Shown in pieces: positions 1 through 64,000 of a DNA stretch of 64,000 nucleotides. The translations under genes were made by a program, and so were the position numbers. The notes under the pieces were generated by a model, which worked only from the letters and a program-made list of their open reading frames with translations, ran no database searches and was not told where the DNA came from. This DNA comes from Streptantibioticus ferralitis (GTDB lineage Bacteria > Actinomycetota > Actinomycetes > Streptomycetales > Streptomycetaceae), in assembly GCF_029223525.1 (NCBI RefSeq), contig NZ_JARHTQ010000002.1, positions 496,001 to 560,000 on the forward strand. Reading direction: 5' to 3'. Each line of letters opens with the position of its first letter. The first letter of the stretch is position 1.

Positions 1-905
1 GTGCGGTTGCGTTCGAGCTCCGTGAGCGCCGCGATCGCTTCGGTGAGCGGAGCGGTGCGAGCGATCGGCAGCTGCAGTGTTCCCTGCCCGGCGGCTTGCG
101 CGACCTCTTCGAGGTCCTGCGTGACGGGCTTGGCGATCATGACCTGGTAGGGCCCGGGCAGTGCACTTCTGGCGAATTTCGCGGGAGCGGGGTTGATGTC
201 GATGATGCGGCCGCCGGGCTTCAGCAACGTCCGCGCTGCTTTGATCGGGAGCGTGCCGGCGGTGTCGAAGACGAGGTCGAACCGGCCGCTGAGCGTCGTG
301 GGGTCGAAGTCGAACTCGGCGACCGGGTCGATGCCGAGGTCATGCGCGTCTCGCATGGCGGTTGCGCGGCAGCTGCCTCCCACCGAGGCGCCGCGTATCG
401 AAGCGAACTGGGCAGCGGCTCGGCCGACTCCGCCGAGGCAGCCGTGGATGAAGACGGTTTGCCCGGGCTGCAGCTTGCCCCTACTGGTCATGGCCTGGAA
501 GGCGGTGAGCCCGACGGTGGGGATCGCGGCGGCCTGTTCGAAGGAGAGGTCCGCAGGCTTCTTCACGACCGCCTTCTCCTCGGCGACGACCATCTCGGCG
601 AACGCTCCAGCCGCCTTGAGGCCGGTCCCGCCGAGCACCGCGTCGCCGACGGCGAGTCGGGTGACGCCGTCGCCGACCGCCTCGACGACGCCTGCGAAGT
701 CGTGGCCCAGTCCACGTGGGAAGCTCCTGCCGGTCATGATCTTCATGTCGCCGTTGCGGATCTTCCAGTCCATCGGGTTGGCTGCCGCTGCCCGCACGCG
801 GACCAGGATCTCGCCAGGGCCGGGCCGTGCCGGCTCGAAGTCCTCAAGCCGCATGACCTCGGGCCCGCCGTACTGGTGGTACTGGATGCGCTTCATCGTC
901 GCCAT
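1..905 (-). CDS. MDR-family NADP-dependent quinone oxidoreductase-like protein, 3' end cut by window
   Basis: About 301 residues are visible and the gene runs off the left edge. The N-terminal GroES-like part starts with the typical HQYGGPEV and carries GHDFAGVVEAVG at residues 68-78. The Rossmann glycine motif HGCLGGVGRAAAQFA lies at 154-168, followed by DLVFDTAG and LKPGGRIIDI. No zinc-binding cysteines are present, so this is the zinc-independent quinone reductase branch, which reduces quinones or enones with NADPH. The ATG at 905 is preceded by GGAGG about 6 nt upstream. It is divergent from a TetR gene, and two of the three shared palindromes sit just upstream of this start, so TetR-controlled induction by a reactive carbonyl or quinone is likely (inference). 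Confidence 0.9.
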   Translation of the reverse strand, partial: MATMKRIQYHQYGGPEVMRLEDFEPARPGPGEILVRVRAAAANPMDWKIRNGDMKIMTGRSFPRGLGHDFAGVVEAVGDGVTRLAVGDAVLGGTGLKAAGAFAEMVVAEEKAVVKKPADLSFEQAAAIPTVGLTAFQAMTSRGKLQPGQTVFIHGCLGGVGRAAAQFASIRGASVGGSCRATAMRDAHDLGIDPVAEFDFDPTTLSGRFDLVFDTAGTLPIKAARTLLKPGGRIIDINPAPAKFARSALPGPYQVMIAKPVTQDLEEVAQAAGQGTLQLPIARTAPLTEAIAALTELERNR

Positions 906-922
906 TCGAGGCCTCCACCCAT

Positions 923-943
923 TGATGTCATCTGCTGACATCA
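923..943. promoter_or_regulatory. Candidate TetR operator 1
   Basis: Perfect inverted repeat TGATGTCA, 5-nt spacer, TGACATCA. It lies 18 nt upstream of the oxidoreductase start, where repressor binding would block transcription. The same motif recurs at 956 and 1216. Confidence 0.75.
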
Positions 944-955
944 CTCTATCACTAT

Positions 956-976
956 TGATGTCATCTGATGACATGG
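956..976. promoter_or_regulatory. Candidate TetR operator 2
   Basis: Second copy of the palindrome with identical 5-nt spacing: TGATGTCA, spacer, TGACATGG. The right arm differs in the last two bases. Its centre is 33 bp, about three helical turns, from that of operator 1, so two repressor dimers could bind the same face of the DNA. Confidence 0.7.
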
Positions 977-1215
977 GATTGCTTTGGTGTCGCCGGCCGA
1001 CGGCGAGCCGGCAACCGGGCAGCCGCGAGCGGGGTGGCATTCGGCGGCCCGCGTCCGATCGGACCAGGCCGATCACTCGGCGACCGGCGGGGAGTGTCAC
1101 GCGAGCCTCTTGGGCGCCGCGGCCGACCCGGTCCGGCCGGCTGCCCGGTTGACGAAGATGCATATGGGGACTCCTCCGGTGCGGCGATGCCGCTTGGCGA
1201 GATCGCACCGGCGCG

Positions 1216-1244
1216 TGTTGTCATCAAATGACATCGCCTAGACT
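1216..1244 (+). promoter_or_regulatory. Candidate TetR operator 3 overlapping a leaderless tetR promoter
   Basis: Third copy: TGTTGTCA, 5-nt spacer, TGACATCG (1216-1236). A TTGTCA hexamer inside it and TAGACT at 1239-1244 could form a promoter with a 15-nt spacer. The ATG follows only 6 nt after the -10 candidate and has no clear ribosome site, so the tetR mRNA is probably leaderless and autoregulated. Confidence 0.6.
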
Positions 1245-1250
1245 CGTGGC

Positions 1251-1817
1251 ATGGGACGGTGGGAGCCTGGAGCCAGTGGCCGGTTGCGCGAGGCCGCGCT
1301 GGCGCTATATCTGGAACGCGGCTTCGAGCAGACCATGGTGGCCGATATAGCCGAACGGGCCGGCGTCACTGCCCGGACCTTCTTCCGATACTTCGGCGAC
1401 AAGCGTGAGGTTCTCTTCGACGGGTCGTCCGAACTGGAGGAGAGGTCGCTCGCCGCCCTGGAGGCAGCCCCGGCGACAGCGTCGGCGCTGGACGCCGTCT
1501 CGGCCGCGCTGGACGCCGCAGCCGAGACCATAGGCGATAACCGCGACCTTGCCCGGGCACGGCAGAGGGTGATCACGGCCAACGCGAGCCTCCGTGAACG
1601 CGAGCTGATCAAGCTCACGTCCATGTCGGCCGCCGTGGCCGGTGGGTTGCGACAGCGCGGTATCGGCGACGCCGAGGCCAGCCTGGCCGCCGAGACCGGC
1701 ATCGCCGTGTTCCGCGTCGCCTTCGAGCGATGGGTCAACGCCGCCGAAGACCGCGACTTCGGCGACGTCATCCACGAGACGCTGACCCAGCTGCGGACCC
1801 TGACCGCCGCCAGCTGA
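1251..1817 (+). CDS. TetR/AcrR family transcriptional regulator
   Basis: A 188-residue, one-domain repressor of normal TetR length. The N-terminal helix-turn-helix is seen in MVADIAERAGVTARTFFRYF (about residues 25-44), followed by the usual GDKREVLF. The C-terminal ligand-binding part is helical and alanine-rich and gives no clue to the ligand. The gene is divergent from the quinone oxidoreductase, and three copies of TGATGTCA-N5-TGACATCA lie in the 345-nt gap between them. It therefore very likely represses both itself and the oxidoreductase. The start is the first ATG after a -10-like TAGACT; there is no good ribosome site, consistent with leaderless translation. Confidence 0.9.
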   Translation: MGRWEPGASGRLREAALALYLERGFEQTMVADIAERAGVTARTFFRYFGDKREVLFDGSSELEERSLAALEAAPATASALDAVSAALDAAAETIGDNRDLARARQRVITANASLRERELIKLTSMSAAVAGGLRQRGIGDAEASLAAETGIAVFRVAFERWVNAAEDRDFGDVIHETLTQLRTLTAAS

Positions 1818-1822
1818 TCCAC

Positions 1823-2065
1823 TCATCGGCGATCCTCGGGGCGCCGGATGTACAGGGGAACCCGCAGCCAGCTGGTCTCGGTGACAGTGCAGCCCTCGGC
1901 GGTGGGTTCGATGTCGTACAGCCAGCGGGAGATGGGAATGCCGAGCGGTGCCGTCACCTCGTAGGCGAAGCGTCGGCCGGGGTCGGGGTCCGTGACGCGG
2001 CAGGGTGACCCGGCGGCGGAAGCCGTTGTGGTTGTAGCCGTGGAAGCGGGCGCCCACCGTCGTTG
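1823..2065 (-). pseudogene. SRPBCC (polyketide cyclase/dehydrase-like) remnant, frameshifted and 5' truncated
   Basis: The last ~55 codons read DPDPGRRFAYEV and then PISRWLYDIEP and CTVTETSW, the C-terminal half of small Streptomyces SRPBCC lipid-binding-fold proteins. The preceding homologous segment, GARFHGYNHNGFRRR, is in another frame, so a frameshift lies near 1995-2005. The normal N-terminal half is not found upstream. It ends 5 nt from the convergent tetR stop. A sequencing error could explain the shift but not the missing 5' half. Confidence 0.65.
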
Positions 2066-2239
2066 AGTTGGCACCGTCCAGCCCACGGGCCTCGCGGGCT
2101 TCCCGGCACGGGGCGCGGCGGCTGCCTCGCGCTGCTCCTTGGGGCGCGGGTAGGAAACGTGTTATCAGAGATGTCGTTCGACACGTGCCGGTCGGGCTGC
2201 ATCGCAAGAAGGCGGTGAGTTGTTGGGACTGGTCGCTGT

Positions 2240-2986
2240 CTAGCCGTCCGAGGCTAGGCGGTCGAGCCATTCGCCGAGTAGGTGTTGCTCCGCGCTGCTC
2301 AGCGTTGTCTGTTCGGGCAGCAGGGCGCGCAGGGTTCGGGCGGCGCCGGCGGGGCCCGCGTCTTGGACGGCGGGTTTCTCGTGGGTGACGGCGGCGACCA
2401 TCGATTCGCGCATGGCGGTGAGCAGGGCCGGGTCGCGTTGGTCGTCGGGCAGTGACAGCCAGGTGAGCACGGCGCCGCGGGCGGTCGCGTGGATGAGGGC
2501 GGCCGCGAGCTTCTCGTCGACGCGGAGCCAGCCGCCGGCGGCGAGGCGGCGGATGCGTCCCACCAGAATCTGCATGCCGGCGTGGAAGGCGGCCGAGGTC
2601 GTGCCACGTTTGGGCTCGCCGTACATCAGCGCGTACAGCTCGGGATTGGTGAGCCCGAACTCGACGGCGAGGTCCCAGCCCGCGCGCAGGTCCTCGACAG
2701 GATGCCGAGAGTGGGCGTCCACATGCTTGGCCGCGAGGAATGCGTCGTAGCCGTGCTCGGCCACCGCCTCCAGTAGCCCGTCCTTGTCGCCGAACAGGCG
2801 GTAGATCGCCGGGGCTTGCACTCCGGCGGCCGCCGCGACCGCGCGGGTGGTCACCGCGTCGCGCCCCTCGCGCGCGAGCAAGTCCGCCGCGGCCTCAACG
2901 ACCCGGTGCCGGGTGAGCTCGCGGGCGTCAGCCGCAACCTCCGACTCTGCGGCGGAAGGGGTGTCGACCTTCGGTCCATCAGGCAT
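2240..2986 (-). CDS. TetR/AcrR family transcriptional regulator
   Basis: A 248-residue TetR protein. The helix-turn-helix lies around residues 45-65 (TTRAVAAAAGVQAPAIYRLF, then GDKDGLLEAV). The N-terminal ~25 residues form an acidic, polar extension. The ligand domain has a segment (NPELYALMYGEP) typical of TetR members with a TetR_C-like fold. It is divergent from the metal-dependent amidohydrolase at 3081 with a 94-nt gap containing repeated ATGATATC elements, so it probably controls that gene and itself. The ATG at 2986 is chosen because the next methionines would remove part of the DNA-binding domain. Confidence 0.88.
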   Translation of the reverse strand: MPDGPKVDTPSAAESEVAADARELTRHRVVEAAADLLAREGRDAVTTRAVAAAAGVQAPAIYRLFGDKDGLLEAVAEHGYDAFLAAKHVDAHSRHPVEDLRAGWDLAVEFGLTNPELYALMYGEPKRGTTSAAFHAGMQILVGRIRRLAAGGWLRVDEKLAAALIHATARGAVLTWLSLPDDQRDPALLTAMRESMVAAVTHEKPAVQDAGPAGAARTLRALLPEQTTLSSAEQHLLGEWLDRLASDG

Positions 2987-2992
2987 GAATCA

Positions 2993-3035
2993 ATGATATC
3001 GCCAACCTGGTTCCACTGATGATATCTGTGTTATC
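2993..3035. promoter_or_regulatory. Candidate operator region between tetR and amidohydrolase
   Basis: ATGATATC occurs at 2993-3000 and again at 3019-3026, 26 bp apart, which keeps the two copies on roughly the same helix face. The second copy also forms GATA-N7-TATC with 3032-3035. These are the only repeated elements in the gap and are plausible sites for the divergent TetR protein. Confidence 0.45.
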
Positions 3036-3080
3036 GTCCTTGAGGTATCACCGGAAACAGCGAGGCGAGAGGAACGCGAC

Positions 3081-4133
3081 ATGCCGGAGAAGTTGCGAAT
3101 CGTAGGACTCGAGGAACACGTGGTTCTGCCAGTCCTGCTCGATGCCTGGGCGAGGGCGGGGGTGCCGCAGATCCCGCAGCTCGGCTACGGCGACGAGCCG
3201 TTCGCGCAGCGGCTGCGAGACGTCGGCGATCGGCGCCTGGCCGACATGGACGATCAGGGCGTGGACGTCGCGGTGCTGTCCCTGGCCTCACCGGGCGTGC
3301 AGAACCTCGCGGCGGCGGACGCCATGAGCGTCGCGCGTGAAGCGAACGACGCGCTCGCTGAGGTCGTCGACGCCAACCCGCAGCGGTTCCAGGCGCTTGC
3401 GGCCATCCCGACGCCGTCACCCGAAGCCGCCGCGACCGAACTGGAGCGCGCGGTCACGCAGCTCGGCTTCCGCGGTGCGATGCTGTACGGGCGCACCGGC
3501 GCCAAACTGGCCGACGCGCCGGAGTTCGACGACCTCTACGCCACCGCCGAACGGCTCCGGGTGCCGCTGCACTTCCACCCGCAGACCCCGGTGCAGGCGG
3601 TCCAGGAGGCGTATTACTCAGGACTCCCCAACGGAGTGGGCCCAGCGCTCGCGACCGCCGGGCTGGGCTGGTATTACGACCTGGGCGTGCAGTACCTGCG
3701 GATGATCTTCTCCGGCGTGTTCGACCGTCATCCCCATCTGCAGGTGATCGCGGGGCACTGGGGCGAGGTCGTCCTGTTCTACCTGGACCACATCGGGGTC
3801 CTGCAGAACATGGCGAAGCTGGAGCGGCCTCTGGCCGACTACTTCCGCGAGAACTTCTGGGTGGCGGGCAGCGGCACGGTGAGCGAGCGCTACCTGCGGT
3901 GGACGGCGGAGGTCGTCGGGACCGACCGCATGTTGTACTCGACCGACTACCCGTACACCTTCGGGACACGGCCCGGTGGCTTCCCCTTCCTGGACACCAG
4001 CGGCGGGGTCGCCCGGTCGTTCCTCGAGCAAGCCCCGTTCACCGAGGAGGAGAAGGCCGCTATCGGGTCCGGCAACTGGGAGCGGCTGACCGGTCACGCC
4101 GCAGCCAGCCGCGGACGTCGGCAGACGGTCTGA
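3081..4133 (+). CDS. Amidohydrolase-2 family metal-dependent decarboxylase/hydrolase (gamma-resorcylate decarboxylase-like)
   Basis: 350 residues of the amidohydrolase-2 (ACMSD/gamma-resorcylate decarboxylase) type. GLEEHVV near the start supplies the E11-x-H13 metal motif. HFHPQTP supplies H164/H166, AGHWGE supplies H226, and YSTDYPY supplies the catalytic metal-bound D289. Relatives decarboxylate hydroxybenzoates or hydrolyse lactone-like substrates, and the exact substrate is not decidable here. GAGAGGAA lies ahead of the ATG. It is divergent from a TetR gene, consistent with substrate-inducible catabolism of an aromatic compound (inference). Confidence 0.87.
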   Translation: MPEKLRIVGLEEHVVLPVLLDAWARAGVPQIPQLGYGDEPFAQRLRDVGDRRLADMDDQGVDVAVLSLASPGVQNLAAADAMSVAREANDALAEVVDANPQRFQALAAIPTPSPEAAATELERAVTQLGFRGAMLYGRTGAKLADAPEFDDLYATAERLRVPLHFHPQTPVQAVQEAYYSGLPNGVGPALATAGLGWYYDLGVQYLRMIFSGVFDRHPHLQVIAGHWGEVVLFYLDHIGVLQNMAKLERPLADYFRENFWVAGSGTVSERYLRWTAEVVGTDRMLYSTDYPYTFGTRPGGFPFLDTSGGVARSFLEQAPFTEEEKAAIGSGNWERLTGHAAASRGRRQTV

Positions 4134-4359
4134 TCCGCATGGCTACTGGAGGCGACCAGAGTTCCCCACGGCCTTCATGCTGTCAGGTGGGTCTTGGCCA
4201 CGGCCGGCGTGGTTCGGGAGGATTTCGGTAGCGCGCTCGCACTGGTGCGCTCCTGCGCCCTCGGCGACATGCGGGGGCGGGTGCCCGATTCCGGCCCCGC
4301 CCCCATGCGCCCGGAGAAACCCTGTGGTCTCGGCCTGCCTGGGTCCGCCCCTTGCTGTC

Positions 4360-4592
4360 GTCACCGAGAGATCCCGCCCCGGCGCCGGGCCTCGCCCAAG
4401 GCCCGCTCCGGGGGCTCGCGACGTTCGGTCACGCCCAGGGCGCTCGGTACGAAGGCCGCCTTGGTGCCCTCCCGCTCCAGCAGCGAGAGCAGTAGGCGCT
4501 CCTCGGTGACGTTCTCGGAGACCGACCCGCTCGGCGTGCCCGTACGCGCCCTCCACGACATCGCGGGCGCTCTTGGTGAACCGCTCGAACAT
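4360..4592 (-). pseudogene. Clp N-terminal-domain protein, multiply frameshifted
   Basis: The reading starts with MFERFTKSARDVVEGAYGHAER at 4592, the hallmark N-terminus of ClpC-like Clp_N repeat proteins. After about 22 residues the homology moves to another frame (SENVTEERLLLSLLEREGTK, then AAFVPSALGVTERR) and ends in GEARRRGGISR. A third frame resumes with DDSKG. Streptomyces relatives are stand-alone Clp_N proteins of about 180-250 residues, thought to sense or deliver substrates to Clp machines. At least two frame changes are needed for a full product, so it is called a pseudogene. Confidence 0.7.
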
Positions 4593-4825
4593 CGTCCAAG
4601 TGCGGCTCCCCGTATGTCGACTACAACGCGGTCGGAAACCTCGGTGTCAAGGTCGAGACCGGCTTCAACGTCGACGAGCACGTTTGGCGGCATGACCGGC
4701 GGGGGCCTGATGCTACGTCAGCACTGGTGCTACAGCGTCAGATCCTGATGTTGCGATCGGCCGGTTTCGCGTTGCCGCCCGGGGCGAAGGCGGGTAGGCA
4801 GCGCTGCCGAGCCCGGGCTGTGCGT
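4593..4825. other. Gap with a possible unassigned coding remnant
   Basis: Between the Clp-N remnant and the FAD monooxygenase. On the plus strand 4603-4695 reads PYVDYNAVGNLGVKVETGF followed by NVDEHVW, which looks protein-like, but it has no start, no recognisable family and unlikely residues downstream. I cannot assign it. Confidence 0.25.
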
Positions 4826-6274
4826 TCACGCCCTGTGGTGGCCCGCCTCGCCCAACCATCGCGTGAGGGCCTTGCGCGCCTCATCCGGGGTGGGGTCCTC
4901 GGCCACCCAAGCGGCATATCCGTCGGGCCGGACCAGTAGTGTGGGGTGCAGGCTGGCCGCTGGGGAGGCCGCCACTACCCGCCCCGCCCACGGCGCGGCA
5001 ACCGCAGCGAACCCGTGGCCCACCAGCACGAACTTGCCCTGGCGTAGCGCCTCATACAGCCGAGCCGGATCCCCTGCCAGGCGAAGGTCCGGCACCCGGC
5101 GTCCAGTGAGCGGATGAGAGCCCCGAGGGGCACGGTAGGCGATCCCGATGCCGGAAATGCCGCGTGCTGCGCACGCCTCCACCACACCTAGCTGATGCGC
5201 GACGGCGGCCACTGAAGCCCGCAGCGCGCGGACTAGAGGTGACCGGGTGATGAGGGCCGTGAGGAGTGCGTGACTAACGCGCAACACCATTCGCCCCACC
5301 GGGTGCCGCTCCGTGTGGTAGCTGTCCAGTAGCGCATCACCAGCCCAGCCCTGCAGAACGGCTCCCAATTTCCAGCCGAGGTTGGCGGCGTCCTGGATCC
5401 CGGTGTTCATGCCCATGCCGCCGGCGGGCGAGTGGATGTGTGCGGCGTCGCCCGCGAGGAACACCCTTCCTTGCCGGTAGCGGGGTACCTGCCGTTCGTC
5501 GCTGTGGAAGCGGGAAAGCCAACGCGGGTCGTGCATCCCGAGGTCATCGCCGATAGTTCGCCTCGTGATGTCCCGGACTTCCTCCAATGTGACCGGCGCA
5601 TCGTCGGGCAACTGCCGTTGCCGGTCCCAGGCAATGACCCGGTACCAGCCGTCTCCAATGGGTGCGAAGAAGGTAAAACCATGTTCGTTTGAGGCGAAAT
5701 TAAGAGGTTGGTCTGGGGTGCGCTCGAGCAGCACATCGGCCAGCATCACGGAGCTGATGGCCGACTTGCCGGGGAATGGCATGCCCAGGTTTTGCCTGAC
5801 GGTGCTGCGTGCCCCATCAGCACCGACCGCATAGCTGGCCCGAAGTGTGGCCGTGGCGCCGTCTGGATGGCGCACGTCCACGTCAACGCCGTCCGGGTCC
5901 TGCCGTAGCCCGATGGCCCGAGCCCCGCGCAGTATCGTGGCACCCGCTTCCTCGGCCCGGCGCAGCAGGAACCGCTCAACCTGCCACTGAGGAGTAATAA
6001 GCATGAAAGGGAAGCGTGTTCGGAGCCTGGAGAAGTCAACACTGATGGGGCCGAACGGACGCAGCCCCCGGACTGTTGTCCCGGTACGGATCAGTTCGTC
6101 GGCCAGGCCTCGGGCGTCGAGCTGCTCCAGGGTTCGTGCGTGGATGCCGAAGGCGCGACTCAAGTTCGATTCGCGATCGCGTCGTTCCAACACCGTGACA
6201 TCGGCTCCGGACCTGGCGAGATCACCCGCGAGCAGGAGCCCGGTCGGGCCTGCCCCGACCACCAGAACGTCCAT
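4826..6274 (-). CDS. FAD-dependent aromatic hydroxylase (PheA/TfdB family)
   Basis: 482 residues from the ATG at 6274. The dinucleotide-binding GxGxxG motif is at the very N-terminus (VVGAGPTGLLLA, 5-16), the DG motif (GADGARSTVR) at 151-160, and the GD motif (GDAAHIHSPAGGMGMNTG) at 275-292. These three motifs define class A flavoprotein monooxygenases that use NAD(P)H and oxygen to hydroxylate phenols or polyketides. The frame stays open far upstream, but that part lacks homology and the FAD fold must start at MDVLVVGAG. No strong ribosome site is visible. It stands alone, so its substrate (aromatic catabolite, tailoring target or rifampicin-like drug) is unknown. Confidence 0.88.
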   Translation of the reverse strand: MDVLVVGAGPTGLLLAGDLARSGADVTVLERRDRESNLSRAFGIHARTLEQLDARGLADELIRTGTTVRGLRPFGPISVDFSRLRTRFPFMLITPQWQVERFLLRRAEEAGATILRGARAIGLRQDPDGVDVDVRHPDGATATLRASYAVGADGARSTVRQNLGMPFPGKSAISSVMLADVLLERTPDQPLNFASNEHGFTFFAPIGDGWYRVIAWDRQRQLPDDAPVTLEEVRDITRRTIGDDLGMHDPRWLSRFHSDERQVPRYRQGRVFLAGDAAHIHSPAGGMGMNTGIQDAANLGWKLGAVLQGWAGDALLDSYHTERHPVGRMVLRVSHALLTALITRSPLVRALRASVAAVAHQLGVVEACAARGISGIGIAYRAPRGSHPLTGRRVPDLRLAGDPARLYEALRQGKFVLVGHGFAAVAAPWAGRVVAASPAASLHPTLLVRPDGYAAWVAEDPTPDEARKALTRWLGEAGHHRA

Positions 6275-6621
6275 GACTGGTGCCCCGCGTTCGTTCGAAG
6301 AACCACTAGTGGGCATGCCTCTTATGTCTACTTTTCCCAGTATCGTTTCCAAGTATCGGCCTTGCTTGAAGGTGCCGCTCGGTGAGACTGCGAACCGCGA
6401 GCCCTGGCCGGGCGCGACCCAATGACCACCCCGCTCTGTCAAGCTCGGAGGGTGCGGCCTCGCTACTGGACGTGTCGGGACAGCCGGGGCGTGAGTTCTA
6501 CGTGCGTACGCTTCGTGTTGGCGGCCAAGTCTGCGGATAATCAGCGGAGTTGGCGCTCCCCTGGCCGGAGGTGTGCAGTGCCTGCTCGGCAAGTGGGTCA
6601 GAGCGTGCCTGCACCCTACCG
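6275..6621. other. Intergenic gap, no feature recognised
   Basis: 347 nt between the monooxygenase start and the downstream end of the small conserved protein. Open frames here are shadows with arginine-rich composition. It must contain the monooxygenase promoter, but I see no clear palindrome. Confidence 0.5.
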
Positions 6622-6876
6622 TCAGGCGCGCGCCCGGGGTCCTGTCTTCTCGTGTACCGCCTGCCAGGCCGCTTGCTTGAGTTCCATCCGGGCCGCTGGC
6701 ACTGAGCCGGGCAGGCTCGCCCAGTACGGATGCGTCGAGATCCGTACCGAAAGCCGCTGCAGCGTGCGCCGCAGGACCGTCGTCTGGGACTCGTGCTCGG
6801 CCCCTGCGAGCTGGTGGTACACGGCGTACCAGTCGAGCTGGGCCTGCATGAGGTCGTCGGGGAAGGTGTACAGCAT
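6622..6876 (-). CDS. Small conserved actinobacterial protein of unknown function
   Basis: 84 residues beginning MLYTFPDDLMQAQLDWYAVY, with a middle RRTLQRLSVRISTHPYW and an end AARMELKQAAW. The pattern of an early aromatic-acidic helix and a central arginine-rich SVRIxxHPYW segment recurs in small Streptomyces proteins of unknown role. No membrane segment or metal motif is present. The frame opens 20 codons earlier, but the MLYTFPDD start fits the usual length. It is probably soluble and helical; no function is proposed. Confidence 0.6.
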   Translation of the reverse strand: MLYTFPDDLMQAQLDWYAVYHQLAGAEHESQTTVLRRTLQRLSVRISTHPYWASLPGSVPAARMELKQAAWQAVHEKTGPRARA

Positions 6877-7115
6877 GCGCAAATTCAAGCACGTGTTCGA
6901 ATTATCGCGCAGCGCCCGATCGGGTGAATCCGGCACCGTTGTTGTTCGGTCTCAGCGAACGTTGATCGTCGGACCGGCCTCGCGTCCGCGGGTCCCGGAG
7001 CCGCCCCGGAAGATCCTCAAAAAAACTTCCCCGGAGCTGTCGAATCGGACGTCTCTCGTTCGACGCAAGGGGTGAGAGCAGGGAAAGACCCTGCCCCCGA
7101 CCTGGGAGTCTCACC

Positions 7116-7472
7116 ATGCCGCGTTACCTGACGATGATCCGTATCGACGAGCAGAACCACCCCGCCGAGAGCGCCAGCCCCGAGTTCGGTGAGCGTATGG
7201 GCGCGCTGTTGGACGAGGTCACCAAGGCCGGCGTCATGCTGGACACGGCCGGACTCACTCCGACCTCCGAGGGCACCCGGGTCACCTGGTCCGGCGGCAA
7301 GCTCAGCTACACCGACGGCCCCTTCATCGAGAGCAAGGAAGTCATCGGTGGCTACGCCATCCTCCAGGCCAAGGACAAGGCCGAGGCCCTGGAGTGGACC
7401 CGGCGGTTCCTGGAGATCCACGACGAGCACATGACAGTCACCGCCGAGGTCCGGGAGATCGCCCAGGGCTGA
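7116..7472 (+). CDS. YciI family protein (COG3795)
   Basis: 118 residues matching the YciI/PCE fold: MPRYLTMIRID at the N-terminus, a GERMGALLDEV helix, the GPFIESKEVIGGYAIL core and a C-terminal EALEWTRRFLE helix. Streptomyces homologues usually sit next to an ECF sigma factor of the SigJ type, where they may act as small-molecule-binding or oxidative-stress partners; no such sigma gene is beside this one. A GGGAG lies about 8 nt before the ATG. The next gene is convergent and unrelated. Confidence 0.85.
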   Translation: MPRYLTMIRIDEQNHPAESASPEFGERMGALLDEVTKAGVMLDTAGLTPTSEGTRVTWSGGKLSYTDGPFIESKEVIGGYAILQAKDKAEALEWTRRFLEIHDEHMTVTAEVREIAQG

Positions 7473-7568
7473 TCCGTCCGCGCTCGCCCTGCCCTCGTAC
7501 GGCGCAGAGCGCGCCCGGGGCCGGCTGTGCCCCGCGTACCGCGTACAGCTGGCCCCGGGCGCGGGCGG

Positions 7569-8855
7569 TCAGAGGTGGTGTGCCACGAAATCGGCCACCC
7601 GCGTGCCGAGTTGCTGGCCCGCGCGGTTGTCGAGGGAGGTGTGCTGGCCGGACCAGATTCGGCTGAGCCACGCTTCGGTGGCGGCGTCCTGGAAGCCGGC
7701 GAAGGTTCGGCTGACGCCCTTCGACGTCACCGTGAGAGGGTGCCGCGCACCGTAGAACCCGGCCAGCGTCGTCGCCGCAGCCTGGCTGAGCGCGCCGTGG
7801 GCGGCGGGGTAGGACGGATCCGGGGCGGTCGGCAGCAGGGGCGTCCAGGCGGGATCGCCGACGATGCTCGGGTTGTAGTGCGTACCGCCGAGCCGGATGG
7901 CGGTGATGGGCCGCCACACGCGGTAGTGGTACTTGGCGTCGTACATAGCGATCGCGGTGTCGGCGAGGGACAGATCGAGCGCGGCGAAGACCTTCACCGC
8001 CTCCTCCAGGTTCGCGCTCCGGGAGGTGACAAGGCCCTGCGCCACCTGGTTCCAGACGTTCCAGACGGGGGCTGCCGCCCAGAACTTTCCGGCCGCGGTC
8101 TGATCGGCGGTGCGGGTGGTGCTGGTCTTCCGGCCCAGGCCTTTGACCTCGTTCAGGGCGGTGGCGTACGCGGCGCTGCTCACCGCTGGGGGCGCTGCCG
8201 GGCGGAACTGGCTTCCGCTGTCCAGCACGAAAGGCTTCACCGAGCCCCAGTTGGTGAAGACCGGCGTGGGGAAGTCGGGCGGCGTGGGCCGGTAGTCGCC
8301 GGCCGTGTTGCCAGGGGCGAACCGCGGCGGCTTGGCCGAGGACCCGTCACGGGACCGCAGGCTGATCAGCCGGCGGGCGACCACGGCTCCGACGCGCATC
8401 CCCGTCCGCTTGCCCGGGCCGTTGGGAATCGCGGACAACTGGCTGCTGAGCCGCTGGTCCACGCTGGCGCGCTTGCCCGGGTACAGGGCGACCAGCACAT
8501 CGTGGGCCGCCTGGTCCGCCGCGGCGTCCGCGCGGGCGGCGCGGGGCGCCGACACCGAGAACAAGTAGGCGGGGTCGGCCCGGGTGATCGACACCACCGC
8601 GTCGTACTCGGCGGCCTGGAGGATCGCGAAGCTGCGCGTGGGGTGGACGGTGGACGGTTGGGCCTTCGGATCGCTCAGGATGGAGATGAGCTCGCGGTTC
8701 CACTCCACCACCGACATCCCGGACCCCGTGGCTGCGGTGCGCAGGGTTGGCGGGTGGGCGGCGGTGGTGGCGATGGCCCCGAAGGCCTGGCTGGTGAGTC
8801 CGGCTGCCAGCGCGGTTCCGGTCAGTACGGCGAGTGTCTTTCGCTTTCCACCCAT
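7569..8855 (-). CDS. Secreted vanadium-haloperoxidase/PAP2-type phosphatase
   Basis: 428 residues with an N-terminal secretion signal (MGGKRKTLAVLTGTALAAGL, cleavage near residue 30). The C-terminal half has the three-part vanadate/phosphate-binding signature: K308-x6-R315-P316, then SYPAAHG at 348-354 in place of PSGH, then SR-x5-H405-xxx-D409. The serine to alanine change in the middle motif is notable, but the histidine is retained. Related Streptomyces proteins are annotated as vanadium-dependent haloperoxidases or acid phosphatases; activity cannot be read from sequence. AAGGAG lies 9 nt upstream of the ATG. Confidence 0.87.
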   Translation of the reverse strand: MGGKRKTLAVLTGTALAAGLTSQAFGAIATTAAHPPTLRTAATGSGMSVVEWNRELISILSDPKAQPSTVHPTRSFAILQAAEYDAVVSITRADPAYLFSVSAPRAARADAAADQAAHDVLVALYPGKRASVDQRLSSQLSAIPNGPGKRTGMRVGAVVARRLISLRSRDGSSAKPPRFAPGNTAGDYRPTPPDFPTPVFTNWGSVKPFVLDSGSQFRPAAPPAVSSAAYATALNEVKGLGRKTSTTRTADQTAAGKFWAAAPVWNVWNQVAQGLVTSRSANLEEAVKVFAALDLSLADTAIAMYDAKYHYRVWRPITAIRLGGTHYNPSIVGDPAWTPLLPTAPDPSYPAAHGALSQAAATTLAGFYGARHPLTVTSKGVSRTFAGFQDAATEAWLSRIWSGQHTSLDNRAGQQLGTRVADFVAHHL

Positions 8856-9341
8856 GTCCTGTGGCTCCTTTTCGCTGGTGGCGGGCTGTGGCCACAGGTG
8901 GTCATACGCTTCGACCACTTGGGCCACCGCGGACCAGACGGTCAGCGGACAACACGGATCGAGCGAGGAGTCCGCAGCGCGTGCCGCAAAGAAGTACTCC
9001 GGACACCTGATCCGGAGCTGGACGGAGGTTGCGAAACCGGTACCCGTCTGCCTGATTCCTTTGCTGGGGCCGGTCGTTGGGGAGCCGCGACGGGACTCAC
9101 CGGATGCCGGCCCATGAGGCGGCACGCGTCACCCACACCAACGTTTCGGAAGGTTGACCGGGCGTGAATGGTCCTGCAACCTGATCACCTCTTTGCGTCA
9201 TCAAGGTCGCCTGCCAGATACAGCCTGCGGGTACCCGATGTACGCCGCAACTCCGGTCCTGCGGTGATGGGCCTACCGTCGGGTACCGCGGTCGCGGGTG
9301 CGAACCCTACCTCCGCACGGCCCACATGGCATGTCGCCCGC
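8856..9341. other. Gap with a candidate palindrome upstream of the haloperoxidase
   Basis: 486 nt without a convincing gene. A near-perfect inverted repeat (AGGTGGTC at 8896-8903, 9-nt spacer, GACCACTT at 8913-8920) lies about 40-65 nt upstream of the haloperoxidase start and could be an operator. Nothing else was recognised. Confidence 0.4.
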
Positions 9342-10712
9342 TCAGAGCGGGGGATCCGCCGGGGCGGGCCCGAGGGTTGTGGTGCCAGGAGCGGCGCGGT
9401 GGCCAAGGCCTGTCCGGTAGATGTCAAGTGCCGCCTCGGTGCGGCCGGTGCGGCGTAGCAGGTCGCCGAGGAGGCGGCACAGATCGGCGATGTCCCCTAC
9501 GGCACCGGCCTGTTCGAGCAGGGCGAGCGCCGCCCGGTAGTGCTCCTCGGCGTCCTGTGGGAATCCGCGTTCTTCGGCGATGAGCCCGAGCAGCCGGTGG
9601 GCGCCGCCCGCGTGCACCGCTCCACGCCCGGTGCCGAGTTCGCCGAGGAGGTCCGACAGGAGCTGCTCGGCTTCGTCGTACTTCCGTCGGCGACGCAGCA
9701 CATCGGCAAGCTCGACGTTGATCTGGACCGTGTACAAGGTGGCCTGGCGGTCGGCCAGCATGGTGCGTGCGATGCGCAGTTCGTCCTCCGCCCGCGTCAG
9801 GTCCCCGTCTTGAGCCCGCACGTAACCGCGCATCCAGTGGCAGTGGGCGAGTTCGGTACGGATGTGCAGTTGCAGGTAGAGCTCCTGGGCCTTGGCCAGC
9901 GACGCGTCCGCGTCGGCGGTACGGCCCTCGGCCAGCAGCGTGCGGGCGACACCTCGGTGCATACGGGCCACCAGCGCGGGATCGGTGGCCTGCGGAGCCA
10001 GCGCGAGGGCCAGTTCGGCGGCCCGGGCGGCCCGGGCCTGTGCGCCCATGTCCATGTACGGGGCGATCACGGCCGAGTACAGCAGCAGCAGGGCGTTGGG
10101 GTCATGAAGCCCGGCGGTGTTGAGCTCGTCGATGGCGTTCTCCAGCAGGTAGCAGGAGTACCGCAGGTCGCCGGCGAGCAGATGGGCGACGGCCCGACCG
10201 CGCACGGCCGGGACGCGCTGCGGGAGCGGGGCGTCGGCCAGCAGTTCCTCGGCGGCCTGGAACCGCTCGATGGCTTGGTCGAGATCACCGGACTCCAGAG
10301 CGCAGTCACCCAGACCCACCAGGGCGGCAGCCCGTTCCGCGGGCAGACCGAGGCGGCCCGCGTCATGGTCCAGCAGCGTGTACCGCTCTACCGCGTCCCG
10401 CAGGGCGCCGGTGCAGAACGCCTGCCGTGCGTCGGCGAGTCGCATACGCACTTCGGTTGCCAGATGTGCCGGTTGCCCGGTGGACAACTCCTCGAAGGTG
10501 ACGCCGAGTCGGTCGGCGAGGTAGCGCAGCGCGGTCTCCGACGGGCGAACCTTGCCCGATTCAAGGGTGGAGATATAGGCGGCGGTGTACTCGGGTTCCG
10601 CCAGTGCGCGTTGGGTGAGTCCGCGTTCGGTGCGCAGTCGCAGGACGCGCTGGCCGATTCCGGCAAGGCCGGGCGGTACGTGCGGCTCGGCCTGCCGCGT
10701 CGGCTTCGGCAT
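9342..10712 (-). CDS. XRE-family regulator with TPR sensor domain
   Basis: 456 residues. An N-terminal helix-turn-helix of the lambda-repressor type occupies about residues 15-75 (RVLRLRTERGLTQRALAE, AAYISTLESGKVRPS, LADRLGV). The rest is a run of tetratricopeptide helices (for example AERAAALVGLGDCALESGDL and ELADVLRRRRKYDEAEQLL), the layout of SARP-like and peptide-sensing TPR regulators. GAGGAG lies just upstream of the ATG. It is divergent from a secreted neprosin-like protein, with overlapping inverted repeats in the gap, suggesting that it controls that gene (inference). Confidence 0.88.
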   Translation of the reverse strand: MPKPTRQAEPHVPPGLAGIGQRVLRLRTERGLTQRALAEPEYTAAYISTLESGKVRPSETALRYLADRLGVTFEELSTGQPAHLATEVRMRLADARQAFCTGALRDAVERYTLLDHDAGRLGLPAERAAALVGLGDCALESGDLDQAIERFQAAEELLADAPLPQRVPAVRGRAVAHLLAGDLRYSCYLLENAIDELNTAGLHDPNALLLLYSAVIAPYMDMGAQARAARAAELALALAPQATDPALVARMHRGVARTLLAEGRTADADASLAKAQELYLQLHIRTELAHCHWMRGYVRAQDGDLTRAEDELRIARTMLADRQATLYTVQINVELADVLRRRRKYDEAEQLLSDLLGELGTGRGAVHAGGAHRLLGLIAEERGFPQDAEEHYRAALALLEQAGAVGDIADLCRLLGDLLRRTGRTEAALDIYRTGLGHRAAPGTTTLGPAPADPPL

Positions 10713-10846
10713 CGTGCTCCTCTTCTCGTCATCTCCGCAGCCGGCGCCGCGACTTGACGGCTGATCCGCCCAGGGGACCAAGCCGGCAGGGCCGGACCGG
10801 TCCAGCAAGTCAGGGTATTGCGCGGCCTGTTGTGGCACCGCTAGCT

Positions 10847-10883
10847 TAACTGGTCACGTAAGCACAGTTACACGTTCACTTAC
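10847..10883. promoter_or_regulatory. Overlapping inverted repeats between XRE-TPR regulator and neprosin gene
   Basis: TAACTG (10847-10852) pairs with CAGTTA (10865-10870), and GTAAG (10858-10862) pairs with CTTAC (10879-10883). The two interleaved repeats sit in an AT-richer patch of the 238-nt divergent gap and are likely regulator sites. Confidence 0.45.
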
Positions 10884-10950
10884 ACCGCCATGCCGGTCCG
10901 GACTCCCCACTTCACCGTCCGCGGCATGTCCGCCCTGATCGGAGCTGTCC

Positions 10951-11802
10951 ATGCGAATACGAGGAACGATCCGCTACGGTGTGACCACCCTCGTCGCGGC
11001 CGCGCTCGGCCTGCTGTGCACGGGTACGCAGGCCCAGGCCGGCACCATCCATCGGCAACCGCGGCCCGCACCGTCAACGGCCACGGGCTCCGGGCCGATC
11101 TGCTGGTACGGCGCGTGCTACGACTACGTCTCCGGTCGGCAGATCACCGACGCCTCGGGAGCCAGTGTGCGGATGCTCCAGGCGGCACCGCGTATCAAGG
11201 CCGGTGACCAGCAGTCCCACTCCCTGCAGGAACTGGCCCTGCAGTCCACCGACCGCAAGTCCACCGTGGAGATCGGGTGGACCGTCGACCTGGGCCTCAA
11301 CGGCGACACACGTCCGCACCTGTTCGTCTACCACTGGGTGGACGGCGCCGAGAGCTGCTACAACGCCTGTGGATTCGTTCCCGTCTCGGGCCAGATCAAG
11401 GCTGGCATGGCGGTACGGGCCGGGACGTCCGCCCGGTTCACCATCCGGAACCTGGCCGGCGACTGGTGGCTGTTCTACAACGAGCGGGCAGTCGGCTACT
11501 TCCCCGGCTCGCTGTGGCACGGTGGCTTCAACCGTGCGCAGGTCATCACCGCTTTCGGTGAGGTCGCCCACGCCAACGGCACGTCCTGCGAGGAGATGGG
11601 CGACGGCCGTCCCGGCACTGCCCGGGGCTCCTCCTGGATCAGAGGCTTTCGCCTCATCGGCTCGTCCGACGCACCCGGCATGACCGTCACCTCAACCAGC
11701 CCCGCCCTCTACGACGCGGGCCATGTCGCTCGCACCGCCTTCCACCTGGGCGGCGCGGGCACCGGCCCCTGCGACGCGGGGCACCGGACCGACGTCAGGT
11801 GA
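10951..11802 (+). CDS. Secreted neprosin-family (DUF239) putative glutamic peptidase
   Basis: 283 residues. A signal peptide ends near residue 30 (GLLCTGTQAQA). The family pattern follows: VEIGWTVD (E107), HLFVYHWVDG with a nearby CYNACGF cysteine pair, DWWLFYNERAVGYFPGSLW at about 171-189, and FGEVAHANGTSCEEMGDG (E204). In plant neprosins two glutamates at these places form the catalytic pair, so E107 and E204 are the expected active site here. The protein is exported and probably acts on extracellular proteins, but bacterial members are mostly untested. The upstream divergent XRE-TPR gene is the likely regulator. Confidence 0.8.
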   Translation: MRIRGTIRYGVTTLVAAALGLLCTGTQAQAGTIHRQPRPAPSTATGSGPICWYGACYDYVSGRQITDASGASVRMLQAAPRIKAGDQQSHSLQELALQSTDRKSTVEIGWTVDLGLNGDTRPHLFVYHWVDGAESCYNACGFVPVSGQIKAGMAVRAGTSARFTIRNLAGDWWLFYNERAVGYFPGSLWHGGFNRAQVITAFGEVAHANGTSCEEMGDGRPGTARGSSWIRGFRLIGSSDAPGMTVTSTSPALYDAGHVARTAFHLGGAGTGPCDAGHRTDVR

Positions 11803-11809
11803 GGTTGCG

Positions 11810-12060
11810 GACCAACAGGTCAGGGCAGAGTCGGCGGACGGGGGCGACGGCTGAGCGCCGAACTCGCGTACCGCCTCGTCCACGATCGCGTTCAGTCGGG
11901 CGTGGTGAGCGCCTCGCCAGTAGGCCTGTCCGCAGTCGGTGCACTGCGCGAACGTGTCGTACGAACGCCGCGTGCCGTCCTGCAACTGCCCATGCACGGA
12001 CGCTTTTTCGGCGTCGCGCAGGGTTCCGTTGCAGGCCGGAGAGGGACGGTACAGCTGGAA
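11810..12060 (-). pseudogene. Mut7-C-like zinc-ribbon protein remnant
   Basis: The segment CNGTLRDAEKASVHGQLQDG, then YDTFAQCTDCGQAYWRGAHH and ARLNAIVDEAV, matches the C-terminal zinc ribbon of Mut7-C RNase-domain proteins. The first knuckle keeps only one cysteine (PACNG), and the PIN-like N-terminal RNase half is absent; upstream sequence is proline/arginine-rich noise. The frame also reads through into the convergent neprosin gene. It is therefore called a 5'-truncated remnant. Confidence 0.6.
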
Positions 12061-12385
12061 GCCGTGGGGAAGAGCATCCCCGGGCCCGGGAGGGGCCTGC
12101 CGACGACCTGGACCCGGGTGGTCGCGGGCCAGGTGGGCTAGCAGTGCGCTGCGCATCCGCCGCCGATGGAGTTGGTCGGTGCTCCCGACGCGGAGGCCGG
12201 GAGCACCGCGACCGCGAGACTAGTTTCGGCTTGCGCCACTGTCTAGACCCCCTGTGATCCATGTCATATCCACGCCTGGCCGCCTCGGCTGGGAAGTGCG
12301 CCTGCCGGGAACTTGTCCGCGCAGGTCGCGCGGCATGTCGGTAAGTGTGAAAGGCGCCGCTGAGTGAGTCGCGCCGCGCGGGGGA

Positions 12386-12412
12386 TGTCGGGACCGGCGG
12401 TCGGTCCCGACA
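12386..12412 (-). terminator. Hairpin downstream of the cobW-like gene
   Basis: Perfect 11-bp stem (TGTCGGGACCG with its complement) and a 5-nt loop. It ends 10 nt past the stop of the minus-strand CobW-like gene. Confidence 0.7.
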
Positions 12413-12422
12413 CCTGGGGGCG

Positions 12423-13595
12423 TCATACGTGCTCGTGTTCGCATGCTTCGTCGATGTCGTACGTGTCCCACGCCGGGAATGGGTCTGCGACGGTCGCCCA
12501 CTGGCCCTGCCCCGCTGCGCGTTCGGCGTCCGTGACGAGACATGCTTCCAGTGCCCTGCTCAGGGCTGCGGACTGGAGACCGGTTCCGATGAAGACCAGT
12601 TCCTGGCCCTGGTCGGTCGAGGCCGTGCGCGCGCCGGAGGGTTCGAAGCGGGCGACCGCGCCGGCCTGCGACCACAGCCCCGTCACGTGCGGCCGGGTCG
12701 CGAGGACGAAGAACCCCTTGGAGCGCAGCACGCTGCCGTACTCGCCGCTGTCCAGGCCGCCGGTCACGAAGTCCCACAGGCGACCGGGGTGGAAGGGGCG
12801 CTGGGAGCGGAAGACCGTGGAGGAGATGCCGTACTCCTCGGTCTCCGGAGTGTGGTCTGCGTTGAGTTCCATCACCCAGCCGGGGGCCTGCTGTGCGCGC
12901 TCCAGGTCGAAGCGGCCGGTGCCGAGGATCTCGTGGGGCGCGACACGGCCGTGCCGCGCGGTGATGATCCGGGCGGGCGGGTTGAGGCGGGACAGTGTGG
13001 CGCGCAACTGCGCCGATTGCGCCGCGTCCACGAGGTCGGTCTTGTTCAGCACGATGACGTCGGCGAACTCGACCTGGTCCATGAGGAGATCGCTGACGGT
13101 GCGCTCGTCGTCCTGGTACTGGTCGAGACCGCGCGCGGTCAGTTCGTCGCCGTCCGCGAGCTCCGGCAGGAAGTTGGCGGCGTCCACGACGGTGACCATG
13201 GTGTCGAGCCGCGCTATGTCGCCGAGGGTGGCGCCGTCGTCGCGGGGGAAGGCGAACGTGGCGGCGACCGGCATCGGCTCGGAGATGCCGCTGGACTCGA
13301 TGAGCAGGTAGTCGAACCGGTCCTCGCGCGCCAGCCGGTCGACTTCTTCCAGTAGGTCGTCGCGCAGGGTGCAGCAGATGCATCCGTTGGTCATCTCGAC
13401 CAGCCGCTCCTGTGTCCGCGAGAGGGCGGCGTCGCCGTCACGCACCAGTGCGGCGTCGATGTTGACCTCGCTCATGTCGTTGACGATCACCGCGACGCGC
13501 AGGCCGTCGCGGTTGTTCAACACGTGGTTCAGCAGCGTGGTCTTCCCCGAGCCGAGGAATCCGGACAAGACGGTGACCGGAAGGCGTTCTCCCAT
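12423..13595 (-). CDS. CobW/COG0523 GTP-dependent zinc chaperone
   Basis: 390 residues. Walker [10 protein letters not shown] at 12-20, the metal-binding CxCC motif GCICC at 71-75, a Walker B region [11 protein letters not shown], and the guanine motif NKTD. The C-terminal CobW_C domain ends in the metal-binding-looking tail [11 protein letters not shown]0523 GTPases insert or redistribute zinc when it is scarce. The start lies 7 nt after the stop of a cysteine-free L32 gene, so the two are one transcript, and a Zur-like box precedes them. The role is thus zinc-starvation metallochaperone. Confidence 0.92.
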
Positions 13596-13602
13596 GGTGC
13601 GA

Positions 13603-13773
13603 TCAGGCCTCGGGGAGGAGCAGGCCGCGCTCGTACGCGCGCACGAGGCGGCGCGGGACCTGGTACTGGCGCCCGTCGATGGTGATCGTCGCGAGGTCGG
13701 GCCGGACCGCCTTCCATTGGGCCCGCCGGTGGCGGGTGTTGCTGCGGGACATCTTGCGCTTCGGCACGGCCAT
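13603..13773 (-). CDS. rpmF: 50S ribosomal protein L32, zinc-independent paralogue
   Basis: 56 residues starting [20 protein letters not shown], unmistakably bL32. The usual C-terminal cysteine pairs that bind zinc are missing; the end is [16 protein letters not shown]. Such cysteine-free copies replace the zinc-containing L32 during zinc limitation, releasing zinc. It is the first gene of a two-gene unit with the CobW chaperone, behind a Zur-like box about 53 nt upstream of its ATG. Confidence 0.93.
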
Positions 13774-13825
13774 GTCAGAGGCCTTTCGGGGTCTCGGGGG
13801 CGGGTCACCCCAGGCTATATGCAAG

Positions 13826-13840
13826 TGGATTTCATTTTCA
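13826..13840 (-). promoter_or_regulatory. Zur-like operator
   Basis: On the minus strand this reads TGAAAATGAAATCCA, close to the palindromic actinobacterial Zur consensus TGAAAATGATTTTCA: the left arm is exact and the right arm is weaker. Its place upstream of a cysteine-free L32 and a COG0523 chaperone supports zinc repression. Confidence 0.7.
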
Positions 13841-14040
13841 AATTGTGGGCCTGTTGGGGATGGGTCCCGCTGTCCGGGAGCGCGCTTCGTCGGGTAGCGA
13901 GAACCGCACCGTCCCCGCCTGCGGCTTTTCTCGTTGTTCAACTACCGGTCGGTCGCAAGGTATTCACGAGTCGTCAGGACTGTGCCTTACTGAAGGGCGC
14001 TACGCGCGTTGCGCGTACCCGACTTCGTCAGGAGGCCCTG

Positions 14041-16044
14041 ATGAGTGCCACCCGCCGTCTGAGACGCGTCCTGGTTGCAGGCGCCATAGCTGCGGCCAGC
14101 GCGCTCGTACCCACCACCGCCCACGCGGCCAGCGCCTACTCCCTGGTGATCCTGCCGGATCAGGGTGAGAGTGCGATCTACAACTTCGTCAACTCGGCGA
14201 CGAAGTCGATCGATGTGACGATCTACGAGCTGCGCGACACCACACTGGTCAACGACCTGGTGAACAAGGAGAAGGCAGGCGTCCAGGTCCGCGTGATCAT
14301 GGATGCCCAGCACACGTCCGTCAACGGCGCCGCGTACAGCGCACTGTCCGCAGGCGGCGTCGGCGTCACCTACTCGTCCTCGGCCTACGTCTACACGCAC
14401 CAGAAGACGATCACCGTCGACGGCGCCAAGTCCTACATCAGCACGGGCAACTTCGACACCACCTACTACTCCACCTCGCGCGACTACGGGGTCTTCGACA
14501 GCGACAGCAACGACGTCGCCGCGATCGAGAACGTCTTCAACGCCGATTACGCGAAGACCTCGGTCACCCCGACCGACGGCGATGACCTGGTCTGGTCGCC
14601 CACCGACTCCCAGAGCCACCTGCTGTCGCTGGTCAACGGCGCGCAGCACAGCCTTGACGTCGAGCAGGAAGAGTTCGGCGACCCCGCCCTGGTCAACGCG
14701 ATCGTCGCGGACGCGCAGCGCGGCGTGGCCGTCCGTGTCGTCGCGGAGAACCAGTCGTCGAAGTACAACACCCAGCTCAACCAGGTGACCGCCGCGGGCG
14801 GCAAGGTGACCACCTACACGAGCTCGACCGGCTTCTTCGTACACGCCAAGGCGATCGTGGCCGACTACGGCACCTCGACCGCGAAGGTGTTCGCAGGCTC
14901 GGAGAACTTCTCCGACAACTCGCTCAACCACAACCGCGAGCTGGGTCTGATCATCAACGACCCGAGCGTGCTGAGCGGCATAGAGTCGACGTTCAACTCC
15001 GACTTCGGCCAGACCAGCAGTGGCAGCGTGAGCGTGACGAGCCCCGGGAACCAGACCGGTACCGTCGGCGCCGCCGCCAGCCTGCAGATCTCGGCGACCG
15101 ACACCGCGGGCGGCACGCTCTCCTACGCGGCCACCGGACTGCCCGCCGGTCTGTCGATCGACGCCTCGACCGGCCTGATCTCCGGCACTCCGAGCGCCGC
15201 CGGCACGTCCACCGTCACCGTGACCGCCAGCGACTCCACCGGGCCGTCCGGGTCCACCTCCTTCACCTGGACCGTCAACCCGGCCGCAGGCAACACGGTG
15301 ACGGTGGCGAGCCCGGGGAACCAGACCGGTACCGTCGGCACCGCGGCCAGCCTGCAGATCCACGCCGATGACTCGGCGTCCGGCCAGGCCCTCACCTACA
15401 GCGCGAGCGGACTGCCCGCCGGTCTGTCGATCGACGCCTCGACCGGCCTGATCTCCGGTACCCCGACTACCGCCGGCACGTCCACGGTCTCGGTGACGGC
15501 GACCGACACCAGCAACGCCAGCGGCAGCACCACCTTCACCTGGACGGTCAACCCGTCCTCCAGTGGGTGCACTCCTGCCCAGTTGCTGGGCAACCCCGGC
15601 TTCGAGACCGGCGGTTCGGCACCGTGGTCCGCGTCGTCCGGAGTGATCAACAACAGCAGCAGCGAGCCGCCGCACAGCGGATCCTGGGACGCCTGGCTGG
15701 ACGGCTACGGCACCACGCACACCGACACCCTCTCCCAGACCGTCAGCATCCCGAGCGGTTGCGCCAGCTACCAGTTGAGCTTCTGGCTGCACATCGACAC
15801 CGCCGAGACCTCCACGACCATCGCCTACGACACCCTCACCGTGCAGGTCCTGAACAGCTCCGGCACCGTGCTCGGGACACTGGCCGGCTATTCGAACCTC
15901 AACCACAACACCGGGTACGCCCAGCACACCTTCGACCTGTCGGCCTACGCGGGACAGAACGTCACGCTGAAGTTCACCGGCAGCGAGGACAAAGAGCTGC
16001 AGACCTCCTTCGTCATCGACGACACAGCCGTCAACGTCAGCTGA
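14041..16044 (+). CDS. Secreted phospholipase D-like protein with Ig-like repeats and a C-terminal jelly-roll-type domain
   Basis: 667 residues. A signal peptide ends at about residue 29 (VPTTAHA). Two HKD motifs give the complete PLD active site: H120-x-K122-x4-D127 and H268-x-K270-x4-D275. Then come two near-identical Ig-like repeats (about 331-420 and 424-512), each with [10 protein letters not shown] and [19 protein letters not shown]. The last ~150 residues resemble an adhesive or carbohydrate-binding beta-sandwich. AGGAGG precedes the ATG. It could act as an exported phospholipase or nuclease anchored to a surface or polymer; the substrate is unknown. It stands alone and is followed by a hairpin terminator. 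Confidence 0.87.
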
Positions 16045-16069
16045 GCACCCCCACGCGCAGCTGATCCCG

Positions 16070-16101
16070 CGGCTCCCGTCTCGCAGGCGAGGCGGGAGCC
16101 G
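16070..16101 (+). terminator. Terminator of the phospholipase D-like gene
   Basis: Stem CGGCTCCCG paired with CGGGAGCCG, with further inner pairing CTCGC/GCGAG, starting 26 nt after the stop codon. Confidence 0.75.
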
Positions 16102-16181
16102 CACCGTTTCACCTGGCCCCGGCGGTGGTAATCGGGACATTCCCTCCTCGGTCCGGATGCTGCGGAACGGAGACAGTTCCT

Positions 16182-16395
16182 GTGACCGGCGCCGCCGAGA
16201 GATCCGAGACCGCGCACGGCAGTCCTGTGTTCGGGCCACAGCCAGACGTGGCCGGGGCAGCCGGTCACCGCGACCATCCGCCGCGGATGGGGTTCTTCAC
16301 CAACACTTCCGTGTGCATCGGCTGCAAGGCGTGCGAGGTGGCGTGCAAGGAGTGGAACGCTGTTCCGGAGGACGGCCTGGTGTTCACCGGCATGT
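16182..16395 (+). pseudogene. Formate dehydrogenase beta subunit (4Fe-4S ferredoxin) N-terminal stub
   Basis: The GTG at 16182 follows GGAG and opens a frame containing HPPRMGFFTNTSVCIGCKAC, then EVACKEWNAVPEDGL. This is the conserved N-terminus and first 4Fe-4S cluster (CxxCxxCxxxC) of FdhB. Homology stops abruptly after FTGMS. From there the frame is only the antisense of a selA fragment. The remaining cluster-binding domains and membrane anchor are gone, so no functional electron carrier can be made. It is an internal-deletion junction with the next feature. Confidence 0.8.
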
Positions 16396-16584
16396 CGCGG
16401 CGTCGGCGACCGCGGTCGGGGGGATCTCGCCAGCCCGGGCCCGGCACTGGGCGGTGACGACAGCGGCCTTCACCACTCCTCGGCCGAGGCGCTGCGCCGC
16501 GTCGGTCAACCGGGGGTCGGCCAGCAGCACTTCCGTACGCGCGACCTGGCGCCGCGGGTCGGCGTTCTCGGGCGGTGTCGTCAT
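16396..16584 (-). pseudogene. L-seryl-tRNA(Sec) selenium transferase (SelA) N-terminal stub
   Basis: From the ATG at 16584 the reading is DPRRQVARTEVLLADPRL, then RLGRGVVKAAVVTAQCRARAGEIPP and TAVADAA, the standard SelA N-terminal helical domain. It ends at the same breakpoint as the fdhB stub, and the PLP-binding body is missing. SelA makes selenocysteinyl-tRNA needed for selenoprotein formate dehydrogenases, so the two stubs mark a lost selenocysteine/formate locus. Confidence 0.75.
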
Positions 16585-16846
16585 GGCGTCGCGGTCCCAC
16601 CGGTCCTGTCGCAGGCCTGAGGATGCTGTGCGGCGGTCAGAATAGCGGCGGAATCCCGCGCGGAGCGCACGCCACGGCAGTAATCCAAATAACCCGGAAC
16701 GAAATGATGGTTATTCGTTTCCGCTCAATCGCTTTTCCGGCGAGCCGGCGCTCCGCGCTTTTCCGGCTCACCAGGAGGCGCGCTTGACGCGACCCGGTGC
16801 AGAACGCGACAGTGGCCGGCAACGGGGCTCCGCGGAGCGAAAGCGG

Positions 16847-17035
16847 TCAGCTTTCGGTGGTGTCCTCGGTGTGCCCCTCGGCGAACTCCCACCAGGCAAG
16901 CGGAAGCCAGTCACCGTGGACGAACGCGTCGACCGTCGCCCCGCGGCCGCGGATGGCGACCTTGGTTCCGGGCGGGTAAGTGGTGCCGGACAGGCCGGGC
17001 ACGGGCACCATCAAGGTCCCGAAGCGCTGTGTCAC
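16847..17035 (-). CDS. Small hypothetical protein
   Basis: 62 residues from a GTG start with a strong AGGAGG eight nt upstream. The sequence has a beta-rich core (YPPGTKVAIRGRG, then ATVDAFVHGDWLPLAWWEF) and an acidic tail. It looks like a real small soluble protein of a type seen singly in Streptomyces, function unknown. The tryptophan-rich GDWLPLAWWEF could form an SH3-like barrel edge (inference). It is divergent from the formaldehyde dehydrogenase. Confidence 0.6.
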   Translation of the reverse strand: MTQRFGTLMVPVPGLSGTTYPPGTKVAIRGRGATVDAFVHGDWLPLAWWEFAEGHTEDTTES

Positions 17036-17270
17036 TTTCCCGTCCTCCTTCTTGTCGGCACTACTCAGGACTACTCAGGAACTGGACATTTGCCCCCAGA
17101 GTAGCCAGGTTGTCGGACGCTTCACGCGGGTGGAGCATGAGGTGTGGGTCACATGAGGCGAGCGGTCACCGCCATCGCACACTCTCCGGTCGCGTGAGGC
17201 GACGTCCCCCTGGTGGTGTCGTTCGCCTCCGGGTGGCAAGTGGCACATCGCTGATCGGAGGTGGTGGGCA

Positions 17271-18407
17271 ATGAAGGCTGTCGTTTACAAGGGACCGTTC
17301 GAAGTGGCGGTGGAGGAGGCCCCGAATCCCCGGATCCAGCACCCGAACGACGTGATCGTGAAGGTGACATCCACCGCGATCTGCGGCTCGGACCTTCATA
17401 TGTACGAAGGGCGCACAGCGGCCGAGCCGGGCATCGTCTTCGGCCACGAGAACCTCGGCATCATCGAGGAAACCGGCCAGGGGGTCACGTCGCTCAAGCG
17501 GGGTGACCGGGTGGTCATGCCATTCAACGTCGCCTGCGGCTTCTGCAAGAACTGCGTCTCGGGCTACACGGGATTCTGCCTGACCGTTAACCCCGGCTTC
17601 GCCGGTGGCGCGTACGGCTATGTCGCCATGGGGCCATGGCCGGGCGGACAGGCCGAGTACCTGCGGGTCCCCTACGCCGACTTCAACTGCCTGAAGCTCC
17701 CCCCGGGAACCGAGAACGAAAGCGACTTCATCCTGCTCGCCGACATCTTCCCGACCGGCTACCACGGCAACGAACTCGCCCAGGTCTCCCCGGGCGAGAG
17801 CGTCGTGGTGTACGGCGGCGGCCCGGTCGGCCTCATGGCCGCCTACTCCGCCATGCTGCGCGGCGCCAAGAAGGTCTTCGTCGTGGACCGGGTGCTTGAG
17901 CGGCTGCAGAAGGCCGAGGAGATAGGAGCGATCCCGATCAACTTCGCCGAGGGCGATCCGGTGGAGCAGATCAAGGACCAGACCGGCGGCGAAGGCACGG
18001 ACAAGGGCATCGACGCGGTCGGGTACCAGGCGCACGCGGTCACCGAGGACCGCGAGGAGCCCGCCACCGTCCTGAACTCGCTCGTCGAGTCGGTGCGGGC
18101 GACTGGCGCGCTCGGCGTACCGGGCCTGTACGTCCCGGCCGACCCCGGCGGCCCTGACGAGCAGTCGAAGCACGGCATGCTCCTCGTCGCCATCGGCAGG
18201 CTCTTCGAGAAGGGGTTGCGCATGGGCACCGGGCAGTGCAACGTCAAGCGCTACAACCGGCTGCTGCGCGACCTCATCATCGAGGGCCGCGCGAAGCCGA
18301 GCTTCGTCGTCTCCCACGAGCTGCCCCTTGACCAGGCACCTGCGGCGTACGAGAAGTTCGACAAGCGCGTAGAGGGGTACACCAAGGTCATCCTGCATCC
18401 CCGGTAG
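17271..18407 (+). CDS. fdhA: Zinc-dependent formaldehyde dehydrogenase, glutathione-independent type
   Basis: 378 residues of the zinc MDR family. Catalytic zinc ligands C38 (AICGSD), H59 and E60 (GHEN); structural zinc cysteines C89, C92, C95 and C103; NAD-binding glycines VVYGGGPVGLMAA at 178-190. The long insertion and the EDREEPATVLNSL segment are typical of the Pseudomonas-type glutathione-independent formaldehyde dehydrogenase, which oxidises formaldehyde to formate with tightly bound NAD. GGAGG precedes the ATG. The formate dehydrogenase beta stub lies 0.9 kb upstream, so the next detoxification step seems to have been lost here. Confidence 0.92.
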   Translation: MKAVVYKGPFEVAVEEAPNPRIQHPNDVIVKVTSTAICGSDLHMYEGRTAAEPGIVFGHENLGIIEETGQGVTSLKRGDRVVMPFNVACGFCKNCVSGYTGFCLTVNPGFAGGAYGYVAMGPWPGGQAEYLRVPYADFNCLKLPPGTENESDFILLADIFPTGYHGNELAQVSPGESVVVYGGGPVGLMAAYSAMLRGAKKVFVVDRVLERLQKAEEIGAIPINFAEGDPVEQIKDQTGGEGTDKGIDAVGYQAHAVTEDREEPATVLNSLVESVRATGALGVPGLYVPADPGGPDEQSKHGMLLVAIGRLFEKGLRMGTGQCNVKRYNRLLRDLIIEGRAKPSFVVSHELPLDQAPAAYEKFDKRVEGYTKVILHPR

Positions 18408-18498
18408 CAGCCCTTCCAGCTGACCGGAACGCTTCGCCATAGGTGCAATCCTTGCAGGTCAGCAGCGTTCTTCCGAGGGCTGATGGTAGCGTCGTGCC

Positions 18499-18954
18499 AT
18501 GAACCCGCAAGAGCTCGCCAACCTCGCGCACCTGCGCCGGGCACGGGATCTGATCGACCGGGAGTTCGCACGTCCGCTCGACGTGCCGACCATGGCTCAG
18601 CACGCACTCATGTCGCCGGGCCACTTCTCGCGACAGTTCCGGGCGGCCTACGGCGAGACGCCGTACAGCTACCTCATGACCCGCCGGATCGAGCGCGCGA
18701 TGGCGCTGCTGCGCGGGGGTATGAGCGTGACCGACGCATGCATGACGGTCGGCTGTACCTCACTCGGCTCGTTCAGCTCGCGCTTCACCGAGCTCGTGGG
18801 GGAGACGCCGAGCGCCTACCGCAGCCGGGAGCACCACGCCGTGACGGCGATGCCCGCGTGTGTGGCGAAGGTGCGCACCCGGCCGACCAGAATCCTGCCG
18901 ACCAGAAACCTGCCGAGCAGGAATGGAGAAGCGGCCCGGGAAGCCGTCGCCTAG
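18499..18954 (+). CDS. AraC-family transcriptional regulator (DNA-binding domain only)
   Basis: 151 residues. Two AraC helix-turn-helix motifs: LDVPTMAQHALMSPGHFSRQF at about 27-47 and VTDACMTVGCTSLGSFSSRF at about 77-96, closed by GETPSAYR. There is no N-terminal sensor domain, as in SoxS- or Rob-like members. The C-terminal tail after residue 110 contains short PTR(I/N)LP repeats encoded by a 15-bp tandem repeat. It ends 10 nt before the VOC-family gene, so the two are probably co-transcribed. Confidence 0.9.
   Translation: MNPQELANLAHLRRARDLIDREFARPLDVPTMAQHALMSPGHFSRQFRAAYGETPYSYLMTRRIERAMALLRGGMSVTDACMTVGCTSLGSFSSRFTELVGETPSAYRSREHHAVTAMPACVAKVRTRPTRILPTRNLPSRNGEAAREAVA
18883..18926 (+). 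repeat. 15-bp tandem repeat in the 3' end of the araC gene
   Basis: CCGACCAGAATCCTG is followed directly by CCGACCAGAAACCTG and a degraded third copy. It encodes a repeated PTR(I/N)L and probably arose by slippage. Confidence 0.7.
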
Positions 18955-18964
18955 CGTTGGCCAC

Positions 18965-19375
18965 ATGACCATCGCACTCCAGTACTGCCACATCACCGTC
19001 AACGACCCGGACGAGTCGCTCGGCTTCTACCGTGACGCGCTCGGCCTTGAGGTGCGCAACGACGTCGCTTCGGGTGGATTCCGCTGGGTCACCCTCGGCA
19101 GCCCGGATCAGCCGGGCCTTGAGATCGTGCTCTCGGAGCCGCACGCCGGCCGATCCCAGGCCGACGGCGACGCCCTACAGGAGCTGCTCACCAAGGGCGT
19201 TCTGCAGCACATCGTCTTCCGGGTAGACGATCTCGACGCGGCGTTCGAGAAGGTGCGGGCATCCGGCGCCGAGGTGTTGCAGGAGCCCATGGAACAGCCC
19301 TGGGGGCCGCGCGACTGCGCGTTCCGCGATCCGTCGGGCACCATGGTACGGCTCTCGCAGGGACCGACGGCGTAA
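18965..19375 (+). CDS. VOC (glyoxalase/bleomycin-resistance) superfamily protein
   Basis: 136 residues with the paired beta-alpha-beta-beta-beta modules. The first starts at LQYCHITVNDPDESLGFYRD with the metal histidine in CHIT; the second at LQHIVFRVDDLDAAFEKV. The end is FRDPSGTMVRLSQ, giving the metal-type DPSG motif. Members bind or isomerise small molecules using a divalent metal. It lies directly behind an AraC gene, probably as its target or partner; the substrate is unknown. Confidence 0.88.
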   Translation: MTIALQYCHITVNDPDESLGFYRDALGLEVRNDVASGGFRWVTLGSPDQPGLEIVLSEPHAGRSQADGDALQELLTKGVLQHIVFRVDDLDAAFEKVRASGAEVLQEPMEQPWGPRDCAFRDPSGTMVRLSQGPTA

Positions 19376-19553
19376 CCGCCATGAGCCGCTCGGCGACCTC
19401 GCATCTCCGTGCCTGCGCGCGCACCGTCGAGCGGAGGCCGTGACGTGCTCGGGAGAGTCGGATTCGTCTGACGGCAGAAGAGTTCACACGTCTTTCGGCC
19501 CACTTCTGCGCGGAGTTGGGGCGCGGGTTCCTTCGGGCCCGCGCAGCGCGGCG

Positions 19554-19919
19554 CTACTGCCGCAGGCGGTCCTCGGGGCGGCAGTTCTGGCACGGTCGGG
19601 CGCCCTCGGCGAGTATCGCCCGCGCCTCCGCCAAGCTCAGCAGGGCGCCCGCGCCGCTGTGGCAGTCGCCGCGGTGCAGCGTCCCGCCGCCCCGACCGCT
19701 CCGGTCGGGGGCGAACCGCCACCACCGAAGGCCGTCGTCCGGGACGGCCGTGGAGGGGGCTTCCTCGCGTTGCCGCGTCGAGCGGCGAGCGTGCTGCTCC
19801 TTGGTGCGTCGGACCTGTTCGAGCTGCTCGATGTGAGTGTTCACCGCGTCCAGCTGCAATCGCAGGTAGGTCTGCAGGGTGCGCAGCCGGTACAGATCAG
19901 GGGGCAGTGGTTCGCTCAC
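19554..19919 (-). CDS. DUF6233 family protein
   Basis: 121 residues from the GTG at 19919: PPDLYRLRTLQTYLRLQLDA, then VNTHIEQLEQ, the family's N-terminal coiled-coil-forming helix. A basic, glutamine-rich linker follows, then a C-terminal cysteine region (LHRGDCHSGAG, CQNCRPEDRLRQ). DUF6233 proteins are frequent in Streptomyces, often in several copies, with no known function; the HxGDC and CxxC may bind metal. Upstream codons stay open but lack homology, so the start is a best guess. Confidence 0.7.
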   Translation of the reverse strand: MSEPLPPDLYRLRTLQTYLRLQLDAVNTHIEQLEQVRRTKEQHARRSTRQREEAPSTAVPDDGLRWWRFAPDRSGRGGGTLHRGDCHSGAGALLSLAEARAILAEGARPCQNCRPEDRLRQ

Positions 19920-20185
19920 GTGTTCGGTGGAGTCTCGGGTTCCGAGCAGCCTCACGCGCCGCCTGAACCTTCGCGACGGTCGGAAGTGGTTGTTTTCCGT
20001 CCCGATGCGGCGGCAGCAGCTCCGTGGCCTGCCATGAATGACGGCCGTGGCTCCGCGGTGTAGCCGTACGGCGCGCATCAACTCCCGGCGCGGTGTAAAT
20101 GACGAAATCGCGGTGCGCCCTGGGCGGCGCGATGTGGTGCCATAGTGGGCTGCGAGCTCGGACCGTTCGCGATGAGAGGACTGTC

Positions 20186-21520
20186 ATGAACCTGGCTTTA
20201 CGTCGGCGTGCACTGGTCGGGGGGTGCGCCGCCCTGTCGGCCGTACTGGCCCTCTTCCCCGCCACAGGAACGTCCGCGGCGACTGCGCACTCGTCCACTT
20301 CGGCTGCTCCGGGTCGTACCGCGCCTGCGCCGCATGCCGTGCTGGGGGAGCGTGCGCGGAGCGCGAACCCGGTGTTCGCCACTCCTGTCAGCACCAGCGA
20401 GTGCCGCAAGCGGATCGGCCGCGGCTGCTACTCGCCGTCGCAGTACCGCACCGCCTACGACCTGGCAGCGCTGCATGCCAACGGAATCACCGGCAAGGGC
20501 CGGACGATCGTGATCGTCGACTCGTTCGGCTCGCCGACCATCCAGCACGACCTGGATGTCTTCGACCGGCAGTGGGGCCTGCCCGACACCGCGGTCGACG
20601 TGCTCAGATGGGGTGACGTACCACCGTTCAACCCCAAGGACCCGGACCAGAACGGCTGGGCGGGCGAGACCACCTTGGATGTCGAGGCGGCCCACGCGGT
20701 GGCGCCCGGCGCGCACATCGTGCTGGTGGAGACCGCGGTCGCCGAGACCGAAGGGCCGGTCGGCGTACCGGAGATGATGAGCGCCATCAACCATCTCGTC
20801 AACGAAGGCAAGGCAGACGTGGTCTCGATGAGCTGGGCCACCAGCGAGGCCCGGTTCCCCGGATTCACCCAGGGCGACTACACCAGTTTGACCACCCTGC
20901 GGTACGCCTTCGCCAACGCGGCACGGCACGGTGTGACGCTGACCGCTAGTTCGGGCGACGGCGGCGGGCACGCCAACCGGCTGGACGCCGCCTGGCCGGC
21001 CGGTGACCCGCTGGTCACAGCCGTCGGCGGCACCGAACTCCACCTCGACGACGCAGGCAACCGCATCGCGCCCGACAGCGCCTGGTCCGGCAGCGGCGGA
21101 GACACCTCCAAGGTCTTCGCCCGGCCCTCCTACCAGGACCGCGTCCGTAACGTCGTCGGCGCGCACCGCGGCACCCCGGACATCAGCATGGCCGCCTCCG
21201 CGAACGGCGCCCTGTGGCTGTACTCCAGCTTCGACCCGACCCGCGTCGGCTGGACCGCGGGTGGAAACGGCACCAGTGAGGCATCGCCGCTGTTCGCTGG
21301 CATCGTCGCGCTCGCCGACCAGGCCGCCGGACACCGCCTCGGCACCATCGACCGGCGTCTCTACCAGCTCTACGGCCACCCCCGCACCGGCATCGTGGAC
21401 GTGACGACTGGTCGGACCGGTCCCAACGGCTTCTCCGCAGGGCCCGGATACGACCAGGCAACCGGCCTCGGCACGGTTGACGCCAACCTGCTGGTCCACG
21501 CCTTGGCTCAGCATCGCTGA
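20186..21520 (+). CDS. Secreted S53 (sedolisin-like) serine-carboxyl peptidase
   Basis: 444 residues with a signal peptide (cleavage near residue 31). Active-site residues: E161 and D165 in AGETTLDVEAAHAVAPGA, oxyanion-hole D258 in SSGDGG, and nucleophile S364 in GNGTSEASP. A calcium-binding C-terminal DVTTG/GYDQATGLG follows. The large activation prodomain of kumamolisins is absent; only about 70 residues lie between signal and catalytic domain, as in short Streptomyces members. It degrades extracellular protein, probably at acidic pH. It is monocistronic. Confidence 0.92.
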   Translation: MNLALRRRALVGGCAALSAVLALFPATGTSAATAHSSTSAAPGRTAPAPHAVLGERARSANPVFATPVSTSECRKRIGRGCYSPSQYRTAYDLAALHANGITGKGRTIVIVDSFGSPTIQHDLDVFDRQWGLPDTAVDVLRWGDVPPFNPKDPDQNGWAGETTLDVEAAHAVAPGAHIVLVETAVAETEGPVGVPEMMSAINHLVNEGKADVVSMSWATSEARFPGFTQGDYTSLTTLRYAFANAARHGVTLTASSGDGGGHANRLDAAWPAGDPLVTAVGGTELHLDDAGNRIAPDSAWSGSGGDTSKVFARPSYQDRVRNVVGAHRGTPDISMAASANGALWLYSSFDPTRVGWTAGGNGTSEASPLFAGIVALADQAAGHRLGTIDRRLYQLYGHPRTGIVDVTTGRTGPNGFSAGPGYDQATGLGTVDANLLVHALAQHR

Positions 21521-21581
21521 GCCAACGCTGGATGTGAGGTGACTCCTGGCATGAGGTGGCAGAGGCCTGGTCATCCGGTGC

Positions 21582-22091
21582 TCAGTGGAAGGTGCTCCGC
21601 AACACCACGATGACGAGTCCGAGAACACCGGCGATCAGCCCTGCCGCCACAAATGCGACACCCTTGAGCTCGTGTCGTCTGGCGGTGACGAATCCCCAGA
21701 CGACCAACAGCAGCACCGCGGACCACTCTGCGAAGTCCAAGGCCAAGGACGGCGTCGCGCCGAACGCGAAGGCCGCCAGGAGTACGGCCAAGGGAGGAAA
21801 GGACGCCTCCACCAACGCGTACTGCCGGCGCAAAGTGGCCTTCAGGCGATGCTTGGAGAAGGCGGGCCCCGTCTCGGGGCCACGACCGATCTCTTCGGCG
21901 TACACATGAGTGAGCCAGTAGACCAACACCGCGACGAGGGTGCCGAAAGCGATGGCGCCCACATGGAAGGGTGGTTCGGAGTAGGCGGCCAGGAGGGCAG
22001 CGGTGATGACCGTGCCCAGGATCCCCTCGACAGGGTTGTCCAGTGGCAGAACCCATCGCCCAAGTGACTCGAACCGGCTGCGGATCCGCAT
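21582..22091 (-). CDS. Integral membrane protein, unknown function
   Basis: 169 residues with four probable transmembrane helices: ILGTVITAALLAAY, VGAIAFGTLVAVLVYWLTHVY, a PLAVLLAAFAFGA / AVLLLVVWGFVTA pair, and VAFVAAGLIAGVLGLVIVVL. A polar loop (EEIGRGPETGPAFSKHRLKA) connects helix 2 to the rest. No enzyme motif is seen. Similar proteins occur singly in Streptomyces. It is convergent with the S53 peptidase. Confidence 0.75.
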   Translation of the reverse strand: MRIRSRFESLGRWVLPLDNPVEGILGTVITAALLAAYSEPPFHVGAIAFGTLVAVLVYWLTHVYAEEIGRGPETGPAFSKHRLKATLRRQYALVEASFPPLAVLLAAFAFGATPSLALDFAEWSAVLLLVVWGFVTARRHELKGVAFVAAGLIAGVLGLVIVVLRSTFH

Positions 22092-22168
22092 TGCGACATC
22101 ATGCCGCGACCGCGCTCACCTGCGGCGCAGGCGGCAGACGTGGCGGGTGCCGAGCGGCAGGCGCCACA

Positions 22169-22360
22169 TCAGAACGTCCCGCCGCCAGCGGCCGACCGGG
22201 GATGCCATTCGAAGAGCAGGATGGTTGCGTCGTCGTCAGGCCGTCCGCGCTGATGGTCGAGTACCGCGCGGAGCAGGCGGCGTAGCGCTTCGGGGGCTGG
22301 CACGCCGGCAGCGGTGGCGCGGATGACGAAGTCGGTGAACCGCCCCTCCTTGAACACCTC
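22169..22360 (-). pseudogene. SpoIIE/PP2C phosphatase C-terminal remnant
   Basis: About 60 codons: EVFKEGRFTDFVIRATAAG, then EALRRLLRAVLDHQRGRPDD and DATILLFEW. This is the end of a SpoIIE-type PP2C domain, including the metal-binding D-D before A-T. The catalytic N-terminal parts and any sensor domains are missing upstream, where all frames are noise. Confidence 0.7.
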
Positions 22361-22621
22361 CCCGGTGAATGAGCGGGCGCGGTGACCTGCTCCCCACGTG
22401 CTGCGACTTGTTCACAGCTGAGCAGATGTCAGCATCCGCGGTCCCCGCCGACTGCCGCGCCGCCACACCGTGCCCCCCTTGGGGATGACACACACTGCGG
22501 TGCTGCCTCTTCCGGGAGAGGCTATGAGTGCTTCGCACCGGCACATCGCGGACGGACGGACTACCCGCGGTTCCTACCGGGGCCGGTGCCGGGCCAGAAC
22601 GTGGGAGGCGGTGGCATCCAG

Positions 22622-23839
22622 GTGAGTGACGGGTCATTCCACCCACGGCGGCGGTCCGGTGAACAGGAATCGCGGCCCCGGACCCGCTCCGTGGTGCTGG
22701 GCAGCCGTCCCGCGCACTCCGGGAAGGCCGTGCACCGGGCTCGCTCGGCCGCGGCCGAGCAGGCGACGCGGCATGGCGACGACGAGTCGGTCTACCGGGG
22801 CCTGCGCGTCGCCGCCGGTTACGCCTGGCGTCTGCTGGTCGTCGGGTTGCTCGTCTACGAGGCGTTCACCATCCTCGGCCGCTTCCAGTTGGTCGCGGTC
22901 GCCGTGTTCTTCGCCCTCGTGGTGACGTCCGCGCTGCGGCCGCTGACCGATCTGGTGGGGCGTCATCTGCCTCGGCCGCTCGCGGTGGCGCTCGCCCTGC
23001 TGGGCAGCCTGTTGTTGCTGTTCGGTCTCCTGGCCCTGGCGGGCTATCTGGTGGCGGGCGAGTCGGCCAAGTTGGCCACCGAGTTCCGCGGCGGCATCGG
23101 GCAGATCGAACGCTGGCTGGAGCGCCCCCCCTTCCGGGTCAGCCCCCGCACGCTGTCCGGGTTGCAGGGAAAGATCGCCTCGTTCCTCTCCTCGCACCGC
23201 TCGCTCCTGGTCAGCAGCGCGCTCACCGGCGCCAGCCGTGTCGTCGAGGTGGCCACCGGAGCGGCTCTGGCACTGTTCTGCTCCGTCTTCTTCATCCACT
23301 CGGGCGAGCGACTGTGGCGCTGGTTCCGCCGGCAACTGCCCAAGACCTCCCGATCGGCTTGGGACCGCGCGGGCCGGGCAGCCTGGACCGCCTTCGCCGG
23401 CTACACCCGCGGCATCGTCATCGTGGCGACCACCAACGCGATCCTGGTCGGTATCGCCCTGTACCTGCTGGGGGTGCCGCTGGCCCTGCCGCTGGCAGTC
23501 CTGGAGTTCTTCGCCGCCTTCATCCCACTGATCGGATCGCCCATCGCGCTGGCCGTGGCGAGCGTGGTCGCCCTGGCCGGACGAGGCCCGATCATCGCGG
23601 TGATCGTTCTGCTGCTCATCGTCGTCATCGGGCAGATCGAAGGACATGTCCTGCACCCGCTCGTGATGGCTTGGGCCGTCCAACTCCATCCGGTGGTGAT
23701 CGCGGTCTCGGTGGTGGCGGGTGGCATCGTCGCCGGTGTGGTCGGCGCGGTCGTGGCCGTCCCCGTGGTGTCGGTCGTCTGGGCTGTGGTGTGCGCGCTG
23801 CGCGACCGACCGCCCGATCAGCGAAGCGCCCGCCGGTAG
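22622..23839 (+). CDS. AI-2E family transporter
   Basis: 405 residues from a GTG start, with GGGAGG about 12 nt before. It has a hydrophilic N-terminal ~65 residues and then about eight membrane helices in the TqsA/AI-2E pattern: LLVVGLLVYEAFTILG, VAVFFALVVTSALRPL, LALLGSLLLLFGLLALAGYLV, a soluble amphipathic middle, then YTRGIVIVATTNAILVGIAL, the conserved EFFAAFIPLIGSPIA, and GQIEGHVLHPLVMA. The family exports autoinducer-2 or, in other branches, acts as an Na+/H+ antiporter. It is monocistronic and followed by a strong hairpin. Confidence 0.88.
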   Translation: MSDGSFHPRRRSGEQESRPRTRSVVLGSRPAHSGKAVHRARSAAAEQATRHGDDESVYRGLRVAAGYAWRLLVVGLLVYEAFTILGRFQLVAVAVFFALVVTSALRPLTDLVGRHLPRPLAVALALLGSLLLLFGLLALAGYLVAGESAKLATEFRGGIGQIERWLERPPFRVSPRTLSGLQGKIASFLSSHRSLLVSSALTGASRVVEVATGAALALFCSVFFIHSGERLWRWFRRQLPKTSRSAWDRAGRAAWTAFAGYTRGIVIVATTNAILVGIALYLLGVPLALPLAVLEFFAAFIPLIGSPIALAVASVVALAGRGPIIAVIVLLLIVVIGQIEGHVLHPLVMAWAVQLHPVVIAVSVVAGGIVAGVVGAVVAVPVVSVVWAVVCALRDRPPDQRSARR

Positions 23840-23860
23840 GCGTCATGGGCCGGGCGCGCG

Positions 23861-23891
23861 GGCCCTGCGGCCTGGTCGAAGCCGCAGGGCC
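23861..23891 (+). terminator. Terminator of the AI-2E transporter gene
   Basis: Perfect 11-bp stem GGCCCTGCGGC with its complement and a 9-nt loop, 21 nt after the stop codon. Confidence 0.8.
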
Positions 23892-23896
23892 GTCTC

Positions 23897-24208
23897 CGCG
23901 AGGAGGTATTCGTCGCACAGGCCTACGGGACGCTGTACAACTACTGGGTCGGGTATGCCATTTCGGCGCAGTTCAGTGCCACCGTGCCGTCAGGGATCGT
24001 CGGGCCGGGCGGCCGGTGGTTCGCGTGCTGTGCCGGCGATGGTCGACCCGCGCTGGCCGTCGCGGATCTCGACCCCGATGCGGCGGACCCGGATATCGAT
24101 ATGGCGGTCCGTCGCGCCCGGCCGTGGCGCCGCTCCGCCCGAGCGGGGCTCCACGATGAGCGGATTGTGCGGGGGGACCCGAGAAGCGAGATGCGTACGA
24201 CGTTCTGA
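23897..24208 (+). pseudogene. Carbon-nitrogen hydrolase (nitrilase superfamily) C-terminal remnant
   Basis: Reads EEVFVAQAYGTLYNYWVGYA, then SGIVGPGGRWFACCAGDG, ALAVADLDPD and RARPWRRSARAGLHDERI, ending DPRSEMRTTF. This matches the end of nitrilase-like hydrolases (post-cysteine region and C-terminal strand). The catalytic Glu-Lys-Cys part is absent; the frame begins right after the AI-2E terminator. Confidence 0.65.
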
Positions 24209-24279
24209 TGCCGCAACCGGTCAGCTCCTGAACGCACGTCGCAATCCGAACGGCCGGTTCACGAGGGGGACGGACCTGA

Positions 24280-25551
24280 TCACCGTGGCCTCCCGTCCGA
24301 CTGGACCCGGCTTCGGCGGGCTGGAGTCACGGGGCTGGAACCTCCGTGGGCGCGAACGTCCCGGGCGGCAAGTAGTGGGGCGACGAAGAGCTGCCCGACG
24401 GCGAGTACCAGGCAGAGGGCCGCCATTCCCGTCCACAGGGCCGTCGCTCCGGCGTGTTCGAGGATCTGTGTGCCGAGGACGGGCGCGGCGATTCCGGCGA
24501 TGCCCCAGCTGATGCCGTAGACGGCCAGGTAGCGGCCGGTGCCCCCGGGTGGGGCGAGATCCGCGACGAGGGCGTAGGCGCGTCCCATCATCAGCAGATC
24601 GCCAAGGCTCCAAACGACCGTGGCTACCAGGGAAGTTGGCAGGGAGTGCGCAGTCGCATAGCCGATCAGGCCGATCGACAGCAGGAGATACCCGAGCGCG
24701 ATCGCCGCGGACGCGGACAGCGCACAGAGCTGCTTGCGCCGCAGTACGGGCTGGGCGGCGACGATGGTCACGGCCGAGACGGTGAACAGCAGCCCCGCGT
24801 CCGCGGGTTGCATACCGCGGCGTGCCAGGGACAGCGGAAGCGACATCATGATCTGCAGGTGGACCAGCGCGTACATGGTGCCGGACACGAGCATGATGAT
24901 CAGCGCGCGATCGCGCCATGGACGGATGTCGGCGCGGCGTTCGGGAGCGCGCCCGGCCGGATCGGGGCGGTCGGCCGGCAGGACGGCGCGCACGATGACC
25001 GCGCACGCCAAGCAGCTCAGCGCATCGGCGACGAACAGCCACCGCAGGTCCCACCGGCCCAGACCGGCGGCGATCAGGCCCGCGCCCATGCCCCCGACGG
25101 CCAGGGCGGCGTTCAGCAGACTGTAAGCGCGCACGCGCTCGGCGGAGCCGACGGCGTCGGCGATCATCGCCTGGCTCGGTGGCTCGTACAGCTCGAAGAC
25201 CAGTCCGAGGAGCACCGCGAAAGCCGCGACCGCGGGCAGCGAACGCGCCGCGGCGATCCCCAGTTGCGCGACGGCGCAGCCGGTCAGGCCGAGCACGATC
25301 GTTCGGCGGCGCCCGAGACGGTCGGCGAGCCGTCCACCGGCCAGACGCGACGGTATGGTCGCGAGCCCGAAGGCGGCCGAGACGATCCCCGCCGTCGCGA
25401 CACTCGCCCCGAAGTCGGTGCTGATGAGGACGGTGAGGAACGACAGGGAGAACGCCCCGAGCCGGTTGATCACTCGGGCGGCGAGCAGCAGCCACACCGG
25501 ACGCGGCAGCCTGCCGCCCTGCCTCGTGCGTCGCACACGTACCCCCGTCAC
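24280..25551 (-). CDS. MFS transporter
   Basis: 423 residues with twelve predicted membrane helices. The motif-A loop GGRLADRLGRRRTIV between helices 2 and 3 is diagnostic of the major facilitator superfamily. Helix 1 contains LLLAARVINRLGAFSLSFL. The cytoplasmic loop 6-7 is rich in Arg, Asp and Pro. It is probably a drug or metabolite exporter. The GTG start at 25551 faces a CGNR regulator 61 nt away, and this pairing is common, so the regulator likely controls export. Confidence 0.9.
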   Translation of the reverse strand: MTGVRVRRTRQGGRLPRPVWLLLAARVINRLGAFSLSFLTVLISTDFGASVATAGIVSAAFGLATIPSRLAGGRLADRLGRRRTIVLGLTGCAVAQLGIAAARSLPAVAAFAVLLGLVFELYEPPSQAMIADAVGSAERVRAYSLLNAALAVGGMGAGLIAAGLGRWDLRWLFVADALSCLACAVIVRAVLPADRPDPAGRAPERRADIRPWRDRALIIMLVSGTMYALVHLQIMMSLPLSLARRGMQPADAGLLFTVSAVTIVAAQPVLRRKQLCALSASAAIALGYLLLSIGLIGYATAHSLPTSLVATVVWSLGDLLMMGRAYALVADLAPPGGTGRYLAVYGISWGIAGIAAPVLGTQILEHAGATALWTGMAALCLVLAVGQLFVAPLLAARDVRAHGGSSPVTPARRSRVQSDGRPR

Positions 25552-25612
25552 TGGCGAATCGACTAATGTCAGTGATGGGAAGGTAGGTCTGGAAGGGGTA
25601 ACTGGTCAAGTG

Positions 25613-26188
25613 ATGTTCGACAGTCATGTGACGGTGCTGCTGGACGCGGCGGTCTCGCTCGTCAACGCACTCACCGACGGCGAAGCGCGCGGCAAGCCGT
25701 ACGCCGCACCGCGCGGTGCGGAACTGGCCGACGCGGTCGACGCCGCGCTGCCCCGCACAAGCGCTGGCCAGCGCGTGATCGGGCAGGAAGCGGCGACCCA
25801 CCTCGCCCGGACCGCACGGGAGATGCGGCAGGTCTTCGAGGCTGTGAGCGCCGGTCACCTCGACGAGGCCGCCGCGGCGCTGAACGCGCTGCTGCTGTCG
25901 AACGGGGCCCGCCCGCAACTCGACCGCGTCGAGGGCGAACCCTGGCAACTCCACTTCCACGGCGCGGACGACACCCTCGCGGTGGGGTGGAGCGCCGGAT
26001 GCGCGACCGGACTGGCGATCGCGATCGGCAGCGACCTCGCCGGCCGCCTCGGCGTCTGCCAGGCGACCCAGTGCGACCGCGTGTATGTCGACACTTCGCG
26101 CAACGCGGCCCGCCAGTTCTGCTCGACGCCATGCCAGAACCGCACCAAGGCCGCGGCCTTCCGCGCCCGCCGGGCCACGAAGCGCTGA
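25613..26188 (+). CDS. CGNR zinc-finger family transcriptional regulator
   Basis: 191 residues. The N-terminal ABATE-like domain (TVLLDAAVSLVNALTDGEARG to about residue 140) probably senses a ligand. The C-terminal zinc finger is CQATQCDRVYVDTSRNAARQ followed by FCSTPCQNRTKAAAFRARR, with four cysteines and the conserved basic end. It is divergent from the MFS transporter. The gap carries TCACTG/CAGTGA arms at about 25547-25577 as a possible operator. A 12-bp hairpin follows its stop. Confidence 0.88.
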   Translation: MFDSHVTVLLDAAVSLVNALTDGEARGKPYAAPRGAELADAVDAALPRTSAGQRVIGQEAATHLARTAREMRQVFEAVSAGHLDEAAAALNALLLSNGARPQLDRVEGEPWQLHFHGADDTLAVGWSAGCATGLAIAIGSDLAGRLGVCQATQCDRVYVDTSRNAARQFCSTPCQNRTKAAAFRARRATKR

Positions 26189-26190
26189 CC

Positions 26191-26222
26191 GCCCGCCGCG
26201 CCTTCGCAGAGGCGCGGCGGGC
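26191..26222 (+). terminator. Terminator of the CGNR regulator
   Basis: Perfect 12-bp stem GCCCGCCGCGCC with its complement and an 8-nt loop, 2 nt after the stop codon. Confidence 0.85.
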
Positions 26223-26361
26223 GGGGGCGGCCTAGCCTGGGATCACGGGATGTCTGCGGGCGGTCGCGCGCCACCGCGAGGGCCCCGGCGCCCCGGCAGG
26301 GGAGGCACCGGGTGCGGCAGCCGGCGCCGTCCCCGTCCACTGGTCGAGGGAGGCGGTTTCC

Positions 26362-26796
26362 GTGTCACATCAGCCGACGTCGCGTCACTCCGTTCTCGTG
26401 CTCGTCCTCGCCGCGGTGCTCCTCTCCGCGACCGGTCCGCTCGCGGGGGCGAGTACCCCGTCGATTCGTCTCGATGATCTCTCGCAGCACCCTTCCGCCA
26501 AGCCGACCAGGTTCGAGGTGACCAACGATGTCGCCCTCAGCGGACTGCGCTGGTCGCACTGGGGCGCACCGTCCGCGACCGGTACAGGTGCCCTGAGGAT
26601 CAACACCTGCAGGCCGATCTGCGCGCAGGGGCGTGTCCGGGTTCTGCAAGGCGCCCAGCTTCAGGTGCGTGGCGTACGGATCGACCAGGGAAGCCGCTAC
26701 TACCGGCAGTACCGCATCGTCGATCCAGCGCTTTCGCCCGCCGAACGCGCGATGTACTCGCGGTGGACCAACGCCTACGTCCCCAGCAACTTCTGA
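26362..26796 (+). CDS. Small secreted protein of unknown function
   Basis: 144 residues from a GTG start behind GGGAGG. The signal peptide is LVLVLAAVLLSATGPLAGA, cleaved near residue 30. The mature part has SGLRWSHWGAPSATGTGALR and a CRPICAQG cysteine pair, a pattern of conserved Streptomyces secreted proteins without known role; the beta-rich content suggests a small sandwich. It converges with the alpha/beta hydrolase gene, 7 nt apart. Confidence 0.75.
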   Translation: MSHQPTSRHSVLVLVLAAVLLSATGPLAGASTPSIRLDDLSQHPSAKPTRFEVTNDVALSGLRWSHWGAPSATGTGALRINTCRPICAQGRVRVLQGAQLQVRGVRIDQGSRYYRQYRIVDPALSPAERAMYSRWTNAYVPSNF

Positions 26797-26803
26797 CTGC
26801 CCG

Positions 26804-27622
26804 TCAACTCTTGATGAATTCGAGCAGGTCGGCGTTGAGCTGCTCGGCATGGGTGATGTGCAGGCCGTGACCTGCGGTCGGGTACTCCTTGTAGGTGCTG
26901 TTGGGCAGGAGCTTGGCGGTGCGCCGACTTGAGGCGTCGATCGGGACGGACTGGTCGGCGGCCCCGTGGATGATGAGCGTCGGGACGGTGATCCGGGCCA
27001 CGTCGGCGCGGTGATCGGTGTTGAACAGTTCCCGGCGCATCTCCACGGTGGCGAACGGAGATGCCGACAGGCACTGCCGGACCAGGTTGTCGATCAGCGC
27101 GGCGGATGTCTCGTTGCCCAGATGGGTGGCGAAGTAGCCCTGGGCGCGGTCGGCGAACCACTTGGGGCGGTCAGTGCGCAGCTGGGCGATGTCGGCCTCG
27201 TTGCCGGCCTCCGGTAGGCCCTCCGGGTTGTCGTCGGTCAGTCTGAGGTACGGCAGCGTCGAGGACAGGAGCACGAGCCGGGCGACCCGGTCGTCGCCGT
27301 GTCGGGCCAGGTAGCGTGCCGCCTCGCCGCCACCCGCTGACTGGGCGACCAGCGTGATCCCGTCCAGGCTCAAGTGCTCGATCAACGCCGCGACATCATC
27401 GGCGCGGGTGTCCACGTCGTACCCGGTGGCGGGCCGGTCCGAGCGGCCGTGGCCGCGCCGGTCGAGCATCACGCAGCGGTAGCCGTGCTGGAGGAAGTAA
27501 GGGACCTGGTACTCCCACATGTCGGTGTTGAGGATCCAACTGGCCAGGAACACGATCGGCGCCCCCGTCCCGTAGTCCTCGTACGCCAGCTGGACTCCGT
27601 CATTGGTCTCGAAGTATGGCAT
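26804..27622 (-). CDS. Alpha/beta hydrolase (cofactor-free haloperoxidase/esterase type)
   Basis: 272 residues. Catalytic triad: nucleophile S95 in AQSAGGGE, D223 in HGAADQSVP, H252 in AGHGLHITH. The oxyanion segment is LASWI and the RRGHGRS loop is typical of the epoxide-hydrolase/non-heme chloroperoxidase branch. The nucleophile elbow is Q-S-A-G rather than S-M-G, as in some bacterial esterases. AGGAGGAG lies upstream of the ATG. It stands alone; the substrate is unknown. Confidence 0.9.
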   Translation of the reverse strand: MPYFETNDGVQLAYEDYGTGAPIVFLASWILNTDMWEYQVPYFLQHGYRCVMLDRRGHGRSDRPATGYDVDTRADDVAALIEHLSLDGITLVAQSAGGGEAARYLARHGDDRVARLVLLSSTLPYLRLTDDNPEGLPEAGNEADIAQLRTDRPKWFADRAQGYFATHLGNETSAALIDNLVRQCLSASPFATVEMRRELFNTDHRADVARITVPTLIIHGAADQSVPIDASSRRTAKLLPNSTYKEYPTAGHGLHITHAEQLNADLLEFIKS

Positions 27623-27779
27623 CTCGGTCTCCTCCTCTTACGGTCCGTTGTTCTCGCTGATCAGGAGGCTACGGAGAGCGCGGAGACGGGGAATCTGTCA
27701 TGCATAGGTATGTCGGGTCGCCCTTGCGGTACCACGGGGTGCTCGCCATGGACGTCTTCAAGTGCGTTCCGGCGCCTGC

Positions 27780-28331
27780 CGGTTGCTGGACGGAGCGTGC
27801 GTGTCGGTGCCGTCCGCCATGAGTGGTTCGGAAATGGTGAGGGGCCTGCAGGAGAGAGCGGCCCCGGCTCTTCCGGCGCAGTGGGCTGAGGATGTCGAAG
27901 GGCCGGCGCAGGGCCTTGAAGGTGACCTTGAGCAGGGCGTTGGCACGCTCGGCAACGGCGTGGACGCCTCGGATCACTGCGTTGCACGCCTGGTCGGACT
28001 CGGCGAGCTCACCGCCCTTGGGTTTCTTGACCGGGTGGCGGAGGCCGTCTGCGGCGTTCTCGTAGCCGAGGTCGGTCAGAACGGTCAGTCCCTCGTGCAG
28101 GTAGTGGTAGGCGGTGGGAGTCGAGATGTCGTTGTCCCGGGCGAGTTGGACCAGCCGGGTGCCGTCGACGAACCAGCGCAGCACCAGCACTGCCTGCTTG
28201 AAGACGCTCAGCGCACGGGTGCCCTTGCGGGTGCCGAGCCGTTCGCGGTGTTCGCGCAGCAGCTTCGCGAGATGTTCGGCGGTCGCCCTGCGGACGTTGA
28301 GCACGGCAGTGCAGGTGATACTGGACGTCAC
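27780..28331 (-). mobile_element. IS5-family (HARBI1-like) transposase remnant, internally deleted
   Basis: The GTG at 28331 starts an N-terminal domain (AEHLAKLLREHRERLGTRKG, FKQAVLVLRWFVDGTRLVQLA, STPTAYHYLHEGLTVL) that jumps directly to LTDLGYENAADGLRHPVKKPKGGE and then to NALLKVTFKALRR. The section between, with the first two catalytic aspartates of the DDE domain, is missing, and the C-terminus runs into noise. The element cannot make transposase. No terminal inverted repeats were identified by eye. Confidence 0.8.
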
Positions 28332-28344
28332 GTGGAGCCTCTGG

Positions 28345-28460
28345 CTTGTACGGAACAAGCGAGGGCCACCCTGAAGTCCTGGCGGTTGCTGCGCAAGCTC
28401 CGCTGCAGCACCACCCGCATCACCGACCTGGTCAAGGCCGTGCTCGGCCTTCACCTCATA
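28345..28460 (+). mobile_element. IS5-type transposase C-terminal fragment, opposite strand
   Basis: TEQARATLKSWRLLRKLRCS followed by TTRITDLVKAVLGLHL matches the very C-terminus of another Streptomyces IS5-family transposase. It abuts the start of the minus-strand remnant by about 14 nt, so one element probably inserted beside or into the other before both decayed. Confidence 0.7.
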
Positions 28461-28504
28461 TCGGGTTCAGGTCGGAAAAGGCTCGATGTCCGGGACGGGG
28501 ACGG

Positions 28505-29416
28505 TCAGGCGGCGAGGTCGGCGGCTTGCCGGCGCAGGGCGCGTGCCAGCGCCTGCATGGATGCCCCGAGGGGACCCGGCATGCGCACCAGGCTGACGCG
28601 TCGTACCTCCTCCGCGACGCCTTCGACGGACACGAGGCGTACGCCGGGCGGGACGACGGGCAGCAGTGTCGGTGTGGCTGTGGTGACGCCGGCACCGGCG
28701 GCGACCAGGTGGAGCTTGGTCAGCCAGTCGCGGGCAGTGTGGCGGACCTTGGGCCGCCCGGGCAGACCGGGCCAGACGCCGAGCAGTGGCTCGTCCGCGG
28801 TGCCGGGACTGGCGATCCACGGTGCGCCCGCGATCTCCTCGACGCTGACGCTACCCCGTTCGGCGAACGGACCGCCGGCCGGCACCACCACGGCCAGGTG
28901 CACTTCCAGCAGCGGCTCGACACTCAGGGGCGGATCGTCCGTGTCGGGCGAACGGTGCGGGGGCCGGGAGGATAGGAGGGCGAGATCAAGGGTGCCGGCG
29001 CGCAGCGCGCGCACCAGCGAGGGAGTGGTCCCCTCACGTGTCGTCACCTGGATGTGCGGGTGCTCCTGGCGCAGCATCGCCAGGGCACGGGGCACGATCA
29101 CCGCTCCAGCGGTGGGGAAGAAGCCGAGCCGGACGCGGCCCCTCTCGACCTCCTCCGCTCCGCGGAGTTCCCGGTCGGCCGCCTCCAGGGCGTCCAGGGC
29201 GACGACGGCGTGCCGCAGCAGGGCACGGCCTGAGCCGGTCAGCCGGACACCGCCGGGGTAGCGGTCGAAGAGCCGGGCGCCGGTCGCCTGTTCCAGCCCG
29301 GCCACCTGCCGGGAGACGGCCGACTGCGTGTACCCGAGCGCGTCTGCCGCGGCCGTGAAGGTGCCCCGCTCCGCCACCTCGCGCAGCACCCGCAGCCCGA
29401 CCAGCGTCATCTCCAT
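28505..29416 (-). CDS. LysR-family transcriptional regulator
   Basis: 303 residues, the usual LysR length. The winged helix-turn-helix is at the N-terminus (GLRVLREVAERGTFTAAADA, LGYTQSAVSRQVAGLE, then ATGARLFDR). The effector domain starts at about residue 90 (RVRLGFFPTAGAVIVPRAL). The ATG at 29416 has GGAGAG 5 nt upstream. Earlier in-frame ATGs exist, but the HTH spacing favours this one. It is divergent from the CMD-like gene, and a T-rich 15-bp palindrome in the gap is its likely site. Confidence 0.9.
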   Translation of the reverse strand: MEMTLVGLRVLREVAERGTFTAAADALGYTQSAVSRQVAGLEQATGARLFDRYPGGVRLTGSGRALLRHAVVALDALEAADRELRGAEEVERGRVRLGFFPTAGAVIVPRALAMLRQEHPHIQVTTREGTTPSLVRALRAGTLDLALLSSRPPHRSPDTDDPPLSVEPLLEVHLAVVVPAGGPFAERGSVSVEEIAGAPWIASPGTADEPLLGVWPGLPGRPKVRHTARDWLTKLHLVAAGAGVTTATPTLLPVVPPGVRLVSVEGVAEEVRRVSLVRMPGPLGASMQALARALRRQAADLAA

Positions 29417-29436
29417 AGGCTCTCCATGAGTAATCA

Positions 29437-29451
29437 GCATATCCATTATGC
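29437..29451. promoter_or_regulatory. Candidate LysR recognition palindrome
   Basis: GCATA, 5-nt spacer TCCAT, TATGC: a perfect inverted repeat with the T-N11-A character of LysR boxes, in the 82-nt gap between lysR and the CMD-like gene. Confidence 0.6.
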
Positions 29452-29498
29452 CGGACATTCGCTGGCGGAATGCCCCCCGCGTTCCTAGCGTGGAGGGC

Positions 29499-30128
29499 AT
29501 GAACGAGCATTCCACCAACAAAGCTTCCGGACTGGGCGGCCGGTTGCCCCTCCTTCCTCCCGACGCCCTCGATGAAGCACAGCGCGCACTACATGACCGC
29601 CTGCAGGCCACGCGGGCGCGCAACGCGGAAGAGGCGGGCTACACGGCCGCCCTGCCCGACGGGCGGTTCATCGGCCCGTTCAACGCCCTGCTGCGCACTC
29701 CGCACATCGCCCGGCCTCTGCTGGAGTGGGCCCAGGCGCTCACCCGGGCCGGCATTCCGGCAGATGTCCGAGAGGTGGTCATCCTCACCGTGGCCGCTCA
29801 CTGGCGGGCCGACTACGCGCTGTACGCCCACACCGCGGCCGCCGAGAAGGCCGGCCTGCCCGGCCTGGCCATCGCATCTCTGCTCCATGGCGAGGCTCCC
29901 CGCGGTCTGCGCCCCGACGCCGATCTCGCCCACCGTCTGGCCACCGCGCTGGTCCGCGACCATCGCGTGCAGGACGACCTCTATGACGAGGCAGCGGCGG
30001 CGTTCGGCACGAACACCCTCATCGCCCTGGTCAACCTCGTCGGTCAGTACCTCAACACCTCGGCCCTGCTGGCCTGCTTCCAAGTACCGGCTCCCTCCTC
30101 GGACCGCACCGAGGCGCCCGCCGCCTGA
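29499..30128 (+). CDS. Carboxymuconolactone decarboxylase-like protein, cysteine-less
   Basis: 209 residues of the AhpD/CMD helical fold: ALLRTPHIARPLLEWAQAL, then PADVREVVILTVAAHWRADY and ALYAHTAAAEKAG. The CxxC of peroxidase-type AhpD is replaced by HWRADYALYAH, as in a known CMD subgroup acting on aromatic-derived lactones or as unknown enzymes. It is the first gene of a likely two-gene unit with a tautomerase, divergent from LysR. Together they suggest an inducible ring-cleavage or keto-enol step (inference). Confidence 0.85.
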   Translation: MNEHSTNKASGLGGRLPLLPPDALDEAQRALHDRLQATRARNAEEAGYTAALPDGRFIGPFNALLRTPHIARPLLEWAQALTRAGIPADVREVVILTVAAHWRADYALYAHTAAAEKAGLPGLAIASLLHGEAPRGLRPDADLAHRLATALVRDHRVQDDLYDEAAAAFGTNTLIALVNLVGQYLNTSALLACFQVPAPSSDRTEAPAA

Positions 30129-30200
30129 AGCGCCCACACGCCAGGTTCACTGGCGGCCAACACAGACAAGAAGAAAGAAAGAAAAGGAAGGCAAGAGATC

Positions 30201-30632
30201 ATGCCTCTGATCAACATCTACCTGCGCCAGGGGACCACCCCCGAATACCGCCGGAATGTGTCCCTGGGCCTCCACAAGGCCATGGTCGACGTGCTGAAGA
30301 TCCCCCAGGACGACCAGTTCCACGTCTTCCACGAGGTCCCGCCCGACAACTTCCAGATGCAGCCGGTCGTGTTCGGCCTGCAGCGCAGCGAGCGCACGAT
30401 GCTCATCCAGCTGTCCTTCAACCACCGCACCGCCGAGCAGAAGGCCGAGCTGTTCCAGGCGATCGTCAACAGCCTCCGGCTGTTCGCCGACGTCCCCGAA
30501 GAGGACATCCTGATGACGATCATCGAAACAGCCAGGGAGAACTGGTGGGCCGCCGGTCGCGTCGTCAACCCCGCCACCGGCTACGACGAGCGCATGAACG
30601 ACCTCCCATCGGGCGCCGAGGCCACGAGCTGA
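30201..30632 (+). CDS. Tautomerase family protein
   Basis: 143 residues of the Tautomerase_2 type. Pro-2 after the initiator methionine (MPLINIYL) is the catalytic base of this superfamily. The body has the repeated beta-alpha-beta units (DDQFHVFHEVPPDNF, RTMLIQLSFN, RTAEQKAELFQAIVNSL). AAAGGAAGG lies upstream of the ATG. It follows the CMD-like gene by 72 nt on the same strand; they are probably under the LysR regulator. Relatives convert enol and keto forms or dehalogenate acrylates; the substrate here is unknown. Confidence 0.88.
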   Translation: MPLINIYLRQGTTPEYRRNVSLGLHKAMVDVLKIPQDDQFHVFHEVPPDNFQMQPVVFGLQRSERTMLIQLSFNHRTAEQKAELFQAIVNSLRLFADVPEEDILMTIIETARENWWAAGRVVNPATGYDERMNDLPSGAEATS

Positions 30633-30690
30633 GGCCAGCGCCGGCCGCCCCGCCCACGTCCTGCTCGAACCCGAACCCGACCGCACTGCC

Positions 30691-30888
30691 TGAGCATGAA
30701 GATCACGAAGAGTCGCGAGACGTTACCGAGAAAGGTTCGATGTGCTCGCCGCGCTGGCCGAATGGGCCGGTGCGCACAAAGCCGCTATCTATCTCCAGGC
30801 GCAGGGCGACAACATCCCGGCGCTCCAGCTGTACGAGCGGACGGGGTTCAGTGAAATCTGCGGTTATCGCTACCGCACCGCAGGATGA
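30691..30888 (+). pseudogene. GNAT acetyltransferase C-terminal remnant
   Basis: The frame around 30721 reads VLAALAEWAGAHKAAIYLQA, then GDNIPALQLYERTGFSEICG and YRYRTA before a stop. This is the end of a GNAT domain (motif B, ADN..A..LYERxGF). The acetyl-CoA-binding motif A and everything before are absent. Confidence 0.7.
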
Positions 30889-30921
30889 GCCTCAGCTGCT
30901 GTCTCCGTACGAATAGGGTGA

Positions 30922-30946
30922 GCCCCGGGGTGATAAGTCCCGGGGC
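30922..30946. terminator. Hairpin after the GNAT remnant
   Basis: Stem GCCCCGGG with its complement, 9-nt loop. It may end transcription from either side: the GNAT remnant, or the minus-strand peptide gene ending at 31025. Confidence 0.6.
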
Positions 30947-31024
30947 CCGTAGCAGCCCTACTGGAATTGAGAGGTACCGGCAGGGCAAGTGATGAAGCCG
31001 TGCGGCATCCTGCCGGAAAAGGCG

Positions 31025-31255
31025 TCAGATGCCGGCGAAACCGGAAAGACCCGTCTGGACCGGGACGGGGCCGGTGACCTGGAGGCCCGCGCCACCCGAG
31101 ATCCCCGCACCGGCCAGCATCGACAGACCGGGAAGGGCGGGCAGAGCGGACTCGGCGGACTGGACGACCTCGCCGAGGATACCGCCGGAGACGTTGTCCA
31201 GGTCGCTGTCGGCGATCTCGCGCGTCTCGACCTGGGGGGTGAAGTCCTTACGCAT
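31025..31255 (-). CDS. Orphan Gly-Gly-leader peptide (RiPP- or bacteriocin-like precursor)
   Basis: 76 residues from an ATG with GAAGGGA about 11 nt upstream. Residues 1-25 form a charged leader (MRKDFTPQVETREIADSDLD then NVSGG), whose acidic-hydrophobic helix and terminal Gly-Gly resemble leaders cut by double-glycine peptidases. The 51-residue remainder is uncharged except for two glutamates and rich in Gly, Ala, Leu, Pro and Ser (SALPALPGLSMLAGAGISGG). It has no cysteine, so thioether bridges are impossible and it is not a lanthipeptide in the usual sense. No LanM, peptidase-transporter or immunity gene is nearby. Alternatives are a pore-forming bacteriocin or a signalling peptide. Confidence 0.6.
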   Translation of the reverse strand: MRKDFTPQVETREIADSDLDNVSGGILGEVVQSAESALPALPGLSMLAGAGISGGAGLQVTGPVPVQTGLSGFAGI

Positions 31256-31709
31256 GGCTAGCCATTCCCTTCACTGCATTTTCGGGGGGTGTCGAACTGA
31301 ATTCGGCCGACCGGCTGGCGGGCCGACTCGACCGTGCACGGTCGCCTGGTATCCGGGAGCCAGATGTGCAGCCTTCCGCTTGACGCGAGATCAAAGCACG
31401 TCAGCGGGGTGGTCGGCCAGCACGACCTGTCCGTAATTTCTGTAGACGTTCTGGTATCTGGACATGCCGCCAGGTGGCGTTTATCGCTGGATGGTGACGG
31501 TTCCTTCACACGCTTTTCGGTGGCCGGCGCTCGTGAATGGTCCCCTGGTGTTGCCGCAGGGGGACATATCAACCCTTAAGGCGTGCGGCTGTTCGGTGAA
31601 GTGAGGGCCTGTAAGGAGAGTGTGACCTTTCTGGATGGATAGCGCGCACCGGTGACCAACCCGCCCGCGCTTGGGCCATGGAAGCGAACGTCTCACGAAT
31701 GGCCGGGTC
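31256..31709. other. Intergenic gap, nothing recognised
   Basis: 454 nt upstream of the leader-peptide gene. It must hold that gene's promoter, and the 3' end of the LD-carboxypeptidase lies at its far side. I see no repeat, ORF with homology or strong hairpin. Confidence 0.5.
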
Positions 31710-32755
31710 TCAGTACGTCACGGTGATCCGCCGTGCGGGGCCGTCCATGCGCACCACACCGCCGTACGGAATCACCAGTTGTGGATCGGTGTGGCCGAAG
31801 TCGACGTCGAAGACGGCCATGGTGTCCGGGGCGTACGCCGCCAGCGCGCGCAGTACCGACTCTCGCTGCTCATCCGCGTAACGCCGTTTGTCCTCGGCCG
31901 CGTTCGGCTGCTGGAAGGACCAGGCCTTGGCACGGCCCATCATGAGAGCGGGGAAGCGGGCCAGCAGACCCCGCTCGCCCAGTTGCGCAGGATGCGGAAC
32001 ACATCCTCTGCGCAGGGCAACTCCTCGGAGGTCTCCACGAAGAGCACATCGCCCTGGTAGGCGTCGGGGTCGTGCTCGATCTCGCGGTCGGCCATCAGCA
32101 GCCAGGAGACGATCTCCAGGCTGCCGCCCCAGGAGCGGCCTTCGACGACCAGATCGGGCTGGTGCCAGATCCAGCCCCCGGCCGGTTGCGACTGCGGCTC
32201 GGCGTCGAAGGTGGCCGGATCGGCCCAGTCGCGGGCGGTGTCGCGGTAGCTCTCGGCGGGACGAAGCTCGTAGGGACCCGAGGTGAACAGAGCCGCGCGG
32301 ACCGAGTCGGCGGTCATCGGGTGGAGGGCGTACGGGCGGCCGATCTCGTTCATCACGCAGGCGCCGTGATAGCCGACGATGCCCAGATTCCGCAGAAAGA
32401 GCAGCAGGTTGGTGTTGTCGCTGTAACCGAAGAAGGGCTTGGGGTTGGCACGGATCAGCTCCCGGTCCAGCAGCGGTAGCACGGTGATCTGGTCATCACC
32501 GCCGATGCTGGCCATGACTGCCTTGACCGTCGGATCGGCGAACGCGGCGTGCAGGTCGTCGGCGCGTTCCCGCGGAGTCGAGTCCATCTTCCGGGTCGCC
32601 GGATATTCCACCGGTTCCAGACCGAACTCCGCACGCAGCCGCCGGAGCCCCAGCTCGTACGGGAGTGGGAGAGCCCCCGCCAGCCCGGAGGACGGCGAGA
32701 CGACCGCTATACGGTCGCCGGGCATGGGCTTGGGCGGATAGGCCGGTGACTTCAT
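31710..32755 (-). pseudogene. S66 LD-carboxypeptidase (MccF/LdcA-like), single frameshift
   Basis: Two adjacent frames together encode a full S66 enzyme. The first (from ATG 32755, 271 codons) has the catalytic serine region FFGYSDNTNLLLF and the glutamate region SWGGSLEIVSWLL, then derails after VFRILRNW. The second holds GERGLLARFPALMMGRAKAW and the catalytic histidine GHTDPQLVIPYGG. One extra G in the GGG run near 31977 would restore the frame. The family trims muropeptides or detoxifies microcin C-like peptides. The product is inactive as written, but a sequencing error is a real alternative because every motif is intact. Confidence 0.8.
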
Positions 32756-32917
32756 GAGGGCGAGAGTAGGGGCATCGCTGCCTGCCGATCACCTCCGTTT
32801 TCCGCCGGCGAGCCGACCGGATCAGCATCGCGCCACCGGCATCGGCTGGCCTCAGCAACGTCTCAACAACCCTGAGGAGCAGTACATCCAGCCGTTCGTG
32901 GTGGCGACTACGGCAAG

Positions 32918-34645
32918 ATGATCGGCATGAGTCGTACGCCCGCTCTCTCGCGAACCCCCGTGCCGAGTCGGCTCGGCAGGCTGACCGCCACCGAACGCCG
33001 GGTCTGGCAGGCCTTCCCCCACGGTGAGTTGGTCGATCTACGGACCGGTGACCCCGAGGTGGATGACCCGCAGAACGCTCACGAGTGGTCCGCCGACCGC
33101 GTGGTGCGGGGTGAGGTGATCGCCTCCCTGCTGCTCGGCGCGTGCCCGGCCGCGTCCGGAGCCGTGGCGGCCGTCCGGCTCGTCGGAGCGCGGATCACCG
33201 GAGAACTCTTCGTCGACCATGGCGAGGTCAACTCTCTTCTGCTGCTGCGCGGATGCCGGTTCGAGGGACCGATCGATCTCGATGATGCCGTCACCGAATC
33301 GATCGACCTGAGTGGATCGCAGCTGACCACTCTCAGCGCGTACGGAACGCATGTGCGCGGCACGTTGGACCTGCGCGGCACCGTGGTCACCGGCGAGGGC
33401 CACCGCGCCGTACACGCCGACGGCATCCGTATCGACGGCAGTCTGCTCGCCAACGGAGCGGTGATCACCGGCTCGTTCGACCTGATCAACGCACTGATAG
33501 CCGGTCAAGTGGCATTCACCGAAGCGAAGCTGGCCAACACCGCTCCCGGCGGCACATCACTCAACGCAGGCGGCATGCGGGTCGGACGGAGCCTGCTGGC
33601 CCAGCGACTTGAGACGCTGGGCGAACTGCGGCTGCCGGGTGCGCACATCGGTAGCGCGCTGCAACTGGACGGCGCCACGCTGAACGGCCTCGGCCGCCCC
33701 GCGTTGCACGGTGACTCGCTGACGGTGGCCAGTGACGCCTCCTTCTGCCCGCACCGGGACGTGGAGGATGTGCAGTGCTTCACCGCCTCCGGTACGGTGC
33801 GCCTGCCGGGGGCGAGGTTCGGCGGCGGACTCAACATGAGCGGCGCACGGCTCGACCCGGCGGCGGGTCACTCCGCCCTGCGCGGTGGCGGAATGGTCGT
33901 CGAGGGGAGCCTGCGCCTCGACGGAGGGTTCCACACCGACGGCGAGATCCGGTTGACGGGGGCCCGTATCAGCGGACACCTGGACCTGCGCGGTATGGAC
34001 AGCCCCGACGCGCTTCTGACGCTGTACGCAGCCAACGCCCTCGGCGGTATCCGTGACGAACTCGGCGCCTGGCCAGGCCGGTTGAACCTGGACGGCTTCA
34101 CCTACGGCCCGTTCAGCGACTACTACGCGGCGGCGGAGCGGCTGCGCCTGATCGAGCGCCAGGTGAAGCGCGCCGACCGAAGCCAGGTCGGCGGCTTCCG
34201 GGCCCAACCGTACGAGCAACTGGCGGCCTACTACCGCTCGCTCGGCAACGACGGGGAGGCCAGGACGGTCCTGCTGGCGAGGCAGCGGGCACAGCGCGCC
34301 AAACTGCCCTGGTGGCAGCGGATACCCGGCCACCTCCTCGATCTGCTGGTCGGCTATGGCTACCGGCCGCTACGGGCGGTCGGCTGGGCGATCGGCCTGC
34401 TGGCGGCGAGCAGCGCGTACTTCAGCGTGGTGAAGCCGGATCACGTCAGCATGGAGGACCGTTCGGTGTTCAACCCGGTGCTGTATGCCGCCGACCATCT
34501 GATCCCGGTCATCCGGTTCGGCCAGAACGACGTGTGGCAGTACCACGGTGCGGCCGCGGTGGTCACGGTCGTGCTCACGGTGCTCGGTTGGACCTTGGGG
34601 ATCGCGATCGCGGCGGCGGCGAGCCGTACTCTCACCCGCAACTGA
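32918..34645 (+). CDS. Membrane-anchored beta-helix repeat protein
   Basis: 575 residues. Residues ~80-390 form about 15 imperfect repeats of roughly 20 residues, each with a short strand such as GRSLLAQRLETLGELRLPGA, GSALQLDGA or GSLRLDGGFHTDGEIRLTGA, the signature of a right-handed or bactofilin-like beta-helix. A linker (FSDYYAAAERLRLIERQ, QPYEQLAAYYRSLGNDGEAR) resembles a single TPR. Two C-terminal membrane helices follow (YRPLRAVGWAIGLLAASSAY; HGAAAVVTVVLTVLGWTLGI). Streptomyces relatives are often labelled oxidoreductase without evidence. A scaffold at the membrane is more likely. ATG at 32918 or 32927 is possible. Confidence 0.8.
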   Translation: MIGMSRTPALSRTPVPSRLGRLTATERRVWQAFPHGELVDLRTGDPEVDDPQNAHEWSADRVVRGEVIASLLLGACPAASGAVAAVRLVGARITGELFVDHGEVNSLLLLRGCRFEGPIDLDDAVTESIDLSGSQLTTLSAYGTHVRGTLDLRGTVVTGEGHRAVHADGIRIDGSLLANGAVITGSFDLINALIAGQVAFTEAKLANTAPGGTSLNAGGMRVGRSLLAQRLETLGELRLPGAHIGSALQLDGATLNGLGRPALHGDSLTVASDASFCPHRDVEDVQCFTASGTVRLPGARFGGGLNMSGARLDPAAGHSALRGGGMVVEGSLRLDGGFHTDGEIRLTGARISGHLDLRGMDSPDALLTLYAANALGGIRDELGAWPGRLNLDGFTYGPFSDYYAAAERLRLIERQVKRADRSQVGGFRAQPYEQLAAYYRSLGNDGEARTVLLARQRAQRAKLPWWQRIPGHLLDLLVGYGYRPLRAVGWAIGLLAASSAYFSVVKPDHVSMEDRSVFNPVLYAADHLIPVIRFGQNDVWQYHGAAAVVTVVLTVLGWTLGIAIAAAASRTLTRN

Positions 34646-34663
34646 GACCGCGGGGCGCGCGGA

Positions 34664-35890
34664 CTATCTGACGTGGTGGGCAACCATGGTGGCGCTGTTG
34701 ACCAGGTACTCCAGTGGTCCGCGCCGGAAGAAGCGCGCCCAGACGGCGGCCAGCAGCGTGATGGCCGCGACGAAACCCAGCAGCACGGGCAGGGGCGAGC
34801 CGGGTACCTCCTTGATGCCCAGGGCCCAGATTCCGGCGATGTTGAACACGTAGGCGGTCAGGGACATGGTGCCGACGGTGATGACCGGTGTGGCGAGTCG
34901 CCGGAAGCGCGGCAGCCGGTCGGTAGCGGCGATGCAGGCCGTGAGGACGGCGATGGCGACGCCGGTGTTGCTCAGGATCGACAGCGTGGTCTCACTGTGC
35001 GGGGAGGCCACCAGCAGCCAGGCGGGAGTGTCGCCGGTCGGGTCGCCGACGAGGTCGGACCACCAGGCCGACGCGGCGGACCCGGTGCCGTCGCCGGATG
35101 CGCCGATGGCGGCGGAGACACCCGGGAACAGGTGGAGCGCCAGCCAGGAGCCCCCGCTGCCGAGGACGGCCAGCACGCCCCCGGCGACGGCCAGCCGCAG
35201 CCGGACGGTGGCCGAGGCGAGGTCGAGCCGGGCCACCGCCATCCCGGCGATCACGTAGGGCATCCAGGTCAGCACCGGATAGGCGCCGGTGAAGAGCAGG
35301 TCGACGACCCCGTCCGTGCCGCTGATCCGGGCGAGCGGGTCATGGTCGATCACGGTCTCGGCCCAGGTTCCGGTGTCGATGGACAGCCGCACCACGTACA
35401 GCACCTGCGGCAGGACCAGCGCGCTGACCGCGGCCAGGGCGGCCAGGGCGCCGGCGCGCAGTCGGCGCAGGGGGAGGGCGAGGACGAAGTACAGGCTGTA
35501 GAACGCGAGAATCACGTCGACCTGCGTGCCGGCCATGGTGAGCGCGGTGCCCAGCACGAGCAGGATGAGGGAGCGGATCAGCACCCTGACGACGGACTGC
35601 CGGCCCTCCAACCCGGTCTTGGGGACGCGGCGGCCGGTCAACAGGACGAGCGAGAAGCCGGCCAGAAGAGCGAAGAGCGCGGAGGACCGGCCGTGGCACA
35701 CCTCCATCAGACGACCGGTGATCCCCCCGACGGACGGGTCGGGTCCGACGTGGGCGGCGTACATGCCGAAGATCGCGAGACCGCGAGCGAGGTCCACACC
35801 GACCAGGCGGCCGACCATCGGAGGGCGGGTTCGGGGGGCTGGTGAGGAGGCCGCGGGCGCCTGCTCGACCGTGGAAGCGTCGTGCGTCAT
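34664..35890 (-). CDS. DUF418/heparan-acetyltransferase-like membrane protein
   Basis: 408 residues from the ATG at 35890. After a 25-residue Pro/Ala-rich head comes RLVGVDLARGLAIFGMYAAH, the RGxA...H hallmark of DUF418/DUF1624 proteins, then about ten membrane helices. The C-terminal DUF418 part contains VGTMSLTAYVFNIAGIWAL. These proteins are thought to move acyl groups across the membrane or transport small molecules; direct evidence is scarce. It is convergent with the beta-helix gene, 18 nt apart. The frame is open further upstream without homology. Confidence 0.85.
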   Translation of the reverse strand: MTHDASTVEQAPAASSPAPRTRPPMVGRLVGVDLARGLAIFGMYAAHVGPDPSVGGITGRLMEVCHGRSSALFALLAGFSLVLLTGRRVPKTGLEGRQSVVRVLIRSLILLVLGTALTMAGTQVDVILAFYSLYFVLALPLRRLRAGALAALAAVSALVLPQVLYVVRLSIDTGTWAETVIDHDPLARISGTDGVVDLLFTGAYPVLTWMPYVIAGMAVARLDLASATVRLRLAVAGGVLAVLGSGGSWLALHLFPGVSAAIGASGDGTGSAASAWWSDLVGDPTGDTPAWLLVASPHSETTLSILSNTGVAIAVLTACIAATDRLPRFRRLATPVITVGTMSLTAYVFNIAGIWALGIKEVPGSPLPVLLGFVAAITLLAAVWARFFRRGPLEYLVNSATMVAHHVR

Positions 35891-36153
35891 ACATCCAGTC
35901 TTGGCTGTGGGAGGTCTCAACAGGCCGCATTTTTCCATGAGTTCGGGCCATGGTCGGCAAAGGTCCGCCGACTGGCCCTGTTCAGCCCGTTGCGGCGCCA
36001 TCCGAAGGGGTGACGCCCTTTCGACGCGTCCCGGCGGGCGGTCACAGGGCCCCGATTTCTGGACTTGCAGGTCCATTTTTGCCGACCTGCGGTTCCCCTG
36101 TTCGACGGTCCGGGCAGCAGCGCCGCGGCAGCCGAAGCGAAGGAAGGTCCCTG

Positions 36154-36300
36154 ATGCACGCGATCATGATGGGCGAATACGGCGGCCCGAAGGTCATGAC
36201 CTGGACCGAACTGCCGGACCCCGCACCGGGCACGGGCGAGGCGCTCGTGCGGCTCGGTGTGGCGGGGGTGAACTACATGGACACCGGCCCGGGGTCGTCA
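36154..36300 (+). pseudogene. Quinone oxidoreductase N-terminal stub
   Basis: ATG behind GAAGGAAGG, then MHAIMMGEYGGPKVMTWTEL, PDPAPGTGEALVRLGVAGVN, YMDTG: the start of an MDR quinone oxidoreductase. Homology ends at about 36295, where antisense of a tetR stub begins, and the frame stops at 36327. The Rossmann domain is missing. Confidence 0.75.
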
Positions 36301-36309
36301 GTCGGCGGT

Positions 36310-36439
36310 GGCGCAGGCCGCCCGTAGCCGCATCATCCAGGGTCGCGACCCCGACCCCCTTCTCCCGAAGGACCTGCGCGGCGCCTTCGGCGACGCGCGC
36401 CCGCGTGGCCTGCCCCTTCGGCGTCAGAGCCCCTTGCAT
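36310..36439 (-). pseudogene. TetR N-terminal stub
   Basis: From ATG 36439: ALTPKGQATRARVAEGAAQV then LREKGVGVATLDD, the first helices of a TetR DNA-binding domain. It stops being TetR-like just where the recognition helix should follow (AATGGLRHRRL) and meets the quinone oxidoreductase stub tail to tail. No regulator can be produced. Confidence 0.6.
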
Positions 36440-36538
36440 GGTTCCGCCCGCAAAATGGACTGCTGGGTTCACTCTAGGTCGGCGGGGTAGGGCAGCAAGG
36501 CGCGTCGTGCGTTGCGCATCCGCACCCGGGCGCGGGCG

Positions 36539-37402
36539 TCAGCCGGGCTTCGTCGCACGGAGTGCGAACAGGAGCGGAATCCTCGGCTCGGGTTCCGGTA
36601 GGCGCCACCAGCCGTTCTCCGCGGGGACCATGGTGCCGAAGCGCTTCCAGGGCAGCAGGCCCGTCTCACGCAGCAGATCCAGGCGCAGACCGGCGCCGGT
36701 CACGGCGCCGACCGTCTCGCCGATGCCGTGCCGCCACTCGTAGCTGGTCGTGGCTTCCCGCAGCGGCGGGCCGTCGGTGTAGGTGTGGGGAGAGTCGATT
36801 CTGATGGGACCCGCGCCACCCAGGTAGTCATGGCGCAACAGCAACTCGCGCTCACCGGGGTGCGGAACCGGGCCGAGGGCGTTGAGCAGCGGATGGAACT
36901 CCACCACGTACAGCAGTCCACCCGGCCGTAGCAGCGCCCCGACGACCTCCGCCCATCTGCACAGGTCCGGTAGGTAGCACAGCGCGCCCTTGCCCGTGTA
37001 GACCACGTCGAACCGGCGCCCATCGAGCGCCTCGACGGCCTGGTGGACGTCGGCCTGTACGAACTCGATGTGCCGTCCCGCCTCGGCCGCCAGCCGACGA
37101 GCCTGCACGATGGACTCGCCGGAGAAGTCCAGGCCGACGGTGTGGGCCGCGCCCCGGTCGGCGAACGCCTGCGACTCGGTGCCCAGATGGCATTGCAGGT
37201 GCACCACGTCCCGGCCGTGGAGTTCGCCGAGGTCCTCCCATTCGAAGGGCGCGAACCAGTCGGATGCGGACCGGGAGCCGTCCAAACCGTAGAAGTCACT
37301 GGCGACGTGCACAGGAGTGCGGGCGTCCCAGTTCCTGGCGTTGGCCCGCAGCATGCCCTCGGTCGTCAGGTCTCCGTCTTCATGGCCGTCTTCAGAGGTC
37401 AT
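36539..37402 (-). CDS. Class I SAM-dependent methyltransferase
   Basis: 287 residues from the ATG at 37402. The SAM-binding core: DVVHLQCHLGTESQAFA (motif I, with Q-C-H-L-G-T in place of E-x-G-x-G), VGLDFSGESIVQARRL (motif II), FVQADVHQAVEAL, FDVVYTGKGALCYLPDL and LLRPGGLLYVVEFHPLL. The C-terminal part (TTSYEWRHGIGETVGAVTGAG) resembles Streptomyces small-molecule methyltransferases. The substrate is unknown. The gene stands between remnants, without an operon partner. Confidence 0.88.
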   Translation of the reverse strand: MTSEDGHEDGDLTTEGMLRANARNWDARTPVHVASDFYGLDGSRSASDWFAPFEWEDLGELHGRDVVHLQCHLGTESQAFADRGAAHTVGLDFSGESIVQARRLAAEAGRHIEFVQADVHQAVEALDGRRFDVVYTGKGALCYLPDLCRWAEVVGALLRPGGLLYVVEFHPLLNALGPVPHPGERELLLRHDYLGGAGPIRIDSPHTYTDGPPLREATTSYEWRHGIGETVGAVTGAGLRLDLLRETGLLPWKRFGTMVPAENGWWRLPEPEPRIPLLFALRATKPG

Positions 37403-37703
37403 ACGACTGTTTCTACCGTCAGCGCGATCGTCGTGTGCGAAGAACGCGCTTTCTTCCCGCTGCCAAGCAGGTGATCCGCGCGTACAGCGGCCTGAAGAGC
37501 GTTCACCCGCTCGATACGGGGCAGCCGGACCCGGCCCGGTACCCGCCCGACAAGGGCATCGGCCTCGCGGGGTCGGCCATGGGGGGTGTCGTACACCCAG
37601 GTGATCGGCGGCCTGGCTGCCAGGCCCGGGTGGCAGGCACGCTGACCCGACAGCGCTCCTCGGCGCTTCCTTCCCGTCCACGACCTGTGAATGGACCGCA
37701 CAC
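37403..37703. other. Intergenic gap, nothing recognised
   Basis: 301 nt between divergent methyltransferase and amidohydrolase genes. It must contain both promoters. A GCCTGGCTGCCAGGC-type small hairpin is near 37610, but no ORF with homology is present. Confidence 0.4.
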
Positions 37704-39089
37704 GTGCACCACGACGACACCGCCCGCCAGACAGTCCTCGATCAGTTGCGCCGTACCGCCGGTGACCCGCACCGCCGCATCGTGTTGACCGGCGCCACCG
37801 TGGTCACCATGGACGCGGAACTCGGCGTGCTGCAAAACGCCGACCTGCTCATCGAGGGCCGTGCCATCGCCGCCGTCGGCCGCGACCTTATTGCCGCCGA
37901 CGGCGCGATCGTCATCGACGCGACCGGCACGATCCTCACCCCGGGGTTCGTCGACACCCACCGCCACGCCTGGGAGGCCCAGCTTCGGCGGATCATGCCC
38001 GACGTCGACGACCTGGGCTCCTATGTGACCGCCACCCTCCTCGGCTACGCCCCCGCCTACCGGCCAGAGGACATGTACATCGGGACGAAGCTGGCCGCGC
38101 TGACCGCGCTCGACAGCGGAATCACCACGATGCTCGACTTCTCCCACAACTCCCGTACGCCCGCGCATTCCGACGCCGCCGTGCAGGCCCTGGTGGACAC
38201 CGGCATCCGCGGGATCCACGCGGCCATGGGTCCGCACTTCGGCGAGTGGGACCGCCAGTGGCCCGGCGACCTGGCACGTCTGCAGGACCAGTTCGGCAGC
38301 GACCTGCTGACCTTCCGGCTGGGCACTCTTGCCACGGACGAGATCGCCGGTCCCGACCTCGCCTACGGGCCCGAAATCGCCCGCCTGGCGAAGGAGCTCG
38401 GGGTCGGGGTGAGCGTCGACGCGGTCTTGGGGGCCTCCTCCTCCCAGGCGATCCTGGAGTGGGAACGGCAGGGCCTGCTCGGCCCCGACCTCACCCTCAT
38501 CCACTCCACCGGCCTGACCGGCGAGGCATGGAAGGCCATCGGCGACAGCGGCACCACGATCGCCCTCGCCCCGACCTCCGACGCCCAGATCGGCCTGGAC
38601 ACCGCGGTCCCAGCCGTCGACGAGGCACTGTCCGTGGGGGTGCGTCCCGGCCTGAGCATCGATGTCGAAGTCGCCCTGGCCAGCGACATGTTCACCCAGA
38701 TGAGGACGCTGCACGCCATCCAGCGGATGCGCGCGGTCAACGCCGTGCACGGTACCGACCGCGAACCGGTGCGCATCGGCGCGGCGGACGTGCTGGACTT
38801 CGCCACACTGCAGGGCGCACGCACCAACGGCCTGCAGGACGTGGTCGGTTCGCTGACCCCCGGCAAGCAGGCCGATCTCCTGGTGATCAATGCCGAAGAG
38901 ATCAACAACATGCCCTTGAACGACGCGATCGGCACCGTCGTCCTCGGCTCGGACGCCCGGAACATCGACGCCGTCTTCGTCGCCGGACAGGTCCGCAAGT
39001 GGAACGGCCGCGTCCTTGACATCGACATCCAGGCACTGCGCCGCGAGACGGCCGCCTCACGCGACCGCATACTCACTGCCACTTCCTGA
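37704..39089 (+). CDS. Amidohydrolase of the TRZ/ATZ-cytosine deaminase type, third metal ligand changed
   Basis: 461 residues from a GTG start. The N-terminal beta domain (RIVLTGATVVTMDAELGVL) leads to the metal motif DTHRHAWE, then IHSTGL and the metal aspartate region LSIDVEVALASDMFTQM. C-terminal: NGLQDVVGSLTPGKQADLLV. Relatives remove amino or chloro groups from purines, pyrimidines or triazines. In close relatives the third metal histidine lies in a strand ending (I/V)SVH; here that position reads GVSVDAV, an aspartate. The enzyme may use another metal or have altered activity. It lies before the pyrimidine-catabolic block but is not contiguous with it. Confidence 0.88.
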   Translation: MHHDDTARQTVLDQLRRTAGDPHRRIVLTGATVVTMDAELGVLQNADLLIEGRAIAAVGRDLIAADGAIVIDATGTILTPGFVDTHRHAWEAQLRRIMPDVDDLGSYVTATLLGYAPAYRPEDMYIGTKLAALTALDSGITTMLDFSHNSRTPAHSDAAVQALVDTGIRGIHAAMGPHFGEWDRQWPGDLARLQDQFGSDLLTFRLGTLATDEIAGPDLAYGPEIARLAKELGVGVSVDAVLGASSSQAILEWERQGLLGPDLTLIHSTGLTGEAWKAIGDSGTTIALAPTSDAQIGLDTAVPAVDEALSVGVRPGLSIDVEVALASDMFTQMRTLHAIQRMRAVNAVHGTDREPVRIGAADVLDFATLQGARTNGLQDVVGSLTPGKQADLLVINAEEINNMPLNDAIGTVVLGSDARNIDAVFVAGQVRKWNGRVLDIDIQALRRETAASRDRILTATS

Positions 39090-39132
39090 TCCACCTCAAA
39101 GTGGTCTGTACCGGTACACGTCCGGCGGATGC

Positions 39133-39168
39133 GCGGGGCCGACCGCCCGATTGCGGGGTCGGCCCCGC
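39133..39168 (+). terminator. Terminator of the amidohydrolase gene
   Basis: Perfect 12-bp stem GCGGGGCCGACC with its complement, 12-nt loop, 43 nt after the stop codon. Confidence 0.8.
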
Positions 39169-39382
39169 GTGGCCGGATGGGTCAGCAGCGCTGTCGCCGG
39201 GGCCATGGCCGATGGTGCAGTCGCCGGGGTTGTTCAGGCCGCCGGAGGCGGCGCCGCTGACGGCTACGTACGTGGCGGCGCGCCTTCGGCTACGGCGGCG
39301 GGCTGACCCCGGCCGATCGGCGGGCGAACTGCCCAAGCCGGTGATCCGGTCGCCCCGTTCGTGACGGACCTCAGGTCGCGCG

Positions 39383-39418
39383 CACCCGGAGGCGGCGTGC
39401 GCCTGCCGCCTCCGGGTG
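39383..39418 (-). terminator. Terminator of the GH3 gene
   Basis: Perfect 14-bp stem CACCCGGAGGCGGC with its complement, 8-nt loop, 20 nt beyond the GH3 stop on the minus strand. The interval from 39169 to here holds no recognisable gene. Confidence 0.85.
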
Positions 39419-39438
39419 TCGCGGGTGGGATCTCGCGG

Positions 39439-41409
39439 CTACCGGCGAGTGGTGAGGCCGTAACCGTAGCGGAAGAGCGGATCGTAGTTCTTGTCGCCGA
39501 CGTTGACCGGTTCCTGCGCCTCGCTGCGCGGCCAGCTCACCGGCAGCTTGCCGCTGAAAGCGTGCCTCCCGAACAGCACGTCGGCCACGCCTTCACCTTC
39601 GCTGCCGGGCAGCCAGGACATCACGAAGGCGTCGATCTTCGGCAGTTCGTCGGTGACGATCTGCGGGCGGCCCGAGACATCAAGGACGACGCAGGTTTTG
39701 ATGGCGCCGCAGACCTTGTCGATATTGGCCCGGTCGGTGGCTGAAAGGTTCAGTGTGTGGCCGTTGTTGCCCACGTCGCCCATGCCCTCGGCGTACGGGG
39801 TCTCACCGATCACCACGATGCCCACGTCGTAGCCACTGGTCGGCGCGGAGGCGTCCGCGGCGTACGTCACATGGGAGGCGTTCTGCTCGATGCCCCGCAG
39901 GATGGTGGTTCCGGGGAAGGAGGTGTTGCCGGACTGGCCCTGCCAGGTCACCGTCCAGCCACCGGCCTGGTTGCCCAGGTCGTTGGCGTTGACGCCCGCG
40001 ACGTAGATGCGCTGGGAGGACTTGAGCGGCAGCGCGTGGCCGGTGTTCTTCAGCAGCACCTGCGACTCGGCGACGGCGCGGCGCGCCACCGCGCGGTGGG
40101 CCGGAGAGCCGATCGTGTGGATGTTGGTGCGGTTGGTGTAGGGGTGCTCGAAGAGCCCCAACTCGAACTTGGCGCGCAGGATCCGCCGTACCGCGTCGTC
40201 GATGCGGGACGTGGACACCTGCCCGGCCTGCACCTCGCCGATGAGCGTCTGCTCGAACTTCGCGGCGTCGTAGGGCTCCATGAACATGTCGAGCCCCGCG
40301 TTGACCGCGGTGCGCACCTGGGTGGGATAGTCGCCGGGAAGTTGGTGGATGGCCTCCCAGTCGCTGATCAGGAAGCCCTTGAAGCCGATCTTCTCCTTCA
40401 GGACGTCGGTCAGCAACTGCTTGTCGGCGCTCATCTTGACCGGAGTGTGATCGCTCCCGTCGGTCCACTGGACGCTGGAGTACGAGGGCATGATGCTGCC
40501 CACGTGGTGCTGCCGCACGGCCGGGACGTAGGGGGCGAGGTCGATCTGCGCGAAGTGCTGGTGGTCGGTGATCGTCACGCCCTGGTCGATCTTGTACGTG
40601 CCGGTGGTCGACGTGCCGTACGTCGTGTCGCCGTCTCCGGCGTAGTGCTTGGCCGTTGCCAGGACGTGGTCGGGACGGGCGAGGTCCTTGGTGTCGGTGC
40701 CCTGGAAGCCGTCGATCGCGGTCTCCATCTGGGAGACCAGGTTGGGATCCTCGCCGAAGCTCTCGTACGTGCGGCCCCAGCGCTCGTCCCGCGTGACGCA
40801 CAGGCATGAGGCGAAGACCCACTGCGGGCCGGTGGCCCGGGTCTCGGTCGCCGTGACGTGCTCCTCTTCCCGCACCAGCGCGGGGTCGCGGGTCGCGCCC
40901 ATCGCGATGTTGTGGGGGAAGACGGTGGCGCCGACGAGGTTGTTGTCGCCGTGCACCGAGTCGATGCCGTACAGCAGTGGGATGTGCAGCCGGGTCGCCA
41001 GCGCGTGCGACTGGTAGCCGTCGATCATGTCCGCCCACGCGGCAGGCGTGTTCGGGGTCGGCGTCGAACCGCCGCCGGACAGCAGCGAGCCGAGCTGCAG
41101 ACCGGTGATCTGGCTCTGGTCCGCGTCGACGGCGCCGCGCTCCGCCTGCGTCATCTGGCCGACCTTCTCCTGCAGCGTCATACGGCCGAGCAGGTCGCTG
41201 ACGCGCTGCTCCACCGGGAGCCTGGGATTGAGGTACGGCGCCGTCGAGCCGTCGGAGGGTGTCGGGGCCGCGGTGTGCGCCGACGCCGCGGGCACCGCCG
41301 TGACGGCCAGTGCCGTGGCGGCGAGCAGCGATCCTACGAGGCGTGCGCTGCGGAATCGGCGGGTGCGCAACGGCGGTTGACCGCTGTGCGTCGAGGGGTG
41401 GGGTCTCAA
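39439..41409 (-). CDS. Secreted glycoside hydrolase family 3 (beta-glucosidase/exo-glucanase type)
   Basis: 656 residues. A signal peptide (LVGSLLAATALAVTAVPAAS) is preceded by an arginine-rich head. GH3 N-terminal barrel: YGIDSVHGDNNLVGATVFPH, WGRTYESFGEDP, the K254-H255 pair in ATAKHYAGDG, and nucleophile D350 in GFLISDWEAI. GH3 C-terminal domain: VLLKNTGHALPLK, GETPYAEGMGD and GRHAFSGKLPVSWPRS. It closely follows bacterial exo-1,3/1,4-beta-glucanases. The start codon appears to be TTG at 41409, supported by GGGAGGAC six nt upstream. It lies divergent from pucR but is functionally separate. Confidence 0.92.
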   Translation of the reverse strand: MRPHPSTHSGQPPLRTRRFRSARLVGSLLAATALAVTAVPAASAHTAAPTPSDGSTAPYLNPRLPVEQRVSDLLGRMTLQEKVGQMTQAERGAVDADQSQITGLQLGSLLSGGGSTPTPNTPAAWADMIDGYQSHALATRLHIPLLYGIDSVHGDNNLVGATVFPHNIAMGATRDPALVREEEHVTATETRATGPQWVFASCLCVTRDERWGRTYESFGEDPNLVSQMETAIDGFQGTDTKDLARPDHVLATAKHYAGDGDTTYGTSTTGTYKIDQGVTITDHQHFAQIDLAPYVPAVRQHHVGSIMPSYSSVQWTDGSDHTPVKMSADKQLLTDVLKEKIGFKGFLISDWEAIHQLPGDYPTQVRTAVNAGLDMFMEPYDAAKFEQTLIGEVQAGQVSTSRIDDAVRRILRAKFELGLFEHPYTNRTNIHTIGSPAHRAVARRAVAESQVLLKNTGHALPLKSSQRIYVAGVNANDLGNQAGGWTVTWQGQSGNTSFPGTTILRGIEQNASHVTYAADASAPTSGYDVGIVVIGETPYAEGMGDVGNNGHTLNLSATDRANIDKVCGAIKTCVVLDVSGRPQIVTDELPKIDAFVMSWLPGSEGEGVADVLFGRHAFSGKLPVSWPRSEAQEPVNVGDKNYDPLFRYGYGLTTRR

Positions 41410-41661
41410 GCTGTCCTCCCGGGAGGGGGTCGGCCTGCTGCGAAGGGGCTCCGTCGAAGTGACCTGTCAGGGGCGGCGGCTGCCCGCTCCACGCGCGGTT
41501 CGAGCGGTGAGCAGGGTGGGTTGACGCGCTCCGGACAAGCCTGCCAAGTGCTGGTACAGACCTTCTCGCCGTGTCAATCCGCGGTCAAGGTGTGTAACCG
41601 CGGCAATGTGAAGTGTCGTCACAGCTACACAGGTTGAACGGACCCACACTGCCGTCCGCCG

Positions 41662-41676
41662 GTGATCGACGATCAC
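41662..41676. promoter_or_regulatory. 15-bp perfect palindrome upstream of pucR
   Basis: GTGATCG, central A, CGATCAC. It lies about 137 nt upstream of the pucR start and 250 nt from the GH3 start in a 403-nt divergent gap; it may bind PucR or another regulator. Nothing else notable is in the gap except the promoter at 41691. Confidence 0.5.
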
Positions 41677-41690
41677 TGGTCCGCCCGGGG

Positions 41691-41719
41691 TTGGGGCGAC
41701 GGCGGCAGGGGCATACACT
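41691..41719 (+). promoter_or_regulatory. Candidate pucR promoter
   Basis: TTGGGG (41691-41696), 17-nt spacer, TACACT (41714-41719), about 94 nt before the gene. A housekeeping-type match of modest quality. Confidence 0.35.
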
Positions 41720-41812
41720 CCGGCAACCAACGGCACTAGGGGCAGGCGGACCAGCGGCAGACGGCGTTCCCCGCCCGGTTTCGGCCCGAGAACACCTGCG
41801 AGGTCGACCGCA

Positions 41813-43471
41813 TTGAGCGACGAGATGGCGACCACCCGGCCGCAGAGCACCGGAGTGCGGCTCACCGTGAGGGATGTCCTCGAACTGGAGCTGGTGGCGT
41901 CCTGGGGAGCGGAGGTGGTGGCCGGGGCCCGGCATCTGGACCGCCCGGTGCGCTGGTTGCACGTCGCCGAGGCGACCGACGTGGGAGTGATGCTGACCGG
42001 CGGCGAGATGGTACTGACCACCGGTCTGCTGCTCGCCGGCGACGACCGCACCCAGGTCGAGTACATCGAGTCCATGCGCCGTGTGGAGGCGGCGGCGGTC
42101 GTGCTGGGACTGGGCCGGGCCTTCCGGACCACCCCGGAGGCGATGCGCCGGGCCGCGGAACGGTGCGGGGTGCCGCTGATCGTGCTGCACCATCCGGCGC
42201 CCTTCGCGCGGCTCACCGAGGAAGTGCACGCCCGCTTGGTGCACGGACGGTTCGCCGCGCTCAACCTCTCGGAGCGGATCACCTCCTCGCTCACCACGCT
42301 GAACCTCTCGGGAGCCTCGCTGCAGCAGCTGCTGGACGAGATCGCCTCCTACAGCGGATGCCCCGCGGTGATGGTCAACCTGGCGCACCGGGTGCTCGCC
42401 ACGGCCGGTGACCGAGGGGCGCTCAGCGAGCTGTTGCGCGACTGGGACCGGGTGTCCCGGCAGGTCGTCGCTCTGGTCGGCAGCGGACCGGTCACGGTGG
42501 GCCCCGACGGCTGGATCGTCGCGGCGCTGGAAGCACGCGGTCGGCAGTGGGGGCGACTGCTGCTCTTCGGATACCAGGGCTCCGCCGAGTTCGGTCAGGT
42601 GCTCGGCCACCGTGCGGCCGAGGCCCTGGCGATGCACCGGCTCCTCGGCGACCGCGACCGGGGCTGGGAGGACCAGGCGGCGGAGTCGCTGCTCACCGAT
42701 CTGGCCTCGGGCATGGTCCGGCCGGAGCAGTTGCTGCCCCGCGTGCGGGCCGCAGGACTGCCGGTCAACCGGCGCACCTTCGTGCCCATGGTGGTCCGAT
42801 GGCTCGGCAACGCCCCGGCCGCCGCTGGTGACGAGGCGGGCCGGGACGAACTGCCGGAGACGATCGACCGGATCCTCGCCGAAGAGGCGACGGCCGGGCT
42901 GGTCGCGCGTGTCGGCGCCGACGGGACCGCCGTCCTGTTGAGCATCCCGGGCGACCATGACGCCGACGCGGCGGTGCGCCGGGTCGCGGTGCAGCTGCAT
43001 GAGAGGGTCGCGGCGCGCGGCAGGACGGTCGTGGTCGGTGCGGGCTTCGGCTGCCCGGCACTCGACGAGGTGCGCAGGTCCTTCGTCGAGGCGGTGCACG
43101 TCGCGGACGCCGCGGTGGCCAGCCCTCCGGCGGGCCCGGTGGCCCGGCTACGGGACGTACGGCTGCGCGGACTGGTACGACTGCTGCGCAACGAGCCGGA
43201 GTTGCAGGCCTTCATCGAACGCGAACTCGGCCCGCTGCTCGACAACCAGCAACTGCTCGACGTGCTGCGGACCTATCTGCGGACCGGCCGGAACAAGACG
43301 CTGGCGGCCCAGGTGCAGCACGTCAGCCGTCCCGCGCTCTACCGGCGGCTGCAGAGCATCGAGTCCCTCCTCGGGACCGACCTGGACGACTGGGAGCAGC
43401 TGACGTCGCTCTACGTCGCCCTGCTCGCCCATGAGGCACAGCGTGCCGCGGGCCTGGAATCCGCCCGCTGA
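41813..43471 (+). CDS. PucR-family transcriptional regulator
   Basis: 552 residues. The N-terminal PucR domain (VRDVLELELVASWGAEVVAG, RPVRWLHVAEATDVGVMLTG, GEMVLTTGLLLAGDD) is followed by a GGDEF-like middle (WEDQAAESLLTDLASGMV onward) and a C-terminal helix-turn-helix of the PucR_HTH type (LLDVLRTYLRTGRNKTLAAQ, RPALYRRLQSIESLLG). Such proteins control purine, allantoin or hydantoin catabolism. It faces the permease-LLM-dihydropyrimidinase-ureidopropionase genes and probably regulates them. The start could be TTG at 41813, with GAGG nine nt upstream, or ATG at 41825. Confidence 0.9.
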   Translation: MSDEMATTRPQSTGVRLTVRDVLELELVASWGAEVVAGARHLDRPVRWLHVAEATDVGVMLTGGEMVLTTGLLLAGDDRTQVEYIESMRRVEAAAVVLGLGRAFRTTPEAMRRAAERCGVPLIVLHHPAPFARLTEEVHARLVHGRFAALNLSERITSSLTTLNLSGASLQQLLDEIASYSGCPAVMVNLAHRVLATAGDRGALSELLRDWDRVSRQVVALVGSGPVTVGPDGWIVAALEARGRQWGRLLLFGYQGSAEFGQVLGHRAAEALAMHRLLGDRDRGWEDQAAESLLTDLASGMVRPEQLLPRVRAAGLPVNRRTFVPMVVRWLGNAPAAAGDEAGRDELPETIDRILAEEATAGLVARVGADGTAVLLSIPGDHDADAAVRRVAVQLHERVAARGRTVVVGAGFGCPALDEVRRSFVEAVHVADAAVASPPAGPVARLRDVRLRGLVRLLRNEPELQAFIERELGPLLDNQQLLDVLRTYLRTGRNKTLAAQVQHVSRPALYRRLQSIESLLGTDLDDWEQLTSLYVALLAHEAQRAAGLESAR

Positions 43472-43478
43472 TCCGGGG

Positions 43479-43519
43479 GGCCGGTGACCGCGGCGGTCGC
43501 GCTGCCGCGGTCACCGGCC
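43479..43519. terminator. Bidirectional terminator between pucR and the NCS1 permease gene
   Basis: Perfect 16-bp stem GGCCGGTGACCGCGGC with its complement, 9-nt loop, in the 58-nt space between the two convergent stops. Confidence 0.9.
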
Positions 43520-43529
43520 CCGGGCGCGG

Positions 43530-45116
43530 TCAGGCCACCGTGTCCCCGGTGAGCGGGGCCGCCACCGGCTCCGCCGCGTCGACGCTCCGGACGGCGGGGG
43601 CCGCCCGGGTCAGGATGACGTAGAGCACGAGGGCGGAGGCGACGCCGACCGCCCAGCCGTAGTCGGCCAGCGGCTTGAGGAAGGGGATGAGCCCGTCGGT
43701 CGGGAACGGACCCTGTTTGACGCCCTTGGCGTCGACCGTCGAGTACGAGCCGCCGACCGCCAGCACACCACCGACGACGAAGGCGGCGACGGCACGCCAG
43801 TTCCAGCCACCGCTGTACCAGTACCGGCCTTCGGGGCGGTAGAGCTCGGCCAGTTGGAGGTGGGTGCGCCTCAGGATCCAGTAGTCGGCGATGAGGACAC
43901 CGGCCACGGTGCCCAGCAGGCCCCCGACCACTCCCAGCCAGGTGAAGATGTAGATGTGCGGGTTGGAGACCAGCTTCCACGGGAAGATGGCGACGCCGAC
44001 GACGCAGGTGATGAGCGCTCCGGTACGGAAGTTGATGAGTTTCGGCCAGAGGTTGGCGAGGTCGTAGGCGGGACTGACGACGTTGGCGGCGATGTTCACC
44101 GAGAGGGTGGCGATCAGCACCGTCAGCAGTGCGAGCAGAACGCCCGCGACGCTGTCCATCTTGGCGGCCAGCGCGATCGGGTCCCAGATCGGTGTGCCGT
44201 AGACGGCCTGCGAGCCGGAGGTGACCAGCACCGAGAGCAGCGCGAACAGCGTCATGGTGGTGGGCAACCCGAGCGCCTGGCCGCGGATCTGCGCACGTTG
44301 ACTGCCGCCGAAGCGAGTGAAGTCGGGAATGTTGAGGGAGAGGGTCGACCAGAAGCCGATCATTCCCATCAAGGAGGGGAAGAAGACCTTCCAGAAGCCG
44401 CTGCCCCAACCGAGCTTGGTGGGCTGGGAGAGCAGCGGACCGAAGCCGCCGGCCTTGACCGAGATCCACACCAGCAGCGCGAGGGCACCCGCGATCACGA
44501 ACGGCGCTGCCCAGTTCTCGATGCGCCGCAGGGTCTCCATACCGCGGGCTATGACGGCGAGTTCGATCGCCCAGAAGAGGAAGAAGGACAGCCACTGGGT
44601 CCACGGATAGCCGCCGATCGGCGATGCGTTCTGCCAACCGTGGCCGAGCAGCTTGCCGGAGAGCAGGAAGATGCCCTCGCCGCCGATCCAGGACTGGATG
44701 CCGAACCAGGCACACGCGACAAGGGCTCGTACCAGGGCGGGAAGGTTCGCGCCGCGCAGCCCGAAGGAGGCGCGGGCGAAGACCGGGAACGGTATTCCGT
44801 AGCGGGTGCCCGCGTGGCCGGTGAGCAGCATCGGCGCCAGCACGATCACATTGGCCAGGGCGATGGTGAGGACGGCCTGCTTCCAGTCCATGCCCAGCGC
44901 GACCAGGCCGGAGGCGAGGGTCCAGGACGGAATGTTGTGGGCCATACCGACCCACAGGGCGAGGAAGTTGTAGGTGGTCCAGCGCCGGTTCGCCACCGGG
45001 ACCGGTTTGAGGTCCTCGTTGGCGAACCGGGGGTCGGTCAGGGTGAGCCCGGCGGGCAGTTCGATCCGTCCGTCGGGGTGGGCTGTCTGGGACGTTGGCT
45101 GTGCGGCTGCGGACAT
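43530..45116 (-). CDS. NCS1 nucleobase/hydantoin:cation symporter
   Basis: 528 residues, about twelve membrane helices. NCS1 markers: FLALWVGMAHNIPSWTLASG in helix 1, RYGIPFPVFARASFGLRGAN, a WIGGEG segment in the substrate site, and LSLNIPDFTRFGGSQ. The closest familiar model is Mhp1, the Na+-hydantoin transporter; uracil and allantoin permeases share the family. The ATG at 45116 has GAGGTGG nine nt upstream. It follows the LLM gene with a 124-nt gap on the same strand, so it is the last gene of the catabolic block and probably brings in the pyrimidine or hydantoin substrate. Confidence 0.92.
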   Translation of the reverse strand: MSAAAQPTSQTAHPDGRIELPAGLTLTDPRFANEDLKPVPVANRRWTTYNFLALWVGMAHNIPSWTLASGLVALGMDWKQAVLTIALANVIVLAPMLLTGHAGTRYGIPFPVFARASFGLRGANLPALVRALVACAWFGIQSWIGGEGIFLLSGKLLGHGWQNASPIGGYPWTQWLSFFLFWAIELAVIARGMETLRRIENWAAPFVIAGALALLVWISVKAGGFGPLLSQPTKLGWGSGFWKVFFPSLMGMIGFWSTLSLNIPDFTRFGGSQRAQIRGQALGLPTTMTLFALLSVLVTSGSQAVYGTPIWDPIALAAKMDSVAGVLLALLTVLIATLSVNIAANVVSPAYDLANLWPKLINFRTGALITCVVGVAIFPWKLVSNPHIYIFTWLGVVGGLLGTVAGVLIADYWILRRTHLQLAELYRPEGRYWYSGGWNWRAVAAFVVGGVLAVGGSYSTVDAKGVKQGPFPTDGLIPFLKPLADYGWAVGVASALVLYVILTRAAPAVRSVDAAEPVAAPLTGDTVA

Positions 45117-45240
45117 GTACGGCCACCTCGGTTCGCGGTCGTCGCGGGGGAGAGGGGACAGGAGGACCGGCGGCCGCGGCGTCGGGGCCGGACGGACGTA
45201 CGAAGCATTGTCGCGTAGTGCGGGTAGAGCTGGCGAGGCG

Positions 45241-46257
45241 TCAGGCCAGCGCCGGTATGACGCTCTTTCCGTAGGCGTCGACGGTGGATTCGATGGCGTC
45301 GTGCATGGCGTAGACCGCGAACTGGTCAACTCCCAGGGAGCGAAGGTGCTCCAGCTTCTCGATGTGCGCCTCGACCGGGCCGATGAGGCAGAAGCGGTCC
45401 ACGATCGCGTCGGGGACGAACGCCGTGTCGGGATTGCCGCTGCGGCCGTGGTGGCGGTAGTCGTACCCTTGGCGGTCCTTGATGTAGTCGGTCAGCGCCT
45501 CCGGCACCATCTCCGAGTGCTCGCCGTAGTGGGAGACCAGGTCGGCGACGTGGTTGCCCACCATGCCACCGAACCAGCGGCACTGCTCCCGCGCATGGGC
45601 GAGCGCCTCGGGCGAGTCGTCGGCCGTGACGTACGCGGGGGCGGCGACGCAGATGGTGACCTCGGCGGGATCGCGGCCCGCTTCGACGGCGGCCTGGCGG
45701 ACCGCCTTGACCATCCACTCCGTCAGATAGGGGTCGGCGAGTTGGAGGATGAAGCCATCCGCCTGGCGACCCGTGAGGGCCAGCGCCCTGGGGCCGTAGG
45801 CGCCCATCCAGATCGGCAGTGCGGCGCCTTCCGAGACCCAGGGGAAGCGCATGGCGGTGCCGTCGACCTCGGCCTCGCGGCCCTCGGCGAGCTCTTTGAT
45901 GGCGTGCATCGCCCGGCTGAGCCGGTCGAGCGTGGCGGGCTTGCGCCCGGCGACCCGCATGGCCGAGTCACCGCGGCCGATACCGCAGACCGTACGGTTG
46001 CCGAACATGTCGTTGAGGGTGGCGAACAGGGAGGCGGTCACCTCCCAGGTGCGGGTGGCCGGGTTGGTGACCATCGGACCGACGATCAGACGCTCGGTCT
46101 GAGCGAGGATCTGGCTGTAGACGACGAAGGGTTCCTGCCACAGCACAACCGAGTCGAAGGTCCAGCCGTAGCTGAAGCCCGCGCCCTCGGCGCGCGTCAT
46201 GCGCTCCACGAGCAACCGCGCGGGCGGGTCGGTCTGGAGCACGAGGCCGAAGTCCAC
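45241..46257 (-). CDS. TIGR03842-type LLM-class F420-dependent oxidoreductase
   Basis: 338 residues of the bacterial luciferase-like fold. It opens with VDFGLVLQTDPP, matching the family start. Other markers are GWTFDSVVLWQEPFVVYSQI, GPMVTNPATR, NRTVCGIGRGDSAMR and GAYGPRALALTGRQADG. This family is strictly linked to dihydropyrimidinase genes in actinobacteria and is predicted to use F420. A GTG nine nt earlier is possible, but AAAGG sits ideally before the chosen GTG. It may reduce or oxidise the pyrimidine or hydantoin ring; the reaction is unproven. Confidence 0.9.
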   Translation of the reverse strand: MDFGLVLQTDPPARLLVERMTRAEGAGFSYGWTFDSVVLWQEPFVVYSQILAQTERLIVGPMVTNPATRTWEVTASLFATLNDMFGNRTVCGIGRGDSAMRVAGRKPATLDRLSRAMHAIKELAEGREAEVDGTAMRFPWVSEGAALPIWMGAYGPRALALTGRQADGFILQLADPYLTEWMVKAVRQAAVEAGRDPAEVTICVAAPAYVTADDSPEALAHAREQCRWFGGMVGNHVADLVSHYGEHSEMVPEALTDYIKDRQGYDYRHHGRSGNPDTAFVPDAIVDRFCLIGPVEAHIEKLEHLRSLGVDQFAVYAMHDAIESTVDAYGKSVIPALA

Positions 46258-46296
46258 GGCGTTCACCTTTCGTTGGTGCTGGCTGGTGGTGGCGGG

Positions 46297-47697
46297 TCAG
46301 ATGAGGTACTGACAGGTGGTGCGGGACTGGTAGCGGCCGTGGCCCGGGCGGCCGAGGTACCGCTCGCCGTCCACCACGACGGTGCCGCGGGACAGTACGG
46401 TGCGGGCCTTGCCGGTGACGCGCTCGCCCTCGTACGCCGAGTAGTCGACGTTCATGTGGTGGGTATCGGCGGAGATGACCTGCTCGGCGTGCGGATCGTA
46501 GATGACGATGTCCGCGTCGGCGCCGGGGGCGATGGTGCCCTTGCGCGGGTAGAGGCCGAACATCCTGGCCGGGGTGGCACAGGCGAGCTCTATCCAGCGG
46601 CGGCGTGAGATGTGTCCGTCGACGACGGCCTGGTGCAGCAGGTCCATCCGGTTCTCCACGCCCGGCAGACCGTTGGGGATCCTGGAGAAGTCACCGCGGC
46701 CCAGTTCCTTCTGGCCGGTGAAACAGAACGGGCAGTGGTCGGTGGAGACCACCGACAGGTCGTTGGTGCGCAGCCCCCGCCACAGGGCGGCCTGGTGCTC
46801 GCGCGGGCGCAGCGGTGTGGAGCAGACGTACTTGGCGCCCTCGAAGTCCGGCTCGGCGAGCTCGTCGGTGGACAGGAAGAGGTACTGCGGGCAGGTCTCG
46901 CCGAAGACGTTCAGTCCCTTGTCACGGGCCTGCGCGAGCTCGGCGACGGCCTCCTCGGCGGAGACGTGCACCACGTACAGCGGCGATCCGGCCACCCGGG
47001 AGAGCTGGATGGCACGGTGTGTGGCCTCGGCCTCCAGCAGGGCCTTGCGTACCTCACCGTGGTAGCGCGGATCGGTGTGACCGGCGGCGAGTGCCTGTTC
47101 CACCAGCACATCGATGGCGATGCCGTTCTCCGCGTGCATCATGGTGAGCCCGCCGTTGTCCGCGCACCGCTGCATGGCCCGCAGGATCTTCCCGTCATCG
47201 CTGTAGAACACGCCTGGATACGCCATGAACAGCTTGAAGGAGGTGACTCCCTCCTCGACGAGCAGGTCCATCTCCTTGAGCGAGTCCTCGGTGACATCGG
47301 CGAGGATCATGTGGAAGCCGTAGTCGATGGCGCACCGGCCGTCGGCCTTGGCGTGCCAGGCGTCGAGGCCTTCGCGCAGCGACCGGCCGACGCTTTGCAC
47401 CGCGAAGTCGACGATGGTGGTGGTGCCGCCCCAGGCCGCCGCGCGCGTACCGGTCTCGAAGGTGTCGGAGGCGGACGTGCCGCCGAACGGCATCTCCATG
47501 TGGGTGTGCGCGTCCACCCCGCCCGGGATGACGTACTGCCCTGCGGCGTCGATGACGGTGTCCGCCGTCCAACTCTGCGTCAGGGCACTGCCCGTGGCGG
47601 CCAGCGCGACGACCCGCTCACCCTCGATCAGGACATCCGCCCAGACCTCTTCGGCGGCGGTGATGACAAGCCCACCACGTATGACGGTACGGGTCAC
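46297..47697 (-). CDS. hydA: Dihydropyrimidinase / D-hydantoinase
   Basis: 466 residues, GTG start behind GGAGA. Binuclear metal site: H64 and H66 in GGVDAHTHMEMP, carboxylated K155 in SFKLFMAYPG, H188 in MMHAENG, a later histidine in LYVVHVSAEEA, and the aspartate in STDHCPF. These define the dihydropyrimidinase/hydantoinase family, which opens the ring of dihydrouracil, dihydrothymine or 5-substituted hydantoins to N-carbamoyl amino acids. It lies between the ureidopropionase and LLM genes with 30-40-nt gaps, consistent with one transcript. Confidence 0.94.
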   Translation of the reverse strand: MTRTVIRGGLVITAAEEVWADVLIEGERVVALAATGSALTQSWTADTVIDAAGQYVIPGGVDAHTHMEMPFGGTSASDTFETGTRAAAWGGTTTIVDFAVQSVGRSLREGLDAWHAKADGRCAIDYGFHMILADVTEDSLKEMDLLVEEGVTSFKLFMAYPGVFYSDDGKILRAMQRCADNGGLTMMHAENGIAIDVLVEQALAAGHTDPRYHGEVRKALLEAEATHRAIQLSRVAGSPLYVVHVSAEEAVAELAQARDKGLNVFGETCPQYLFLSTDELAEPDFEGAKYVCSTPLRPREHQAALWRGLRTNDLSVVSTDHCPFCFTGQKELGRGDFSRIPNGLPGVENRMDLLHQAVVDGHISRRRWIELACATPARMFGLYPRKGTIAPGADADIVIYDPHAEQVISADTHHMNVDYSAYEGERVTGKARTVLSRGTVVVDGERYLGRPGHGRYQSRTTCQYLI

Positions 47698-47728
47698 GGT
47701 CTCTCCTCGTTCCTCTGCTGCTTCCGGC

Positions 47729-48571
47729 TCAGGCCTCGGTCAGCGGGCCGTACGCCTCGGGGCGGCGGTCGCGGTAGAAGGCCCACTGCTGCCGGACCTC
47801 GTCGATCAGACCCATGTCCAGGTCGCGGACGACCAACTCCTCCTCCTTGTCCGACGCGACGTCGCCGACGAACTGACCGCGCGGGTCGACGAAGTACGAG
47901 GTGCCGTAGAAGTCGTTGTCGCCGTACTCCTCCGCACCGACCCGGTTGATCGCCGCGACGAAGTACTCGTTCGCCACCGCGGCGGCGGGCTGCTCCAACT
48001 GCCAGAGGTAGGCGGACAGTCCGCGGCTGGTGGCGGAGGGGTTGTAGACGATCTCCGCGCCGGACAGGCCCAGGGCCCGCCAGCCCTCCGGGAAGTGCCG
48101 GTCGTAGCAGATGTACACCCCCACCTTCCCCACCGCCGTGTCGAACACCGGCCAGCCGAGGTTTCCGGGCTTGAAGTAGTACTTCTCCCAGAAGCCCTTC
48201 ACCTGCGGGATGTGATGCTTGCGGTACTTGCCCAGGTAGGAGCCGTCCGCGTCGATCACGGCGGCGGTGTTGTAGCAGAAGCCCGGCCGCTCCACCTCGT
48301 ACACCGGCACCACGATCACCATGCCAAGTTCCCTGGCCAGGGCCTGCATCCGTACGACCGTGGGGCCCTCCGGCACCGACTCGGCCCACCGGTAGTGCTC
48401 CGCTTCCTGTACCTGGCAGAAGTACGGCGCGTTGAACACCTCCTGGAAGCCGATGATCTGCGCACCCTGAGTGGCCGCTTCACGGGCCGCCCTCTCATGG
48501 GCATCGATCATCGTGTCGGTGCTGCCGGTCCAGGCGGTCTGGAACAGCGCTGCTCGAACCACTCGGCTCAT
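47729..48571 (-). CDS. Beta-ureidopropionase (nitrilase superfamily N-carbamoyl amino acid amidohydrolase)
   Basis: 280 residues. Catalytic triad E44 (GFQEVFNAPYF), K118 (YRKHHIP) and C155 (VYICYDRHFPEG). The extended GFWEKYYFKPGN segment and SATSRGLSAYLW fit beta-ureidopropionase/N-carbamoyl-D-amino-acid hydrolase. It removes carbamoyl from the dihydropyrimidinase product, giving beta-alanine (or an amino acid), CO2 and ammonia. The ATG at 48571 follows GAGGAGA. It is the first gene of the minus-strand unit, 31 nt before hydA. Confidence 0.93.
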   Translation of the reverse strand: MSRVVRAALFQTAWTGSTDTMIDAHERAAREAATQGAQIIGFQEVFNAPYFCQVQEAEHYRWAESVPEGPTVVRMQALARELGMVIVVPVYEVERPGFCYNTAAVIDADGSYLGKYRKHHIPQVKGFWEKYYFKPGNLGWPVFDTAVGKVGVYICYDRHFPEGWRALGLSGAEIVYNPSATSRGLSAYLWQLEQPAAAVANEYFVAAINRVGAEEYGDNDFYGTSYFVDPRGQFVGDVASDKEEELVVRDLDMGLIDEVRQQWAFYRDRRPEAYGPLTEA

Positions 48572-48714
48572 CGATCGTCTCCTCGGGGAGCTCGGCGATT
48601 TCCAGGCGGCTGCGCCACCTGTAGACCGAGACATTAGGAGTCCGTCGACAAAGGGTGCAGTGCCACGCTGTAACGCAATGGGGCTCCATCCGTTCCGCTG
48701 CGAAACGCTGGGAA

Positions 48715-49077
48715 GCAAAGATCCCGCGCACGTCAAAACCCGGACCCACCAGGCACGACCTGTTGGTGTACTGCGCGGCCCAGGAGCTACTGGACAACGT
48801 GGTACGCCACTCCGGTGCCACGCATGCCCATGTCACCCTTGTCTGCGACACCGGGACACTTCGTCTGACAGTCACCGATGACGGTGTGGGCACGGACCGG
48901 GCACATCTGCGCCAACGGCTGAGCGCAGGCCACATAGGGTCGGCCTCCCAGCGCGTACGGGTCGAAGCCGCAGGCGGCCGTATGGAACACCTGCCGACCG
49001 ACGACGGGACCCGGATCCGCATCACTGTGCCCCTGCCGCACTCCTCGGTACCCGCCGCCAGGAACTCGACCCGCTGA
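48715..49077 (+). pseudogene. Sensor histidine kinase C-terminal (HATPase) remnant
   Basis: Reads YCAAQELLDNVVRHSGATHA, then LRLTVTDDGVGTD and ending GGRMEHLPTDDGTRIRITVP. These are the N-box and G-box of a NarX-type (HisKA_3) HATPase. The phospho-acceptor helix and sensor part are gone; the frame begins in unrelated sequence near 48715. No response-regulator gene follows. Confidence 0.7.
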
Positions 49078-49254
49078 TCCAGGAATCACCCCCGCCGCTT
49101 GTTGTCGCGCTCCGGACTGGCGAATCTGGCTGACAACCTTTCGTGTCGACGCACCAGACGTCCCAACGCGGTCGTTCAAATCGTGAACCACACTGGGCCC
49201 TTGACGCCTCCACTGATGCCATTGGAGCCTGTGCTTCGCGTCTCAAGTGAGCAG

Positions 49255-49620
49255 GGGGGACGGTTGGACGGTGATCAACGTTTCGCCGCGGAAGACGCGC
49301 ACTGCGGGAGCGCACTGCTCGCCGACGGCGGGTTCGCGGAGTCGGCGGTGGGCTATCTCGGCGTCAACGACGGATGGACGCAGCTCTCCCACAACCACGG
49401 CCGAATGGCGCGTCGTCACGCCACGGCGGGTCCCGGAAACGTCGTGCAGTTGGGGCGGCTCCGTATGGACGGCCGCTCGCGCACCAAGGGGACCGTCGCG
49501 GTGGGATTCGGGCCTGACGCGGCGGCCGCGGTGGTGACCGCCCGTCGCTCCCCGCGGACCGGATTCCACGCCGCCGCCCGGCGATACGCGCGGCCGCCCG
49601 CTACACGCGACGCTGACGCG
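49255..49620 (+). pseudogene. GH15 glucodextranase-type N-terminal (GDN) domain remnant
   Basis: The frame holds SALLADGGFAESAVGYLGVN, DGWTQLSHNHGRM, GPGNVVQLGRLRM, KGTVAVGFGPDA and RTGFHAAARRYA. This matches the beta-sandwich domain of secreted bacterial GH15 glucan glucosidases (GYxGxxDGWxxL, GNVVQTxxL, LALGFG). Neither the N-terminal signal nor the catalytic barrel is present. Confidence 0.65.
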
Positions 49621-49633
49621 GCTCCCGGCCGCG

Positions 49634-49676
49634 GGTGGGGGGCAGTCCTTCCCCCGGGTCAGTCCTGCCCCCCACC
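49634..49676. terminator. Strong hairpin in remnant region
   Basis: Stem GGTGGGGGGCAG with its complement (12 bp) and a 19-nt loop. It separates the GH15 remnant from the nitroreductase gene. The rest of 49620-49914 holds nothing recognised. Confidence 0.65.
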
Positions 49677-49914
49677 TGCCACCAAGATTTGCGCACGCCC
49701 TACCCGTGGCGCTTCCCCCGGGCAGGCCCATCACCGGTCGACATGCCCTTCCACCGATCAGCCTCGGCCGATCGTCGCGGGAACGTCATCGGCCGGTCGC
49801 CCTGTCGGCCTTCCATCGCCGGCGGCGGCAGCACGCGCACCGCGACCGGTGCGGCCGGCGGGCGAGTTGATGACGGCCGTCGTCGAGGCGGGGTGCCGGT
49901 CAAGTGGACCGGAC

Positions 49915-50445
49915 TCAGCCCCGGTCCCATTGGATGAGGTCCTCCCACGCGGGACCGTTCTGACGGCGTACGGCGGGTGGCTGCTCGGCGGCAGGGTGGC
50001 CCAGGCAGACGATCAACTCTGGACGCAGGCCCTCCGGGAGGTTGAGAATCGTGGCCGCCGCGGTCCGGCTGAAGGACGTGACCGGTCCGGCGGCCAGTCC
50101 GATGCCGTGCGCCGCGAGCAGCATCGTCGCCGCGGCGGTGCCCACGTCGATGTAGGGGCCGGGGCTGGCCGGGTGGAAGCCGTAGCTCTCGACCCGAGCC
50201 CAGTCGACGCAGACGACGACCGCGGCCGCGGGGCGTTGGAGCATCCCCGGCGAGACCATCCGCAGAGCGCGCAGGATCCGGGGACGGGTGACGGCGACGT
50301 ACCGGTGTAGCCGCCGGTTTCCGGCGTGGGGTGCGTAGCGTGCGCTGTCGAGCACGGTCTTGAGCTGATCCTGCTGGACGGGGTCCCGCGTCATGGCCCG
50401 TACGACGCGGCGGGAGCGGATCGCCTGGAGCACGGGGTCGTTCAC
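49915..50445 (-). CDS. Nitroreductase-family protein (short)
   Basis: 176 residues from a GTG at 50445. The FMN-binding N-terminus is AIRSRRVVRAMT, followed by SARYAPHAGNRRLHRYVAV and the active-site-side segment YIDVGTAAATMLLAAHGIGL. The C-terminal LPEGLRPELIVCLGHPA is the usual nitroreductase end. The start GTG overlaps the stop of the upstream DUF6092 gene in GTGA, so translation is coupled. It may reduce a nitro, quinone or oxime group; its proximity to a Pls-type synthetase is noted but may be incidental. Confidence 0.85.
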   Translation of the reverse strand: MNDPVLQAIRSRRVVRAMTRDPVQQDQLKTVLDSARYAPHAGNRRLHRYVAVTRPRILRALRMVSPGMLQRPAAAVVVCVDWARVESYGFHPASPGPYIDVGTAAATMLLAAHGIGLAAGPVTSFSRTAAATILNLPEGLRPELIVCLGHPAAEQPPAVRRQNGPAWEDLIQWDRG

Positions 50446-50765
50446 GAGGCAGATCCGTCCAGGTCGAGTGAGGTGACCAGATGCGCGGCCACGGACCGGC
50501 ACAGTGCGTCGAGTCGCTCGACGTATCCGCCGGGGTCACCGGCTTTGACGGCCGTCTCGGAGAACCCCTTGCGAACGTCGAGCAAGAGCGGCCGCAGTCC
50601 GGTGCCTGCCCTGGGCGCGATCATCTCGGCCAGCCGGCCTGCCGCCGTGAGCAGGCGCATCGGCGCGTACTCGGCCGCCTCGTCCATCTGGGTGCGGGCG
50701 GCGGTCACCAGGTAGGCGAGGAGTTCGACGGCATCGTCTTCGTCGAGCACGAGAGGTGGAGACAC
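50442..50765 (-). CDS. DUF6092 family protein
   Basis: 107 residues: LVLDEDDAVELLAYLVTAAR, TQMDEAAEYAPMRLLTAAGR and LAEMIAPR, the conserved all-helical pattern of DUF6092. It starts at GTG 50765 with AAAGGGG five nt upstream. The family often accompanies nitroreductase-like genes, and here the two overlap by four bases. No function is known; a small regulatory or stabilising partner is plausible. The 293 nt between it and the synthetase hold nothing recognisable. Confidence 0.75.
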   Translation of the reverse strand: MSPPLVLDEDDAVELLAYLVTAARTQMDEAAEYAPMRLLTAAGRLAEMIAPRAGTGLRPLLLDVRKGFSETAVKAGDPGGYVERLDALCRSVAAHLVTSLDLDGSAS

Positions 50766-51058
50766 CACAGCCCCTTTCGCCGGCCCTGGCAGCCGTCCTC
50801 GTGGACCGCCGCCCGCACAGCGGCGGTGACCCATGTCAGCAGTCTCCCGCTGAAGTCCACGCGCGGCTTGTCGAGGGCGCGCACCCGACCGGACGCCGAG
50901 CTGGTCGCCGGCACCGCGGGCGCCTACGCGACCACGGCTGCGGCACCGGCACGCACGACACCGCGTTCTCGCACCGTTGGGTGAAGCCATGGCCGGCAAC
51001 GATGGACGATCAGTCGACGCGGAGGGCAACCGCGACCCATGAGCCGGATCCACAGTCG

Positions 51059-54000
51059 TCAGCGGGACGCCGATCCCGCTCCTGAGCGCAGCCGCCTGGT
51101 GCCGCGCCGACACTGCCTTGAGCCCTGACGGCCGCCGTCCGCCGAGGGGAGGCGCATCGCACAGCGGGCGACGGCGCCGGGCGTCCAGCGGGCCACCGGG
51201 TTGCCGAGCCAGCGGGTGCCCGCCGGGACATGTTCGCCGCCCATCACCAGGGACGAGGGGCCGACTGCGGCGCCGTCGCCGATCACCGCGCCGGGGAGGG
51301 CGATGGAGTGCGGCCCGAGGGTTGCTCCCGGCCGCAGCTGGACCGCGTCGACCCGCATCAGGCGGTCGTGGAACAGGTGCGTTTGCAGCACGCAGCCGCG
51401 GTTGACGCTCGCCCCGTCCCCGAGCCGGACCAGATCGGGCTCCGGCAACCAGTGGCTGTCGCACCACACACCTCGTCCGATGTGTGCGCCCAGCGTGCGC
51501 AGCCAGACGTTCAGCAACGGCGTGCCGACCAGATGGTGGCCGAACCAGGGGCTGGCCAGCGTCTCGACGAAGGTGTCGTACAACTCGTTGCGCCACACGA
51601 ACGAGCTCCACAGCGGGTGTTGGCACGGTGTGAAGCGCCCGACCAGCACCCACTTCGCCGCGGTGGTGACCAACGACGCGATCACACCACCGGCCAGCAG
51701 CAGCGGGCCGACCAGGGCGATGGCCGCCGTCCAACCGAAGGCGCTGACCAGTTCCTCCAGGGCCAGGAACACCGCGTCGGCGAGGACGGCGCCGCACAAC
51801 AGGGGGACTGCACGGCACAGTTCGATCGCGGCGCGGGCGACCACCAGGTGCATGGGCGGCTGGAAGGTGCGGCGTGGGTCGACGTGGTCGGGGCGGCGCG
51901 GCACGCTGAAGCCGGGGCGCCCCAGCCAGGACGTGCCGGGATCAAGGTGTGCGGGTGCGTCGGACAGGACGCCGATCAGGGCGTGGTCGGGCAGCGCACG
52001 GCCTGGCCCGACGATGCCGGAGTTGCCGACGAACGCCCGCCGTCCGACCGCGGATCGCCCCAAGCGCAGCCACGGGCCGTGCAGTTCGTACGGGGCGAGC
52101 AGCGTGTCGTCCGCGAGGAACGCGCCGCGCTCGACGCTGGTGAGCCGGGGCAGCGTCAAGGCGGTGGACACCTCCGCTCGGTGGCCCACCTTCGCGCCGC
52201 AGAGCCTGAGCCACAGGGGGGTGAGGAGACTGGCGTAAAGGGGGAAGAGCAGCCTACGGGCCTGGTCCATCAACCGTGACGTCACCCACGCACACCAGGC
52301 CACCCGGCCGGACACCGGATGAGATCCGGGTGTGAGCGCCGCACCGGCCAGGCGGACGATGACCGCCACCAGTGCCGCGTAGCTCAGCACGGTCAGCAGC
52401 GTCCCGACCGGCACCGCCCACGGCAGCTCTTGGACGAGGACGCCCGGAGTCAGGCCGGTGCCGCTGGCGCTGTCGAACAGGATGAAGGCGGGCAGCAGGG
52501 CGAGCAGGGGCAGGATGTCGAAGCCGAGCGCGGCGGTGGCGTAAGCCGTGGGCCACCATCCGCGGCCCGTCGGGCGTTCACGGTGTTGACGGAACACCGC
52601 CCCGTCGACCTCGCCCGTGGGCCGGGCTGGCGTACCGCTCCACACCTGGCCGGGCACCACCGTGCCGGTGACACAGGCACCCGGCGCGATGTGCGCGCGC
52701 TGTTCGACGAGCGCCCCGGGCAGCAGCATCGCGCGGGTGCCGACGCGGGCGTCCGCGCCGATGCGCACAGCGCCGAGGTGGAGCACATCGCCGTCCAGCC
52801 ACCACCCGGTGATGTCGGCCTCCGGCTCCACGGCGCAGCCGTCACCGAACGCGGCCAGCCCGGTGACCGGCGGTAGCGCGTGCAGGGCCACATCGCGGCC
52901 GACCGTACAGCCCACGGCCCGTGCGAACAGCGTCGCCCAGGGGGTGCCGAGCAGGTTCGGCATGCCGAGCGTCATCACCGTCCGCTCGGCCGCCCACAGC
53001 CGCAGATGCACCGAGCAACCCCGCGGGTACGCGCCGGGCCGCACACCCCGGGTGAGCAGGCGGGCCACCCCCGCGCAGATGCCCAGCCGCGACGGAGCGC
53101 TGCAGAGCGCCAGCCATCCGCCGAGGACCACCCACCACGACAGCCGCGGGATGCCCGGCGGCGGGCCCGTCACGTTGTCGAGGGTGGCGAGGGCGAGCAG
53201 CCAACGCAGTCCGACGACGGTGAACAAGGCGACCAGGACAAGGGCTTGGACCACACCGGCACGGCGCGGGGTCGGCCGTACGACACGGTCTGCCCGGTGC
53301 CGCTGGCCGAGCGTGTCAAGCCGTTCGGCCAGGGCGCACAGGGTCGGGCAGCGGTAGACGTCGGTGACGGAGACGTCCGGGAACCGCTCACGCAGCGCCG
53401 AGACCAGCCGCGCCGCGGCGAGGCTGCTACCGCCGAGCGCGAAGAAGTCGGATCCCGCGGTCACCGGCACGGCCAGCAGCCGTCGCCAGTGGCCCGCGAG
53501 CCACCCCGTCGTGCCGCCCAAGTCGGCGTCCTTCACCCCGGCTTCGGCCGGTGGCGGCAGCGGCCAGGGCAGTGCCCGGCGGTCGATCTTGCCCGAGGTG
53601 CTCGTGGGCAGTTCTTGGATGACGGCGATCCGGGGGACCAGCGGTGGCGGGAGCCTGCCGCGCAGATGATGGCGGGCGGCCGCCACGTCGAAGCGGGAGC
53701 GGCCATCGGCCACCGACTCGTCGGGCACGACGTATCCGACCAGCACCTGGCCCGCTGCCGCGGTGCTGTGTACGGCCGCGGCGGCGGCCCTCACCCCCGG
53801 CAGTGCCCGCAGCGCGGTGTCGATCTCGCCCAGCTCAACCCGCCGCCCAGCGATCTTGACCTGGTCGTCGGCGCGGCCGACGAAGGCCAGGCCCTGCGGA
53901 TCGGCACGCACCAGGTCACCACTGCGGTAGACGCGCTGACCAGGCAGCGCCGGGTGGGTACGGAACGCCTCCGCGTCCCGGACGCCGTCGAGGTACCGCG

Positions 54001-55099
54001 CGGTCCCCACCCCGGCGATCACCAGTTCGCCGGTCGCGCCCCACGGCACCGGCCGCCCCTCGGCGTCCACGACCGCGACCTCCCAACCGTCCAGCGGCCT
54101 GCCGATGCGCACCGGCTCGCCGGGCACCAGCCGGGCGGCGCAGGCGACCACCGCGGTCTCGGTCGGCCCGTAGGTGTTCCACATCTCCCGCCCCGCGCCC
54201 AGGCGGTCGACGAGTTCCTCCGGGCATGCCTCACCGCCGACGATGAGCAGCCGTACCCGGTCAAGCGAGGCGACCGGCCACAGCGCCAGGAGACCGGGAA
54301 CCGTGGAGATCGCGGTGATCCCGTGGTCCACCAGCCAGGGCCCGAGGTCAGTGCCCGCGCGGACCAGCGAACGGGGAGCCGGGACCAGACACGCGCCATG
54401 CCGCCACGCCAGCCACATCTCCTCGCAGGACGCGTCGAAGCCCACCGACAGCCCCGCCAGCACCCGGTCACCCGGTCCCAGCGGCTCAGCGCGCAGGAAC
54501 AGCCGGGCCTCGGCGTCCACGAGGGCCGCGGCGGAGCGGTGGGTGACCGCGACGCCCTTGGGCTGCCCGGTCGTGCCGGACGTGAAGATGATCCACGCGT
54601 CGTCCCCCGGAGACGGCCGCCCCGGCCGACGCCCAGCAGCCGTCACACCGGGACAGCGGACGGACATCCCGGCACCGACGACAGCGCGGACACCGGCCTC
54701 GGACCAGATCATCTCGGCCCGCTCGTCGGGGTCGTCGGCGTCTACCGGCACGTAGGCCGCACCAGCCCACAGCACGGCGAGGATCGCCACGTACAACTCG
54801 GCCGTGCCCGACGCGACACGGACGCCGACCCGGTCCCCAGGGCCGATGCCCATGTCACGCAGCCTGCCGGCGAACGCGGTCACCTCGGCGAACAGGGTGC
54901 GGTAGTCCAGCGGGGAATCACCGGCGGCCAGGGCCGGGGCGGTGGGGTGCGCCCGCACCGTCGACTCCAGGATGTCCACCAGCGTGCGCGGCGCCGCCGC
55001 GGGTACCGTCGGCCACCGCGCCCCGCCCGGCACGGGAGCGGCCGGTTCACCCTGCGAGCCAGGATTGCGGCCCGTCGGAAGGACACACTTCGATGGCAC
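51059..55099 (-). CDS. Pls/PosA-family single-module NRPS (poly-amino-acid synthetase)
   Basis: About 1346 residues. Adenylation domain, residues ~40-515, with core motifs FTSGTTGQPKGV (172-183), GFDASCEEMW (220-229), NTYGPTE (308-314), YRSGD (391-395) and the catalytic lysine SGKIDRRAL (502-510). Carrier domain with phosphopantetheine serine 559 in FFALGGSSL. Then six membrane helices flanking three hexapeptide-rich, acyltransferase-like domains, the exact order of epsilon-poly-L-lysine synthetase (Pls, 1319 residues), whose three tandem C-like domains join amino acids by isopeptide bonds. No condensation or thioesterase domain is present. The acidic residue in DASCEE suits a basic substrate. 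GTG 55099 has GAAGGG upstream; earlier in-frame starts exist. Confidence 0.92.
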   Translation of the reverse strand: MPSKCVLPTGRNPGSQGEPAAPVPGGARWPTVPAAAPRTLVDILESTVRAHPTAPALAAGDSPLDYRTLFAEVTAFAGRLRDMGIGPGDRVGVRVASGTAELYVAILAVLWAGAAYVPVDADDPDERAEMIWSEAGVRAVVGAGMSVRCPGVTAAGRRPGRPSPGDDAWIIFTSGTTGQPKGVAVTHRSAAALVDAEARLFLRAEPLGPGDRVLAGLSVGFDASCEEMWLAWRHGACLVPAPRSLVRAGTDLGPWLVDHGITAISTVPGLLALWPVASLDRVRLLIVGGEACPEELVDRLGAGREMWNTYGPTETAVVACAARLVPGEPVRIGRPLDGWEVAVVDAEGRPVPWGATGELVIAGVGTARYLDGVRDAEAFRTHPALPGQRVYRSGDLVRADPQGLAFVGRADDQVKIAGRRVELGEIDTALRALPGVRAAAAAVHSTAAAGQVLVGYVVPDESVADGRSRFDVAAARHHLRGRLPPPLVPRIAVIQELPTSTSGKIDRRALPWPLPPPAEAGVKDADLGGTTGWLAGHWRRLLAVPVTAGSDFFALGGSSLAAARLVSALRERFPDVSVTDVYRCPTLCALAERLDTLGQRHRADRVVRPTPRRAGVVQALVLVALFTVVGLRWLLALATLDNVTGPPPGIPRLSWWVVLGGWLALCSAPSRLGICAGVARLLTRGVRPGAYPRGCSVHLRLWAAERTVMTLGMPNLLGTPWATLFARAVGCTVGRDVALHALPPVTGLAAFGDGCAVEPEADITGWWLDGDVLHLGAVRIGADARVGTRAMLLPGALVEQRAHIAPGACVTGTVVPGQVWSGTPARPTGEVDGAVFRQHRERPTGRGWWPTAYATAALGFDILPLLALLPAFILFDSASGTGLTPGVLVQELPWAVPVGTLLTVLSYAALVAVIVRLAGAALTPGSHPVSGRVAWCAWVTSRLMDQARRLLFPLYASLLTPLWLRLCGAKVGHRAEVSTALTLPRLTSVERGAFLADDTLLAPYELHGPWLRLGRSAVGRRAFVGNSGIVGPGRALPDHALIGVLSDAPAHLDPGTSWLGRPGFSVPRRPDHVDPRRTFQPPMHLVVARAAIELCRAVPLLCGAVLADAVFLALEELVSAFGWTAAIALVGPLLLAGGVIASLVTTAAKWVLVGRFTPCQHPLWSSFVWRNELYDTFVETLASPWFGHHLVGTPLLNVWLRTLGAHIGRGVWCDSHWLPEPDLVRLGDGASVNRGCVLQTHLFHDRLMRVDAVQLRPGATLGPHSIALPGAVIGDGAAVGPSSLVMGGEHVPAGTRWLGNPVARWTPGAVARCAMRLPSADGGRQGSRQCRRGTRRLRSGAGSASR

Positions 55100-55258
55100 G
55101 TCCGGCAGCCCTTCGCAGCGGTATCGTGCATCCGTCTCTTCCAGTCTGGCCCCGGCCGGGCACGACATCCACCCACGCCGACCGGTCACCCGCAGCCGAG
55201 CGATGCCGGGCCCGGCGAGGTGACGATCCCGGCCTTCGCATCCACCCGACCGCGGTCA

Positions 55259-55540
55259 TCAGCCTCCGGACGAATGGCAGCCGGAGGGCAGGGATGTGTC
55301 GCCGTCGGGGCCCGGCAGGAAGAAGACGCCGATCCGGACGCTGCCGGACTGGCCGCCCTGCCAGTAGCCGCGCTTGGGGGCGCGCGAGAAGAGCTTCAGG
55401 CGTTGCGTGATCGCGCCGTTCACACGGTCGGCAGCCGCCTGGCCTTCGTCCGGTTGGGGCGCGCTGCCGAAGGACAGTACGAAACCCGCGGTCCGGTTCT
55501 GTACACCCGCACCGGGTTGCCGTGAGCGTGGGGCGAGCTG
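55259..55540 (-). pseudogene. Unidentified coding remnant upstream of the Pls-type gene
   Basis: The minus-strand frame ending at 55259 reads VQNRTAGFVLSFGSAPQPDE, AADRVNGAITQRLKLFS and YWQGGQSGSVRIGVFFLPG, ending GCHSSGG. This is protein-like but has no start codon in the plausible part and reads from antisense GH30 sequence further up. I do not recognise the family. Confidence 0.3.
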
Positions 55541-55638
55541 GACAGTGTCCAGCCCAGGGCGAGCAGGACGGCCGCGGACGGGGTGGCGCCGGTACGGGGC
55601 GGGGATATCCGACGTCGCGAGGCTGTGTGGGGCACTGT

Positions 55639-57126
55639 TCACCTCCAGGTGAAGGTCGCCGAGGTCTGCGCGGGCAGGGTGTACGTGAACGTCTGGCCAC
55701 CCCAGTTGACGGTGACCGGCTGGTCGGACCCGCTGCTGTTGTAGGCGATCAGTGCCTTGGAGCCGTCGGGGTTGAGCCAGGCCACGTTGGGCACGGCGCT
55801 GTTGGCCGTGGAGTCGATGCGGTACGCGCCCGGGTGCACGAACTTCGTCAGCTGGCCCATGTCGTAGTACTCGATGTTGTAGTCGACCTGCCCGCTGCGG
55901 CCGTCGCCGTTGTGCACGGTGATCAGACCCGTGCAGGTGCCGCAACCGCCGTTGTGCGGGCCCATGTTCTGGTCCACCGCCAGTGACCACTTCACCACCG
56001 ACTTACCCCAGTTGCGGGTGTAGTCGATGATGTTGTTCATGTCCTCCTGCTGCTGGTTGGCGATCCAGGTACCGCCGGAGTGCTCGGTGTCGTACGCGTC
56101 GGTGCCCGGGTACTGGTTGTGCACCGTGCTCTGCTCGGAGACATCACCGCCGTAGCCGTGCCAGGCGAGGCCGCCGAACAACGGGTCGTCGCGTATCGCC
56201 GAGTCGTCGACCGTGGGCGCGCCGTAGGAGCCGTAGCTGTCCCAGTTCCAGTCCAGCGCGAGGACCTTGGTGTTCAGTCCCGCCGCGTGCAGGGCGGGCA
56301 GCAGGTCGGTGCCGGTGAAGTAGTGCAGTCCTGATCCGTTCCACTGCATCGAGGGGTAACCGGAGCAGCAGGTGGGCTCGTTCTGCGGTGTCACGTAGTC
56401 GATGTGCACGCCCTGTGCCTGGTAGGCCTGGATGTACTTGACGAAGTACTGCGCGTAGGCGGCGTAGTACTTCGCCTGCAACCAGCCCTGGTCGATGGCG
56501 TCGTTGTCCTTCATCCAGGCCGGTGCGGTCCAGGGGGTCGCCAGGACCTTCACATCGGGGTTGAGCGCTTGCGCCTGCTTGGTCAGCGGAAGCACGTCGG
56601 CCAGGTCGTGTCCGATGGAGAAGTGGTTCAGGTTCGGGTCGGTCTGGCCGGACGGCATGTCGTCGAAGGTGTAGTTGTACCGGGCGAGATCGGAGGCGCC
56701 CATCGGATTGCGCAGGAAGTCCAGCCCGATGCCGGAGCCGGGGTCGAACAGCTTGTGCATCACGTCGTCGCGGGTGCTCGCGCTGAGTGCCCCGCTGCTG
56801 TTCATCAGCCAGGCCGCGGTGTCCGTGAACGATGCTCCGGCACCGGTGAACTGCTGGTACTTGGCGCCGTCGTCGATGGAGACCGTCTGGCCGTTGCCGC
56901 CGGTTCCGGGAGCGAAGGCCACGGGAGCCTGCTGCTGCAGTCCACGGGTGACGCTGCGGCCGCCCGAGTCGCTGGTGGTGGTCAGCCAGATGTTGACCTG
57001 TTCACCGGTGGCGTGGGCGGTCGTCGGGCCGGCGAACAGGAATCCGGCGGCCAGCGCGGCTGCCGAGGCGAGCGCTGCGAGGAGTCTGCGCGGGTGGCGA
57101 GGGCGGTTGTGGGGGGAAGTCGCCAT
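55639..57126 (-). CDS. Secreted GH30 glycosidase
   Basis: 495 residues. A signal peptide (LLAALASAAALAAGFLFAGP) is cleaved near residue 39. GH30 (beta/alpha)8 barrel with acid/base E250 in TPQNEPT and nucleophile E348 in DTEHSGG. QQFTGAGASFTDTAAWLMNS near residue 91 is the typical start, and ATPWTAPAWMKDN lies at strand 3. The C-terminal beta-domain ends in FTYTLPAQTSATFTW. Relatives cleave beta-1,6-glucan, glucosylceramide or beta-1,6-galactan. The ATG follows GAGAGG. Repeated elements lie upstream of its start. Confidence 0.93.
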   Translation of the reverse strand: MATSPHNRPRHPRRLLAALASAAALAAGFLFAGPTTAHATGEQVNIWLTTTSDSGGRSVTRGLQQQAPVAFAPGTGGNGQTVSIDDGAKYQQFTGAGASFTDTAAWLMNSSGALSASTRDDVMHKLFDPGSGIGLDFLRNPMGASDLARYNYTFDDMPSGQTDPNLNHFSIGHDLADVLPLTKQAQALNPDVKVLATPWTAPAWMKDNDAIDQGWLQAKYYAAYAQYFVKYIQAYQAQGVHIDYVTPQNEPTCCSGYPSMQWNGSGLHYFTGTDLLPALHAAGLNTKVLALDWNWDSYGSYGAPTVDDSAIRDDPLFGGLAWHGYGGDVSEQSTVHNQYPGTDAYDTEHSGGTWIANQQQEDMNNIIDYTRNWGKSVVKWSLAVDQNMGPHNGGCGTCTGLITVHNGDGRSGQVDYNIEYYDMGQLTKFVHPGAYRIDSTANSAVPNVAWLNPDGSKALIAYNSSGSDQPVTVNWGGQTFTYTLPAQTSATFTWR

Positions 57127-57183
57127 GGTTGGCCTCTCGGCTGGGGGGAGTAAATGTCATGCACCTGTCGGCCATAGATGTAT

Positions 57184-57222
57184 GACTTACTTCATGGCTT
57201 AGTTCGGGTCGTGATTTAACTC
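57184..57222. promoter_or_regulatory. Direct repeats upstream of the GH30 gene
   Basis: GACTTACTTC (57184), GGCTTAGTTC (57196) and GATTTAACTC (57213) share the pattern G-N-Y-TTA-N-YTC in an AT-rich patch about 60-95 nt before the GH30 start; a possible regulator-binding array. Confidence 0.35.
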
Positions 57223-57270
57223 GTGAAGCAATAAGGCGTCAACCCTCCTTGCAGACATCAGGAGTTGACG

Positions 57271-57305
57271 GCGCCCACCCCCCCCGAATGCGGTGGGGTG
57301 GGCGC
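57271..57305 (-). terminator. Terminator of the ferritin-VIT gene
   Basis: Stem GCGCCCACCC with its complement, extendable by a few C-G pairs, 26 nt past the stop on the minus strand. Confidence 0.75.
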
Positions 57306-57330
57306 TGGTGGAGTGCGGTGGGTCGGCCGG

Positions 57331-58518
57331 TCAGACCTGGCCCGTGCCGACCGCGTGTCCGATGAAGTAGACGGCCAGAGCGGCGCCTGAACCGACGAGG
57401 AGCTGGCGTGCACCGGAACGCAGGACTGCCCTGCCGTTGAGCATTCCGAGGGCGGAGCCGACGGTGAACAGCGCGGTGGCGGCCAGCACGACCGTGGCGA
57501 CGAGCGCGGCGGTGCCGGAACCGAACAGGTAGGGGAGGACGACCACGACGGCGCCGAGGGCGAAGGCGATGAGGCTGGAGAACGCCGCCGACCACGGTGA
57601 GCCGAGCTCGTCGGGGTCGAGCCCGAGTTCCTCTCGGGCCATGGTGTCCAGGGCGGTGTCGTGGTCCTTCATGATGGTGGTGGCGACGCGCTGGGCCTCG
57701 TCGACGCCCAGGCCCTTGGCCCGGTAGATCAACGCGAGCTCTTCGGCCTCGGCCTCGGGGTCGTCGCGCAACTCCTCGGCTTCCAGGGCGATCTCGCGCT
57801 CGTAGGCCTCCCGCTGGCTGCGCATGGAGATGTACTCACCGGCGGCCATCGAGAAGGCACCGGCGAGCAGCCCGGCGATTCCGGCGAACAGGATGGTCGT
57901 GCCCGCCGCACCGGATCCGGCGAATCCCATGACCAAGGAGGTGTTGGAGACCAGGCCGTCGTTGACACCGAACACGGCGGCGCGCAGCGCGCCGGAGCGG
58001 TCGCCGCGGTGCCAGCGCTCACGCCGGGCGATGCCGCGTCCGCCCTCGTCGGTATCACCCTGCGCCTGGTCGCGTAGTCGGGTCAGTACCCGGGCGTGGG
58101 AACGCTCGTCGACCGCCATCCCCGGCGCGGCGTCGGGGTCGCCTTCGTAGAGTCCGGCGTCGGCGTGCTCGGCGCGCTCCACGAACGGCAGCACCGCGTC
58201 GACGGAGAACCGGCGGGCCAGGAAGGACAGCAACCTCGTACGCGGTCCGGGCCGGCGGGGTTCGGGGACGTGCTCGCCGAGGGCGGTGAGCTTGTCCGCC
58301 CAGTGGGCGGCGTGCCGTTCCTCCACCGAGGCCAGTTCCAGGAAGATCTGTTGCCGTTCTCCGGTGGCACCGGCGGCGAGTCCCCGGTACAGGGCCGCGC
58401 TCTGCCGTTCCGAGCCGAGCAGATCCCGGAACCGTGCGGCCGCCTGCCGGATCGTACGGGCGTTCCGCTGGTGCGTCTCAGTGTCGTGGGTATCCGTTTG
58501 ACGGGTCTCGGTGTTCAT
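57331..58518 (-). CDS. Ferritin-like/VIT1 fusion, iron or manganese exporter (MbfA-like)
   Basis: 395 residues. Residues ~20-165 are a rubrerythrin-like four-helix domain (RFRDLLGSERQSAALYRGLA, IFLELASVEERHAAHWADKL, MAVDERSHARVL with glutamate/histidine ligands). Residues ~175-395 are a VIT1/CCC1 transporter (RAAVFGVNDGLVSNTSLVMG, FSMAAGEYISMRSQREAYE and three C-terminal helices). This fusion matches membrane-bound ferritin MbfA, which senses iron and pumps it out. Its ATG lies inside the end of the fur gene (41-nt overlap), so Fur and exporter are translated from one message. Confidence 0.9.
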   Translation of the reverse strand: MNTETRQTDTHDTETHQRNARTIRQAAARFRDLLGSERQSAALYRGLAAGATGERQQIFLELASVEERHAAHWADKLTALGEHVPEPRRPGPRTRLLSFLARRFSVDAVLPFVERAEHADAGLYEGDPDAAPGMAVDERSHARVLTRLRDQAQGDTDEGGRGIARRERWHRGDRSGALRAAVFGVNDGLVSNTSLVMGFAGSGAAGTTILFAGIAGLLAGAFSMAAGEYISMRSQREAYEREIALEAEELRDDPEAEAEELALIYRAKGLGVDEAQRVATTIMKDHDTALDTMAREELGLDPDELGSPWSAAFSSLIAFALGAVVVVLPYLFGSGTAALVATVVLAATALFTVGSALGMLNGRAVLRSGARQLLVGSGAALAVYFIGHAVGTGQV

Positions 58519-59020
58519 CGTGTGGATCTCCTGACCGGTCACCGCGCGGGGGGACGCTCGGTGCCGATGGTGGTTCGCCCGGGGCGTTCGAGGCGTGCTC
58601 GTGGAGGCAGTGCCGACAGGTCCCGCGGAAGATGACCTGTGCCTCGTCGACCCGACCCACGTCGTCGCCCGCGGTGAGGCATGGCTTCGCGCCGACGAGA
58701 CAGGACACATCGCTGACCCGACCGCACCTCGTGCAGACGAAGTGGTGGTGCCAGGTGTCGGCGAACTCGTAGACGGCCGCGCCGGGGCCGACGTCCGCGC
58801 GCAGTACGACACCGAGGTCGGCCAGTACCACCAACGAGTTGTAGACGCTGGTACGGGGAAGTGTGACGCCGTGCTCCCCGAGGTGGGCGTGCACCTCGTC
58901 GGCCGTGCGGTGCCCGCCCATCGACCGCAGCGCATCCGTCACCGCGAGGCGCGGGCGAGTGACTCGCAGCCCGGCCTCCCGCAGCCGCGCCACGGTCTCC
59001 TGGGCGGGATCGCCTGTCAT
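58478..59020 (-). CDS. Fur-family metalloregulator
   Basis: 180 residues. Winged helix: LREAGLRVTRPRLAVTDALR, HRTADEVHAHL and LPRTSVYNSLVVLADLGVV. Metal sites: H91-H93 in TWHHHFVCTRCG, with structural zinc cysteines C96, C99, C135 and C138 (GTCRHC). The last 40 residues form a polar tail absent from most Fur proteins, because the stop lies inside the next gene. A perfect 21-bp palindrome upstream indicates autoregulation. With the VIT exporter, it is likely an iron- or peroxide-responsive control unit. Confidence 0.92.
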   Translation of the reverse strand: MTGDPAQETVARLREAGLRVTRPRLAVTDALRSMGGHRTADEVHAHLGEHGVTLPRTSVYNSLVVLADLGVVLRADVGPGAAVYEFADTWHHHFVCTRCGRVSDVSCLVGAKPCLTAGDDVGRVDEAQVIFRGTCRHCLHEHASNAPGEPPSAPSVPPRGDRSGDPHDEHRDPSNGYPRH

Positions 59021-59042
59021 TCGCCCTCTTCAGGTCGCTACC

Positions 59043-59063
59043 TATTTGGACAATGTCCAAATA
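59043..59063. promoter_or_regulatory. Fur-family operator, perfect palindrome
   Basis: Arm TATTTGGACA, a single central A, then its exact reverse complement. It lies 23-43 nt upstream of the fur ATG, overlapping the expected promoter. The rest of the gap to 59342 holds nothing recognised. Confidence 0.8.
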
Positions 59064-59342
59064 TACCACTGTCCCGCTCCTACTGAAAGGTCCCATCTGT
59101 GCAGTTCGGGAGGCGTGTGGAGGTGTGTGGGCGGATCCCGGCGCAGCGGCGTCTCGACCCCCACTCGCGACGGCGCCTGTGAAGTGCGCCGCATCACAGG
59201 CGAGCAATCTTTCCAAAAGCATCACAGGGGCTACGCACCGCCTTCGGCAGTGGCCGTTAGCGTTGCTGGCCGCTCGATCCCGCGTGCGATTCAACCGGTC
59301 GCCGGCGTCCCTGGCAGCGCAGTCAACACAGAAAGATCGCAG

Positions 59343-60176
59343 ATGGACTACTGCTCCTCGTGTCGTCGGGTCCTCAATGGAGCCCTGGTGTGTCCAGGGT
59401 GCGGCGCCTACGCCCCGGACATCGCGCCACCCGCCCATCGCCCGCACAGCACGGCGCCGACCGCGATGACCTGGGACGAGTTCCCCGCACCGGCGTCCCA
59501 CCCGGGCACCCATCGGCCCGATCCCGCACCGTTCGGTACCGGGGTGTCCGAGGCGGCCGTCGCCGACGAGCCGGTCGCCGCGTCGTCCAGCGGCTTCGAG
59601 GGCACCGCCACGGGCCAGGGGAGGGCGGCCCGGCGTCGCCAGATGGCCCGTTGGAAGAAGAGCCGGCGTCGGGCCGCGGTCGCGTCGGCCGTCGCGCTCG
59701 TCGGCGGCGGCCTGACCATCGCCGCGCTGCCGTCCGGACCTTCGACCGGCCATGCCCAGGCGGCCACGATGCCGAAGCCGGCAACGCCGGAGTCGGTCCG
59801 GCCGGACACCACCGTCTCATCAACGGCCCGGCCGGACACCCAGGTTCCGCAGCACCGCGGAACGGATACGTCCTCGCCCGTCACCACCAGTCCACCGCAG
59901 CTCACCACCGTCCAGGCGACGCCCGCCCCGACGATGAGCCCGCAGCCGGACACCACCGTCACTACGCATCCCCCCACGGCGACGAGCCCGTTGCCACGCA
60001 CCACACCCGCGCCGACCAACGCAACGCCCGTCTACCACACTGCCGCGCCGGCTCCGCAGACGAACGCGCCCACGTCCACCGACGGCTCCGGCGCGGGTGC
60101 GCCGTCGGCGAGCCCCGCACCGCCAACCGCATCGTCGCCGACGCCCGTGTGCCTGCTCGTCGTGTGCCTCTACTGA
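59343..60176 (+). CDS. SCO2400-like protein: zinc ribbon, one membrane helix, Thr/Pro-rich outer tail
   Basis: 277 residues. The N-terminal ribbon has C4, C7, C17 and C20 (CSSCRRVLNGALVCPGC). A 75-residue Pro/Ala linker, a very basic patch (ARRRQMARWKKSRRR) and one helix (AVASAVALVGGGLTIAAL) follow. About 150 extracellular residues rich in Thr, Pro, Ser and Ala come next, ending CLLVVCLY. This is the layout of Streptomyces SCO2400-family proteins, function unknown. A cytoplasmic metal ribbon tied to a wall-spanning tail suggests envelope sensing (inference). Confidence 0.75.
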   Translation: MDYCSSCRRVLNGALVCPGCGAYAPDIAPPAHRPHSTAPTAMTWDEFPAPASHPGTHRPDPAPFGTGVSEAAVADEPVAASSSGFEGTATGQGRAARRRQMARWKKSRRRAAVASAVALVGGGLTIAALPSGPSTGHAQAATMPKPATPESVRPDTTVSSTARPDTQVPQHRGTDTSSPVTTSPPQLTTVQATPAPTMSPQPDTTVTTHPPTATSPLPRTTPAPTNATPVYHTAAPAPQTNAPTSTDGSGAGAPSASPAPPTASSPTPVCLLVVCLY

Positions 60177-60321
60177 TGGTGCACCGAGCCAACGCACGCC
60201 CGTTTCGGCCGCGTTGGCGGTGGATACCCGGACGGCCCATGAGGTGTCACGACGTCGCCGGGTGGCTTCGGGCGCCCGGCGACGGATTCGGCGAGCAACG
60301 ACCGTGAAAGAGGAGGACCAA

Positions 60322-60810
60322 GTGACAAACGGCTACCCCGAGCGGGACAGGCCACAGATCGATGCCGGACGGCTGTGGGGCGGCGGGTTCGCGACAGCCG
60401 TGGTGGCCGGACTGCTCACCGAGGTGGGGATCCTGATCGCGCGTGGGCTACTGCACCTGGCGATCTTCGCCCCTGAAGGCGACGGGCTGTGGGGCGATGC
60501 CAACACCACCACCTACGCGGTGGGGGCCGGTGTCATCGCGCTCGCCGCGACCGGCCTGCTGCACTTCCTGCTCGCGACCACACCGAGCGCCACCGTGTTC
60601 TTCGGTTGGATCATGGCGTTGCTGACCGTCGTCGCCGTGGTGATCCCCCTGAACGTCATCGGCACCCGTACCGAGTTGATCGCCACCATCGTGCTCAACC
60701 TCCTTGTGGGGCTGGTCGTCACCTCCCTGTTGATCAGTACGGCTGCCGGAGCGCGGGCACGGATGAGGCACCAGTACCGTCAACCCTCCTACGACACCCG
60801 CCAGTGGTAG
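60322..60810 (+). CDS. DUF6069-type membrane protein
   Basis: 162 residues from a GTG with AGGAGGA about 6 nt upstream. Four membrane helices: GFATAVVAGLLTEVGILIAR, TYAVGAGVIALAATGLLHFLL, VFFGWIMALLTVVAVVIPL and LIATIVLNLLVGLVVTSLL, with a short polar head and a tyrosine- and glutamine-rich tail (RMRHQYRQPSYDTRQW). The pattern matches small actinobacterial DUF6069 proteins, with no known function. An upstream GTG at 60304 is less well placed. Confidence 0.75.
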   Translation: MTNGYPERDRPQIDAGRLWGGGFATAVVAGLLTEVGILIARGLLHLAIFAPEGDGLWGDANTTTYAVGAGVIALAATGLLHFLLATTPSATVFFGWIMALLTVVAVVIPLNVIGTRTELIATIVLNLLVGLVVTSLLISTAAGARARMRHQYRQPSYDTRQW

Positions 60811-60893
60811 ACGCGATCACCATTGCGTCCACCCCCGCACCCGACAACACATCCCGTCCGAACGGCGGCTGCGCGACCGAGTTGTGCCAGTAG

Positions 60894-60965
60894 GTGCCGC
60901 GAGCCGCCGAGATCGCCGAAATCCGCCGCCGGGACACCATCAAGGAGGAGGTCGAACCCCTATGA
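60894..60965 (+). CDS. Possible 23-codon leader ORF coupled to the HicB-like gene
   Basis: GTG-started 23-residue frame, VPRAAEIAEIRRRDTIKEEV then EPL. Its TGA overlaps the ATG of the HicB-like gene (ATGA). The amphipathic, charged sequence looks protein-like. It could be a tiny partner, the degraded end of a lost gene, or chance. Confidence 0.3.
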   Translation: MPRAAEIAEIRRRDTIKEEVEPL

Positions 60966-61555
60966 GCACTCGCTACGAAGTCCGGCTCCACAGAATCGGC
61001 CGATGGTGGGCCGTCGATATTCCCGCACTCACCATCTACACCCAGTGCCGCACCCTGGACGAGGCCGAGGGCATGGCGCGCGACGCCATCGCCGAGGCGC
61101 TGCGTATGCCACCGGAGACGGTCGCCGTGGACCTGGTGGTACCGCAGATCGCAGCACTGATGCAGAGCGTGCGGGAGGCACGAAGGCGCCGTGCCGCGGC
61201 GGCGAGTGCTGAGGAGCAGGCCGTGGCGGACGCCGTGCGCGCGCTCCTTGAGGACCTGGGGATGAGCCAGGGCGACGCCTGCAGACTGCTCGGGATATCC
61301 CACCAGGAGGCGTCTCAGCTCTCCCCGGCCCGCGGCTCCGGCGAATTCCGTGCCTGGCCCGTGGACCCACTGCCCGCGCCGAGCGCACCAGTGCGGTCCA
61401 TCCGCGGCGGCGCCGGGACCACCCGGCCCCTGACCGGCCGTCAGCGCCCGGGACCTGCCAACGGCTCACCCGACGGCAACGCTCTGGTGAGCCCGAAGCG
61501 GCACCGCGCCCCGGTCACCCGCCCGAGCTGGGCCATCGCCGAGGACGACGCCTGA
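60962..61555 (+). CDS. HicB-like antitoxin-fold protein without a HicA partner
   Basis: 197 residues. The first 60 match the HicB partial-RNase-H fold: YEVRLHRIGRWWAVDIPALT, IYTQCRTLDEAEGMARDAIA, EALRMPPETVAVDL. A helical linker and a putative DNA-binding helix pair follow (LEDLGMSQGDACRLLGIS), as in HicB antitoxins with XRE tails, then a Pro/Arg-rich low-complexity end. AAGGAGGAGG precedes the ATG. No HicA toxin gene is visible on either side, so this is either an orphan or part of an unrecognised pair. Confidence 0.75.
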   Translation: MSTRYEVRLHRIGRWWAVDIPALTIYTQCRTLDEAEGMARDAIAEALRMPPETVAVDLVVPQIAALMQSVREARRRRAAAASAEEQAVADAVRALLEDLGMSQGDACRLLGISHQEASQLSPARGSGEFRAWPVDPLPAPSAPVRSIRGGAGTTRPLTGRQRPGPANGSPDGNALVSPKRHRAPVTRPSWAIAEDDA

Positions 61556-61689
61556 CGGAGCGGCGCTGGCTGCCGCGGGGCGAACAAGGGGCGTCACTGC
61601 GCCGCTTGGGCACACCAACGCGATGGCTTACGCGCTATCCCACGGTCCCGGGGGGGCCGGAGCCCAACCCCGGCGGCGCGGACGAGACG

Positions 61690-62274
61690 TCACGAGTGGC
61701 GAATGATCTGCACGATCAGCCCGATCCACCACGCCAGGGGGAGGAGTACCACCAGGACGGCCGGACGGCTCGTCATCGGCTTACCCGGGTTCAACTGCGC
61801 ACCAGGCTGGCCCGGCACCGGCTGGGGAAGCTTGTTGATCCTGGAGCGGGCGATGAGGTTGATGATGATCGTGATCGGGTTGATCGCCACCAGAGAGAAC
61901 GGGCTCCACCAGCCCTGCCACAGCGTCTTGGTGGTCATGTCGCGGAAGACCGCGGTACCGCAGGTGCGGCAGAACGGACCCTTCAGGTGGACGAAGCGCA
62001 TCATCAGGAGCATTCCCTGGTGGCGGCGGACGGTCGCGTCGACCGCCGGGAAGGCGCCGCAGATCCGGCAGACGTGCTGCCCCGCGGTGCCATGCGCGGG
62101 AGCGGGCGCCGGGGCCGCCTGCCGGCCGTAGCCACCTGACGCGTACGGGTTGGGCTGCGCCGGCTGATGCCCGTACGGGGCTGGGTGCGGAACTGGCGCA
62201 TAGGGCTGCGCGTAGGCCGAACCCGTCGGCGACGGGGGAACGTTGTCGGCGAACGGCGGAGTGGGTGTGGTCAC
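61690..62274 (-). CDS. Double-CxxC zinc-ribbon membrane protein
   Basis: 194 residues from a GTG with GAGGATC seven nt upstream. A Pro/Tyr-rich N-terminal ~60 residues (PYAPVPHPAPYGHQPAQPNP) precede a zinc ribbon CRICGAFPAVDATVRRHQGM ... GPFCRTCGTAVFRDMTTKT. Two hydrophobic segments follow (WWSPFSLVAINPITIIINLI; AVLVVLLPLAWWIGLIVQII). The same domain order is common in Streptomyces proteins of unknown function. Convergent with the HicB-like gene. Confidence 0.8.
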   Translation of the reverse strand: MTTPTPPFADNVPPSPTGSAYAQPYAPVPHPAPYGHQPAQPNPYASGGYGRQAAPAPAPAHGTAGQHVCRICGAFPAVDATVRRHQGMLLMMRFVHLKGPFCRTCGTAVFRDMTTKTLWQGWWSPFSLVAINPITIIINLIARSRINKLPQPVPGQPGAQLNPGKPMTSRPAVLVVLLPLAWWIGLIVQIIRHS

Positions 62275-62562
62275 GTAGATCCTCGTTGTGCTGAACGCGG
62301 TGGGTACACGCGTGCGATGAATGTACCGGGTGGCGGCCGGCCGCTGTACGGGAGTTCGACTTCCCAGTCCGCGTTACGGCAGTGCGAGGAGGGGTTTTGG
62401 TATCAACTCCTGATGTGCGATGGGAGTTGTCCCGCTGATGTGTTGTGGCGGGCGTGCGGGGGTGGGACGGAGTGCTCTGCGCCGACTGGCTGCCGCGGCG
62501 CCCACACCTGTGCCCCACGGATCCGGGTGTCAGCCGCATCCATGGGGCACAGTGGCCCCTGG

Positions 62563-63009
62563 TCAGTGACCGGTGGTAGCCGTCTCCAGGACGAAGACGG
62601 GGATCTCGCGGTCCGTCTTCTTCTGGTAGTCGGCGTAGTTGGGGAACGCCGCGACGGCGCGGTCCCACCACAAGGCCTTCTCTTCCCCGGTGACCTCGCG
62701 GGCCGTCATGTCCTGGCGGACGGGGCCGTCCTGCAGTTCCACATGGGGGTCGGCGACGACGTTGTGGTACCAGACCGGGTGCTTGGGCGCACCGCCCACA
62801 GAGGCGACCACGGCGTACTCACCCTCGTGTTCCACCCGCATCAGCGGGCTCTTGCGGATCTTGCCGCTCTTCGCGCCCCGGGTCGTGAGAATGACGACGG
62901 GTAGGCCGCGCATCGTCGTTCCCTCCGTGCCGCCCGAGCTCTCGTACAGCGCGACCTGATCGCGTACCCACTGCTCGGGGCTCGGCTCGTACTCACCCTC
63001 AAGAGGCAT
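62563..63009 (-). CDS. Deazaflavin (F420)-dependent nitroreductase-family protein (DDN type)
   Basis: 148 residues. Start [20 protein letters not shown], then [59 protein letters not shown] and [20 protein letters not shown]. This is the standard split-barrel DDN/Rv3547 pattern, which binds F420H2 and reduces quinones or nitroimidazoles, protecting against redox stress. It stands alone, and is one of two predicted F420 enzymes in the window. Confidence 0.93.
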
Positions 63010-63148
63010 GCTGACGTCCCATCGTCGAAGTCCTGCCGGCATCGATCGCGGCCGGGGCAGATCCACCGCCCACGACCACGATGTACCTTCGGTCAACAAC
63101 CGGAACCAGCGCAAATATGCCCGCGCTCCACGAGTTCGATGAGACGGC

Positions 63149-64000
63149 TTACGCGCCGCTGGTCTTCCCGGGGGAATCCGGAAGCGCGGCCGAGACCGCG
63201 TGACGCGCCTGTACGGAGGCCGGTCCCGCTCTCCTGGAGTCCGGTGGCCGCACCGCACCCGAAGCGCGCACCGCACCCGAAGCGCGCACCGACCAGCGCG
63301 GACCGGCGACCGGGTCCCGGCACCACACGAACTGCCGGTCCCACTCCACCGTCATTCCGAAGTCGTACAGCTCCGGACAGCCCTCGTCCCGCCACCAGTC
63401 CCACGCCCGCCCCACCTCATCGGCCAAGCGGCGCGGCCCACCCTGGTAGGCGACCGTGCGGCCGCCGCGGACAGCCGACAGCGCCGCCCAGGACGACGTG
63501 CCGTCGTGGATCCACGCGTTCACGCCGTCGCCGTCCACCGCGGTCATGATCCGTACGTCGGGCAGCTGGACCCGCAGTGCGAACCGCAGATGTACATCGT
63601 CGCGCAGCGGGCACAGGTCCCGCGTCACCGCCTGCTCGTCCTCGACCGGACCGTTGCCGCGCACCTGGCGGAATCCGCGGCCGGAATCCGTTGCCCGGGC
63701 GGCGATGAACTGCGCCAGGCCCTGCACCCAACCCGTTGCGGACCGGCCGTCGTCGGCGACGGTGAGCGCGACATGTCCCAACCGGCCCCACGGTGTGACG
63801 ATCCGCCCGCCAGGACGCGTCTGCTCGATCCATGCCCACGGGATCCGATCGACGGCGAAGGTGGCGATCACCCGGTCGTACGGCGCCCCCTCGGCCCAGC
63901 CCGCCATACCGTCGGCGACCTGAACGGACACCTTGGCGCCCGCGGCGTCCAGGCGCTGCCGCGCCGCCGCGGCCAAACCGGGGTCGACCTCCACGGAGGT
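63149..64000 (-). CDS. PCMT-like methyltransferase, 5' end cut by window
   Basis: The visible ~283 residues begin inside the SAM site ([20 protein letters not shown]), then [31 protein letters not shown] and [15 protein letters not shown]. This is the protein-L-isoaspartate O-methyltransferase-like core used by Streptomyces for maturation or repair. The C-terminal ~150 residues ([40 protein letters not shown]) are an extra domain seen in actinobacterial members near lanthipeptide or protein-modifying systems. The tail contains a repeated VRASGA encoded by an 18-bp tandem repeat. Confidence 0.85.
63254..63289 (-). repeat. 18-bp tandem duplication inside the methyltransferase gene
   Basis: CGCACCCGAAGCGCGCAC occurs twice in succession without mismatch and adds six residues (VRASGA) to the C-terminal tail. 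Confidence 0.85.

Follow-up and report, generated by a model that had tools for sequence, protein, structure and literature searches.

An orphan gene of 76 codons in the 64,000-nucleotide stretch of DNA analysed here (the window) encodes a Gly-Gly-leader peptide of a widespread family, and a paralogue on another contig of the same genome lies directly upstream of a complete NHLM-type export operon. At a probability of roughly two in three, we consider the orphan product to be an unmodified secreted peptide that is co-regulated with, and cleaved and exported by, this distant exporter, and that may act at the hyphal surface. The leader, promoter and ribosome site of the orphan match those of the exporter-linked sister gene, which makes it a probable second substrate of the exporter, encoded at a distance from it. 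The features of the window that bear on this reading are as follows.

31025..31255, minus strand: orphan Gly-Gly-leader peptide gene, 76 aa plus stop, identified by translation, open reading frame and homologues
31181..31255, minus strand: 25-residue leader (residues 1-25), which ends in NVSGG and is conserved across 33 members of the family
31028..31180, minus strand: 51-residue core (residues 26-76), anionic, hydrophobic and without Cys, Lys or Arg
31265..31272, minus strand: ribosome-binding site GAAGGGAA, near-universal in the peptide family
31304..31334, minus strand: predicted 5' hairpin, -19.4 kcal/mol, common to the exporter-linked paralogue and others
31373..31441, minus strand: promoter-like bipartite element, TGG ... 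TGCTTTGATC, with boxes near 31414-31421 and 31389-31399
31710..32755, minus strand: LD-carboxypeptidase (S66), split over two frames, a neighbour outside the system

The orphan peptide gene exists as first described. Its protein consists of the leader MRKDFTPQVETREIADSDLDNVSGG and the core ILGEVVQSAESALPALPGLSMLAGAGISGGAGLQVTGPVPVQTGLSGFAGI, with an ATG start, a stop codon and a strong ribosome site; the translation agrees with the initial annotation on a cysteine-free Gly-Gly-leader precursor with a 25-residue leader and a 51-residue core, and the core mass given there as about 4.7 kDa is matched by a computed average of 4717 Da (monoisotopic 4714.5 Da; pI 4.05, charge -2). Homologues in other genomes reach E 1e-20 and carry conserved leaders, the absence of which had been named as grounds for discarding the gene, and the leader motif matches nowhere else when the window is read in all six frames. 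These homologues, the unique leader motif and the excess of synonymous change described below place the gene far beyond chance. LigD-type matches from NCBIfam and Pfam were judged spurious and nothing else matched; a tblastn search of plasmids gave no match, and AlphaFold2 run on the single sequence gave an uninformative model with a pLDDT of 57.

As also stated in the initial annotation, modification, protease and export genes are not found nearby, and the 64 kb window holds neither an exporter nor a leader-type C39 peptidase. Two proteases that do lie in the vicinity are unrelated, namely a subtilase 10 kb away and the split LD-carboxypeptidase next door. The latter was dropped as a part of the system after related loci showed no recurrence of it; its two frames overlap (31940-32755 and 31710-31943), reflecting a frameshift or sequencing error. 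Elsewhere in the window, a fragment at 30740-30889 on the plus strand resembles by eye the C-terminal end of a GNAT acetyltransferase, the complete gene being absent, and a 1306-aa frame at 51059-54979 on the minus strand, 20 kb from the peptide gene, has an NRPS/adenylation-enzyme-like start, with no link seen.

Rather than an isolated oddity, as it had first appeared, the orphan is a member of a widespread Streptomycetaceae family. A first survey of 100 relatives found 29 genomes with a match at E<=0.001, and a search of 298 Streptomycetaceae genomes with profile A1 detected the family in at least 165, with two to four copies in at least 62 of these and a single detected copy in 103; scoring covered no more than 20 candidates in each genome, which makes these counts lower bounds. 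A scan of named genomes placed the family in Streptomyces, Actinacidiphila, Streptacidiphilus, Streptantibioticus and a Kitasatospora, and Streptomyces sp. RPT161 supplied the nearest named locus. The 57 members read are built alike, with a ribosome site resembling GAAGGGAA, a conserved leader with the consensus M(R)xDFTPQVETREIxDxxLDNVSGG, whose [VI][SA]GG end is common to orphan and exporter-linked members, and a variable core. The cores are rich in Gly, Ala, Val and Leu and end in Gly-Leu or Gly-Ile in 40 of the 57; cysteine is absent from 56 and present in one, any Lys or Arg occurs in five, and net charge runs from -4 to 0. Tandem peptide-gene pairs in some genomes (L060:9661-10397, L062:9237-9973, L013:774 and 1726, L028:1184 and 1692) are suggestive of two-peptide units.

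These properties bear on a possible bacteriocin role, in which the unmodified orphan peptide, by itself or as one partner of a two-peptide bacteriocin with the paralogue, would leave through the same distant exporter and target competing streptomycetes. The short GG-ending leader, the C39 ABC exporter and the presumably unmodified core reproduce the layout of class II bacteriocins, and the hypervariable cores and tandem pairs are consistent with such a role; however, class II bacteriocin cores are typically cationic, whereas the orphan core carries a charge of -2 without Lys or Arg and the family cores are anionic with almost none. No immunity gene was seen for the orphan and no recurrent immunity-like gene at related loci, the single detected copy in 103 of the 165 genomes also counts against such a role, and the bacteriocin leader model gave no match to the orphan at E<=10. 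We thus regard a bacteriocin as unlikely and a surface-active or structural role as the most likely, ahead of a classical cationic bacteriocin. The initial suggestion of an unmodified membrane-active or signalling peptide is weakened in its classical cationic membrane-active part, because the cores are anionic and nearly free of Lys and Arg.

The source genome carries at least two family copies, the orphan on contig C33 and the paralogue on C55 (L031:9719-9934). The genes that follow the paralogue pass the curated cut-offs for TIGR03794 (the NHLM HlyD adaptor), TIGR03796 (C39 peptidase/permease/ATPase) and TIGR03797 (a second ABC subunit), and the orphan leader is 88% identical to that of this exporter-linked copy. 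PF03412 has a single match in the 8.8 Mb genome, inside the NHLM operon, making this its only C39 peptidase; the initial annotation had thought a distant processing system possible and had proposed a C39 peptidase transporter elsewhere in the genome, and this operon answers to both. One PF03412 match was likewise found in each of ten relatives, five of them with orphans, and every other genome carrying an orphan-subfamily member also encodes just one C39 peptidase. The single C39 peptidase and the common leader point to cleavage and export of the orphan by this machinery.

Across the 298 genomes, the peptide and full-length TIGR03796 were found together in 161, the peptide alone in 4, the exporter alone in 11 and neither in 122 (Fisher p 1.7e-64, with peptide presence taken from profile A1 detections, which are lower bounds). 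In three of the four peptide-only genomes a C39 domain lies 1.2 kb from the peptide and the exporter match falls below the cut-off. The genomes with a full-length NHLM exporter and no profile A1 peptide (G003, G048, G103, G115, G148, G152, G157, G181, G186, G229 and G235) hold either other precursor families or missed members. The best peptide copy adjoins the NHLM operon in most genomes and extra copies do not, just as the paralogue adjoins it and the window gene does not; since such unlinked extra copies recur in other genomes, adjacency marks the type of locus and not the peptide family. Co-variation of leader and exporter within genomes, a further check proposed at the outset, was not seen: similarity of orphan leaders to the exporter-linked leader was 0.64 in the same genome versus 0.62 in other genomes (p 0.38), leaving co-evolution unsupported, although this null result would also be expected if the leader were conserved throughout.

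The export operon is present at 13 of the 20 related loci examined, and no other gene turns up with that regularity; the recurrent set at exporter-linked loci consists of the peptide gene and the three genes for export. This composition bears on a RiPP with remote biosynthesis, in which an enzyme encoded elsewhere would modify the core, for example by Ser/Thr dehydration. NHLM exporters often serve modified peptides (PMC2887384) and the genome encodes one LanC-like domain, unlinked to the orphan; nevertheless, 56 of the 57 cores lack the Cys for thioether rings and no recurrent modification enzyme was found beside the exporter-linked copies among the 20 loci, making this reading improbable. 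A class II "type A2" lanthipeptide was rejected for the orphan, whose core has no Cys for such rings, and the original view that it is not a conventional lanthipeptide thus holds; no LanM-type enzyme was found in the window and none recurs at related loci. A Streptomyces melanosporofaciens gene that clusters with one for a C39 peptidase was named a "type A2 lantipeptide" by BLAST (PMC13047742), and we argue that this label is a misnomer for such genes.

The orphan and exporter-linked copies also share their 5' region. Upstream of both lies the same arrangement of TGG, about 17 nt and TGnTTtgATC, and a sequence model built without the window sequence found the element at 31373-31441 with E 2.6e-10. 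Over the whole genome this model returned the paralogue, a member of its training set, at 2.5e-11 and the orphan at 3.5e-8, with noise from 0.065. A stricter model built from exporter-linked copies only returned, over 8.8 Mb, the paralogue at 1.4e-9, the orphan at 5.1e-5 and the next match at 0.13; at E<=0.015 it also picked up nine of 16 further orphan loci. The shared element is a good but not conclusive sign that orphan and paralogue are co-regulated, because paralogues have common ancestry and the likeness of their 5' DNA could stem from duplication instead of retention for co-regulation. Between the element and the ribosome site lies the hairpin, predicted at -19.4 kcal/mol at the orphan and -24.9 at the paralogue. 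Across 18 sequences, pairing in its 7-bp stem reaches 91%, versus 7-48% when slid, with three two-sided changes, and support for it is moderate because these changes may be inherited together; RNAalifold predicted no structure over the whole 5' region, and the hairpin was later tested as a named stem. Rfam holds no family for the 5' region, and scans for sigma-70 promoters and intrinsic terminators found nothing. A SigE-like ECF sigma factor gene lies about 1-3 kb from several peptide genes, both orphan and exporter-linked (L038, L042, L044, L045 and L061), and possibly has a regulatory role.

The closest relatives of the orphan (in G001, G345, G375 and G255, with two in G009) span three genera, and the cores of this subfamily have a common C-terminal motif near SGGxxxQxxGPVSGQAGFSGxAGI. 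No export operon lies beside them in the loci read. Synonymous change exceeds non-synonymous change in every subfamily pair, with dN/dS of 0.13-0.24 among G345, G375 and G255, and comparison of the window gene with its relatives gave a pN of 0.04-0.14 for the leader and 0.26-0.31 for the core. Close relatives occupy different neighbourhoods; the G375 and G255 loci, from two species, are syntenic, indicating that the orphan is a settled locus there. A membrane protein of about 84 aa without a Pfam family (LADIAAxFLGLWILLYLLEANxxNVF...) is encoded within about 2 kb or less of four independent orphan peptide genes (L052:10776-11018, L053:10196-10438, L054:8197-8439, L058:10532-10774 and 13046-13270, L059:8258-8500), and is absent from the exporter-linked loci read and from the 64 kb window. 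That the orphan arose by duplication of the exporter-linked gene and is now decaying, with expression or export lost, fits its worn surroundings (a transposase remnant and the split S66 gene) and its patchiness within the genus, where the third genome yielded no orphan, but is very improbable given the intact frame, ribosome site, promoter-like element and hairpin and the synonymous excess maintained across all pairs, three genera and a locus syntenic in two species.

The evidence is best explained by export of the orphan peptide in trans. The same regulator would probably switch on orphan and paralogue through the common promoter-like element, the C39 domain of the NHLM exporter would recognise the orphan leader and cut after Gly-Gly, and the 51-residue core would be secreted without any change by modifying enzymes. 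The mature anionic, hydrophobic peptide, rich in Gly, Ala, Val and Leu, would then reside at or outside the hyphal surface, where it would most likely be surface-active or structural. Taken on its own, the surface role is the weakest step and is held tentatively, at somewhat below even odds; it draws on one expression study of SCO0753 of S. coelicolor, which we matched by architecture, not by sequence.

SCO0753 is a peptide of 77 aa, 57% hydrophobic and free of Cys, encoded upstream of SCO0754 (HlyD-like) and SCO0755-0756 (ABC) (PMC6629963). It is the top over-expressed gene, with a rise of more than 60-fold, in a strain whose activating sco5282 mutation brings dispersed growth and small, loose, fragile pellets, whereas the sco5282 null mutant hardly expresses it; the authors proposed an altered hyphal surface and raised an analogy with SapB (PMC6629963). 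Its expression also rises in an aor1 mutant (PMC5733086). Like SCO0753-SCO0756, which are conserved across Streptomyces (PMC6629963, PMC5733086), the paralogue locus places a hydrophobic Cys-free peptide gene upstream of an HlyD-like gene and two ABC-exporter genes, and the family appears SCO0753-like in architecture and properties; unlike SCO0753, the window gene has no exporter linked to it. The role of this strongly regulated type of peptide becomes more directly testable as a result.

The NHLM exporter was defined by Haft et al. in 2010, who foresaw further precursor families (PMC2887384). The system described here resembles NHLM/NHLP systems in its TIGR03794/03796/03797 exporter, Gly-Gly leader, hypervariable core and substrates possibly encoded far from the exporter (PMC2887384). 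Unlike NHLP and Nif11 precursors, with leaders of about 70-83 aa, the orphan has a 25-aa leader, a core without Cys and no modification enzyme, and assignment to either class was rejected, the NCBIfam NHLP/Nif11 leader models giving no match at E<=10. The exporter system is already known and is uncharacterised in Streptomyces, and the orphan probably adds to it a co-regulated substrate exported in trans; our literature search found no report of remote substrates, the shared promoter element or the hairpin. These results indicate additional, unlinked substrates for the exporter of an abundant Streptomyces peptide system that is itself uncharacterised; such substrates escape neighbourhood-based genome mining, and the promoter element offers a way to find them.

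Like SapB and the chaplins, the orphan would be a small, hydrophobic peptide secreted by a streptomycete. SapB belongs to the lanthipeptides, and chaplins carry Sec signals; the orphan differs from both in its GG leader and its association with a C39 exporter. A wider reading, which we consider doubtful, is that a single C39 exporter of the NHLM type handles several unmodified, anionic and hydrophobic peptides encoded at scattered sites in the genome; with a dedicated promoter and a 5' hairpin in common, these would make up a regulon forming or remodelling the hyphal surface. If true, this would constitute an unrecognised multi-substrate streptomycete secretion regulon, a GG-leader counterpart of SapB and the chaplins.
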